Positions 1-38,409 of a DNA stretch of 38,409 bases are shown here, in pieces. This DNA comes from a bacterium BMS3Abin11. GTDB taxonomy: Bacteria; Pseudomonadota; Gammaproteobacteria; BMS3Bbin11. The stretch's first letter is position 1. Each line of letters opens with the position of its first letter. The stretch covers positions 1-38,409 of the forward strand of contig BDTD01000029.1 in NCBI GenBank assembly GCA_002897635.1, read 5' to 3'. The notes beneath the pieces were generated by a model. That model ran no database searches. It saw nothing but the letters and a program-made list of their open reading frames with translations, and was not told the DNA's origin. Both the position numbers and the translations under genes were made by a program.

Positions 1-639
1 TCCGATCTCAGCTGATTGTTCGCCTGTAGTATTGTGACATCGATTATCTTGAAGGCTGCTCATAGCAGAAAATATACTGCAGATTGATAGTTATTGCTTT
101 ATAGATGACCCTGAGCGCGTTTAGAGTATTTTGACGGCTTACGGGGAATTGGAGTACAAGCAATCATTTAATCCTAACTCATTGACACCACATGGCTTTT
201 CCTTCAAAACCTATTTTAACGTTATTTGAAGGAAAATATCATGTATTACATAGAGTTAACATTAAAAGCATTTTGTTTTTGATTTCCCTGTGTTCCCCGT
301 GGCCTCCGTGAGAGATATTGTTTTGATTTTTGGTTTTAAGGTCAAGAAACACAGATCAAAACTGTTTTCTCACGGGGTTCACAGAGTACACGGGGAGATC
401 AAATTAATGATATTCACAAGTCCGCCCCTGCTTTATATAGGTAGCCGGTTCTTCCTTGAGCTGTACCACCGACGAGAACAGCTTCCTGTAAAATGCGTTG
501 GAGTCTTGCGGCTGATAAAAGGACGAGAGGATGATGTTTCTGTAGCAATTCCTTATTCGATTTCATTCTTCTGTCCAACCCACTGACGCCATATTCTGAT
601 AATATTCACCCAGAGAATAAATGATAAACGGGAATACAC
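1..639. other. Left-edge stretch without a convincing gene
   Basis: No open frame here has a recognisable product. A forward frame that would run from about 86 to 180 contains a readable stretch (FIDDPERV, then a stop, then SILTAYGELEYKQSF) that loosely recalls the zinc-ribbon or C-terminal region of IS91-like transposases, but it is broken by a stop and far too short to call. The section 278-403 is an inverted repeat listed separately. The remainder, including 404-639, shows nothing I can name apart from the leader of the methyltransferase gene that starts at 640. Confidence 0.5.
278..403. repeat. Inverted repeat with 9-base internal period
   Basis: Two 36-base arms, 278-313 and 368-403, are inverted copies of each other with a few mismatches, separated by about 54 bases. 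The right arm shows a 9-base period in which ACGGGG, ACAGAG and ACGGGG each begin a unit. It is intergenic and codes for nothing recognisable. Similar CACAGAG/CACGG-type repeats are common in environmental bacterial genomes, and their role is unknown. Confidence 0.75.
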
Positions 640-1356
640 ATGACCACTGTTGGTGACGGCCTTAAGGCCAACAACGCAAGCTGGAAATTTGGCAATGAAG
701 TTGCTGATGGTTTCGACTCGCATGCCAGTCGATCTATCCCTTTGTATGCGGAAGGCCATGATCTGGTTATCAGGCTCAGTGATTTTTTTATTTCTGAAAA
801 CTCGGTTTGTTATGAGCTTGGCTGCTCTACAGGTACGCTGACCTACATACTTGCAAGTCATAATACGGACAAAACAGGTTCTCGCTTCATCGGCATCGAT
901 ATTGAGAAAGATATGATTCACGCTGCCAGGAGAAAGGTTAACCCTTTACCTGACAATGTTGAATTTATTGAAGATGACATCCTGCAAATAGATCTTGAGC
1001 CAGCTGACCTGATAGTGGCCTACTATACTGTTCAGTTCATTCGACCGGCTGAACGTCAGAGATTACTTACAAAGCTTTATGATAGCTTACGTTGGGGCGG
1101 CGCACTGATAATGTTTGAAAAGGTCCGTGGGCCTGATGCGCGTTTTCAGGATATCCTTACTCGGCTGTATGATGATTACAAACTGGAACAGGGTTATTCG
1201 GCTGATGAAATCATTTCAAAGTCCAGGAGCCTGAAAGGAATTCTTGAACCATTTTCAACCCAGGGAAATATCGATCTTTTAAAACGTGCGGGTTTTGTCG
1301 ATATTATGACTGTGATGAAGCATCTGTGCTTTGAAGGGTTTCTGGCTATTAAATAG
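640..1356 (+). CDS. CmoA-like SAM-dependent methyltransferase
   Basis: A class I S-adenosylmethionine methyltransferase of 238 residues, about the length of CmoA (tRNA cmo5U synthesis). The SAM-binding motif I is ELGCSTGTLT at about 59-68. It is followed by an acidic loop (GIDIEKDMI), a VQFIRPAERQRLL segment and a C-terminal FEGFLAIK that parallel CmoA's LQFLEPSERQALL and FGSLVALK. The N-terminal FDSHASRSIPLY also matches the CmoA pattern. CmoA itself uses carboxy-SAM and normally sits beside cmoB, which is absent here. It could therefore be CmoA, a carboxy-SAM-using paralogue, or an ordinary methyltransferase. The start ATG has only a weak ribosome site. Its neighbours are repeats and the rfaH/epimerase pair on the other strand, which give no pathway clue. 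Confidence 0.75.
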   Translation: MTTVGDGLKANNASWKFGNEVADGFDSHASRSIPLYAEGHDLVIRLSDFFISENSVCYELGCSTGTLTYILASHNTDKTGSRFIGIDIEKDMIHAARRKVNPLPDNVEFIEDDILQIDLEPADLIVAYYTVQFIRPAERQRLLTKLYDSLRWGGALIMFEKVRGPDARFQDILTRLYDDYKLEQGYSADEIISKSRSLKGILEPFSTQGNIDLLKRAGFVDIMTVMKHLCFEGFLAIK

Positions 1357-1371
1357 GAAAATCCAGGCGCA

Positions 1372-1492
1372 GGGGAAAGGTAAAAGATTTGTTTTACGTT
1401 TTACGAGTTAGGGGTATTACGTATTAAGGTGAAAGGCTAAGGACGAAGAATTATTTACAGACCCTTTTATTCTTCTTTGGAACTTGGAACCC
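1372..1492. repeat. Degenerate heptamer-array region
   Basis: The gap between the methyltransferase and rfaH is built from 7-base units. GGGGAAA and GGTAAAA lie at 1372-1385, and GGTGAAA, GGCTAAG and GACGAAG at 1428-1448. A pyrimidine-rich stretch (TTTTATTCTTCTTTGG) and two TTGGAAC units follow to about 1492. It abuts the stop codon of rfaH at 1501. It belongs with the other GRYNAAR arrays in the window. Confidence 0.6.
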
Positions 1493-1500
1493 TGTTTACC

Positions 1501-2001
1501 TTACCCGGCAGGCCCCAGTTTCTCAGTCTCCAGATTGACTCTTGTATGCTTGCCAACAATATCCAGCAGCACCATCACGCGATCACTACTGGTCTTCGCC
1601 AGAAACACGCCTTCAAGCCCTGTCATCGGCCCTTCCATTACTCGTATGGCTTCACCTTCTTTGTACTCATCAGGGGCGATATCCTGAATGCCTTCTTCAT
1701 CACATCTGTCATAAAGTAACTCGATAAGCGCTTCCGGTACAGAAGATGGATACATACCGAACTTTACAAGGTTGCTGACACCCAGGGTGGAACGTATCGG
1801 TGACCAGTTGTCGGTCTTTGTGTCAAGGTGGATAAAAAGGTATCGAGGAAAAAGTGGTTCTATACGCGTTACACCCTTGCCCATACGACGGCGGCGGAGC
1901 CGGGCCATCGGCAAGTATATCTCATAGCCCTGCCGCTGCAGGTTCTCCCGGGCAAGCAGTTCTTTTTGTGGCTTAGTGTAGATCAGGTACCAGTTTTTCA
2001 T
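1501..2001 (-). CDS. rfaH: RfaH-type transcription antiterminator (NusG paralogue)
   Basis: A 166-residue NusG-family protein close in length to E. coli RfaH (162). The N-terminal NGN domain begins MKNWYLIYTKPQKE and carries the Arg-rich stretch RLRRRR followed by EPLFPRYLFIH, a hallmark of the RfaH/NusG fold. The C-terminal KOW-like part includes EGPMTGLEGVF and MVLLDIVGK. RfaH is recruited to RNA polymerase at ops sites in the leaders of long polysaccharide operons and suppresses Rho termination. Here it lies downstream of, and on the same strand as, a UDP-glucuronate 4-epimerase, with a hairpin-forming repeat between them. No ops element was found in a plausible leader position in this window, so its target operon is likely elsewhere or beyond the right edge. 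Confidence 0.88.
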   Translation of the reverse strand: MKNWYLIYTKPQKELLARENLQRQGYEIYLPMARLRRRRMGKGVTRIEPLFPRYLFIHLDTKTDNWSPIRSTLGVSNLVKFGMYPSSVPEALIELLYDRCDEEGIQDIAPDEYKEGEAIRVMEGPMTGLEGVFLAKTSSDRVMVLLDIVGKHTRVNLETEKLGPAG

Positions 2002-2040
2002 TTTTAATTGTGTAATGCTTTTCTGTAGGTGCGTCGTCCT

Positions 2041-2147
2041 GATAAAAGGGTCGTGATAAAAAGGGTCGATAAAAGGCGATAAAAGGGGTCGGAGTCTAAG
2101 TGCGACTCCGACCCCTTTTATCGACCCTTTTTATCACCCCTTTTATC
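2041..2147. repeat. Inverted repeat with 12-bp hairpin; likely bidirectional terminator
   Basis: The arms 2041-2096 and 2104-2147 are inverted copies, the left one carrying an extra 8 or so bases. The centre is a perfect 12-bp stem, GGGGTCGGAGTC, around a 7-base loop at 2097-2103. On each strand the stem is followed by TTTTAT, so it could act as a factor-independent terminator. The right arm overlaps the stop codon of the epimerase (2143-2145). GGGGTC...GACCCC repeats of this style are widespread in Gammaproteobacteria. Confidence 0.75.
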
Positions 2148-3147
2148 CATAGTATTCTCTGTACCAGCTGGCAAATTCACGCAAACCTTCTTCTACCGTA
2201 ATTCCAGGTTTGTAACCAAAATCTCTTTCCAGTGCCGAAGTATCAGCGGTGGTCGCTTTCACGTCGCCATCCTGCATTGGCAGCATTTCCATGTCGGCTT
2301 TGATGCCCAGCGAGTCCTCCAGTACTTCAATATAACGCAGCAGTTTTACCGGTCGGCCATTCCCAATATTGTATATCCGGTAAGGCGCATCACTGGAGGA
2401 CGGCACAGGGTCATCATGACTGAATGCTGGATCCGGCTCCGCTGGTTTATCGATTACCCTGATAACGCCTTCTACGGTATCATCGATATAGGTAAAATCA
2501 CGGATCATCTTGCCGTAATTGAATACCGGTATTTTCTCACCATTCAGCATGGCTTTGGTGAATTTGAAAAAGGCCATGTCCGGTCTGCCCCACGGGCCAT
2601 AGACGGTAAAAAATCGCAGGCCCGTACAGGGTAGGCGATAAAGATGGGCATAGGTATGGGCCATCAGTTCACCAGCTTTTTTGCTGGCGGCATAGAGTGA
2701 AACCTGATGATCCACCGCATCATTCTCGGAATACGGCAGTTTGGTATTAGAGCCATAGACCGAACTTGATGAGGCAAAAACCAGATGCCCCACTTTTGAA
2801 TGCCGGCAGCCTTCCAGTATATTGCCAAAACCGACCAGATTCGCGTCAACATAAGCCGCCGGGTTCTCCAGCGAGTACCGCACACCTGCCTGGGCGGCGA
2901 GATTCATTACGGCATCAAACCGATGTGTCTCGAATAGCTTTTTAATAGCTGCTCTATCTGAGATATCTATTTTCTCAAAAGAAAAACCGGGTTTGCCGGT
3001 CAACCTTGCCAGCCTGGCTTCTTTGAGCGAGACCTCATAGTAATCGTTAAGCGTATCAATTGTGTGCACTGTATCACCGCGATCCAGCAGTCTGTGCGCC
3101 AATGCGGCTCCGATGAACCCGGCACCTCCTGTAATCAAAACCTTCAT
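2143..3147 (-). CDS. UDP-glucuronate 4-epimerase (extended SDR)
   Basis: An NAD-dependent sugar epimerase of 334 residues, converting UDP-glucuronate to UDP-galacturonate for surface polysaccharide. Visible motifs are TGGAGFIG near the N-terminus for NAD binding, the catalytic SSSSVYG and YAASK, and LRFFTVYGPWGRPDMA, which is typical of the CapI/GAE group. The start is set at 3147 because AGGTGA lies 8 bases before that ATG and the protein then begins MKVLITGGAGFIG. An upstream ATG at 3195 would only add a tail of no recognised kind. The gene runs toward rfaH and ends inside a hairpin repeat. A close alternative is a UDP-galactose or UDP-GlcNAc epimerase; the motif set favours the uronate enzyme. 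Confidence 0.88.
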   Translation of the reverse strand: MKVLITGGAGFIGAALAHRLLDRGDTVHTIDTLNDYYEVSLKEARLARLTGKPGFSFEKIDISDRAAIKKLFETHRFDAVMNLAAQAGVRYSLENPAAYVDANLVGFGNILEGCRHSKVGHLVFASSSSVYGSNTKLPYSENDAVDHQVSLYAASKKAGELMAHTYAHLYRLPCTGLRFFTVYGPWGRPDMAFFKFTKAMLNGEKIPVFNYGKMIRDFTYIDDTVEGVIRVIDKPAEPDPAFSHDDPVPSSSDAPYRIYNIGNGRPVKLLRYIEVLEDSLGIKADMEMLPMQDGDVKATTADTSALERDFGYKPGITVEEGLREFASWYREYYG

Positions 3148-3254
3148 TTCTTCTGTCACCTGTGTCGAATCAACCTGAAATTCTAACATTTTCAATCTGA
3201 GGATGCCCTTTATTAACCTGCTGAATTGTGAGTAGCAGCCTACTAAGCAATATC

Positions 3255-3321
3255 TGTAGGTGCGAATTCATTCGCACAATTACTTTATCATCCTCTCTGT
3301 GCGAATGAATTCGCACCTACA
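3255..3321. repeat. BIME-like hairpin pair, copy 1
   Basis: Two 24-base arms (3255-3278 and 3298-3321) face each other across 19 bases. Each contains the near-palindromic core GTGCGAATGAATTCGCAC, or its complement, flanked by TGTAGG/CCTACA. Each arm can fold into its own 7-8 bp hairpin. The pair lies between the divergent epimerase and arsC genes. Confidence 0.88.
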
Positions 3322-3413
3322 ACTTCGGATACGCAATAGCGATACTATTTTTTTTACTGGACAGGTAAATAACTGTTATGCAGAATGTGGCGTTATAAAT
3401 GATGGAGGTGATC

Positions 3414-3761
3414 ATGACAGTTACTATTTACCACAACCCACGTTGCAGCAAGTCACGCGCAACAATGGAATTTCTGGAGGAGAAAGGCATAGAAGCCAAA
3501 ATCATTAAATATATGGACACCCCACCAGATGAAGCCACTCTTAAAGAATTGCTTGCAATGCTGGGTATGACTCCGCGTGAACTAATGAGAAAACATGAAG
3601 CCGTTTTCAAGGATGCAGGGCTGGATGACCCAACATTTACCGATGAAGAACTGATAGAGGCCATGGCTCAGTGCCCCAGCCTGATGGAGCGACCGATCGT
3701 TGTAAATAATGGAAAGGCTGTCCTGGCACGTCCACCTGAGGCAGTGCTGGACATACTCTAA
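3414..3761 (+). CDS. arsC: ArsC-family arsenate reductase (glutaredoxin-dependent type)
   Basis: A 115-residue thioredoxin-fold protein. The active-site segment HNPRCSKSR places the catalytic cysteine at residue 11, and ERPIVVNNGKAVLARPPE near the C-terminus is the conserved second half of the fold. The family reduces arsenate to arsenite with glutathione and glutaredoxin. The chosen start has a strong site, GGAGGTG, three bases upstream; the upstream in-frame ATG at 3399 would overlap that site. No arsR, arsB or acr3 gene is adjacent, so this may be the YfgD-like housekeeping branch rather than a true arsenic-resistance gene. It is followed by DUF2069 and convergent hda, an arrangement seen in other Gammaproteobacteria. 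Confidence 0.88.
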   Translation: MTVTIYHNPRCSKSRATMEFLEEKGIEAKIIKYMDTPPDEATLKELLAMLGMTPRELMRKHEAVFKDAGLDDPTFTDEELIEAMAQCPSLMERPIVVNNGKAVLARPPEAVLDIL

Positions 3762-3842
3762 ATTTATGAGCGAGATACGGGTTCTCGGTATGAGAGTTGC
3801 CAATCTTGCCTGCCTGACCACTTAAGGGCACCCTTAAAAAGC

Positions 3843-4223
3843 ATGAATACTCGACTGGCCTATACACTGAGCCTTGTTTTCTGGATAGCTCTTATTACTC
3901 TTACCGTGCTATGGGAAGGCTGGCTGGCGCCCACTCCACCACCAGGCCTCTGGTTGACGATCAAGTCCTTATTGTTATTAGTTCCACTATTCGGCATGTT
4001 GCACATGAAGCGTACATCGTTCTCCATCGCTGGACTGATCGCCATGCTTTACTTTACTGAAGGTGTCATGATCAGCTGGGGTGAATTAGCTACAGGCTCA
4101 CAGAATACAGTATTACTGGCCTTGAGCCTGGCTGAAGTTTTTCTGGTGCTTGGGTTTGTTGTTTGTATTTACATATATCTTAGAAACACTAAAAGGCGGG
4201 GAGAAAACCAGGAGGAAAGGTAA
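3843..4223 (+). CDS. DUF2069 small inner-membrane protein
   Basis: A 126-residue protein with four predicted membrane-spanning stretches (about 7-25, 37-52, 60-76 and 89-112) and a basic, charged C-terminal tail (RNTKRRGENQEER). The pattern WEGWLAP and YFTEGVM fits the DUF2069 family, whose function is unknown. It often lies near arsC-like and hda genes. A short palindrome, TTAAGGG-CA-CCCTTAA (3822-3837), sits just before the start codon and could affect translation. The last codons and the stop (4221-4223) lie inside a 7-base repeat array, so the tail was probably shaped by the repeat. Confidence 0.8.
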   Translation: MNTRLAYTLSLVFWIALITLTVLWEGWLAPTPPPGLWLTIKSLLLLVPLFGMLHMKRTSFSIAGLIAMLYFTEGVMISWGELATGSQNTVLLALSLAEVFLVLGFVVCIYIYLRNTKRRGENQEER

Positions 4224-4349
4224 AAGGGGAAAGATAAAAGACTTATCGTGGCAATATTGTAGGTCCGAATTCATTCGGACAAGGTCTGTGCGAATAAATT
4301 CGCACCTACAAATATTAACTAGATTTTTCTTTCCCCTTTCCTCTGCCTT
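4213..4349. repeat. Facing heptamer arms enclosing a BIME-like pair
   Basis: The left arm (about 4213-4240) reads as GGTAAAA, GGGGAAA, GATAAAA-type 7-base units. The right arm (about 4329-4349) is its pyrimidine-rich counterpart. Between them sits a complete BIME-like pair. The left arm contains the DUF2069 stop codon; the right arm ends within a few bases of the hda stop. Confidence 0.7.
4258..4310. repeat. BIME-like hairpin pair, copy 2 (mixed arms)
   Basis: The left arm (4258-4281) has the core GTCCGAATTCATTCGGAC; the right arm (4287-4310) has GTGCGAATAAATTCGCAC. The stem change C/G to G/C is compensated within each arm but not between the arms, so each arm is conserved as its own hairpin. 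Confidence 0.88.
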
Positions 4350-4352
4350 TAT

Positions 4353-5063
4353 TCATTCCAGTTCCAGCGACCGCAAAAACGGAATTGTAATCAGCCTTTT
4401 TTGCTCCAGACTGGCCCTGTCAATTTGATCAAGTATTTTGAACAAATTTCCTGTCTCTCGCCGATGACGGTTTAGAATAAACTTTACTGCTTCCTCGGAG
4501 ATCTCGAAGCCTCGATCAGAGGCCCGTTCCTGCAGAGCGGTGATTTTCTGCTCATCGCCCAGCGGTAACACCTGATAGGTTAAACCTGACATCAAGCGTG
4601 TTACCAGATCACGCAGACCCAGATCCAGACTAGTTGGTGGCTTGATTGCCGAAATAATGATCGACTTATCCCTGTCACGGGCCAGGTTACAGAGCTGAAA
4701 TAATCTTTCTTCCCATCCAGCCATGCCCGCAATGGTATCAAGGCCATCGATTAGATAAATATCGTAGTCACCGAGATCGGAAAGGATAGCTTCACTGCCT
4801 TTTTCAGCAGGCAAATCAGATAGCGAAACAAACCAGGGGCTTTGCCTGTTCTCTTCGGCAAGCAGATAACAGGAATTCAGTAAATGGCTCTTACCACCGC
4901 CGGATTCACCCCAGATAAACAGGGGCGCCAGCACTTCCTTTCCTTCGGCCACCCTGATCAGATGCTGCTCCAGCTCTGCGTTATGGCCAGTAACGAAACT
5001 GTCAAAACAAACCTTGTCCCGTAATGAAATATCCAGTGCCATCTGACTCTGTTTTATTGTCAT
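4353..5063 (-). CDS. hda: DnaA regulatory inactivator Hda
   Basis: A 236-residue AAA+ protein of the DnaA/Hda family. The Walker A motif is GESGGGKS at 52-59, the Walker B region is YDIYLIDGLDT, and the C-terminal lid ends in a short helical tail. The N-terminal KQSQMALDI fits the sliding-clamp-binding motif of Hda (QLSLPL in E. coli). Bound to the DNA-loaded clamp, Hda promotes hydrolysis of ATP on DnaA and so prevents over-initiation of replication. It lacks the DNA-binding domain IV of DnaA, as expected. The start lies 9 bases after the stop of the phosphatidyltransferase gene, so the two are probably one operon. Confidence 0.93.
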   Translation of the reverse strand: MTIKQSQMALDISLRDKVCFDSFVTGHNAELEQHLIRVAEGKEVLAPLFIWGESGGGKSHLLNSCYLLAEENRQSPWFVSLSDLPAEKGSEAILSDLGDYDIYLIDGLDTIAGMAGWEERLFQLCNLARDRDKSIIISAIKPPTSLDLGLRDLVTRLMSGLTYQVLPLGDEQKITALQERASDRGFEISEEAVKFILNRHRRETGNLFKILDQIDRASLEQKRLITIPFLRSLELE

Positions 5064-5072
5064 CAGTCTGGA

Positions 5073-5657
5073 CTACCTGTTTTTATTGGCATTTCGGTCG
5101 TCATTCGCACTGTCCAGCATTTCAATTTCCTCTTTCACAGCCCATACCCAGACATAATGCACACCACTGAGTATCGTTGTTATAAAAGTGGCATAGATTA
5201 AATAATCCGTGAAGGAGGTGTAATCCAGACCAAAGGTTTTTTGCCCCAGGATAGCAACCACAAGGAAAATCTGCGTAAACGTATTGAGCTTGCTCAAATA
5301 ACTCGGTGCCATCTTGACCTGGCCGTTGAACGCCACATAAATCAGGCTCCCCACCAGAATGAGCACATCCCGGAAAACGACGGTCAGAAATAACCAGAAT
5401 GGCAGATCACCCAGTATCATCAGCATCAGATAGCTGCTGAATATCAGTGCCTTGTCAGCCAGCGGATCCAGTATAGCACCAAGCTCACTGGCCATATCAA
5501 AGCGCTTGGCAATGAAGCCGTCCAGCCCATCGGAAATCCCTGAAATTAAAAAGACAAGGAAGGCCCATCCGTAATTCTGTTCATGCAGTAATAGAATCAA
5601 CACCGGCACAGTCGCGATCCGGAACATGGTAATTATATTAGGGATGGTTGTAATCAC
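5073..5657 (-). CDS. CDP-alcohol phosphatidyltransferase, PgsA-like
   Basis: A 194-residue inner-membrane enzyme with several hydrophobic helices and the CDP-alcohol phosphotransferase signature SDGLDGFIAKR...GAILDPLADK (about residues 41-69), whose aspartates bind the metal. The family transfers a phosphatidyl group from CDP-diacylglycerol. The length and motif resemble PgsA, which makes phosphatidylglycerophosphate from glycerol-3-phosphate. The cluster of this gene with hda, divergent from purM, is common in Gammaproteobacteria, and such genomes often have a second, canonical pgsA elsewhere. The substrate is therefore not certain. Confidence 0.85.
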   Translation of the reverse strand: MITTIPNIITMFRIATVPVLILLLHEQNYGWAFLVFLISGISDGLDGFIAKRFDMASELGAILDPLADKALIFSSYLMLMILGDLPFWLFLTVVFRDVLILVGSLIYVAFNGQVKMAPSYLSKLNTFTQIFLVVAILGQKTFGLDYTSFTDYLIYATFITTILSGVHYVWVWAVKEEIEMLDSANDDRNANKNR

Positions 5658-5815
5658 GATATGACTTCAGTGTTCAGCGTTCAGAATATATTGATTATTC
5701 AAAACTGCATAAAAATAATCACATGCCAGGGGATGCCTAAAAACCTGACAGAGTCCATGGATGTCATGATAAAATATTATATTTACTTTACCATGAATCC
5801 CAACAGGAGCCACCC

Positions 5816-6856
5816 GTGGCTGACCCAAATTCCGGCCTGACTTATCGCGATGCTGGTGTCGACATTGATGCCGGCGAATCACTGGTTGATATGATCAAAC
5901 CCATTGCCAAAGCAACCCGTCGTCCGGGCTGCATGGATGACCTGGGTGGTTTTGGCGCCATGTTCCAGATCCCGCCAACCTATAAAGAACCGATTCTGGT
6001 GTCCGGTACTGACGGTGTAGGCACCAAGCTGAGACTTGCAATCGACAGTGGCATTCATGACACCATCGGCATCGATCTGGTCGCCATGTGTGCCAATGAC
6101 ATTCTGGTACAGGGGGCAGAGCCTCTTTTCTTCCTCGATTATTTTGCCACTGGAAAACTTGATGTCGATACCGCTATCACCATCGTGCGCGGAATAGGAG
6201 ATGGATGCAAACTGGCCGGCGCCGCGTTAATCGGTGGAGAAACCGCAGAAATGCCGGGTATGTATGCCAATGGGGATTATGATCTGGCAGGCTTCTGTGT
6301 CGGTGTCGTCGAGAAATCATCCATCATTGATGGCTCAGAAGTTGTTGTAGGGGATGTACTTATTGCCTTGCAGTCATCCGGCCCTCACTCCAATGGCTAC
6401 TCCCTTATTCGCAAGGTCATTGAGGCCACAAATGCAGATCTCGGGCAAACATTCGGCGACACCACACTTGCTCGCACCCTGCTCAAACCGACACGCATAT
6501 ATGTCAAACCACTATTGAATCTACTGCAGGAAATGCCCCTGCATGCACTGGCCCATATCACCGGTGGCGGCCTGTCAGGCAACATAAGCCGGGTTATCCC
6601 GGACGGACTCTGTGCAGTGGTTGAGCGATCATCCTGGAATTTTCCTGCAGTCTTTGAATGGCTACAGGAGAACGGCAACATCGCCGAAGACGAGATGTTA
6701 AAAACCTTTAACTGCGGTATGGGCATGGTGCTTGTAGCAGCAGCAGCAGATGCGGCTGCCGTAATCAAAAATCTTGAAGCTCAGGGGGAAAAGGTCTGGC
6801 TGACTGGACGAATCGAGAAGGCCGCAGCGGGAAGTGAGCGTGTCCGGATTGTCTGA
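5816..6856 (+). CDS. purM: Phosphoribosylformylglycinamidine cyclo-ligase (AIR synthetase)
   Basis: A 346-residue enzyme of purine synthesis that closes the imidazole ring to form AIR, using ATP. It starts with GTG at 5816, with AGGAG (5805-5809) at the right distance. The N-terminus [13 protein letters not shown], the segment [31 protein letters not shown] and the glycine-rich [11 protein letters not shown] are PurM signatures, and [12 protein letters not shown] lies in the middle. It overlaps purN by 23 bases and is co-transcribed with it. A CTGACA/GATAAA pair at 5745-5773 with a 17-base spacer may be the promoter, but it is weak evidence. Confidence 0.96.
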
Positions 6857-7535
6857 CTTAGAATCGTCTGAGCAAAAACCCTTTCCTGGCCCTTTTCCAA
6901 TAGTTGTCCTGATCTCCGGCAGTGGCAGTAACTTACAGTCCATTATTGACAAGAGCCATGATTTTGAACCTGGCATTGATATCTGTACGGTCATTTCAAA
7001 TAATCCCGGGGCCTATGGCCTGCAACGTGCCCGGCAGGCGGGTATAGCCACAATGGTCATCAATCACCGGGATTACCCGGATCGTAGCAGCTATGACGCA
7101 GCCTTAATGGCCGAGATTGATCGTCATCAGCCGATGCTGGTTGTTCTGGCCGGTTTTATGCGCATACTCACCACTGAGTTTGTTACTCATTATGCAGGCA
7201 GACTGATCAACATCCACCCTTCCCTGTTACCACTTTATCCGGGGCTGAATACGCATCAACGGGCCATCGATAACGGTGATAAGGAAGCGGGCGCGACGGT
7301 ACACTTTGTCACACCGGAGGTTGATGATGGCCCGATTATCATACAGGCTCGTGTACCTGTTTATGGAACTGACAGTCGTCAGCAACTTGCTGCCAGGGTG
7401 CTTGTACAGGAACATCTCATCTACCCCAGGGCTATACAATGGTTCACTCAGGGCAGGCTATCTGTGAGAAACGGGAAGGTATTTCTCGATGGCAATGAAT
7501 CATCAAAACAACAGATCCTATTTGATGAAATATAA
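6834..7535 (+). CDS. purN: Phosphoribosylglycinamide formyltransferase
   Basis: GAR transformylase of purine synthesis, which uses 10-formyl-tetrahydrofolate. The 233-residue frame shows the substrate loop SGSGSNLQ, the formyl-folate region VLAGFMRIL, the catalytic segment INIHPSLLP and [19 protein letters not shown]. It starts with GTG inside the end of purM; GTG at 6834 and GTG at 6840 are both possible, as the ribosome site is weak and translation is probably coupled. The N-terminal 20 or so residues before [10 protein letters not shown] are longer than in E. coli PurN. Confidence 0.95.
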
Positions 7536-8265
7536 ATTATCCGCACTCTTTTTGATTTCAGGCCTTTTTCTGAACACCTGCCTGTTCGCCGCTGAACTGC
7601 CTGATAGCCTTGATCTTGTGTATAGAGCCAATATTTCCGGCATAAATATCGGAACACTTAATCGTAATCTGCGGGCTATAGGCAAAGGAAAGTATAAGGT
7701 CACATCGGAAACCAACGCCACAGGCATTGCGGCCATCCTGCTGAGAGATACCTACAGGGAGAAAAGTGAATTCAAGGTAGTTGCGGATATGATTTACCCT
7801 CTGAGCTATCACCAGGCCCCGGATAATCGACCTGACAAAGCACGCATTGCCACTTTTGACTGGGACAAAAAAAAGGTCACACTGAATAATGACAGAGTCT
7901 ACGATATCAGTCCCGGTGTACAGGATCCGGCCTCTTTTCTTTTTTTCTGGATGTTAAACCCGCCCAGGATTGGACAGACCGGTAAAATCTCACTGGTTGA
8001 TGGTAAGCGTATGTCTCAGTATGAATTCAAAGTCATAGGACACGAAAAAATCGAATCGCTGTGGGGGAAAATAAATACTCTTCGTATCGAACGTCAGAAA
8101 GAAGGCAGCCCGGATAAGATCCTGCGTATGTGGTTAGCAACTGATTATAGTAATATTCCAGTCATCATTGAAAATATCCGACCGAAGTATAAGATGACAT
8201 TTACGTTGGAGAAAGCAGATGGGTTAGAGGCAGGGGGAAAGGGGAAAGGGGAAAGGAAAGACTAA
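7525..8265 (+). CDS. DUF3108 secreted (periplasmic) protein
   Basis: A protein of about 246 residues with a signal peptide ([23 protein letters not shown], cleaved about before ELPD). The mature part begins with DLVYRANISGINIGTL and has TYREKSEF and YPLSYH, which fit DUF3108, a family of all-beta periplasmic proteins of unknown role commonly downstream of purN. The start at 7525 puts the signal peptide at the N-terminus and overlaps purN by 11 bases; ATG at 7489 or 7495 would add about a dozen polar residues and has a somewhat better AAGG site, so the start is open. The last ten or so residues (GGKGKGERKD) are encoded by a 7-base repeat array and are probably not part of the ancestral protein. 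Confidence 0.82.
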   Translation: MKYKLSALFLISGLFLNTCLFAAELPDSLDLVYRANISGINIGTLNRNLRAIGKGKYKVTSETNATGIAAILLRDTYREKSEFKVVADMIYPLSYHQAPDNRPDKARIATFDWDKKKVTLNNDRVYDISPGVQDPASFLFFWMLNPPRIGQTGKISLVDGKRMSQYEFKVIGHEKIESLWGKINTLRIERQKEGSPDKILRMWLATDYSNIPVIIENIRPKYKMTFTLEKADGLEAGGKGKGERKD

Positions 8266-8352
8266 GGACTAAAGATGAAAGACTAAAGATTATGGATGAA
8301 AGAAAACCCAGTTACGATTTTATTTATCCTTCGTCCTTCATCCTTCGTCTAT
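8234..8352. repeat. Facing heptamer arrays between DUF3108 and clpA
   Basis: The left arm (8234-8303) is 70 bases of 7-base units: three GGGGAAA, then after a 2-base phase slip GACTAAG, GACTAAA, GATGAAA, GACTAAA, GATTATG, GATGAAA. The right arm (8326-8352), read on the minus strand, is GACGAAG, GATGAAG, GACGAAG. The arms can pair as a purine:pyrimidine stem. The left arm codes the end of DUF3108, and the right arm contains the clpA stop codon (8338-8340). Confidence 0.88.
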
Positions 8353-10599
8353 ATCTTCAACCCCAACATCAAGCACCAACTTACCCTCCTTCTCGCTGAC
8401 AAACACCTCCCCACCTTTAGCCAGCTTACCGAACAAAATCTCGTCGGCTAATGGTTTCTTGATGTTTTCCTGAATCACACGTGCCATCGGCCTCGCTCCC
8501 ATTGTGGGGTCATAACCATGCTCTGCCAGCCAGGCGCGAGCACTTTCATCAACAGTGATGACAACATTTTTATCAGCCAGCTGCATCTCCAGCTCAAGGA
8601 TAAACTTGTCTACGACGTGGACAATTGTTGACCTGTCAAGATCACTGAAATTTATGATGGCATCCAGACGGTTACGAAACTCCGGCGTGAACAACTTCTT
8701 AATCGCTTCACTACCATCGCTACTGTGATCCTGCTCAGTAAAGCCGATTGAACTGCGGGCCATCTGCTCTGTTCCAGCATTGGTGGTCATGACCAGGATG
8801 ACATTGCGGAAGTCCGTTTTCCTGCCGTTGTTATCGGTCAACATACCGTGATCCATCACCTGTAGCAACAGATTAAAGACATCAGGATGCGCCTTTTCAA
8901 TCTCATCCAGCAGCAGTACTGCATGCGGTGTCTTGTTGATAGCCTCGGTCAGCAGGCCGCCCTGATCAAAGCCGACATAACCGGGGGGTGCACCGATCAA
9001 CCTCGACACCGTGTGGCGTTCCATATATTCAGACATATCGTAGCGTATCAGCTCAATACCCATAGTATGAGCCAATTGCCGCGTGACTTCTGTTTTGCCG
9101 ACACCGGTCGGCCCGGCAAACAGGAAATTGGCAACCGGGCGATCTTCTGGCCCGAGACCAGAGCGTGACATCTTGATTGCCGAAGACAGCGCTGTAATGG
9201 CTTCATCCTGACCGAATATCACCCGCTTCAGATCAGTCTCTAAATTTGTCAGTGTCCGTTTGTCAGAGCTGGTCACCTGTTTCGGCGGGATACGGGCCAT
9301 CCTGGCGACGACCGTTTCTATTTCATGAATGCCGACTTTTTCTTTACGTTTGTTCACCGGCAGCAAATGTACCCGTGCGCCAGCTTCATCCAGTACATCA
9401 ATCGCTTTATCCGGCAGGTGGCGATCATTGATGTAACGGTTTGACAGTTCTACTGCACCGGTAATTGCTTTTTTGGTATAGCGAACCCCGTGGTGCTGTT
9501 CAAAAACGGATTTCAGCCCGTTAAGAATAGCAATTGTTTCATCGATAGATGGCTCAGGTACATCTATCTTCTGGAAACGACGTGACAGTGCGCGGTCTTT
9601 CTCGAATATTCCGCGGTATTCCTGGTAAGTCGTGGAACCAATAAAGCGAATCGCTCCCGTGCCAAGTACAGGCTTAAGTAGATTCGAAGCATCCATGGCA
9701 CCACCCGATGCAGCACCCGCCCCTATGATGGTATGAATCTCATCGAGAAACAAAATAGCCTTACCATCCTTATCTTTTAGTTCGCCGAGAACGGCTTTAA
9801 ACCTTTTTTCAAAATCGCCACGGTATTTTGTTCCGGCCAGCAAAGCACCAAGATCAAGTGCGTATATGGTATTGTCCGCAATCACGGCCGGAACCTTTCC
9901 ATCAACAATTAGACTTGCCAGACCTTCAGCCATGGCTGTTTTACCGACACCGGCTTCACCGACATAGAGCGGATTATTTTTTCTGCGACGACAGAGTATC
10001 TGCAGGGTGCGTTCGATTTCAAAATCACGCCCGATCATCGGATCAATCCGCCCTTCCCTGGCCTCATCATTGAGGTTAATAGCGTATAATTCCAGTGCAG
10101 TCTTTCTGGTTTCAGTTTCACCGCCTTCGACGTCTTCACCTGGCAGGGGCCCAAATTCCATATCATCGTCACGACTAACGCCGTGAGAGATATAGCTGGT
10201 CACATCAAGTCGGGTAATATCCTGCTGATTAAGGAAATATACGGCGAAAGACTCTGCTTCTGAAAAAAGTGCCACCAGTACATTGGCGCCATTAACCTCT
10301 TTTCTGCCTGAGCCCTGAACATGCAGGATTGCACGCTGAATAACGCGCTGAAAACCCAGTGTCGGTTGGGTTTCGTTCTCACTTTCCGATGGCAGCACAG
10401 GTAAAGTCGTATCGATAAACTCTTCCAGTAAGGCACGCAGCTTGTTCCGGTCACAGCCGACTGCCTGCAGTACTGAAGACGCGCTCTGATCCTCCAGCAG
10501 GGCCAGCAGTAAATGCTCTACCGTGATGTACTCGAAATGACGGGCGCGTGCCGTTTTAACAGCATCATTCAAGGTTTGTTCAAGTTCTACAGATAGCAT
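8338..10599 (-). CDS. clpA: ATP-dependent Clp protease ATP-binding subunit ClpA
   Basis: A 753-residue double AAA+ unfoldase close to E. coli ClpA (758). It has an N-terminal Clp repeat domain (1-140), AAA-1 with Walker A GEAGVGKT (214-221) and Walker B LFLDEIHT (283-290), and AAA-2 with GPTGVGKT (496-503) and LLLDEIEK. There is no ClpB-type middle coiled coil. The ClpP-docking tripeptide appears as IGF in SSIGFTEQD, where E. coli has IGL. It works with ClpS and ClpP in N-degron degradation. It follows clpS by 23 bases on the same strand. Its last residues (DEG) and stop are encoded by a repeat arm. Confidence 0.97.
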
Positions 10600-10622
10600 C
10601 TCTTACTCTCACATCATTCCTG

Positions 10623-10952
10623 TCATTCGTCCAGATTATCGGGTTCCATTTCACATTGCAGCGGATGCTGCCCCTGTTGGGATAGATCCATCACCTGGCG
10701 TACTTTAGTCTCAGCAATCTCCCGGGTAAAGACACCGCAGACACCGAAGCCTTTGGTGTGCACATGCAACATGATTTGCGTTGCCGCATCATGGTCTTTA
10801 CGGAACACACTTTGCAGCAACATGATAACAAAATCCATGGGAGTGTAGTCGTCATTGATCAGCAGAACCCGGTACATACCCGGTCTTTTGAGCACCGGCT
10901 TTGCTTCCTGTAAAGCAAGCCCATCTCCTAATTTATGGTCTTCGTCTGTCAT
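10623..10952 (-). CDS. clpS: ClpS, N-degron adaptor for ClpAP
   Basis: A 109-residue adaptor that delivers proteins with destabilising N-terminal residues to ClpA. The binding-pocket segments NDDYTPMDFV (33-42) and HTKGFGVCG (65-73) are present. The frame is open upstream to 11051 and overlaps icd, but the start MTDEDHKLGD at 10952 gives the normal family length (E. coli 106) and avoids the overlap. The ribosome site is weak. It lies 43 bases after icd and 23 before clpA. No cspD gene lies between icd and clpS, as it does in some Gammaproteobacteria. Confidence 0.95.
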   Translation of the reverse strand: MTDEDHKLGDGLALQEAKPVLKRPGMYRVLLINDDYTPMDFVIMLLQSVFRKDHDAATQIMLHVHTKGFGVCGVFTREIAETKVRQVMDLSQQGQHPLQCEMEPDNLDE

Positions 10953-10995
10953 TACATTAATATAGGCCTTTTCGTCTATTTTCCAAGGGGAACCC

Positions 10996-12252
10996 CTACA
11001 TATTAGCGATAATTGCGTCACCGAAGCCGGAACAACTGACTTTCGATGCATTGTCCATCAGGCGTTCAAGGTCGTAGGTGACTGTGCCGGCCTGAATCGC
11101 ACCTTCGATACCCTTTATAATCAGATCTGCCGCTTCATCCCAGCCCATGTGTCGCAACATCATTTCCGCTGACAAAATTAGCGAACTTGGATTCACCTGA
11201 TCCTTACCTGCATATTTTGGCGCTGTGCCGTGAGTTGCCTCGAAAATTGCAATCTCATCAGACAGGTTTGCACCCGGTGCCAGCCCGATACCACCAACCT
11301 GTGCCGCCAGTGCATCGGAAATATAATCACCATTCAGGTTCATCGTGGCTATCACATCATATTCTTTCGGTCGCAGCAGAATTTGCTGCAAAAAGGCATC
11401 AGCGATGACATCCTTGATAATGATCTCTTTGCCTGTTTTTGGGTTTGTCATACAGCACCAGGGGCCGCCATCTATCTCAGTTGCACCGAATTCCTTCTTC
11501 GCCAACGCATAGCCCCAGGTCTTAAATGCACCTTCGGTAAATTTCATGATATTACCTTTATGCACCAGGGTAAGAGAATCCCGATCCTGATCAATGACGT
11601 ACTGTAATGCCCGACGAACCAGGCGCTCAGTACCTTCCTGCGAAATCGGTTTAATACCAATACCGGATGTCTCGGGGAAACGAATCTTACTGACCGACAT
11701 CTCCCTGCGCAGGAAATCAACCACCTTTTTCACTTCCTCACTGCCGGCTTCCCACTCGATCCCGGCATAGATATCCTCGGAGTTCTCTCGGAAAATCACC
11801 ATTTCTGTATCCTGAGGGCGCTTCAAGGGGCTAGGCACACCCTGAAAATAGCGCACTGGACGCAAACAGACATAAAGATCCAGATCCTGGCGTAATGCGA
11901 CATTGAGTGAACGGATCCCACCACCAACAGGTGTTGTCAACGGCCCCTTAATTGACACAACATACTCTCTGGCAGCAGCCAGCGTTTCAGCAGGCATCCA
12001 GTTATCGCCACCATAGGTAGCAACCGCCTTCTCACCAGCGAAGATCTCCATCCAGGCTATTGCTCGATCGCTATCGTATGCCTTTGCAATCGCCGCATCA
12101 ATAACCTTGCGCATGACAGGGGTGATATCAACACCAATGCCGTCACCCTCAATGTAAGCAATTATGGGCCTGTCAGGCACATTCAGGCTGCCATCAGTAT
12201 TCAGCGTAATCTTCTCACCGCCTGCGGGCAGTTCTATCTTTTCATATGACAT
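10996..12252 (-). CDS. icd: NADP-dependent isocitrate dehydrogenase
   Basis: A 418-residue TCA-cycle enzyme that oxidises isocitrate to 2-oxoglutarate. It has the E. coli-type length (416) and motifs: [13 protein letters not shown] near the N-terminus, the substrate and phosphorylation loop [17 protein letters not shown] with the regulatory serine at about 115, and the signature [25 protein letters not shown]. The serine site means it could be controlled by AceK; that gene is not in the window. GGAG lies 6 bases before the ATG. It is the first gene of an icd-clpS-clpA run on the minus strand. Confidence 0.96.
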
Positions 12253-12357
12253 TTGTACTCCAGTACTCTATTTAGGGGACGCAGGTGCAAAAAATCCTTC
12301 ATTTAACCGTAATTCTCACGATTTCCACGCCAAATGTCCATCGCTGAACTCTGTATT

Positions 12358-12386
12358 TTGCTATGCCACCATAGGTGCAATATACT
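12358..12386 (+). promoter_or_regulatory. Sigma-70-type promoter for the CsgG-family gene
   Basis: TTGCTA (12358-12363), a 17-base spacer and TATACT (12381-12386) lie about 55 bases before the start codon. Both boxes are close to consensus and the spacing is ideal. Confidence 0.55.
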
Positions 12387-12440
12387 AGTCTGTTAGAATT
12401 AACGTGTAGTAAAAATTATAAAACCCTGTGGAGGATAAAA

Positions 12441-13160
12441 ATGAAATCATTCAAACAAAGCGTCCTGGCACTGTTAATCGCGCTGGGTCTGGTCGCGTCA
12501 GGCATCACCCATGCCGCATCAAAACCTGTTGTTGGCATCGCTGACTTTAAGAAATCAGTTAGCATCGGCTGGTGGGGCGGTCAGATGGGCAGGGATATGG
12601 CTGATATGCTTGCTAACGAATTAATGGGCACAAAGAAATTCAAGGTCGTCGAACGACAGAAACTTGGTGCAGTAATCTCTGAGCAAGATCTGGCTGCCAG
12701 TGGCAGAATCAAAAGAGGAACTGGAGCCAAAACAGGTGAACTTACCGGTGCCCAATACTTGATAACAGGAACTGTGACCTCGTATCAAGAGGACGTTGCC
12801 GACACCGGTGGTGGCCTGAGCTTCAAAGGCATATCCATAGGCGGCAGTAAAGGCAAGGCCTACATAGCTGTTGATCTGAGGGTAATCGATACAACAACCG
12901 GTGAAGTTGTAGATAGTCGTACGGTTGAAGCAAACTCAAGCAAAGGGGGGCTGCGTCTGGGCTTCTTCAAAAACGGGCTGGGAGGTAACTTTAACACCAA
13001 GAAAAAAACACCAGCCATGAAGGCCGTTCGTGCAGTTATCATGGAAATATCGGAATATCTCGCCTGCTCAATGGTTAAAAAAGACAGCTGTATAAACGAT
13101 TACGATGCTAAAGAAACCCGTCGCAGAGAAAACACTAAAGGCGCAATTACCCTCGAATAA
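12441..13160 (+). CDS. CsgG-family periplasmic protein
   Basis: A 239-residue exported protein. A signal peptide (MKSFKQSVLALLIALGLVASGITHAAS) precedes a CsgG-type domain: KPVVGIADF, then MADMLANELMGTKKFKVVERQKLGAVISEQDLA and AQYLITGTVTSYQED, then VDLRVIDTTTGEVVDSRTVEA. This is the usual order of the fold. The start has a strong GGAGGA site; an in-frame upstream ATG at 12375 is rejected because it hides the signal peptide. Unlike curli CsgG there is no lipobox cysteine and no csgE, csgF or csgA gene nearby. It is more likely one of the many soluble periplasmic CsgG-like proteins than a curli pore. Confidence 0.82.
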   Translation: MKSFKQSVLALLIALGLVASGITHAASKPVVGIADFKKSVSIGWWGGQMGRDMADMLANELMGTKKFKVVERQKLGAVISEQDLAASGRIKRGTGAKTGELTGAQYLITGTVTSYQEDVADTGGGLSFKGISIGGSKGKAYIAVDLRVIDTTTGEVVDSRTVEANSSKGGLRLGFFKNGLGGNFNTKKKTPAMKAVRAVIMEISEYLACSMVKKDSCINDYDAKETRRRENTKGAITLE

Positions 13161-13211
13161 ACCGCATTTAAGCTTTTAGGCTGCCTCTCTACAGGCAGCC
13201 AGTGGCGGTTT
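13159..13211 (+). terminator. Stem-loop after the CsgG-family gene
   Basis: An inner stem GGCTGCC (13179-13185) pairs with GGCAGCC (13194-13200) around 8 bases, and an outer stem AAACCGC (13159-13165) pairs with GCGGTTT (13205-13211). There is no clear T run after it, so termination is likely but not proven. Confidence 0.5.
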
Positions 13212-13214
13212 GTA

Positions 13215-13879
13215 ATGATAATACAGAGCAGGAACAAGGGCGTTTATTCAAATGTCATAAATGCACCTGGATCAAAATTTATACAGGTTTTTCATGCCAT
13301 CAGGCCATACTGGCTGTTATTGCTGTTTACCAGTATAGCGGTCATTGGCCTGATTTTTTTAGCACATGGCAAAGGCTCAATCTCAGCCCGAAAGAATTAA
13401 ATCAAAATGGCTTTGAAGAAAAAGTGCTTAAAGTTATCCGGAAATATGATATTCCACCGGATCGTATTGAATTTGAGATTACAGAACGCCTGGTTATCAG
13501 CAATCTCGAAAATACCATTGAGAAAATGCTGAAAATGAAGCAACACGTCTTCCGTTTTTCAGTTGATGACTTTGGTACAGGATATTCTTCACTCGCCTAT
13601 CTGAAAGAGCTGCCTATAAATCGCCTTAAAATTGACCGTTCTTTCATCTGTGATGTTACTGAAGACCGCAACGATGCGACCATCGTCGAAACAATAATTT
13701 CCATGTCTCATCACCTTGGCCTTGAAGTCGTAGCAGAAGGCGTAGAAACTCAGGAACAGCATTTTTTCCTTAGCCAGCATGCCTGTGATATCTTCCAGGG
13801 ATATTATTTCAGCGAGGCCCTGATAGCATCAGAAATCACCATGTTTGACTTGCAGCACAACAAAGAAAATCTGCAGTAG
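13215..13879 (+). pseudogene. Collapsed membrane-anchored EAL-domain gene
   Basis: Remains of a cyclic-di-GMP phosphodiesterase-type protein. One frame (13215-13400) begins with ATG and codes about 60 residues including a membrane helix (YWLLLLFTSIAVIGLIFLA). It then stops. A second frame, open from before 13370 to 13879, codes the C-terminal half of an EAL domain: LNLSPKELNQ, EFEITERL, DDFGTGYSSLAYL, LKIDRSFI and EGVET. The EAL signature itself, the first half of that domain and any GGDEF or sensor part are missing. The two pieces meet at about 13370 in different frames, which fits an internal deletion with frameshift. The metal-binding Glu of the EAL motif is lost, so no activity is expected. 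Confidence 0.82.
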
Positions 13880-13932
13880 AATAACCCCTGGCGAAACACT
13901 TTAGCTCCTGCGACAAAGCATTCATTACACAA

Positions 13933-15003
13933 ATGGCAACTTCAGTATTTCTTGGACTCTCAGGCGGTGTAGATTCTGCTGTTGCAGGATTGTTACTGAA
14001 ACAACGGGGCTACAATGTCACCGCCGTTTTCATGAAGAACTGGGAAGAAGATGATACAGAGGATTACTGTGCGGCGACTGAAGACCTGGCAATAGCGAAA
14101 GAAGTCGCCGACATACTGAATATCCCATTACTCACAGTTAACTTCGCAACAGAATACTGGGACAGGGTATTTGAGCACTTTCTGCAGGAATACCGGGCCG
14201 GCAGGACACCTAACCCCGACGTATTGTGTAATCGTGAGATAAAATTCAAGGCCTTTCTGGATTATGCACTGGATCATGGTGCAGGCACGATCGCAACCGG
14301 TCATTATGCTGATACGCATCAGTGCCATGGCAGTGCATATCTTGGCAAAGCAGCAGACAAAGACAAGGACCAGACCTATTTCCTTTATGCCATCGGTCAG
14401 TATGCGCTGGCACATAGTCTTTTCCCGCTCGCCACATTACAGAAAAATGCGGTAAGGGAGCTGGCACGTAGCAACAAACTGCCCAACTACAACCGAAAGG
14501 ACAGCACTGGCATATGTTTCATCGGCGAACGACGTTTTCGCGATTTTCTGGCGCAGTACCTTCCTGCCCAGCCTGGTGACATCCAGCAACTTGGCGGCCC
14601 AGTTATCGGGCAACATCGGGGCCTGATGTACTACACGATCGGCCAGCGCCAGGGACTTGGTATTGGTGGCCCGGGGGAACCATGGTTCGTCGTCAGTAAA
14701 GATATGGAAAACAACATCCTCTACGTTGTTGAAGGCAAAAATCACCCTGCACTGTTCCAGTCCAGTCTGGTAGCTGATGAATTACACTGGATAGCCAACC
14801 AGCCTCCAGTCCTGCCACTCAGCTGTACATCCCGTATTAGACACCGGCAAGCTGAACAAAACTGTCGACTTTCTGAAATAGATGATGGATGTATCAGGGT
14901 CGACTTTGAGCAACCACAAAGAGCTATAGCAACGGGTCAGTCTGTGGTCTTTTATGAAGGGGCCTTGTGCCTGGGCGGTGGCGTAATCAGTTCATCGCAG
15001 TAA
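13933..15003 (+). CDS. mnmA: tRNA-specific 2-thiouridylase MnmA
   Basis: A 356-residue enzyme that puts sulfur on U34 of Lys, Glu and Gln tRNAs. The PP-loop SGGVDS is at 10-15. The two catalytic cysteines lie in PNPDVLCNREIKF (C99) and STGICFIGER (C195). The middle part matches the MnmA interdomain region (DKDQTYFLY) and the C-terminal beta domain is complete. In many Gammaproteobacteria hflD follows mnmA and precedes purB. Here purB follows directly, and hflD lies 2.7 kb away on the other strand. Confidence 0.96.
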   Translation: MATSVFLGLSGGVDSAVAGLLLKQRGYNVTAVFMKNWEEDDTEDYCAATEDLAIAKEVADILNIPLLTVNFATEYWDRVFEHFLQEYRAGRTPNPDVLCNREIKFKAFLDYALDHGAGTIATGHYADTHQCHGSAYLGKAADKDKDQTYFLYAIGQYALAHSLFPLATLQKNAVRELARSNKLPNYNRKDSTGICFIGERRFRDFLAQYLPAQPGDIQQLGGPVIGQHRGLMYYTIGQRQGLGIGGPGEPWFVVSKDMENNILYVVEGKNHPALFQSSLVADELHWIANQPPVLPLSCTSRIRHRQAEQNCRLSEIDDGCIRVDFEQPQRAIATGQSVVFYEGALCLGGGVISSSQ

Positions 15004-15041
15004 TACCGAAAATTACCCGAATCAGTTAATATTCAACATAT

Positions 15042-15066
15042 GGGCACCTCTATTAATTCATGAATA
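15042..15066. repeat. Dispersed 25-base repeat, copy A
   Basis: This 25-base stretch begins GGGCACCTCTAT and ends CATGAATA. It matches 25261-25285 with four mismatches. Its first 12 bases also occur exactly, on the minus strand, at 31094-31105. All copies are intergenic and just upstream of genes. They could be the ends of a small mobile element. Confidence 0.55.
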
Positions 15067-15098
15067 TTCATCTCACATACAAAATCGAGCAATCTTGA

Positions 15099-16484
<1,386 letters not shown>

Positions 16485-16488
16485 AGAA

Positions 16489-16567
16489 GTTCCAAGATCC
16501 AAGTTCCAAGATCCAAGATCCAAGTGTTTTTTTCGGAACTTGGAACTTGGAACTTGGAACTTGGATC
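16489..16567. repeat. Facing CCAAGNT heptamer arrays after purB
   Basis: The left arm (16489-16524) has five 7-base units alternating TTCCAAG and ATCCAAG. The right arm (16535-16567) holds the complementary units (GGAACTT four times, then GGATC). They are separated by 10 bases including a run of seven T, so the whole can form a long hairpin. It starts five bases after the purB stop and could also end transcription. Confidence 0.88.
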
Positions 16568-16591
16568 TAATTATTCAACGAGAAAAAGGTC

Positions 16592-17092
16592 ATGACAGAG
16601 AACAAAAATACCGACAGCGACAGATACCCGATAAATACACGGGAACAGGTATCCGAAACAAGCATACGCCTGATTAAGAAAGCCAGCCGCAGCATCAACA
16701 TCCTGCTTTATGATTACGATGAAGTGCTCTTGCCTGGCAGTAAAATTGACGATCTGCTATCAACATTCATCCGTCAACATGAACGCTGTCGTTTCCAGTA
16801 TCTCTGTTCCGAGAATGACATTCTTCGCGAACGTGGGGGAAAGCTGATCCAGTTGGCGAGGAAATTTAGTACTTTCATCAAACTGCGTCAGCTGCCGGAT
16901 GACCTGCAGTCCATCCAGGAACAGTTTATCGTTATTGATGGAAACACCAGTATGATTACACAGGATCATAGATCCTACGACTATTATGCCCGTTTCAATG
17001 ATCGCGCCAGGGCACATAAACTGAACAACCGCTTTGAAGAATTATGGCAGCGTTCAGAACCTGTTCCGGGTGTTCATGTTACGGGATTATGA
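16592..17092 (+). CDS. PLD-fold-like protein without HKD motif
   Basis: A 166-residue soluble protein. The regular alternation of hydrophobic strands (INILLYDYD, RFQYLCS, IQEQFIVIDG, SMITQDHRSYDYYARFND) and the ending NRFEELWQRS resemble one half of a phospholipase-D-like fold, as in small proteins of Gammaproteobacteria classed in DUF7931-type families. The catalytic HxK-D motif is absent: where it would fall the sequence is EQFIVIDG. An enzymatic role is therefore unlikely. It lies between two heptamer arrays, downstream of purB and upstream of an NlpC/P60 gene on the same strand. The family assignment is tentative. Confidence 0.6.
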   Translation: MTENKNTDSDRYPINTREQVSETSIRLIKKASRSINILLYDYDEVLLPGSKIDDLLSTFIRQHERCRFQYLCSENDILRERGGKLIQLARKFSTFIKLRQLPDDLQSIQEQFIVIDGNTSMITQDHRSYDYYARFNDRARAHKLNNRFEELWQRSEPVPGVHVTGL

Positions 17093-17098
17093 AAATCA

Positions 17099-17185
17099 GA
17101 CAAAAGACTAAAGACTAAGGACAAAGGGAACATCAAAACCGAAATGATTTTTTATCTTTTGTCCTTAGTCTTTTGTCCTTAGTCT
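17099..17185. repeat. Facing heptamer arrays (GACTAAR/GACAAAR)
   Basis: The left arm (17099-17126) is GACAAAA, GACTAAA, GACTAAG, GACAAAG. The right arm (17156-17185), read on the minus strand, is GACTAAG, GACAAAA, GACTAAG, GACAAAA. The unit is strictly seven bases and both arms share phase and consensus, so they can form a long stem. It fills the gap before the NlpC/P60 gene. Confidence 0.9.
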
Positions 17186-17192
17186 ATTACCC

Positions 17193-17639
17193 ATGACCAG
17201 AACAATACCAATTCTGATACTGGCCTCTCTTCTCCTTTCCAGCTGCCAGCAAACACAGACTATTCAGCATTCAAAGGCAGAAGCGGCAAGCCGGGTCGCC
17301 AGGAGCATGATCGGACAACCCTATCGCTACGGTGGACAGTCTCCCGGTGGCTTCGATTGCAGCGGACTGGTCTGGTACAGCTATAAGAAAGTTGGCGTGA
17401 AAACTGCCCGCACTACAAAAGAACTAAGAAAGCAGGCAAAAAAGATATCCCGCAAAAAATTACGGGCCGGTGACCTGGTTTTCTTTAAAGGCTGGGTGCG
17501 CACCAATCATGTGGGGATATATATTGGTGATGGTCGCTTCGTCCATGCCCCGTCTTCAGGGAAAAAAATCAAAATAGACCGGCTGGATACGGGGTATTGG
17601 GATGATCATTTTAAATCGGCGGGTCGGATTGTAAATTAA
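17193..17639 (+). CDS. NlpC/P60 lipoprotein, cell-wall endopeptidase
   Basis: A 148-residue predicted lipoprotein. The lipobox LLSSC gives the acylated cysteine at residue 18. The NlpC/P60 catalytic residues are visible: Cys in FDCSG (56), His in RTNHVGIYIG (106) and His in RFVHAPSSG (118). The family cuts peptide cross-links in peptidoglycan, with a structure like E. coli Spr/MepS or NlpC. The length fits a single catalytic domain after a short linker. It has heptamer arrays immediately before and after it, so it may be transcribed on its own or with the upstream PLD-like gene. Confidence 0.9.
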   Translation: MTRTIPILILASLLLSSCQQTQTIQHSKAEAASRVARSMIGQPYRYGGQSPGGFDCSGLVWYSYKKVGVKTARTTKELRKQAKKISRKKLRAGDLVFFKGWVRTNHVGIYIGDGRFVHAPSSGKKIKIDRLDTGYWDDHFKSAGRIVN

Positions 17640-17640
17640 T

Positions 17641-17750
17641 GATAAAAGACTAAGGATGAAAGAAAAAACTGCTGCAGACTTACCCTGTCCTTGATCCTTA
17701 GTCTTTAGTCTTTAGTCTTTAGTCTTTAGTCTTTAGTCTTTAGTCTTCAT
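17641..17750. repeat. Heptamer arrays with six perfect TTTAGTC units
   Basis: The left arm (17642-17668) is ATAAAAG, ACTAAGG, ATGAAAG and a degenerate unit. The right arm (17687-17750) contains six perfect consecutive TTTAGTC units (17704-17745) preceded by a degenerate start. On the minus strand it reads GACTAAA six times directly after the hflD stop codon (17747-17749). Confidence 0.92.
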
Positions 17751-18385
17751 AAATTCATCAACTCCTCAGCCATCGCCGCAAACTGCTTGCGCCTGTACAA
17801 AAACTGTAAGCGTCCACCCCCAAGCTGCTCCCACAACACTGCCGCTCGTGTACCGGCTAATAACAAACAGCGAATTCGATTAACGATGTCGTTCTGCTGC
17901 AGAAAATCTGGGTTGCCCTTCACAATTATCCGGGGCTGCAAAGTGCTTATGGTTTCACTGTAGATATCAGCAAAGCGAGCAAGCAGGGTGGAATTGATAC
18001 CTGAGTCTTGTTGCATAAATTCAAAATAGTCCTTCTGGCGCTGTACGCTCTGGATAAGTGTGCTTAATTGCTCAAGTAACTCCGGTCGACGCAGCATTTT
18101 ATGGGTCAAATGCATCAGACTGAGTACGTATGCCAGGATTGTCAGACTGGTTTCAGTTTTATCACTGCCGGCAAAATCGGCTAATGTCCTCAGCCCAAGC
18201 GAAACACCTCCTGTTCCTGAGAAGACTGACGGCACATCATCGGCATCTATCTTAAACAGACTTTCAATGCTGCTGTGTATAGCACCTTCTTCTGCTCTAC
18301 CAATTGTCGCCAGTTGATGCACCAGTGTCGCTGACTGAAAAATACCTGCCAGTGCAAGTGTCCGATCTGTCAACGATGAGGTCAT
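17747..18385 (-). CDS. hflD: HflD, high-frequency-lysogenisation protein homologue
   Basis: A 212-residue, mostly helical protein matching HflD in length (213 in E. coli) and pattern: an N-terminal helix (RTLALAGIFQSATLVHQLA), the LGLRTLADF and ILAYVLSLMHLTHKML region, and the C-terminal LLAGTRAAVLWEQLGGGRLQFLYRR, which is strongly conserved. E. coli HflD binds phage lambda CII and lies between mnmA and purB. Here it is the last gene of a minus-strand operon. Its ATG overlaps the TGA of the AstE-like gene by one base, so it is translationally coupled to that gene. Its stop codon sits on a heptamer array. Confidence 0.9.
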   Translation of the reverse strand: MTSSLTDRTLALAGIFQSATLVHQLATIGRAEEGAIHSSIESLFKIDADDVPSVFSGTGGVSLGLRTLADFAGSDKTETSLTILAYVLSLMHLTHKMLRRPELLEQLSTLIQSVQRQKDYFEFMQQDSGINSTLLARFADIYSETISTLQPRIIVKGNPDFLQQNDIVNRIRCLLLAGTRAAVLWEQLGGGRLQFLYRRKQFAAMAEELMNL

Positions 18386-19455
18386 CAGCTTGTCTGTACC
18401 GGAATATTTTCATTTTCCGGTTTTTCCTTAATGGACTTCCAGTCTATACGCTCCATCAGATAGCAGAGACAATCCATTCGGATAATATTGGCATCATCTG
18501 TCAGCATGGCAGGCATCACTGGCACTGTAAGTTTATAGTCTTCACCGTCACGGGTGAAAAATTCTGCAGATCGATCCTTTCCATGTTTATCCCAGGCCTC
18601 AAGGAAGGCATCTGAGCCTTCTTTTATTCGACAAAATCGCTCGCCGCTGGCGATTTCAGAAAAGTTCATCGAAGTAAGGTTTTTACTGAACACTATATCT
18701 GTCCCATCATCCATGCCTGCACCATTAAAAGCGAAACTGTAAGTACTGGGTATTTTGATTATGGAAACAAGCTGGTACAAATCCATGTCATGTTCCACCA
18801 GCGGACGTTCAGGAAAGTGTGATAGATGCAAACAGGCATCAATATATTCTACCGCACATGCAACCCCATGCTGATCTCCCGGCAGTCCGCATTCCAGGGT
18901 TACCGCTGGGCAAAACTCTGACATACCCCAGGTACTGGTGGTGTCCGGTTTAACCGTATAGACAACAGTACGATTAAACAGCGTAGCCAGATGATAAAAG
19001 TTCTTTTCGTGCCTGCAGATGATGGCGAAATGGGGGTTTTTACCTGAATTATTATGGACATCAACAGCGGCAAAGACCTGCCGCTCAGACACCTCCTTCA
19101 TTACCTGATGTGTCATCTGATGCTCAGGGGTGTCACCATAGCCCCAGATACGATTGTAATCCGGCTGGCCTGGCAGGGTGCGTAGATTCTGTTCTGCTGC
19201 GGCGACGTTACCGATAAAAATAGACAGCGAACGCGGCAGTTCTCTGTCCTGATAGCGATGTAATATCTGCTGCATCACCAACAGGCCGGTATACTCATTG
19301 CCGTGTAACATAACACTCAGGAACAGACTATCTTTACGATTGCCTTCAAGATGGATTAATACAGGCCCACCAAGCAGATCAAACAGGCCTGCTGAATCGA
19401 CCTCCAGCAAACCGTCAGGTACCTGATGCAATACCCTGAAACCTAAATCGACCAT
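18385..19455 (-). CDS. AstE/aspartoacylase-like zinc hydrolase (M14 superfamily)
   Basis: A 356-residue cytoplasmic enzyme. The zinc ligands are in HGNE (51-54) and DVHNNSG (132-138), and the catalytic Glu is likely in VTLECG (about 188). This is the pattern of succinylglutamate desuccinylase and aspartoacylase, which cut amide bonds to small acyl groups. No arginine-succinyltransferase genes (astABCD) are present, so the substrate is unknown. It overlaps the GCS2-type ligase upstream by 13 bases and hflD downstream by one base, so ligase and hydrolase are likely made together. A pair that builds and trims gamma-glutamyl or similar amides is plausible but not shown. Confidence 0.8.
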   Translation of the reverse strand: MVDLGFRVLHQVPDGLLEVDSAGLFDLLGGPVLIHLEGNRKDSLFLSVMLHGNEYTGLLVMQQILHRYQDRELPRSLSIFIGNVAAAEQNLRTLPGQPDYNRIWGYGDTPEHQMTHQVMKEVSERQVFAAVDVHNNSGKNPHFAIICRHEKNFYHLATLFNRTVVYTVKPDTTSTWGMSEFCPAVTLECGLPGDQHGVACAVEYIDACLHLSHFPERPLVEHDMDLYQLVSIIKIPSTYSFAFNGAGMDDGTDIVFSKNLTSMNFSEIASGERFCRIKEGSDAFLEAWDKHGKDRSAEFFTRDGEDYKLTVPVMPAMLTDDANIIRMDCLCYLMERIDWKSIKEKPENENIPVQTS

Positions 19456-20876
19456 TCGTGCACCGGCTTGAAAGACTGTTGATTTTTGATATATGCCTCG
19501 GTCATTTCCTGCATACTACACTTGTGATGATATAAATAGTTACGCTGCCAGTTTGCACCATTCTGCCCTGATTCAACACGTGCCTTGATGACACCGAGTA
19601 AGTTTTCGATGTCAGTGTCGTCTATAGCCAGTGTTGCCAGACCTGATCGTGCGTAGGGTAACAGGTGATTCGTCAGTAATTCGCCCACATTCAGCTTTCC
19701 TATACCGGGCCAGCAGATATCAGCATCGAGTCCGCGCTCAGCAACAGTGTAAAAATCACCTTTTACCTGACTAAAACTGAGCTGTGATTCCGGAGCATCC
19801 TTTTCATTGGCCAGGCTTACAACCAGACCATAATAAAGTGCGGCATTCGCAATCATGTCAATGATAGTTGGGCCGGCAGGCACTACCCGTTGTTCAATAC
19901 GCAAATGATAACCTGCGTCATCGACACCTATCAGTGGGCGGTTCCAGCGCCAGATGGTGCCGTTATGCAGTCGCAGATGCCACAGATTTTTCTCATCCCC
20001 ATCATTTAAGGTGGGCAACAATACAGGATACAGGGCAATATTTTCCTCAAACAGCTCAAACACTGACTCTTTACACCAGTCGTGGCCGAAGGTGGCTCGT
20101 GAATGACCGGTATGGCCTGTGATGACACTCTCTTTTTCAGTATTTACCGCTTGCTCAAACAGGGGTATGCGTGACTCCGACCACAGATCCCTGCCGAAAA
20201 GAAAAGGGGAATTTGCTGCGGCCGCAAGCAATGGAGCCGATGTGAGAACTGAAGCATTGTAGTAACGAACTGCATGCTCTGGCTTAACCTGCAAATGGAT
20301 CTGAAATGATGTTGCCGCTGCTTCCAGCATGACATCATAATGACTGCTTTGCAGATGATCACGACCGCTGATGTCGAGCCGGATTGGAAGACCACGACGT
20401 AGTTTGAGTATCTGTTCATTGAGTGCACGGTAGCGCTCCACCTCAGACATATTGGCCATCGTCAGATGCGCATCATCAAGCACTGGCAGTGTCCCCATCA
20501 TGGCAAGACGGGTATCCAGCGTTGCCGCTGTCTCTATGCATGACTGCCACAGACTGGATAAATCCGACTGCATCAGGCTCAGTACTTTTCCCCGCAATTC
20601 ATGTGGTTCGGAGTTCAGTTCCACATTAAATCGTGACAGCTCGTGGACAACCAGAGGATTCGACAAACGATTAATAAATACCTGATTGACGGGTGCCGGT
20701 TGCGTTGTCCGGTCTAACAGCCAGGCTTCCAGCTCGTAACCACCGACCGCATGGCTGGATATGAACGCACTGTTATCAAACAGCCCGTGCAACAGGGCTG
20801 TTTCATGTATAAGCCTGTGCTGAAATTTCTCGAAGTCAGCGCTTGTGTACTCTGATTTTTCAATTTCCTGACCCAT
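19443..20876 (-). CDS. GCS2-type glutamate-cysteine ligase-like protein
   Basis: A 477-residue protein of the glutamine-synthetase-like carboxylate-amine ligase superfamily. Family features include YELEAWLLD for metal binding near residue 50, FNVELNSEPHELRG, a central TSFQIHLQVKPEHAVRYYNA region with nucleotide-binding residues, and WRWNRPLIGVDDAGYHLRIEQRVVPAGPT. The group includes plant/proteobacterial GshA-type ligases and YbdK-like enzymes. It may make gamma-glutamylcysteine, but gshB is not here, and a different amide product is possible. It starts the coupled three-gene operon with the AstE-like gene and hflD. GAGAAG precedes the start codon. A BIME-like repeat lies upstream. Confidence 0.75.
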   Translation of the reverse strand: MGQEIEKSEYTSADFEKFQHRLIHETALLHGLFDNSAFISSHAVGGYELEAWLLDRTTQPAPVNQVFINRLSNPLVVHELSRFNVELNSEPHELRGKVLSLMQSDLSSLWQSCIETAATLDTRLAMMGTLPVLDDAHLTMANMSEVERYRALNEQILKLRRGLPIRLDISGRDHLQSSHYDVMLEAAATSFQIHLQVKPEHAVRYYNASVLTSAPLLAAAANSPFLFGRDLWSESRIPLFEQAVNTEKESVITGHTGHSRATFGHDWCKESVFELFEENIALYPVLLPTLNDGDEKNLWHLRLHNGTIWRWNRPLIGVDDAGYHLRIEQRVVPAGPTIIDMIANAALYYGLVVSLANEKDAPESQLSFSQVKGDFYTVAERGLDADICWPGIGKLNVGELLTNHLLPYARSGLATLAIDDTDIENLLGVIKARVESGQNGANWQRNYLYHHKCSMQEMTEAYIKNQQSFKPVHEWSI

Positions 20877-20955
20877 GTTGATATCTTCTCACAGGGCATA
20901 ATTTCTTTACAGGTTGTTAATTATTTAATCTGCATCGTTGATTGTTTAAGCTTCA

Positions 20956-21034
20956 TGTGCGAATGAATTCGCACCTACAGATTCAAAACATCAATGAAAA
21001 AGAAAATGATTGTAGGTCCGAATTTATTCGGACA
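20956..21034. repeat. BIME-like hairpin pair, reversed arrangement
   Basis: One arm (20956-20979) has the core GTGCGAATGAATTCGCAC; the other (21011-21034) has GTCCGAATTTATTCGGAC. Here the CCTACA/TGTAGG ends face inward, the opposite of the other pairs. It fills the gap between the S9 peptidase stop and the GCS2-type ligase. Confidence 0.85.
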
Positions 21035-21067
21035 AATTCTAAATGCAATCCAGACATTAATTCACTG

Positions 21068-23029
21068 TCAGCCACTTACTACTTCGTTGAAAAATGCAGA
21101 CTCTTTCTCCAGTGCATCAATACGGGTTTCAAGATTTCTGAAACCATGACCCTCCCCCGGGTACTCAATATATTGATGATAAATCCCACGGGCCTGCAGA
21201 CTCTTTACCAGTTCACGAGAAAGCTCGGGTGGAACCACTTTATCTTCAAGTCCCTGAAAAATAATCATCGGACACTTTAATGACGCCAGATCATGCAATG
21301 GCGAACGGTCATAATACGGGCTACCCGGCAAATCTGATTCCAAACCATGATACGGTGCAGCAAGTAAGCCGTCGAGATAATGGGCTTCGAATTTATGGGT
21401 AAACTCCATCAGGGTCACCAGATTGCCGATACCGTAATAGCAGGCTCCCGCACAGAATAGATCGGGGAAAAGTGTCAACGCCCGCAATACAAGGTAGCCA
21501 CCGGCACTGCCACCGCGAATACAGATCTGTCGCGGATGGGCAAGTTTCTGCTCTATTGCATATTCGACTGCATTGGCCACATCCAGGCTGTCCATCAAGC
21601 CCCATTGCCCCTGCAATGACTGGCGGTAGCTTCGACAATAACCTGTGCTGCCCCGGTGATTTACATCGAGTACGGCAAAACCACGTCCGGTCCAGTATTG
21701 ACGTTGATAATTCAGCGCACTGTCGCAGCGTGATGTAGGACCACCATGTACCATCACCAACAGCGGCGGCTTGTCGCCTTCTGGGGCCAAAAAAAGGTGA
21801 TTTTTCGGTGGGTAATACCAGGCATGCGAACACTCGCCATCAGATGTAGGATAGGATAGATGTTGTGGAACACTGATGTCGACATCATCCAGCAGTGGTT
21901 CAGCCGGAAACCAGTTAGTTATTTCTTTGTTTTCTGTTGAACAGATATGCACCGCTGTTGCTCGGCTAAAACTGGCCGCCGCATAGACTACCGACCCCTG
22001 CCCTGCAGGTGAAAGTTGAGACAGACCTGTCGAATGTTCATCATCGAACACACTGACTGTAGAATGTAAGAGATCAATCTCGACCAGCTGATCGCTGCCA
22101 TCCCGGGTTCGAACTGCAATAATCCGCTCTTCATCCAGCACAACATAACGCTGTTGACCAAATATCCAGTGTGCTTCACCAAACTCACCGTCATCATTAG
22201 TAATGCGCTCAATCGACTGTCCATCCCAGGCATATAAATCCCAGCAATCTGCTTGTAAACCCCGTTCATTATCCCGGCCATCCAGTGCAAAGAAAAGTCG
22301 CCCGGTCGGTGAGTATTGCAATTGACAAATCGCGCATTCAGTACCACCAGCGATGGTTTTTATTGAAGATGGCCCTACAGACAGGCTTCCGTGATCATCC
22401 TGCAAGATCCCAGTCTTTAGCAGACTGCCATCCCAGGGCATCTGCGGATGGTTCCATTCTATCCAGGCGAGCTGTGAGCCATCCGGCGAGATGACAGGGT
22501 TGGTATAAAAGTCCGCGCCGCTGACCAGTGGATAAGGCCTGGCAGGTAATTTTGCATGCAGTGACAACGCACACAGAGAGTTCTCATTTTCGTCATCCTT
22601 TACTGGATGCTCCTGTACGAAAATTAGATTTTTGCCATCCATTGTCAGCTGGAAATCGATAGCCATGTCCTGACTGTCTGCTACAGTCAGCGCCTCAGGC
22701 GAGGCCAGTGGAGAAAGTTTCTGTCTGTATATTCGTCGGTCGATATCGTTACTGAACCAGACATGCTCCTCAGCTAGCAGGAAGGCCTTGCCGCCGTATT
22801 CATGCACCCGACTGCGTATATTAAATCCATCATGTGTCAGGATTTCTTTTGTTCCATCAGGCTGCTGTCTGGCCAGTACACAGCGACCGCCTTCGGCTGC
22901 CCGTTGCTCAAGGTAGTAAAACTGTTCCTTATAAAATGCAGGATACTGCGGTGGGGATGGCTGTGAATAGAACTGTCGCGGATCCAGGCTTGCCTGCCAC
23001 TGAAGGAATGGGAGTATTTCTACAGGCAA
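21068..23029 (-). CDS. S9 family serine peptidase (acylaminoacyl/dipeptidyl-peptidase type)
   Basis: A 653-residue cytoplasmic peptidase. An N-terminal beta-propeller has repeated segments such as YTNPVISPDGSQLAWIEWNHP. The C-terminal alpha/beta-hydrolase domain has the triad at Ser508 (GGSAGG), Asp596 (GLEDKVVPP) and His628 (GEGHG). The oxyanion region is VMVHGGPTSR. No signal peptide is seen. The start is TTG at 23029, for which no strong ribosome site is visible; the frame is open further upstream without a better start. The DegT aminotransferase gene lies 52 bases upstream on the same strand, so the three genes 25161-21068 may be one transcript. Confidence 0.85.
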   Translation of the reverse strand: MPVEILPFLQWQASLDPRQFYSQPSPPQYPAFYKEQFYYLEQRAAEGGRCVLARQQPDGTKEILTHDGFNIRSRVHEYGGKAFLLAEEHVWFSNDIDRRIYRQKLSPLASPEALTVADSQDMAIDFQLTMDGKNLIFVQEHPVKDDENENSLCALSLHAKLPARPYPLVSGADFYTNPVISPDGSQLAWIEWNHPQMPWDGSLLKTGILQDDHGSLSVGPSSIKTIAGGTECAICQLQYSPTGRLFFALDGRDNERGLQADCWDLYAWDGQSIERITNDDGEFGEAHWIFGQQRYVVLDEERIIAVRTRDGSDQLVEIDLLHSTVSVFDDEHSTGLSQLSPAGQGSVVYAAASFSRATAVHICSTENKEITNWFPAEPLLDDVDISVPQHLSYPTSDGECSHAWYYPPKNHLFLAPEGDKPPLLVMVHGGPTSRCDSALNYQRQYWTGRGFAVLDVNHRGSTGYCRSYRQSLQGQWGLMDSLDVANAVEYAIEQKLAHPRQICIRGGSAGGYLVLRALTLFPDLFCAGACYYGIGNLVTLMEFTHKFEAHYLDGLLAAPYHGLESDLPGSPYYDRSPLHDLASLKCPMIIFQGLEDKVVPPELSRELVKSLQARGIYHQYIEYPGEGHGFRNLETRIDALEKESAFFNEVVSG

Positions 23030-23081
23030 TTCAGATATAACTCTTTTCAGATGCGAATTAATCGGATAATTAATCGGCGAA

Positions 23082-24200
23082 TCAATTGATTGAAATTGCT
23101 ACTTCAATCACATGACAGACCCTGTCAACTTGCAGCTCTGTCATATCGGGGAAGACAGGCAGAGAAACCACTTCGTTACCCAGAGCGACTGAGACTGGGA
23201 AATTATCGGCACTGTATTTCAGATGTTGATAAACCTCCTGCAAGGCCAACGGAACAGGATAGCAGGTCGAATTACCTATAGCGTTCTCCATCAGCGCCTG
23301 CCGTATTGTGTCTACTTTTGTGCTGCGGATGGTATAGAGATTAAAGGCATGCGAGCCATGTTCGGGGCGGATGGGGCAAATAATACCCAGTTTTGCCAGC
23401 CTTTTATCATACATGCCAGCAATACGCTGGCGTGAAGCAATATTTTCGTCCAGTTTTTTCAGCTTGAGACGCAGCAGAGCCGCCTGCACTTCATCAAGAC
23501 GACTATTCATGCCGATTTCATCATGCTGGAAAGCGGCGGCTGCACCATGGTTGCGCAATTTTCGAACGGCTTCTGCAATCTCATCACTGTCAGTAGTCAG
23601 CAATCCACCATCACCATAACAACCCAGCACCTTGGTCGGATAAAAACTGAAACAACCGGTGTGGCCCATGCTACCGACACGTTGCCCATCATGCTGCGCA
23701 CCGAATGCCTGTGCAGCATCCTCTACCACTGCAAGATCATATTTTTCTGCTATGGCGTTAATGGCGGTCATGTCAGCCGGATTACCAAAAAGATGGACCG
23801 GTATAATGGCACGGGTTTTTTCCGTTACGGCCTGTTCAACAAGCACTGGATCTATATTGAAACTATCGACTTCAATATCGACAAATACAGGCCTGGCACC
23901 AACCATATCGATGACTTCAGAAGTAGCAAAGAAGGTGTAAGGTGTGGTAATCACCTCGTCACCCGGACCAATTCCCAGCGCACGCAAGGACAGATACAGG
24001 GCATCCGTCCCATTTGCTACGCCGATGGCATACCGGCAGCCGATAAACTCGGCCACCTCTTTTTCAAAGGCATGAACATTCGGCCCCAGTATCCAGCTGC
24101 CGTGCGCGCCGTCTTCTGAAATCATGGCGAACCACTCATCTTTAAGAACATTGAATTCCTTACTCAGGTCAAGATAAGGCACACCTTCAGGTTTTGTCAT
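23082..24200 (-). CDS. DegT/DnrJ/EryC1 sugar aminotransferase
   Basis: A 372-residue PLP enzyme. The PLP lysine lies in SFYPTKVLG (K190). Other family marks are ANGTDALYLSLRALGIGPGDEVI, VHLFGNPADM, VEDAAQAFGA and GMNSRLDEVQAALLRLKLKKL. These enzymes transfer an amino group from glutamate to a keto-sugar nucleotide. It begins 10 bases after a Gfo/Idh dehydrogenase, and that pair fits synthesis of a 3-amino sugar, as in GnnA/GnnB (UDP-GlcNAc3N for lipid A) or WbpB/WbpE (UDP-GlcNAc3NAcA for O antigen). Which of the two applies cannot be seen, as no acyltransferase or lpx gene is near. Confidence 0.85.
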   Translation of the reverse strand: MTKPEGVPYLDLSKEFNVLKDEWFAMISEDGAHGSWILGPNVHAFEKEVAEFIGCRYAIGVANGTDALYLSLRALGIGPGDEVITTPYTFFATSEVIDMVGARPVFVDIEVDSFNIDPVLVEQAVTEKTRAIIPVHLFGNPADMTAINAIAEKYDLAVVEDAAQAFGAQHDGQRVGSMGHTGCFSFYPTKVLGCYGDGGLLTTDSDEIAEAVRKLRNHGAAAAFQHDEIGMNSRLDEVQAALLRLKLKKLDENIASRQRIAGMYDKRLAKLGIICPIRPEHGSHAFNLYTIRSTKVDTIRQALMENAIGNSTCYPVPLALQEVYQHLKYSADNFPVSVALGNEVVSLPVFPDMTELQVDRVCHVIEVAISIN

Positions 24201-24210
24201 ATTATTATTA

Positions 24211-25161
24211 CTATTCCGAATTGCCTGCTTTTATGATGTCTGTCACCTGCATGGCGACACGCAGGGCCTCCATGCCGTCCTCCCCACTCACCAGCGGATC
24301 ACCACCTTCGCGGACGACATCAATAAAATTATCCAGTTCGGCATCCAGTGGTTGACTGGGTATAATGTTGTGGGTCTCATAGACGATCTCGGGGAAATTC
24401 TGACCGTCAGGAATATCGCCCGGGTACGCAACTTCTAGTTGTTGATCGACAAAATTAATAGCCCTGTAGCTGTTTCGACCGAACACCCTGATACGCCTGA
24501 ATTTCCTGCTGGATACCCGACTTGCCGTGACATTGGCAACGGCACCGTTGGTAAATTCCAGTCGGGCATTGGCGATGTCGACATGATCAGTCAGCACCGG
24601 TGTACCGGTAGCCGAAATGGAAGTCAGCTTTTTACCCACCAGTGACAGGACAATATCGATATCATGAATCATCAGGTCGGTAACCACATCAACATCGGTT
24701 GCCCGTTCGACAAACGGTCCGAGTCGGTGTGCTTCGATGAACCGAGGTTCATTTACATGGTTGGCCAGCGCCATAATGCCGGCATTAAAGCGTTCAAGAT
24801 GTCCGATCTGCAGCGTAGCACCATGCCTGCGCGCTGCTTCTACTATCGCCCTGGCATCCTCCAGAGTTGATGCTACGGGTTTCTCCAGCAGCATATGAAT
24901 GCCATTTTCAAGATAAGGAACTGCAACCTGTCTATGTGCGGAAGTTGGCACGACTATACTGACAACATCGACTTCATCCAGCAGATCCGTTGGATCGTAA
25001 TAGGCTCTGGTATCATATTCACCGGCAACCCGGTCTGCCGTCTCACGATCCGTATCGACAACACCAACCAGTTCTACACCGGGCATATCGTTGTAGATAC
25101 GTGCATGAAAGCGGCCCAGATAACCGACACCGATAACCCCTACGTGTAATGCTTCGTTCAT
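24211..25161 (-). CDS. Gfo/Idh/MocA sugar-nucleotide dehydrogenase
   Basis: A 316-residue NAD(P)-dependent oxidoreductase. The Rossmann motif is VGVIGVGYLGRFHAR at the N-terminus, and the EKP motif lies in LLEKPVA (about 92-98), with GHLERFNAG and LMIHDIDIVL as the catalytic domain marks. It probably oxidises the 3-OH of a UDP-amino sugar, giving the keto substrate for the adjacent DegT aminotransferase. The absence of a long C-terminal extension and the GHLERFNA motif are like the GnnA group, but WbpB-like activity is equally possible. It is the first gene of the minus-strand run. Confidence 0.85.
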   Translation of the reverse strand: MNEALHVGVIGVGYLGRFHARIYNDMPGVELVGVVDTDRETADRVAGEYDTRAYYDPTDLLDEVDVVSIVVPTSAHRQVAVPYLENGIHMLLEKPVASTLEDARAIVEAARRHGATLQIGHLERFNAGIMALANHVNEPRFIEAHRLGPFVERATDVDVVTDLMIHDIDIVLSLVGKKLTSISATGTPVLTDHVDIANARLEFTNGAVANVTASRVSSRKFRRIRVFGRNSYRAINFVDQQLEVAYPGDIPDGQNFPEIVYETHNIIPSQPLDAELDNFIDVVREGGDPLVSGEDGMEALRVAMQVTDIIKAGNSE

Positions 25162-25260
25162 AATCTGACACTTACCTGTAGGCGGCTCATGATAAGCTTT
25201 GTCTCCAGTAGAAAAATCATATCAGTCCATTTTAATCGATTTCGCGCTCCAGGCAACCTA

Positions 25261-25285
25261 GGGTGCCTCTATAAATCCATGAATA
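25261..25285. repeat. Dispersed 25-base repeat, copy B
   Basis: This stretch, beginning GGGTGCCTCTAT and ending CATGAATA, matches 15042-15066 with four mismatches. A nearby AGGTGCCTAAAGAT (25293-25306) precedes and enters the SDR start. The copy lies in the divergent gap between the Gfo/Idh gene and the SDR. Confidence 0.55.
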
Positions 25286-25304
25286 ACTATTCAGGTGCCT
25301 AAAG

Positions 25305-26162
25305 ATGAACAGTGCTCAAGATTCCCGCAAGGTACTGATCACGGGTTGCTCCAGCGGTATCGGCCTTGCCATAGCAACCGGCCTGCATAAGCGTGGCTAC
25401 CAGGTCTATGCCAGTGTGCGAAAGAAACAGGATGTGGAGAAAATCAGGCAACTCGGGCTGAATTGCGTACAGCTGGATCTGGCAGATGCTAATTCAATAC
25501 AGCAGGCAGTATACTGGGTTCTGGAACAAACTGATAATCAGCTGTACGCACTCATCAATAACGGTGCCTACGGCCAACCTGGCGCTGTCGAAGACCTGAG
25601 TACTGACATATTGCGTCGCCAGTTTGAAACAAACCTGTTCGGTACACACGAACTGACACGCCTTCTTATCCCAACCCTGAGACAGCAACCGCGCAGCCAT
25701 ATCATTCAGATCAGCTCAATGCTGGGATTTATCTGTCTGCCCTACCGCGGTGCCTACAATGCCAGTAAATATGCTCTGGAAGCACTGACCGATACCATGA
25801 GACTGGAGCTCGCCAGCAGCGGAGTATATATAAGCCTGATCGAACCCGGCCCTGTCGTCAGCCATTTTCGGAAAAATGCCTACAGAGCATTTACCTCAGC
25901 GATCAATCCCGAAAACAGTATTCAAAAAGTCGCCTATCAAAAAGAAATAAAGCGTTTCCAGTCAGACAAGCCGGTTCCCTTCACCCTGCCTGCCGATGCG
26001 GTACTGGAAAAAGTTATCCATGCGCTGGAAAGCAGAAAACCCCGCATTCGCTACCCCGTGACCAAACCTGCTCACGTGTTTAAATTCCTGAAACGTATTC
26101 TGCCCGATAGATGGATGGATGCGATTTTGATTTATGCTTCAGGACACAAGAAAAAACTTTAA
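25305..26162 (+). CDS. Short-chain dehydrogenase/reductase
   Basis: A 285-residue classical SDR. The cofactor motif is TGCSSGIG (13-20), the structural NNGAYG is at about 85-90, and the catalytic set is Ser 137/138 (QISS), Tyr151 and Lys155 (YNASK). After the core comes the IEPGPVVSHF segment and a C-terminal tail with a hydrophobic, basic ending (VFKFLKRILPDRWMDAILIYASGHKKK) that may touch the membrane. The substrate cannot be inferred. It is convergent with the DUF1015 gene and divergent from the sugar pair. Confidence 0.85.
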   Translation: MNSAQDSRKVLITGCSSGIGLAIATGLHKRGYQVYASVRKKQDVEKIRQLGLNCVQLDLADANSIQQAVYWVLEQTDNQLYALINNGAYGQPGAVEDLSTDILRRQFETNLFGTHELTRLLIPTLRQQPRSHIIQISSMLGFICLPYRGAYNASKYALEALTDTMRLELASSGVYISLIEPGPVVSHFRKNAYRAFTSAINPENSIQKVAYQKEIKRFQSDKPVPFTLPADAVLEKVIHALESRKPRIRYPVTKPAHVFKFLKRILPDRWMDAILIYASGHKKKL

Positions 26163-26169
26163 TTTTTTA

Positions 26170-26375
26170 TAACCGCAGAGGACGCTGAAGTACGCAGAGG
26201 TTTTTTTTGAAAATAGCGGATTTCAAATGTAGGTGCGAATTCATTCGCACAAGACGGTTGAAAAGGAGTTTTTTTCACGATATTGTCCGAATGAATTCGG
26301 ACCTACAAACGGGGCATCCGATAGTAATTGAAAATACATAAAAACCTCTGCGTACTTCAGCGTCCTCTGCTGTTA
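26170..26375. repeat. Inverted repeat with 10-base period, enclosing a BIME
   Basis: Two 35-base arms, 26170-26204 and 26341-26375, are inverted copies with one mismatch. Inside each arm CGCAGAGGACGCTGAAGTAC shows a 10-base period. Between the arms lies a complete BIME-like pair (26228-26307). The structure fills the whole gap between two convergent genes, the SDR and DUF1015. Confidence 0.9.
26228..26307. repeat. BIME-like hairpin pair, nested and mixed
   Basis: The left arm (26228-26251) has the GTGC...GCAC core; the right arm (26284-26307) has the GTCC...GGAC core. Each is its own hairpin, and the pair sits in the loop of the 10-base-period inverted repeat. Confidence 0.88.
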
Positions 26376-26388
26376 AATAAAAACCTGA

Positions 26389-27621
26389 TCAATCCAGTAC
26401 ATAAGAAACCAGCCCATCTGCAAGTTTGGGCTCGAACCAGGTAGATTTGGGTGGCATAACTTTGCCTGCATCGGCAACTGCCATCAGTTCATCCAGGCCG
26501 GTAGGGTGAAGAGAAAAGGCCACTGCCATTTCACCACTGTTGACACGTTTCTCAAGCTCGCCCAGGCCGCGTATACCACCGACGAAATCAATGCGTATAT
26601 CACGCCTTGGATCGTTGATGTTGAGGATAGGGGCTATCAGATTGCTATCCAGCATTTGAACATCCAGTTTTTCTACTGAATCTACGGAGGTCGTCAGATC
26701 ATCATGTATCGACAGGCGATACCACTGCCCATCAAGGTACATGCCGTAGAGCCCTTTACTATCCGGCTTAACCGCTGCTGCAGCTTTTTCAATGTCGAAG
26801 CTTTCACCAACCTGTGACAGGAATTCTTCTTTCGATAAGCCATTCAGGTCTGCAATTACCCGGTTATAATCAATAATCTCCACCTGATCATCAGGAAACA
26901 GTACCGCCAGGAAATACTTGCAGGAGCGGTTTCCAGCAACATTATATTCATTCATCGCACAAACTCGGCTGGCCGCTGCAGAACGATGATGTCCATCAGC
27001 GATATACAAATAATTCAGGTGGCTGAATACCTCATCAAACTGTGCAAGCTGCTGGGCATCATCAACCACCCAGAAGCGGTGTCGCACACTATCATCGGAG
27101 GTTAAATCATAGACCGGTACCTCAGATTTTTTTTGTTCTACCAGTTGATCTACATCGTCTCGTTGCCGGTAGGTCAGAAATACCGGGCCGGTCTGTGCGT
27201 GCAATGCCCTGATCTGATTGACACGATCATCCTCTTTTACCGGCCGGGTAAATTCATGCTTCCGAATGATGTTTTTATCATAGGCTTCAATTGATGCAGC
27301 TGCCGCTATGCCGGTTTGCACATGTTCACCCATGGTCAGCTCGTAGATATAATAACAGGGCTTATCATCACGAATAAGAATCCCCTCATCAATCATATTC
27401 GCAAAGTTTTCCGCACCACGCTGGTAGACGGACTCATCATAGGGGTCTGTTCCTTGCGGCAGGTCTATCTCCGGTTTGGAAACATGCAAAAAGCTCCAGG
27501 GTTTATTTCTGGCAAGTTCACGTGCTTCAGCAGTATTGACGACATCATAGGGTGGCGCGACCACATCAGCCACCCTGCCGGCAACAGGCCGCAGGCCTCG
27601 AAATGGCGAAAGAAGCTTCAT
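26389..27621 (-). CDS. DUF1015 family protein
   Basis: A 410-residue soluble protein. The N-terminus (LSPFRGLRP...VVAPPYDVV), FLHVSKPEIDLP, RKHEFTRPVKEDDR, and the conserved motif YIADGHHRSAAA are those of DUF1015. The DGHHR motif is reminiscent of the ParB/sulfiredoxin-like nucleotide-binding fold, so a kinase-like or NTP-using activity has been considered for relatives; none is shown here. It is a single gene, convergent with the SDR and divergent from the small gene at 27779. Confidence 0.9.
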   Translation of the reverse strand: MKLLSPFRGLRPVAGRVADVVAPPYDVVNTAEARELARNKPWSFLHVSKPEIDLPQGTDPYDESVYQRGAENFANMIDEGILIRDDKPCYYIYELTMGEHVQTGIAAAASIEAYDKNIIRKHEFTRPVKEDDRVNQIRALHAQTGPVFLTYRQRDDVDQLVEQKKSEVPVYDLTSDDSVRHRFWVVDDAQQLAQFDEVFSHLNYLYIADGHHRSAAASRVCAMNEYNVAGNRSCKYFLAVLFPDDQVEIIDYNRVIADLNGLSKEEFLSQVGESFDIEKAAAAVKPDSKGLYGMYLDGQWYRLSIHDDLTTSVDSVEKLDVQMLDSNLIAPILNINDPRRDIRIDFVGGIRGLGELEKRVNSGEMAVAFSLHPTGLDELMAVADAGKVMPPKSTWFEPKLADGLVSYVLD

Positions 27622-27778
27622 ATTTTCAGACCCGGTTCCTGATATTATTTGATCTTTTAAAATCTACAAAAACAGGCATTATACAAGATTGTTTTCTCTG
27701 AGATGAGCGTAATATACTGCGCACTAATTAATGATATCCTGAAGGGTATCTAGAATAATCAACTTCTGGAGTCACTGC

Positions 27779-28333
27779 ATGACAGAGCCGATTTCGAGAA
27801 CCGATCAGATTCGACAGTTTCACGCACAATTTATCAATGCCGTCGCTGAGGCCTGCATGAAACCGGACGAATATAATCAACTGGAGCCATTGCTGAAACA
27901 GGCAGAACAGGCCGGATGGAAAGACCTGGTTTCCGTTATTCGTAAAATCTATACCGGACAGAGAGAGACCGGCATGCTGGAAATACTGGATGAAGAAGAC
28001 CACGTGATTGCCAGTAGTATCCTGCAGGGGATACAAAACCCCGCCACCCTGCCCGATCTGGAACAGAAGCCGGATGGCTCAATGGCCGCACCCGGCCTGG
28101 CATCAATGATACAGGCGGCCGCCACTGGCAATGCTCCTGCCCTGTCTCTGCTAGGAAACATGGGAGAACAAATGTCAAAAGTGGGTGGGGAAATGTCCCG
28201 GATTTCGGGGATCTTCCACCGCCTGGTTAATGGTGAACGTGATCCAGATACATTAACAAAAGGCATGGCCAAGCAGGCGGAGGAGCTAACACTGTCTATT
28301 CTGGAAGAGCTGGGGAAACTTGAAAAGCATTGA
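27779..28333 (+). CDS. Hypothetical helical protein
   Basis: A 184-residue soluble protein that I do not recognise. It is preceded by GGAG at a normal distance and has a steady coding pattern. It is nearly all predicted helix: an N-terminal four-helix-like part (1-85), a linker with PATLPDLEQKPDGSMAAPG, and a C-terminal helical part with QMSKVGGEMSRISGIFHRLVNGERDP. No signal peptide or membrane segment is seen. It lies before the aguA/aguB chimera, separated by a BIME-like pair, so a shared function is not implied. Confidence 0.7.
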   Translation: MTEPISRTDQIRQFHAQFINAVAEACMKPDEYNQLEPLLKQAEQAGWKDLVSVIRKIYTGQRETGMLEILDEEDHVIASSILQGIQNPATLPDLEQKPDGSMAAPGLASMIQAAATGNAPALSLLGNMGEQMSKVGGEMSRISGIFHRLVNGERDPDTLTKGMAKQAEELTLSILEELGKLEKH

Positions 28334-28375
28334 GTGTCCTCAATTTGTGATTCAGTGCGTCATTTAGAAATATGT

Positions 28376-28445
28376 TGTAGGTTCGAATTCATTCGGACAC
28401 AGAACTTCGATCATTCTCTCCTGTGCGAATGAATTCGCACCTACA
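28376..28445. repeat. BIME-like hairpin pair, mixed
   Basis: The left arm (28376-28399) has the core GTTCGAATTCATTCGGAC, in which one stem pair has become G-T; the right arm (28422-28445) has GTGCGAATGAATTCGCAC. It lies upstream of the aguA/aguB chimera. Confidence 0.87.
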
Positions 28446-28495
28446 ATAAAGCAGCCGGTAGAAACCATTCTAACCATCAACAATGGCCCTGTTAA

Positions 28496-29629
28496 TTGAA
28501 ACCATATAAATCGCGCCTACCCGCTGAATGGGAACACCAGAGCGGTATCCTTATCAGCTGGCCGACGAACTCTACAGACTGGTGCGATAATCTGGCAGAT
28601 GCTGAAGCCACCTATGTTGAGCTCACTAAATTAATTGCCCAGAATTGCCATGCATATATCTGCTGTGACAATTCAGATACCCGGCAGCATGTCCAGCAAT
28701 GCTGTAATAAGGCAGGCATACCCTCTGAACGGTTTGAGCTCTTTACCATTCCTTATGATGACACCTGGACAAGGGATTACGGACCGATAAGCCTGGTCAG
28801 GGAAAACGACGTAGTGTGGTTGAATTTTAAATTCAATGCCTGGGGCAATAAACACCCGCATCAACAGGACAATCTTCTCACTTCATTGCTACACCAGCAG
28901 TTCAGCCCAAAAAGAGTCCTTGAAACCATCAATTTCGTCCTTGAAGGCGGCAGTATAGAGTGCGATGGCGATAACACTGTCATAACGACCAGTCTTTGCC
29001 TGCTGGATCCGGCACGAAACTCAGGCCTGTACCACAACACTGCCATTGTTCTAGATAGTGACGGAAGTCTGGCGGACTGCTATCGCAAAATGCACATCCC
29101 TGATGACCCCGGTTATTATGAAAAATACTATTTTGCGCCCGGAGATACAGGATTCAAGCCGATTAGAACCAGTCTCGGCAACATTGGTGTTCTGCTGTGC
29201 TGGGATCAATGGTTTCCCGAAGCGGCACGATTAATGGCTCTCGCTGGTGCAGAGTTACTGGTCTACCCAACCGCTATAGGCTGGGATCCAGCCGATAATG
29301 AAACAGAGCAACAAAATCAGCTGGACAGCTGGATAACGGTTCAGAGTGGTCATGCCATCACTAATGGCATACCATTGCTGACAGCTAACCGACATGGGCT
29401 TGAAATTGATCCATCCGGTAATACTAAAGGAATCAACTTCTGGGGAAACAGCTTTATCTGCGGTCCACAGGGTGAAATACTGTCACAGGCCGGTGCCAGC
29501 AAAGACTGTCTACTACAGACTGAAATTAACTTAAACTACTGTGAAAGAATTAGACAGACCTGGCCATTTCTGCGCGACCGACGAACTGATGCCTATGCAG
29601 GACTTAGCCAACAATTTCTTGATGATTAA
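28496..29629 (+). pseudogene. In-frame chimera of agmatine deiminase and N-carbamoylputrescine amidase
   Basis: The 377-residue frame joins two half-enzymes of the agmatine-to-putrescine pathway. Residues 1 to about 172 match the N-terminal half of agmatine deiminase (AguA): LPAEWEHQSGILISWP, PYDDTWTRDYGPI and FVLEGGSIECDG. Residues about 176-377 match the C-terminal part of N-carbamoylputrescine amidase (AguB): YRKMHIPDDPGYYEKYYFAPGDTGF with the catalytic Lys (198), GVLLCWDQWFPEAARLMAL with the catalytic Cys (225), then YPTAIGWDP. AguA lacks its C-terminal catalytic His and Cys; AguB lacks its first 80 or so residues with the catalytic Glu. The join (about 29006-29030) is in frame and both halves are otherwise clean. 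A deletion across adjacent aguA and aguB explains it; activity is not expected. The start is a weak TTG without a clear ribosome site. Confidence 0.85.
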
Positions 29630-29641
29630 CTGGAGAATAAA

Positions 29642-29986
29642 ATGACTGATTGCCTGTTCTGTAAAATGGTAAATGGCGAGATCAAGCCCGATGCTGTCTA
29701 TGAAGATGATGACATACTGGCATTTAATGACATTAACCCCAGGGCCCCAACACATATCCTTATCATTCCAAAAAAACATATCGCCACTCTTAATGATGTG
29801 GAAGAATCTGATACATATTTGTTGGGAAAACTTAGCAGTATCGCTGCGGAACTGGCCAGTAATACGGGTTTTGCCAGGGATGGTTATCGGCTGGTGATGA
29901 ACTGTAACGCTGCAGGGGGTCAGGCAGTCTACCACATACATCTCCACTTACTTGCTGGCAGGCAAATGAGCTGGCCTCCTGGGTAA
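29642..29986 (+). CDS. hinT: HIT-family purine nucleoside phosphoramidase (HinT-like)
   Basis: A 114-residue histidine-triad protein. The triad HIHLHLLAG places His at 98, 100 and 102, and the N-terminus CLFCKMVNGEIKPDAVYEDDDILAFNDINPRAPTHILIIPK is typical of HinT. The family hydrolyses adenosine phosphoramidates and aminoacyl adenylates. GGAG precedes the start. It begins 13 bases after the chimera, so it may be read in the same transcript. Confidence 0.93.
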   Translation: MTDCLFCKMVNGEIKPDAVYEDDDILAFNDINPRAPTHILIIPKKHIATLNDVEESDTYLLGKLSSIAAELASNTGFARDGYRLVMNCNAAGGQAVYHIHLHLLAGRQMSWPPG

Positions 29987-29998
29987 GAGATGAATGTT

Positions 29999-30068
29999 AA
30001 AGGTGAAAGGTGAAAGGCAAAAGGCAAAAGGCAAAAGGTAAAAGATAAAGGATGGAAGACGAAAGATA
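29999..30068 (+). repeat. Heptamer array forming the leader of the TerB gene
   Basis: Ten consecutive 7-base units (GGTGAAA, GGCAAAA, GGTAAAA, GATAAAG, GATGGAA, GACGAAA types) run from just after the HIT stop to the TerB ATG, whose first base falls in the last unit. There is no facing arm here. The purine-rich GAAAGAT just before the ATG may act as the ribosome site. Confidence 0.9.
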
Positions 30069-30529
30069 TGTTCAAGCGAATTACTGCTTTTTTTGAAAGC
30101 ACCATGTCAGTCACAACGACCGACAAAGCGTACAATGACTACCATAAGAAACAGATGGCAGCTGCGGCTCTATTCATCGAAGTACTGAAATCAGATTTTG
30201 AATATCTTGATGAAGAATGGGCAGTCGTAGAATCATCTTTGCGCGAGTTATTTGACCTCAGTAACGATGAAATTACCCAGATTACTGCCCTGGCGGAAGA
30301 ACAAGTAAACAGCGCAGTCTCATTGCGAAGCTTCACCCATTGCATCAATGAAAATTACTCGAATGAAGAAAAGCTAAGAATCGTTGAGATGTTATGGCGG
30401 ATCGCGCTGGCCGATGGCGTGATCAATAAATATGAAAATCACATCATGCGAAAGATTGGTTCCTTGCTTTATATTCCGCAGAAGGATTATGTTCGAGCCA
30501 AACAACAGGCACGATTGCATCGGAATTAA
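30068..30529 (+). CDS. TerB-like protein (tellurite-resistance TerB fold)
   Basis: A 153-residue soluble helical protein. It shows the TerB-fold pattern: AAAALFIEVLKSDFEYLDEEWAVVESSLRELF, then EKLRIVEMLWRIALADGVINKYENHIMRKIGSLLYIPQKDY. In that pattern an acidic pair in the first half and an Asp-x-x-x-x-x-x-E (DGVINKYE) in the second bind metal in relatives such as DjlA and TerB. No other ter gene is present, so tellurite resistance is not implied. The start is set by a heptamer array that ends on its ATG. Confidence 0.85.
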   Translation: MFKRITAFFESTMSVTTTDKAYNDYHKKQMAAAALFIEVLKSDFEYLDEEWAVVESSLRELFDLSNDEITQITALAEEQVNSAVSLRSFTHCINENYSNEEKLRIVEMLWRIALADGVINKYENHIMRKIGSLLYIPQKDYVRAKQQARLHRN

Positions 30530-30553
30530 ATACATACTCACAGGTTCTTTTTC

Positions 30554-30606
30554 TGTAGGTGCGAATTCATTCGCACAAATATTGTCCGAATGAATTCGGA
30601 CCTACA
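30554..30606. repeat. BIME-like hairpin pair, mixed, tight spacing
   Basis: The left arm (30554-30577) has GTGC...GCAC and the right arm (30583-30606) GTCC...GGAC, only five bases apart. It separates the convergent TerB and SH3-like genes. Confidence 0.88.
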
Positions 30607-30618
30607 ATGTTGCCATTC

Positions 30619-31062
30619 TTATCTGTTCTGTTTTTCTTTTCTCTGTTTTTTCGACGCCTCCGCCGCTATCAAAGCACTAATCAATTTTGAGCTTTTCTCA
30701 CTAAGACGACTAACCTGATCATTCAGACTGGCAAGCTCTGCTTCTATCTTCTTCTGATATTCCAATAATCGTACAACCTCCTGTTCTGCCGGTGCTTCGG
30801 CTGCAATATTTCTATCTGCAATCCAGACAATTCTGTTCTCACTCACCTGGACTCTGACAAACCGGCCCTGTCGTTCAAGCAAGCTGGCTTTTTCACCACA
30901 GTTAAGTTTTTCTGACAGGGGCGTAGCATCAGGAGCCGGGTAGACGGTTACCAAACAGGGCTCTGCTGACTTCAGGTAGACCACTTCATTTGCAACCGAA
31001 ACATTAAAAACCAGTAACCCAGCAGCTAAACCAATAACGAATTTTGTCATAATTTGATGCAT
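30619..31062 (-). CDS. Secreted SH3b-like protein with C-terminal coiled coil
   Basis: A 147-residue exported protein. A signal peptide (about MTKFVIGLAAGLLVFNVSVANE) is followed by a bacterial SH3-type segment (CLVTVYPAPDATPLSEKLNCGEKASLLERQGRFVRV, with WIADRNI). A helical coiled-coil region (LLEYQKKIEAELASLNDQVSRLSEKSSKLISALIAAEASKK) completes it. The start at 31062 has AAGGA six bases upstream; MTKF four residues later is an alternative. SH3b domains often bind cell wall, and the two cysteines flanking it could form a disulfide. Function is unknown; it is divergent from the acyl-adenylate synthetase. Confidence 0.65.
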   Translation of the reverse strand: MHQIMTKFVIGLAAGLLVFNVSVANEVVYLKSAEPCLVTVYPAPDATPLSEKLNCGEKASLLERQGRFVRVQVSENRIVWIADRNIAAEAPAEQEVVRLLEYQKKIEAELASLNDQVSRLSEKSSKLISALIAAEASKKQRKEKQNR

Positions 31063-31093
31063 GTACCGTCCTTTTTGATATTGATTTATCTGT

Positions 31094-31105
31094 ATAGAGG
31101 TGCCC
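31094..31105 (-). repeat. Short copy of the GGGCACCTCTAT repeat
   Basis: The minus strand of 31094-31105 reads GGGCACCTCTAT, identical to the first 12 bases at 15042. The rest does not match clearly. It lies in the divergent gap upstream of the acyl-adenylate synthetase. Confidence 0.4.
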
Positions 31106-31240
31106 TTAACTTACGTCGCAGATTCACGGAGCGAGGTACTCTATCATAAAAAATTACATCTAATGTGGTGCCGAGATCATTTGACCTCTGCAGCAAGGTT
31201 AGTAACAATCAACAATAATACCGAGAAAGGGGACAGTATT

Positions 31241-32875
31241 ATGGTGCCACTGCATCAGATGTTCATTGCGACGTCAAAAAAATATTCCAGTGAAATCGCC
31301 ATTGTTGATCGCAATTTACGCAAAAATATCACCTATGGCAGGGCACTGATCGGTGCGTTATTACTCGCCAGACGCTTCCGTAAATACCAGGACGGCTATC
31401 TCGGGATAATGATTCCTAATTCCAGTGGCAGCATACTGGCCATTCTCGCGACCCTGTTTGCCGGCAAAGTCCCTGTGATGATAAATTATTCCACAGGTGC
31501 TGCGGAAAACTCAGAATTTGCCCAGCAGAAATGTAGTTTTCATACAATTATTACCTCACGCGCGCTGCTCGAAAAACTGGGTTGCCGTCTGGTGCCCGGC
31601 ATGGTTTTCATTGAAGACATTGTCGGCTCTGTTTCAAAATATGAAAAACTTCTGGCTGCCGTAAAATCAAAACTACCCATTTTTCTTCTGCAAAACCTGG
31701 TACATAGGGGCGACCTGGAAGAAACAGCTGTAATCCTGTTTACCAGCGGTAGCGAGAAAGCGCCCAAGGCGGTAGAACTCACGCACAGGAATATTTCATC
31801 CAACATAAAAACAGCCAATCAGGCATTTGAATTCAAGCATGAGGACCGCATGCTTGCCATCCTGCCCTATTTCCACGTTTTCGGGCATATGGCGAACTTC
31901 TGGTTGCCTCTAAGTCTCGGTATGAGACTGGTAGTCTATGCCAACCCTCTCGATTTCAAGACGGTAGTGCGTATTATTCACGAAGAAAAGGCCTCATTGG
32001 TATTCGGCACCCCCTACTTTCTAATGGGATATCTAAAACAGGCTAAAAAAGGAGATTTAGAATCGATTCGCCTCCTTATAGCCAGTGCCGACAAACTGCC
32101 AGTAACCTTACGCGAGGCATACAAAGAAAAACATGACATAGAAATAATTGAAGCCTATGGGGCGACCGAAACCAGCCCTGTTATATCATCCAATCTACCC
32201 GATGCTAATAAACCTGGCAGTGTAGGCCGCATATTGCCTGGCATTCAGGTTCGTATTACGGACATCGATACAGGAGAAGATTTGCCTACGGGTGAAGAAG
32301 GCAATATTCTGGTCAAGGGTGATCTGGTGATGAAAGGCTACCTCGATGATCTGGAAGAAACTGCTCTAAAAATAAAGAATGGCTGGTATGAAACCGGTGA
32401 CATGGGCATGCTTGATGAAGATGGTTTTCTCTGGCACAAAGGCAGATTAAAGCGCTTTGCAAAAATTGGCGGTGAAATGGTTTCTCTGGTCAGGGTTGAA
32501 TCCGAACTGGTCAAGCGCCTGGCCGAAGATCACGAATGCTGTGTTGTAGAGGTGCCTGACGCACGCAAAGGTGCCATGATAGTCGTCGCCATGACAGCAG
32601 ACTGCGACTGCAAAGAGCTAAACCAGAAATTAGCAAAGGATCTGCCCACCATCTCCCTGCCGAAAAGATATTTTGTGTTTGAAGAACTCCCCAAAATGGG
32701 CAGTGGCAAGATCGATTTTCGCACTACTACCGAAATGGTGAAATCAACTTTACGTAAGGAAACAGAAGAAGCTGAAGAGAAAAGACTGGTAAAGAAGAAA
32801 TCTGCCAATGAAAAGCCTGATGACAATGATTCATCGGATACAGCTTCATCTGATGATGGAAGCAAATCCTCCTGA
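31241..32875 (+). CDS. AMP-forming acyl synthetase, similar to the Aas C-terminal domain
   Basis: A 544-residue adenylate-forming enzyme. The AMP-binding P-loop is ILFTSGSEKAPKAVELTH, with YGATETSPV and GWYETGDMGMLDEDGFLWHKGRLKRFAKIGGEMVS later. The latter closely follows the acyl-ACP synthetase part of E. coli Aas. It likely activates fatty acids for transfer to ACP or phospholipid. No acyltransferase domain is fused to it. The start 31241 has AAGGGG before it; an open frame to 31100 adds 47 unusual residues and is not favoured. The C-terminus ends in a charged low-complexity tail (KKKSANEKPDDNDSSDTASSDDGSKSS) beyond the family's usual end. Confidence 0.83.
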   Translation: MVPLHQMFIATSKKYSSEIAIVDRNLRKNITYGRALIGALLLARRFRKYQDGYLGIMIPNSSGSILAILATLFAGKVPVMINYSTGAAENSEFAQQKCSFHTIITSRALLEKLGCRLVPGMVFIEDIVGSVSKYEKLLAAVKSKLPIFLLQNLVHRGDLEETAVILFTSGSEKAPKAVELTHRNISSNIKTANQAFEFKHEDRMLAILPYFHVFGHMANFWLPLSLGMRLVVYANPLDFKTVVRIIHEEKASLVFGTPYFLMGYLKQAKKGDLESIRLLIASADKLPVTLREAYKEKHDIEIIEAYGATETSPVISSNLPDANKPGSVGRILPGIQVRITDIDTGEDLPTGEEGNILVKGDLVMKGYLDDLEETALKIKNGWYETGDMGMLDEDGFLWHKGRLKRFAKIGGEMVSLVRVESELVKRLAEDHECCVVEVPDARKGAMIVVAMTADCDCKELNQKLAKDLPTISLPKRYFVFEELPKMGSGKIDFRTTTEMVKSTLRKETEEAEEKRLVKKKSANEKPDDNDSSDTASSDDGSKSS

Positions 32876-32973
32876 TCAAATTCCGATGATATTGTGTAAA
32901 TGTACCACCCCGGTATAGTGGTTTCGCTGCGCCTTTTCCATCTCAAGTCATTTTCTGCATCGAACAATAATAT

Positions 32974-32997
32974 TGTAGGTTCGAATTCATTCGGACA
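32974..32997. repeat. Single BIME-like arm
   Basis: A lone arm with the core GTTCGAATTCATTCGGAC, as at 28376, with no partner in the gap between the synthetase and ettA. Confidence 0.82.
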
Positions 32998-33035
32998 TAA
33001 AAAAATCAAATCCATCACGGTTGAACTATCTGTAT

Positions 33036-33070
33036 CTTGATCTTTCCTCTTTTGTCCTGCGCCTTTGATT
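33036..33070. repeat. Single heptamer array arm before ettA
   Basis: Read on the minus strand the stretch is GGCGCAG, GACAAAA, GAGGAAA, GATCAAG, a degenerate GRNNAAR array in the 7-base register. It has no visible partner arm and lies about 70 bases before the ettA start. Confidence 0.55.
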
Positions 33071-33139
33071 GCATATCAATCAATACTGGCGCCGTGTTGA
33101 TTAATTCAAGATAATCAACTCCCTATAAAGGAGCAAAAT

Positions 33140-34813
33140 ATGGCGCAATACATCTACACAATGAATCGGGTCAGCAAGATCGTCCCACCCGGCCGCAAGA
33201 TTCTTGAAGATATCTCGTTGTCTTTCTTTCCCGGAGCAAAAATTGGCGTGCTTGGACTTAATGGCTCAGGCAAGTCAACGCTTTTGAGGATTATGGCAGG
33301 CATCGATACCGAAATCGAGGGAGAAGCTCGTCCACAGGCTGGTATTAGGATTGGATTCCTCTCACAGGAACCTCAACTTGATGAGACTCTTGATGTAAGA
33401 GGCAATGTCGAGCAAGGGGTAGCTGAAACTAAGGCACTGGTTGATCGCTATAACGAAGTCTGTGCCCGCTTTGCTGAGCCGATGGAAGATGACGAAATGA
33501 ATGCCCTGCTGGAAGAACAGGGAAAACTCCAGGTAGCCATCGAAACTGCCGGCGCATGGGAGCTGGATCGTAAACTGGATATTGCCGCCGATGCCCTGCG
33601 CCTACCGCCCTGGGATGCCGATGTCAGAAAATTATCCGGTGGTGAACGACGCCGTGTCGCACTGTGCCAGCTATTGCTATCAGCACCCGATATGTTGCTG
33701 CTGGATGAACCGACCAACCATCTGGATGCTGAGTCTGTCGCCTGGCTGGAACGTTTTCTGGCAGAATTCCCCGGTACCGTGGTCGCCGTCACCCATGACC
33801 GTTACTTCCTCGATAATGTGGCGGAATGGATACTGGAACTGGATCGTGGTCATGGCCTGCCTTTTAAGGGCAATTATTCCTCCTGGCTGGAACAGAAGGA
33901 GCAACGTCTGCAACAGGAAGAACGACAGGAATCAGCTCGCCAGCGCACTATCAAGGAAGAACTGGAATGGGTACGCAGTAATCCCAAAGGCCGCAGAGCT
34001 AAGAGCAAGGCCCGTCTTGCCCGGTTCGAAGAACTCTCTTCACAAACTACCCAATCACGAAATGAAACGCATTCATTATATATCCCCCCTGGTCCTCGCC
34101 TGGGTGACCTGGTGATTGAAGCCGACAAGCTGTCTAAATCATACGGCGACCATTTACTGTTCGATGATCTTAGCTTCAATCTCCCCAAAGGTGGAATCGT
34201 CGGCATCATTGGTCCAAACGGGGCAGGTAAAACAACATTATTTCGCTTATTAACGAATCAGGAATCACCCGATAGAGGAACATTAAAGATAGGCGAAACA
34301 GTCAAAATAGCCTGTGTCGATCAGTCCCGTGATGCACTGGATAACAGCAAGACCGTATGGGAAGAAATATCAGACGGTCAGGAACAGATTATTGTCGGCA
34401 ACTACCAGACTGTATCACGCGCCTATGTCAGTCGTTTCAATTTCCGCGGTGGCGATCAACAGAAAAAGATCGCTGATCTGTCCGGCGGTGAGCGGAACCG
34501 CGTGCATCTGGCTAAGCTGCTGAAAGAAGGTGGCAATCTACTGCTCCTGGATGAGCCCACCAATGACCTCGATGTTGAAACCCTGCGCGCACTGGAAGAA
34601 GCGATACTCGGCTTCCCCGGCTGTGTCGTAGTCATCTCGCATGACCGCTGGTTCCTGAACCGAATCGCTACCCATATCCTGGCCTATGAAGGGGACAGTA
34701 AAGTCACCTGGTTTGAAGGTAACTTTGAGGACTATGAGGCCGATCGTAAGCGACGCCTGGGTGATGATGCGGATCAGCCGCATCGGATTAAATATCGACG
34801 TATTGATGGGTAA
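33140..34813 (+). CDS. ettA: Energy-dependent translational throttle protein EttA (ABC-F)
   Basis: A 557-residue ABC-F protein (E. coli EttA 555). It has two ABC domains: Walker [10 protein letters not shown] and signature [11 protein letters not shown], then GPNGAGKT and [19 protein letters not shown] and DEPTNDLD follow. Between the domains lies the charged PtIM linker ([41 protein letters not shown]). The N-terminus [29 protein letters not shown] is the EttA pattern. EttA binds the ribosomal E site and gates the first peptide bond according to the ATP/ADP ratio. AAGGAG lies nearby before the ATG. It is a single gene. Confidence 0.95.
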
Positions 34814-34834
34814 AAGCAAAGGAAAGCTTTTATT

Positions 34835-34864
34835 TCGTCATACCGGCGAAGGCCGGTATCCAGG
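34835..34864. repeat. CGTCATACCGGC...GCCGGTATCCAG palindromic repeat
   Basis: A 7-bp stem TACCGGC/GCCGGTA (34841-34847 and 34852-34858) around GAAG, within a wider conserved frame TCGTCAT...TCCAGG. Repeats of this kind occur in very many proteobacterial genomes. Here it follows ettA. A smaller AAAAGC/GCTTTT stem lies just upstream (34813-34832). Confidence 0.8.
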
Positions 34865-34932
34865 GTTTCCTTTAAAGGATATTCACCGCGAGACGCGCCT
34901 CCCACAATAAGCCCTTTGCAGCATCATCCCAA

Positions 34933-36303
34933 TTATTTTTCCTGCCGAAACTTTCTGTGTATATATTCAGAAATGGCGGGAACCCCGAGAAGCACAAGGA
35001 TCCAGTTAGTTTGGATGTGGTGCCTGATACTTGCACCAAAACTGACGACACCAATTGCCCACATTGCTGTAATTGCCAAATATATAAGAAAAAGTAGACG
35101 AACCTGCGGAGAACGTTTAACCAGCACCAAAGCGGAAGCAAACAATACTAGCCGTAATACGGACTCCAGATAAGCAAGCAAGCTAAGGTAAGAGTTGACC
35201 TGGAAAATAAATGGAGCGAAAAGATATTCAAGATAAACGAGGAAATAGGTCACAATAAATAAGAATATGCTCGAATCTTCGATATTTCCTATAAAAACAG
35301 TCCGCGGTATTACGACCCATGTCAAACTAGCACGATAAAATGTAACTTTTCTCATTAATTTATCAATTAAACCCGGCTCCGCATCAGAATAATTTTTACT
35401 AGCAAGCCAGCTATCTTTATTGTTTTCGAAAAGGAGTCGGTTTCCACTCAATTTTATTTCTTTTACTATTTCAACTGGCTTAACTACATTATCCGTGCTC
35501 TCTGATCTATTATCTTTTACAAGACTTTGCTGAACACTCTTATTCTGCGAAATATCATTCAAAAATCCGGCGTACATATCCTGTGATAGATAGACTGCCA
35601 CCAGCATTATTATCAAAAGACCCGCTTTTTTTGCCACCAAAGAAATTTTAAATGAAAATTTATAACCCATGAGGATGACAAACAGGACAGGCGACAGAAA
35701 CGTGAGTCCTTTCATATGAAATATGCCCATGATAAACAATAAAATCATGCTTGCCAGCATTTTCAAAAGATCCCCGGATTTACTCCCTGACAACCCATAA
35801 TAAACACCGGCAACAAGCAGGAATAGCTCGAATGGTTCACGATAATTCAACGTTGTAAAGTAGACCACTGACGGCCACATGCTATAGAGAAAAATAATGA
35901 CCTTTCTATTCCCGTTGAGGAAAAGAATCTTTGATATCTCGATAAAAAAATAAAGAGATACAACAAAAAATATGATATTTAACAGGAAAACAAAATAAAC
36001 CGAATCACCAAGGGATAGTACTTTTGCTAAATAATTACCATACAGATGCGGTCCAAAGTACCCACAGTACCCAGAATTTGCACAATCAGAAGCCAGGTAC
36101 ATAAAACCAACAGGATCGACTTCATTCGGTGGGGTGCTAATAACAAATGCATAGAGATACGCAACAATGTGATGGAAAGTGAGTATACCAATCAACAGGC
36201 CTGGCGAATCACTACGGGTTTTTCTATCTACCAGAAAAATCAGAAAATATGACAGGAAAACCAGAAACAGGTTTTCCAGATTTAATCCAGGAATATTACT
36301 CAT
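34933..36303 (-). CDS. Multi-spanning membrane protein, polysaccharide polymerase-like
   Basis: A 456-residue integral membrane protein with roughly ten to twelve hydrophobic segments and one large polar loop at about 240-310 (SQNKSVQQSLVKDNRSESTDN...). The N-terminus and the TM-loop-TM arrangement, and the position beside a glycosyltransferase and gmd, fit a Wzy/EpsG-type polymerase of O antigen or exopolysaccharide. No motif proves it; a multi-pass glycosyltransferase is the alternative. Its DNA is visibly richer in A and T than the housekeeping part, which is usual for transferred surface-polysaccharide genes. It reads leftward, away from the divergent glycosyltransferase gene. Confidence 0.6.
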   Translation of the reverse strand: MSNIPGLNLENLFLVFLSYFLIFLVDRKTRSDSPGLLIGILTFHHIVAYLYAFVISTPPNEVDPVGFMYLASDCANSGYCGYFGPHLYGNYLAKVLSLGDSVYFVFLLNIIFFVVSLYFFIEISKILFLNGNRKVIIFLYSMWPSVVYFTTLNYREPFELFLLVAGVYYGLSGSKSGDLLKMLASMILLFIMGIFHMKGLTFLSPVLFVILMGYKFSFKISLVAKKAGLLIIMLVAVYLSQDMYAGFLNDISQNKSVQQSLVKDNRSESTDNVVKPVEIVKEIKLSGNRLLFENNKDSWLASKNYSDAEPGLIDKLMRKVTFYRASLTWVVIPRTVFIGNIEDSSIFLFIVTYFLVYLEYLFAPFIFQVNSYLSLLAYLESVLRLVLFASALVLVKRSPQVRLLFLIYLAITAMWAIGVVSFGASIRHHIQTNWILVLLGVPAISEYIHRKFRQEK

Positions 36304-36497
36304 AAATCTTGAAAATTCAGAAAAAGTTTAAGGCTAAACATATTGCACCCCCCAATGTAGATTAAAATTAAGCACTATGGCCCACGATTCATGTATGTAT
36401 TACAATAGGCCATATAGAGTGTAGCACCCAAGAAAGAAACAGAATAAACACAATAATTTGGGACTCCTTTACACAATGGACAAGACAATGGACAAGA
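36304..36497. promoter_or_regulatory. Divergent gap with two copies of a 12-base tandem duplication
   Basis: The gap between the polymerase-like and glycosyltransferase genes is A+T-rich and likely carries both promoters, though none is clear. Just before the glycosyltransferase ATG, ACAATGGACAAG is duplicated in tandem (36473-36484 and 36485-36496). This puts two further ATGs, in another frame, close to the start. Confidence 0.4.
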
Positions 36498-37640
36498 ATG
36501 TCACCCTGTACTAAAACCACAGTATTACTCAATGCAGCCCCCCTTTTCACTGTTTTATCAGGCGTGGCGCGCTATACACGTTCGCTATACCTGGCCATCC
36601 TGGAACAGCAGCTTGCTGAGGTCAGTTATTCCTGCAATGGAAATATTAAAAAAATAATGCCAGAGCAAACAAGCGGTCCAAAAGTTGGCAACCTTCCCTG
36701 GAGAGTTCGAGAAGTCCTGAGAGAAGTAAGATTAAAACATATTGAATATAAATTGAATAAAATTGTCAGCAAGGGTGGCTTCGATGTTTATCATGAAACC
36801 GGGGCTTTCCCCCTTCTCAAGAATACCCAAATTCCTACGGTCATGACAATTTATGACCTTTCCCTCGTAAACTTTAAACACTGCCACCCTGTTGACCGAG
36901 TTCGTAATTTTGAAAGACACTTTTATAAAAGAGCGCACCTTGTGAAGCATTTTATAACCATCTCTGAATTTGTCAGACAGGAAATTATTAAAGACCTGCA
37001 TATTCCGCCTGATAAAGTTACCGCCATACCTCTGGGCGTAGATAAAAAGTTCACACGAAAACCTGAAGCAGACATATCACGGTATAAAAAGGAAAAAGCT
37101 CTGCCAGATAGATGTATCCTTACCGTTGGCACACATGAACCCAGAAAAAATATAGCCACTCTGGTGAGAGCGATGGCTCTTACAAAAGAAAAATACACCC
37201 TGGTATCGATTGGCTGGTCCGGCTGGCTAAACACAGAATTTCACCAGGAAGTACGAAAATTAAACATGGAAAAACGTATAATCTATCTTGGCCATGTACC
37301 GGATGATGAACTTGTTCTCTTATACAACTGTGCCAGCTTAATGGTCTACCCAAGCCTCTATGAGGGATTCGGCTTGCCAATACTGGAGGCCATGGCCTGC
37401 GGTTGCCCAGTTATAAGTAGCAACACTTCCAGTATGCCGGAAGTAGCTGGTGACGCTGCAATACTGATTTCACCCGAAGATGAAAAAAGACTGGCACATG
37501 AAATTGATCGTGTCATGCAGGATAAGGAATTGAGCCAGCAGCTAATTGAATCCGGATATAAACGTGCAAGTGAATTTAGCTGGGACAATACAGCCTTGAG
37601 AACTATGTCTATATTTAAACAGGCTATCGCAAGCAATTAA
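36498..37640 (+). CDS. Glycosyltransferase family 4 (GT-B)
   Basis: A 380-residue cytoplasmic glycosyltransferase. N-terminal part: NAAPLFTVLSGVARYTRSL, then DVYHETGAFPLL and TIYDLSLVNF. C-terminal nucleotide-sugar part: ILTVGTHEPRKNIATLVRA and YPSLYEGFGLPILEAMACGCPVISS with the E-x7-E motif. It transfers a sugar onto a lipid-linked or polysaccharide acceptor. The pattern resembles GT4 mannosyl- or rhamnosyltransferases, and the following gmd (GDP-mannose pathway) fits. The start has only a weak GGACAAG site. It is divergent from the polymerase-like gene and 28 bases before gmd. Confidence 0.87.
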   Translation: MSPCTKTTVLLNAAPLFTVLSGVARYTRSLYLAILEQQLAEVSYSCNGNIKKIMPEQTSGPKVGNLPWRVREVLREVRLKHIEYKLNKIVSKGGFDVYHETGAFPLLKNTQIPTVMTIYDLSLVNFKHCHPVDRVRNFERHFYKRAHLVKHFITISEFVRQEIIKDLHIPPDKVTAIPLGVDKKFTRKPEADISRYKKEKALPDRCILTVGTHEPRKNIATLVRAMALTKEKYTLVSIGWSGWLNTEFHQEVRKLNMEKRIIYLGHVPDDELVLLYNCASLMVYPSLYEGFGLPILEAMACGCPVISSNTSSMPEVAGDAAILISPEDEKRLAHEIDRVMQDKELSQQLIESGYKRASEFSWDNTALRTMSIFKQAIASN

Positions 37641-37668
37641 TGAACCTTTTCATGAAAACCATCTACAT

Positions 37669-38250
37669 ATGAAAAGAGCACTTATAACAGGCATCACTGG
37701 CCAGGACGGGAGCTACCTGGCAAAGCTCCTAATTCAAAAGGGATATGAAGTTTTTGGAATTACCCGAGACGTCAAAGCTGACAGATCTGATTATAAGCGC
37801 CTGGCATGGCAGGGTATCGAGAACTCAGTAAATCTGATAGAAGGAAGTATAGACGACCTCTCAACTTTAATTCGAATAATTGATGAGGTTCAGCCTGATG
37901 AGATTTACAACCTTGCAAGCTACTCATCGGTAGGTAGTTCCTGGAAACAACCTATCCTGACAGGTCAGGTCACCGGCATGGGTGCAGTTAATGTTCTTGA
38001 AGCCATACGCAATTCAAAGTTGGATATCCGCTTCTACCAGGCTTCATCTTCGGAAATGTATGGGCAGGTACGACAACCAATACAGTGTGAAAAAACCCCC
38101 TTCCACCCACGGTCACCGTATGCCGCCGTAAAACTTTACGCACATTCAATGACCGTCAACTGCAGAGAAAGCTTCGGCATGTACACCTGTAGTGGGATAT
38201 TATTTAACTTGCCTCTAAAGATAACTCAGCACGATTTTACGGGTAAATGA
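37669..38250 (+). pseudogene. gmd: GDP-mannose 4,6-dehydratase, 5' part only, cut by an insertion
   Basis: The first 180 residues are clean GMD sequence: TGITGQDGSYLAKLL at the N-terminus, EIYNLASYSSVGSSW, the catalytic SSSEMYGQV and YAAVKLYAHSM, and the family segment FGMYTCSGILFN. At base 38208 the match stops: the family continues with HESPRRG, but here it reads LPLKITQHDFTGK and then a stop at 38248-38250. A full GMD has about 330-370 residues. The break coincides with the end of a mobile element. The truncated protein keeps its NAD site but has lost the substrate half, so the gene is very probably dead. Confidence 0.9.
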
Positions 38251-38409
38251 GTTGCACATGCAGACAGTAGCCTGGCAGGAATCTCTGACTCCCAGCGCCT
38301 TCGGTTGAATCGATAGCAAAATTCATTGATATATTCCTGTAAATACTTTCCATGCACACCATGAAATGTACCCAGTAAAAATCGTTTGAGGTTACTAATG
38401 ACAATGTGT
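38209..38409 (-). mobile_element. IS1595-family insertion element, one end, inserted in gmd
   Basis: From 38209 the sequence no longer matches gmd and instead contains the C-terminal coding region of an IS1595-type transposase on the minus strand. The outer end begins around TTGCCTCTAAAGATAACTCA. The rest lies beyond the window. No terminal inverted repeat or target duplication can be confirmed, as only one end is visible. Confidence 0.82.
38226..38408 (-). CDS. IS1595-family transposase, C-terminal fragment (runs off the edge)
   Basis: The last 60 codons of a transposase: HIVISNLKRFLLGTFHGV, then KYLQEYINEFCYRFNRRRWE and RLLSACATHLPVKSC, ending with TGA at 38226-38228. This is the conserved end of ISXO2-like/IS1595 DDE transposases (SNLKRWLLGT-HGV and EFxYRFNRR). 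The catalytic part and start lie outside the window on the right. The protein seems intact as far as it can be seen. Confidence 0.85.
   Translation of the reverse strand, partial: HIVISNLKRFLLGTFHGVHGKYLQEYINEFCYRFNRRRWESEIPARLLSACATHLPVKSC

Follow-up and report, generated by a model that had tools for sequence, protein, structure and literature searches.

The ligase and hydrolase genes described here form a conserved pair, and this pair is the real finding at the locus. The locus lies in the window, by which we mean the whole analysed stretch of 38,409 nucleotides from bacterium BMS3Abin11 (contig BDTD01000029.1), and consists of three overlapping genes read from the minus strand:

19443..20876, minus strand: first gene, encoding an ATP-dependent carboxylate-amine ligase of the GCS2 type (477 aa)
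18385..19455, minus strand: second gene, encoding a zinc amidohydrolase (AstE/aspartoacylase-like, 356 aa)
17747..18385, minus strand: third gene, hflD, which we interpret as a passenger particular to one lineage
19443..19455, minus strand: overlap of the ligase and hydrolase genes, 13 bases, read directly from the sequence
18385, minus strand: overlap of the hydrolase stop and the hflD start, 1 base (TGATG), read directly from the sequence

The overlapping run and both overlaps, reported in the initial annotation, are exact in the sequence. The hydrolase gene, with its ATG beginning at 19455, contains the ligase stop codon TAG (19445-19443), and the A at 18385 is common to the hydrolase TGA and the hflD ATG. 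Scans for promoters and terminators gave little above shuffled sequence (8 vs 5.7 and 5 vs 3.4). hflD is presumably co-transcribed with the pair in the window's lineage.

Conservation of the pair

How widespread is this arrangement? Among 369 genomes of the class, 133 have the ligase, 130 the hydrolase and 126 the two together, leaving seven genomes with the ligase only, two of which (G316 and G359) hold just truncated ligase pieces, and four with the hydrolase only (Fisher p ~4e-84, phylogeny ignored). The ligase comes first, with the hydrolase within 600 bases on the same strand, in 113 of the 126, a count that left out secondary ligase pieces of 10 genomes and a weak hydrolase piece (G220). 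Restoring four of these ligase pieces, each a contig-end fragment directly before the hydrolase, brings adjacency to 117 of 126. The initial annotation had allowed that the two enzymes might rarely be neighbours elsewhere; their adjacency is in fact widespread. A closer view comes from the best 80 of 590 confirmed loci, a selection favouring close relatives, in which the hydrolase lies within 1.5 kb of the ligase in 71 of 80. ORF calls in these loci were mechanical, and the ligase ORF was left uncalled in nine of the 80; with starts placed in this way, 10 of the 71 loci with a called ligase ORF show the same 13-base overlap. Record titles of the carriers in this best 80 of 590 include methane oxidisers, sulfur oxidisers, animal symbionts and nitrifiers. 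Literature searches returned no account of the pair in the portions of text that they covered, and print elsewhere may still have one.

The two proteins

The ligase matches PF04107 (GCS2) at 32.2 bits, over the gathering cut-off of 21, and 38 of 46 aligned members match the profile at E up to 0.01. The GhExE Mg/ATP motif, as defined in PMC2588565, is present as G46-Y-E48-L-E50, with the glycine and both glutamates kept in all 46 aligned ligases, in which N84/E86/N88, H194, R326, E328 and R330 are also invariant. The model (pLDDT 93.6) has a predicted glutamine-synthetase-type ligase fold. Its top structural match is the YbdK-type protein 1tt4 (Z 38.1, rmsd 2.4, 345 aligned), followed by YbdK-type 1r8g (Z 37.5) and the plant glutamate-cysteine ligase 2gwc (Z 32.9). 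The ligase resembles YbdK-type and glutamate-cysteine ligases in model fold over most of its length and in the GhExE motif, but its sequence is far under the curated cut-offs (27.4 vs 176.4 bits for the YbdK family TIGR02050, 25.4 vs 409 for NF010043 and 12.9 vs 370.8 for EgtA, TIGR03444), and here it is paired with an AstE-like hydrolase. A search of PDB sequences with the ligase gave only two enoyl-CoA hydratase rows (E 0.035-0.04), which we take as chance, and the family profile gave zero matches at E up to 1. For this divergent family, a whole-genome PF04107 search gave matches in two of eight relatives and none in the window's own genome; such a search is unusable as a test of presence because it misses the family in most relatives.

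The hydrolase matches PF24827 (AstE_AspA_cat) at 33.1 bits, over the gathering cut-off of 25. H51, E54, H134 and E188, expected from the family to be the zinc ligands and the catalytic glutamate, are invariant in 44 of 44 aligned members, and so is the R92/N101/R102 set. The model (pLDDT 94.2) is most similar to AstE (1yw4, Z 21.3), then to aspartoacylase (19.7), DoeB (19.4) and CphZ (17.5). The HGNE motif and the R/N/R set of AstE are at matching places, yet the scores for the AstE equivalog TIGR03242 (14.6 vs 305.65 bits) and the aspartoacylase equivalog NF002601 (17.6 vs 180) are far below cut-off. The PDB sequence search with the hydrolase alone gave no match, and the best solved relative by profile is at E 2.2e-5. 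Judged by their residues, both enzymes carry full catalytic signatures and are apparently active. Substrate residues could be assigned in neither protein, and no curated equivalog of a ligase or hydrolase is matched at a score anywhere near its cut-off; both points weigh against the two-step reading given below.

Is the ligase the glutathione enzyme?

The GCS2 family name suggests an obvious role, in which the ligase would be the cell's glutamate-cysteine ligase for glutathione. The window's genome has its own type III gshA (PF08886, 607 bits) adjoining gshB on another contig, so the possibility raised in the initial annotation, of a plain GshA with gshB elsewhere in the genome, did not come true. 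Three ligase families were searched in the 102 ligase carriers of a 274-genome sample, and another glutamate-cysteine ligase was found in 99. Type III GshA is present in 45 of the 102, and type I GshA in 49 of the other 57, four of these matches being partial (including G055, G073 and G192). Five of the remaining eight have a separate PF04107 ligase (~300 bits), and the search of the three families found no other ligase in G045 (81% complete), G243 (55%) and G190 (98%). G190, given its completeness, is a point in favour of a glutathione role, as is the match to the gshB ATP-binding family PF02955 in 98 of the 102 carriers, though six of these matches, at E 1e-15 to 1e-23, are weak and could come from other ATP-grasp enzymes. 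Against the genome's own gshA-gshB and the other ligases of 99 carriers, a glutathione role is barely credible and the plain GshA identity is largely refuted. The ligase is shown to be independent of glutathione synthesis.

hflD as a probable late arrival

The third gene is hflD by every measure used: its product scores 205 bits to PF04356 and 211.9 bits to the equivalog NF001246 (cut-off 181), five sister models of NF001246 fall below their own cut-offs, and the HflD match is the only one in the genome. In the window, mnmA (13933-15003, plus strand) is directly followed by purB (15099-16484, plus strand), and the hflD ORF starts 2.74 kb past the end of mnmA on the opposite strand, confirming the displacement first described. 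Where is hflD usually found? It was located in 29 of 35 genomes searched, seven in the window's group and 22 outside it. Outside the group, mnmA is immediately 5' of hflD on the same strand, with a gap of up to ~0.55 kb, in 17 of 22 genomes; it was not seen in the hflD flank of the other five, and in one of these, L165, the contig stops within the flank. purB occurs in the flank (at most 1.5 kb) in one of 22. Thus 'mnmA then hflD' is the rule, and the usual place between mnmA and purB given in the initial annotation stands for its mnmA side and is not general in this sample for purB.

Does hflD belong to the module, for example by anchoring it to the membrane? Its reading frame overlaps that of the hydrolase, the hydrolase-hflD order is kept in all seven group genomes with hflD, and G330 retains this order although its ligase is gone. 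The congener G002 has no match for ligase, hydrolase or hflD, but it is 91% complete in 200 contigs, and the locus may be unassembled. The order is absent from all 22 other genomes, in which mnmA is the usual predecessor, and hflD does not follow the hydrolase in the 18 outside carriers of the pair with hflD located. Moreover, hflD-coupled rows fall together on the ligase tree (quick method, SH-aLRT 93). This grouping was counted against murU-linked rows only, with 49 rows in neither group uncounted, and it also includes two same-genus rows with early contig ends and two long actinobacterial rows. The single tree group and the location outside the group led us to reject hflD as a core partner, and a functional part for it in the module is quite improbable. 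hflD probably joined the pair once, in an ancestor of three families, and looks like a late, lineage-specific arrival that would stand outside the chemistry of the pair.

A proposed two-step pathway and its alternatives

What could the pair be doing? We see about an even chance that the two enzymes catalyse separate steps of a single small-molecule pathway, in which an acyl group is attached as an amide and an amide is cut later on. The GCS2-type enzyme would activate a carboxylate, most likely glutamate-like, with ATP as an acyl-phosphate and join it to an amine, and the AstE-like zinc enzyme would cut an amide later in the same pathway, the acyl group serving as a temporary handle. We infer what reaction each enzyme catalyses, which step comes first, that their substrates are linked and that the amide is glutamyl in nature. 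The make-and-cut module proposed at the outset is compatible with both enzyme families, and the two-step reading is favoured because of the near-strict co-occurrence, the adjacency, the overlapping frames, the catalytic signatures, the model folds and the independence from glutathione. Counting against it are the genomes with a single member of the pair and three plasmid homologues of the ligase (Streptomyces, Tsukamurella, Natrinema), within 6 kb of which no AstE-like hydrolase was found. In its favour, a divergent ligase homologue in G188 adjoins an EgtC-like gene (TIGR03442, 171.6 bits, below the cut-off of 218.65), again a ligase next to a hydrolase. In the ergothioneine system, EgtC removes the glutamyl group. 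The logic of a ligase with an amidohydrolase is similar there, the gamma-glutamylcysteine ligase EgtA and the amidohydrolase EgtC being described in one operon (PMC6154287), but EgtC has a class II amidotransferase fold (PF13230) and the enzyme here is AstE-like and zinc-dependent.

The near-strict pairing and gene order would also suit a reversible conjugation, with the ligase adding a group to some metabolite or protein and the hydrolase taking it off again, which would make the pair a switch rather than a pathway. AstE, aspartoacylase and DoeB act on small N-acyl amino acids. These small-molecule enzymes are the best matches of the hydrolase, and the ligase model, which does match Dop (4b0r, Z 19.6) and PafA (4bjr, Z 18.3), is closest to ligases of the YbdK type (Z 38) and to glutamate-cysteine ligases (Z 33), so that a switch like PafA/Dop-Pup, for which pupylation is a precedent (PMC2588565, PMC7947786), appears rather unlikely. 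Could the two genes simply be inherited neighbours with no shared function? The co-occurrence test took no account of phylogeny, and some loci sit within a longer conserved neighbourhood (rho, trx, murU, lipA, lipB). Mere synteny is nevertheless highly improbable, given that the genes are jointly present or absent across the sample and that at least two genomes keep both unlinked (G026, 1.65 Mb apart on one contig, and G245, in contig interiors).

A possible link to peptidoglycan recycling

The initial annotation saw no partner pathway for the pair. This holds for the window alone; in about half of the loci examined elsewhere, the pair comes directly after murU and often amgK as well. These two genes of MurNAc salvage are the commonest upstream neighbours, with murU just 5' of the ligase gene in 41 loci among the best 80 of 590 and amgK at most 4.5 kb upstream in 47 of 88 carriers, the 88 being those of 119 carriers with AmgK for which its place is listed. 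A link to AmgK by co-occurrence alone was dropped, since amgK is almost as common without the ligase (194 of 236 genomes vs 119 of 133 carriers, p = 0.07). This, and the place of amgK on a different contig in the window's own genome, count against a recycling role. Because of the murU/amgK neighbourhood, and because the hydrolase directly follows murU with the ligase absent in G099 and G219, we considered the pair as an unrecognised branch of peptidoglycan recycling, a proposal that we hold to be unlikely. In such a branch, the M14-like hydrolase would cleave an amide in a stem peptide or MurNAc-peptide that has been recovered, and the GCS2-type ligase would remake a gamma-glutamyl or lactyl amide on it, so that the product enters the AmgK-MurU salvage route (PMC5371407). 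The known recycling enzymes to compare are MpaA and Mpl. MpaA is a hydrolase of the M14 type that cleaves the gamma-D-Glu-mDAP bond (PMC6403190), and the pair is tied to recycling by its gene neighbourhood; MpaA differs in matching the hydrolase profile only at E 0.66. For its part, Mpl is a Mur-type ligase, not GCS2.

Implications

The first reading of this locus is corrected: hflD looks like a late arrival. Of the genomes sampled in the class, roughly one in three (126 of 369) has this close pairing of a ligase and a hydrolase that both look active. The two sequences score far under the curated cut-offs for the characterised families nearest to them, and such a pair points to an unassigned step in metabolite or cell-wall biochemistry. 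With its frequent place behind murU and amgK, the pair would be an extra branch of cell-wall recycling if the unlikely recycling proposal were true.

Gene order in the window

Three ORFs form an overlapping run on the minus strand, as the initial annotation had described, and both overlaps can be read in the sequence:

20876-19443, minus strand: GCS2-type ligase ORF; 13-base overlap with the hydrolase ORF
19455-18385, minus strand: AstE-like hydrolase ORF; 1-base overlap with hflD
18385-17747, minus strand: hflD; the overlap base is the common A of TGATG

Profile scores and a genome search identify this hflD as a genuine, single-copy HflD gene. The window also bears out that mnmA is followed directly by purB, with hflD 2.7 kb past mnmA. 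Is the place between mnmA and purB really the usual one for hflD, as had been claimed? On the mnmA side it is, and on the purB side it is not: hflD was found in 29 of 35 genomes searched, and among the 22 such genomes outside the window's group, mnmA lies just 5' of hflD in 17 (gap at most ~0.55 kb) and purB falls in the hflD flank (within 1.5 kb) in one. Convergent to hflD is an NlpC/P60 peptidase gene (PF00877; 17193-17639, plus strand), whose position beside hflD is kept in the relatives G001, G003 and G004.

Elsewhere in the window, a 377-aa ORF (28496-29629, plus strand) is an in-frame chimera, in which the N-terminal half of a protein of the agmatine-deiminase type (PF04371) runs into the C-terminal two thirds of a carbon-nitrogen hydrolase (PF00795). 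The two parts match separate neighbouring places in six of seven relatives searched; compared with G001, the window lacks ~931 bases, and the matching segments overlap by 7 bases where they join. Either a genuine deletion or an error of assembly may account for this.

Ligase-hydrolase pairing

How strictly do the two enzymes travel together? A sample of 369 genomes of the class, taken evenly from a larger group, has the ligase in 133 and the hydrolase in 130; 126 have both, seven the ligase alone and four the hydrolase alone (Fisher p ~4e-84, ignoring phylogeny). The ligase comes first with the hydrolase within 600 bases in 113 of the 126, and within 50 bases in 90 of those 113. In G137, G290, G297 and G337, where the contig or record breaks off, a ligase fragment lies directly 5' of the hydrolase; adding these four, whose fragments are extra to the main adjacency count, the conservation check proposed initially gives adjacency in 117 of 126. 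Of the nine non-adjacent genomes, five keep the two genes on one strand at a distance of 0.9-2.5 kb; in the other four (G012, G026, G070, G245) they are placed elsewhere: 1.65 Mb apart on a single contig in G026, and unlinked in contig interiors in G245. Among the named loci (the best 80 of 590 confirmed), whose titles include Methylococcaceae, Chromatiaceae, Sedimenticola, Nitrosomonas, Kordiimonas and Methylocystis, the hydrolase lies within 1.5 kb of the ligase in 71.

No hydrolase match lies within 6 kb of three solitary ligase homologues (L036, L037, L038; 25-36% identity), which are carried by large replicons of Streptomyces, Tsukamurella and Natrinema. One contig (L048) is titled Halobacteria archaeon; because its ligase sits inside a proteobacterial group of the tree, this label is likely a binning error.

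Nature of the two enzymes

By sequence the ligase is a remote GCS2 member (PF04107, 32.2 bits), scoring far under the cut-offs of the curated GshA, EgtA and YbdK families. Its predicted model (pLDDT 93.6) is closest to YbdK-type ligases (Z 38.1 and 37.5), then to plant and yeast glutamate-cysteine ligases (Z 32.9 and 29.4), with Dop and PafA ranking lower. A GhExE motif, a Mg/ATP-binding element (PMC2588565), is invariant together with a set of N, H, R and E residues in all 46 aligned sequences (the window and 45 named loci). The hydrolase is assigned to PF24827 (33.1 bits) and falls outside the AstE and aspartoacylase equivalogs by curated-model scores. Its model (pLDDT 94.2) matches AstE (Z 21.3), aspartoacylase (19.7), DoeB (19.4) and CphZ (17.5). 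All 44 aligned members share H51, E54, H134 and E188, and also R92, N101 and R102; in the profile alignment the HGNE and R/N/R positions coincide with their AstE counterparts. By analogy with the family, these residues would coordinate zinc, act as the catalytic base and bind carboxylate.

Could the ligase simply be a plain GshA in a genome with gshB, the alternative raised initially? This is very unlikely: the window's genome has its own type III gshA (607 bits), adjoining gshB on another contig, and 99 of 102 ligase carriers in a 274-genome sample have another glutamate-cysteine ligase, all types summed. Type III GshA is present in 45 carriers, type I in 49 of the other 57 (partial in G055, G073 and G192), and a separate GCS2-type ligase (~300 bits) in five of the remaining eight; searches of the GshA types and GCS2 gave no other such ligase in G045 (81% complete), G243 (55%) and G190 (98%). 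The gshB family PF02955 is matched in 98 of the 102, weakly in six (G012, G045, G126, G170, G213, G264).

Neighbourhood and history

Just 5' of the ligase lies murU in 41 of the best 80 of 590 loci. One member tested scores 323.8 bits against the MurU equivalog NF045761 (cut-off 250); one AmgK member reaches 301.6 bits against NF045759, under its cut-off of 550. MurU and AmgK are MurNAc-salvage enzymes (PMC5371407). In 47 of 88 carriers with a listed AmgK place, amgK lies within 4.5 kb upstream, most commonly at ~700-900 bases, space for murU alone. AmgK is near-equally common with the ligase (119 of 133 genomes) and without it (194 of 236; p = 0.07), and therefore position, not presence, ties it to the pair. 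The window's genome carries amgK on another contig. In two loci of one family (L184 in G099, L185 in G219) the hydrolase comes immediately after murU, and a ligase search of both genomes gave no match. In four loci of the tree's Methylococcaceae group (L072, L093, L103, L110) the hydrolase is followed by a gene of cluster 25, a cluster that includes, at another locus, a YcgN-type cysteine-cluster protein.

On a 116-row ligase tree, the nine rows in which hflD follows the hydrolase (families f1, f110, f123) group together (SH-aLRT 93) and, set against the murU-linked rows, require a single change; the murU-linked rows are scattered over the tree. The hflD fork also holds two same-genus rows with early contig ends, as well as two long actinobacterial rows, perhaps misplaced. 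On the simplest reading, the murU-linked order would be older and hflD would have joined once. G330 keeps hydrolase-hflD and lacks the ligase; the congener G002 has no match for ligase, hydrolase or hflD, which may be an assembly gap. L126 (G232) has a further, incomplete hflD (119 aa, 13200-13559), which lies ~1 kb downstream of the first copy (11529-12188) and is nearly identical to the back half of that copy.

Possible function

The superfamilies are already known; our literature search found no description of the ligase-hydrolase pair or of its strict pairing. Our preferred reading is that the two enzymes catalyse linked steps on one metabolite, the ligase forming an amide at the expense of ATP and the hydrolase cutting an amide. 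EgtA and EgtC, whose genes lie in one operon (PMC6154287), are a known case of this amide-making and amide-cutting logic. At L180 (G188, 4965-7227) an EgtC-like gene, scoring under its curated cut-off, comes before a divergent homologue of the ligase (34% identity), and the genes downstream resemble by eye a cyclase and an FAD enzyme. Given the gene position and the precedent of MpaA, an M14 amidase (PMC6403190), one may speculate that the pair forms a branch of peptidoglycan recycling.

Follow-up and report, generated by a model that had tools for sequence, protein, structure and literature searches.

An in-frame aguA–aguB fusion as a probable deletion pseudogene in a gammaproteobacterium with broken polyamine genes

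Domain content of the fused reading frame

The window analyzed here is a 38,409-nucleotide stretch from the gammaproteobacterium BMS3Abin11 (GenBank assembly GCA_002897635.1, contig BDTD01000029.1, positions 1 to 38,409). Within it lies a single reading frame that begins at a TTG codon, runs for 377 codons without a stop, and leads in frame from about 176 N-terminal residues of agmatine deiminase (AguA) into about 200 C-terminal residues of N-carbamoylputrescine amidase (AguB) (Table 1).

Table 1. Features at the fused locus, in window coordinates
Feature	Position	Strand	Basis
DUF1015 gene, marking the left side of the conserved order	26389..27621	-	
Conserved 184-aa orf directly upstream of the fused ORF, intact	27779..28333	+	
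REP-like palindromic element between the 184-aa orf and the fused frame	28376..28445	+	
Fused ORF aguA'-'aguB, 377 aa, probable pseudogene	28496..29629	+	ORF list; Pfam and NCBIfam half-matches
AguA-derived part, N-terminal half; TRDYGP and EGGS kept, later His/Asp and Cys segments missing	28496..29021	+	
Deletion junction CAGGCCTGT	29022..29030	+	Comparison with G003 and congener genes
AguB-derived part, C-terminal two thirds; Lys and Cys kept, Glu segment missing	29031..29629	+	
Intact HIT-family gene, marking the right side of the conserved order	29642..29986	+	Pfam; comparison with G003

Residues 7–179 of the fused frame match positions 1–160 of the 321-position PAD_porph profile in Pfam (E = 2.6e-43), and residues 175–354 match positions 87–256 of the 256-position CN_hydrolase profile (E = 1.7e-37). 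The NCBIfam AguA model is covered from position 9 to 179 of 357 with 97.6 bits (cut-off 381.8). An intact congener AguA covers positions 9–355, yet scores 230 bits and itself falls under the cut-off, so that coverage rather than the cut-off is informative for this half. The NCBIfam AguB model is covered from position 91 to 277 of 279 with 226 bits, and an intact congener AguB covers positions 6–277 with 291 bits (cut-off 410). The fused frame contains neither the full-length pentein domain of an agmatine deiminase nor the full-length nitrilase fold of an AguB.

Compared with AguA (TIGR03380; structures 3hvm, 2jer, and 1vkp), residues 7–180 correspond to the N-terminal half, including the TRDYGP and EGGS motifs, but the C-terminal half that bears the catalytic His/Asp segment (WLDHGHIEGDDTDTHID) and Cys segment (GSLHC) is absent. 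Both HGHIEGDDTDTHID and GSLHC are found in AguA of the nearest relative, G003, and are matched in relatives in the PDB. Compared with AguB (TIGR03381; structures 6mg6 and 5h8i), residues 176–368 correspond to positions 91–277 and retain the Lys (YRKMHIP) and Cys (LLCWDQW) motifs, but the first ~90 residues, which bear the catalytic Glu (VLPELH), are deleted, leaving the Glu-Lys-Cys triad incomplete. The catalytic roles of the AguA His/Asp and Cys and of the AguB Glu are established for the two families. The original prediction, made from the DNA letters, had described an in-frame fusion joined at about residues 171–178 and lacking the AguA His and Cys and the AguB Glu; the profile matches bear this out, and the junction falls at residues 176–178 (about 29021–29030). 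Because each half is short of catalytic residues and of much of its fold, neither agmatine nor N-carbamoylputrescine should be a substrate of the product, judging from what is known of both families.

The junction and the arrangement in relatives

Relatives were compared as one genome per species, and the fusion junction is known from one genome. Five congeners (G001, G003, G004, G005, and G006) and a member of the same family (G007) carry intact, adjacent aguA and aguB genes at the same place. Where the stretch is complete, the conserved order is DUF1015 gene, 184-aa orf, aguA, aguB, HIT gene, and TerB-like orf, and the neighbors of the fused frame are intact and collinear with G003. No second reading frame holding both an AguA and an AguB half was found among about 110 aguA/aguB loci, and no AguA–AguB fusion was encountered in a literature search. 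Four loci with both halves within ~1.2 kb (L109, L112, L113, and L116) were considered as further fusions and proved to be aguB-aguA operons in reversed order.

The fused halves are 79–80% (AguA) and 82–84% (AguB) identical to their G003 counterparts, and the stretch missing relative to G003 is one gap of 938 bp that takes in the 3′ portion of aguA together with the spacer and the 5′ portion of aguB. The original prediction had put the loss between adjacent genes at roughly 0.8–0.9 kb. In G003, the sequence CCTGT occurs in both aguA and aguB, in copies 938 bp apart that lie at the two ends of the gap. The junction in the window reads AACTCAGGCCTGTACC, and its G003 counterparts are AACTCGAACCTGTCG in aguA and GCAGCTGGCCTGTACC in aguB. 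In the remaining congeners, aguA encodes RNPG(L/W) at this point (for example, CCAGGACTGTCA in G004) and aguB encodes AAGLYHN (for example, GCAGGCCTGTAC in G006). These congener sequences suggest that both genes probably had CAGGxCTGT as the ancestral repeat, set in one and the same codon phase. In the extant relatives, the repeat reads -Gly-Leu- in an identical phase in aguA and aguB, which is why the join is in frame: a deletion between in-phase copies necessarily joins the frames, and selection is not needed to explain the outcome. The locus thus combines an intact ancestral arrangement in relatives with a short direct repeat at both gap ends, as a pseudogene formed by deletion between repeats would.

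The window also harbors a REP/MITE-like palindromic family (TGTAGGTGCGAATTCATTCG...CGAATGAATTCGCACCTACA), with 13 arms against 0 expected. Its elements lie at 3255–3321, 4258–4310, 20960–21030, 26228–26307, 28376–28445, 30554–30606, and 32974–32993; one copy sits directly upstream of the fused frame and another at the expected place of speD. Relatives have few such arms: 39 kb of the nearest one contain 1, and 12 kb of another contain 2. Elsewhere in the window, positions 13202–13879 hold the remnant of a GGDEF/EAL-type signaling gene in which the EAL end alone is open, a probable pseudogene; the G003 counterpart encodes 1109 aa, and about 2.7 kb of the gene is lost here. A 353-aa gene that forms one frame in this genome is split in two in G003 (L145 9996–11079, G003:C34).

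Polyamine synthesis and uptake genes in the genome

The assembly is rated 99.92% complete. A genome-wide search for the lost C-terminal part of AguA and N-terminal part of AguB did not find them, the best match (18 bits) being another nitrilase-family gene; the intact second copies that would have spoken against the original prediction are thus not present in the assembly. The genome search that it had proposed likewise found no intact aguA, aguB, speB, or speC-type gene, and a frameshifted speA. The latter carries one extra base (a +1 frameshift) near codon 54, with a stop shortly downstream; its remaining frame of 520 codons restarts at a GTG past the lysine motif YPIKVNQ, and complete speA in congeners encodes 625–638 aa. 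Of speE, just the two ends are left after a 532-bp deletion, which is not a multiple of three and hence out of frame, bounded by 13-bp repeats that are identical at 12 of 13 positions (TGGCAGATGCTGG and TGGCAGAAGCTGG). In all six congeners speE is intact and adjoins speA. The speD gene, present in five congeners, was found neither genome-wide nor where synteny would put it, flanked by a cytochrome gene on one side and, on the other, by a conserved orf that adjoins argS.

No speB or other agmatinase/arginase-family gene was found in the genome, and within the genus only G003 has one. Nor did the families searched yield an OKR_DC_1 decarboxylase or another arginine, ornithine, or lysine decarboxylase, the sole other PF02784 gene being lysA (diaminopimelate decarboxylase). 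All route genes tested are broken or lost in this genome, and the congeners retain the polyamine gene set, speB excepted. Among ~60 genes matched to G003 in two stretches, five are broken, including all four polyamine genes located there; the chance of this is about 1e-5, a post hoc figure drawn from those two stretches.

Turning to uptake, a PotABCD-type importer was not found in the genome, and none of the seven genomes has a PotA above the family cut-off. An SBP_bac_8 protein, of the family that we take to include PotD, was also not found in this genome. The PotA-like genes of three congeners were considered as a polyamine importer lost here and set aside, all being under the family cut-off; that of G003 adjoins genes resembling an iron or phosphonate importer. 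The single APC permease of the genome was similarly rejected as a putrescine carrier, as it is GadC-like and lies beside glutamate decarboxylase. The glutamate decarboxylase and adjoining GadC-like antiporter (L173 26–2829, G000:C25) may form an acid-resistance or GABA pair.

Origin of the fused frame and comparison with known systems

The fused frame is very probably a pseudogene produced by a repeat-mediated deletion of ~0.94 kb across aguA and aguB, within the loss of the whole polyamine route. A deletion of about this size between short direct repeats would have joined the neighboring genes in one frame; the in-frame outcome would follow from the repeat phase, which is seen in extant relatives, the ancestral repeat being a reconstruction. 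The route from arginine through agmatine, N-carbamoylputrescine, and putrescine to spermidine appears to have been lost in this lineage, given that speA and speE carry lesions of their own and speD is missing. With the pathway gone as a whole, a pseudogene is the most likely status of the fused frame. The bacterium would then live without these polyamines or import them through an unrecognized importer.

Two observations run counter to a pseudogene: the frame is open over all 377 codons, as it would be in a functional fusion, and dN/dS is still well below 1. Three-taxon, branch-specific dN/dS estimates were unstable, with control genes raised too, and we therefore used pairwise values. These are slightly raised, at 0.28 and 0.23 for the fused halves, against a neighbor median of about 0.2, and 0.17 and 0.11 between G003 and G006. 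A recent deletion would leave values well below 1. The pairwise values fit recent loss and point to no constraint other than the inherited one, and they are not decisive.

The original prediction had held that, if the fusion were real, the strain must make putrescine another way or the protein must have a new role, and that it was otherwise an assembly error. A pseudogene in a lost pathway, the case best supported here, was not among its options. An assembly or amplification artefact, in which 0.94 kb was skipped between two intact genes, would account for the exact junction occurring in this genome only. However, assembly k-mers are far longer than the 5 to about 9 bp that the two genes share, and repeats in the 5–13 bp range should not be collapsed by an assembler. 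Moreover, the lost halves appear nowhere in the assembly, and the same pathway is hit by lesions of different kinds. The shortness of the repeats and this variety of lesions make an assembly error unlikely.

That the deletion is real but the pathway survives, with putrescine made by an ornithine decarboxylase, an agmatinase, or a second aguAB pair, is very unlikely. Redundancy does exist in the genus, as G003 has a second AguB-like gene (G003:C62:3110–3769), a partial second AguA-like gene (G003:C53:2–385), and an arginase-family gene, but none of these was found in this genome, and such a route would not explain the loss of speE and speD. Least probable is a functional novel protein, one able to fold and serving in a new role or as a bifunctional enzyme: the open frame, the four intact motifs, and the low dN/dS would suit it, but the AguA domain is reduced to half, the nitrilase fold lacks its first third, catalytic residues of both enzymes are gone, no homologous fusion was seen, and the partner genes are broken as well. 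We give equally little weight to a chance fusion that is expressed and retained for some new purpose other than catalysis, in a bacterium no longer making polyamines.

Taken together, a deletion pseudogene remains the preferred reading, and the most likely course is recent abandonment of the pathway by ordinary decay rather than the birth of a new enzyme. What modest interest the case has comes from the lineage, not from the fusion. Although an accident, the fusion flags a gammaproteobacterial lineage without the speA, aguA, aguB, speD, and speE route, apparently lost by separate lesions. As close relatives keep the route, the lineage offers a natural test of bacterial life without putrescine and spermidine. 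It also exemplifies a way in which an in-frame “fusion of pathway partners” could arise without selection, through short repeats in one codon phase.

Pseudogenization of polyamine synthesis is already known; what is new is the form of the lesion and the number of route genes hit. In Francisella tularensis, speA is cut by premature stop codons in clades A.II and B, and aguA is broken by ISFtu1 in type B (PMC9251427), so that the SpeA–AguA–AguB route is likewise lost by pseudogenization. In Francisella, the route was lost through stop codons and an IS element, and speE is retained (PMC9251427), whereas the lineage described here combines an aguA–aguB deletion fusion with a speA frameshift, a speE deletion, and loss of speD.
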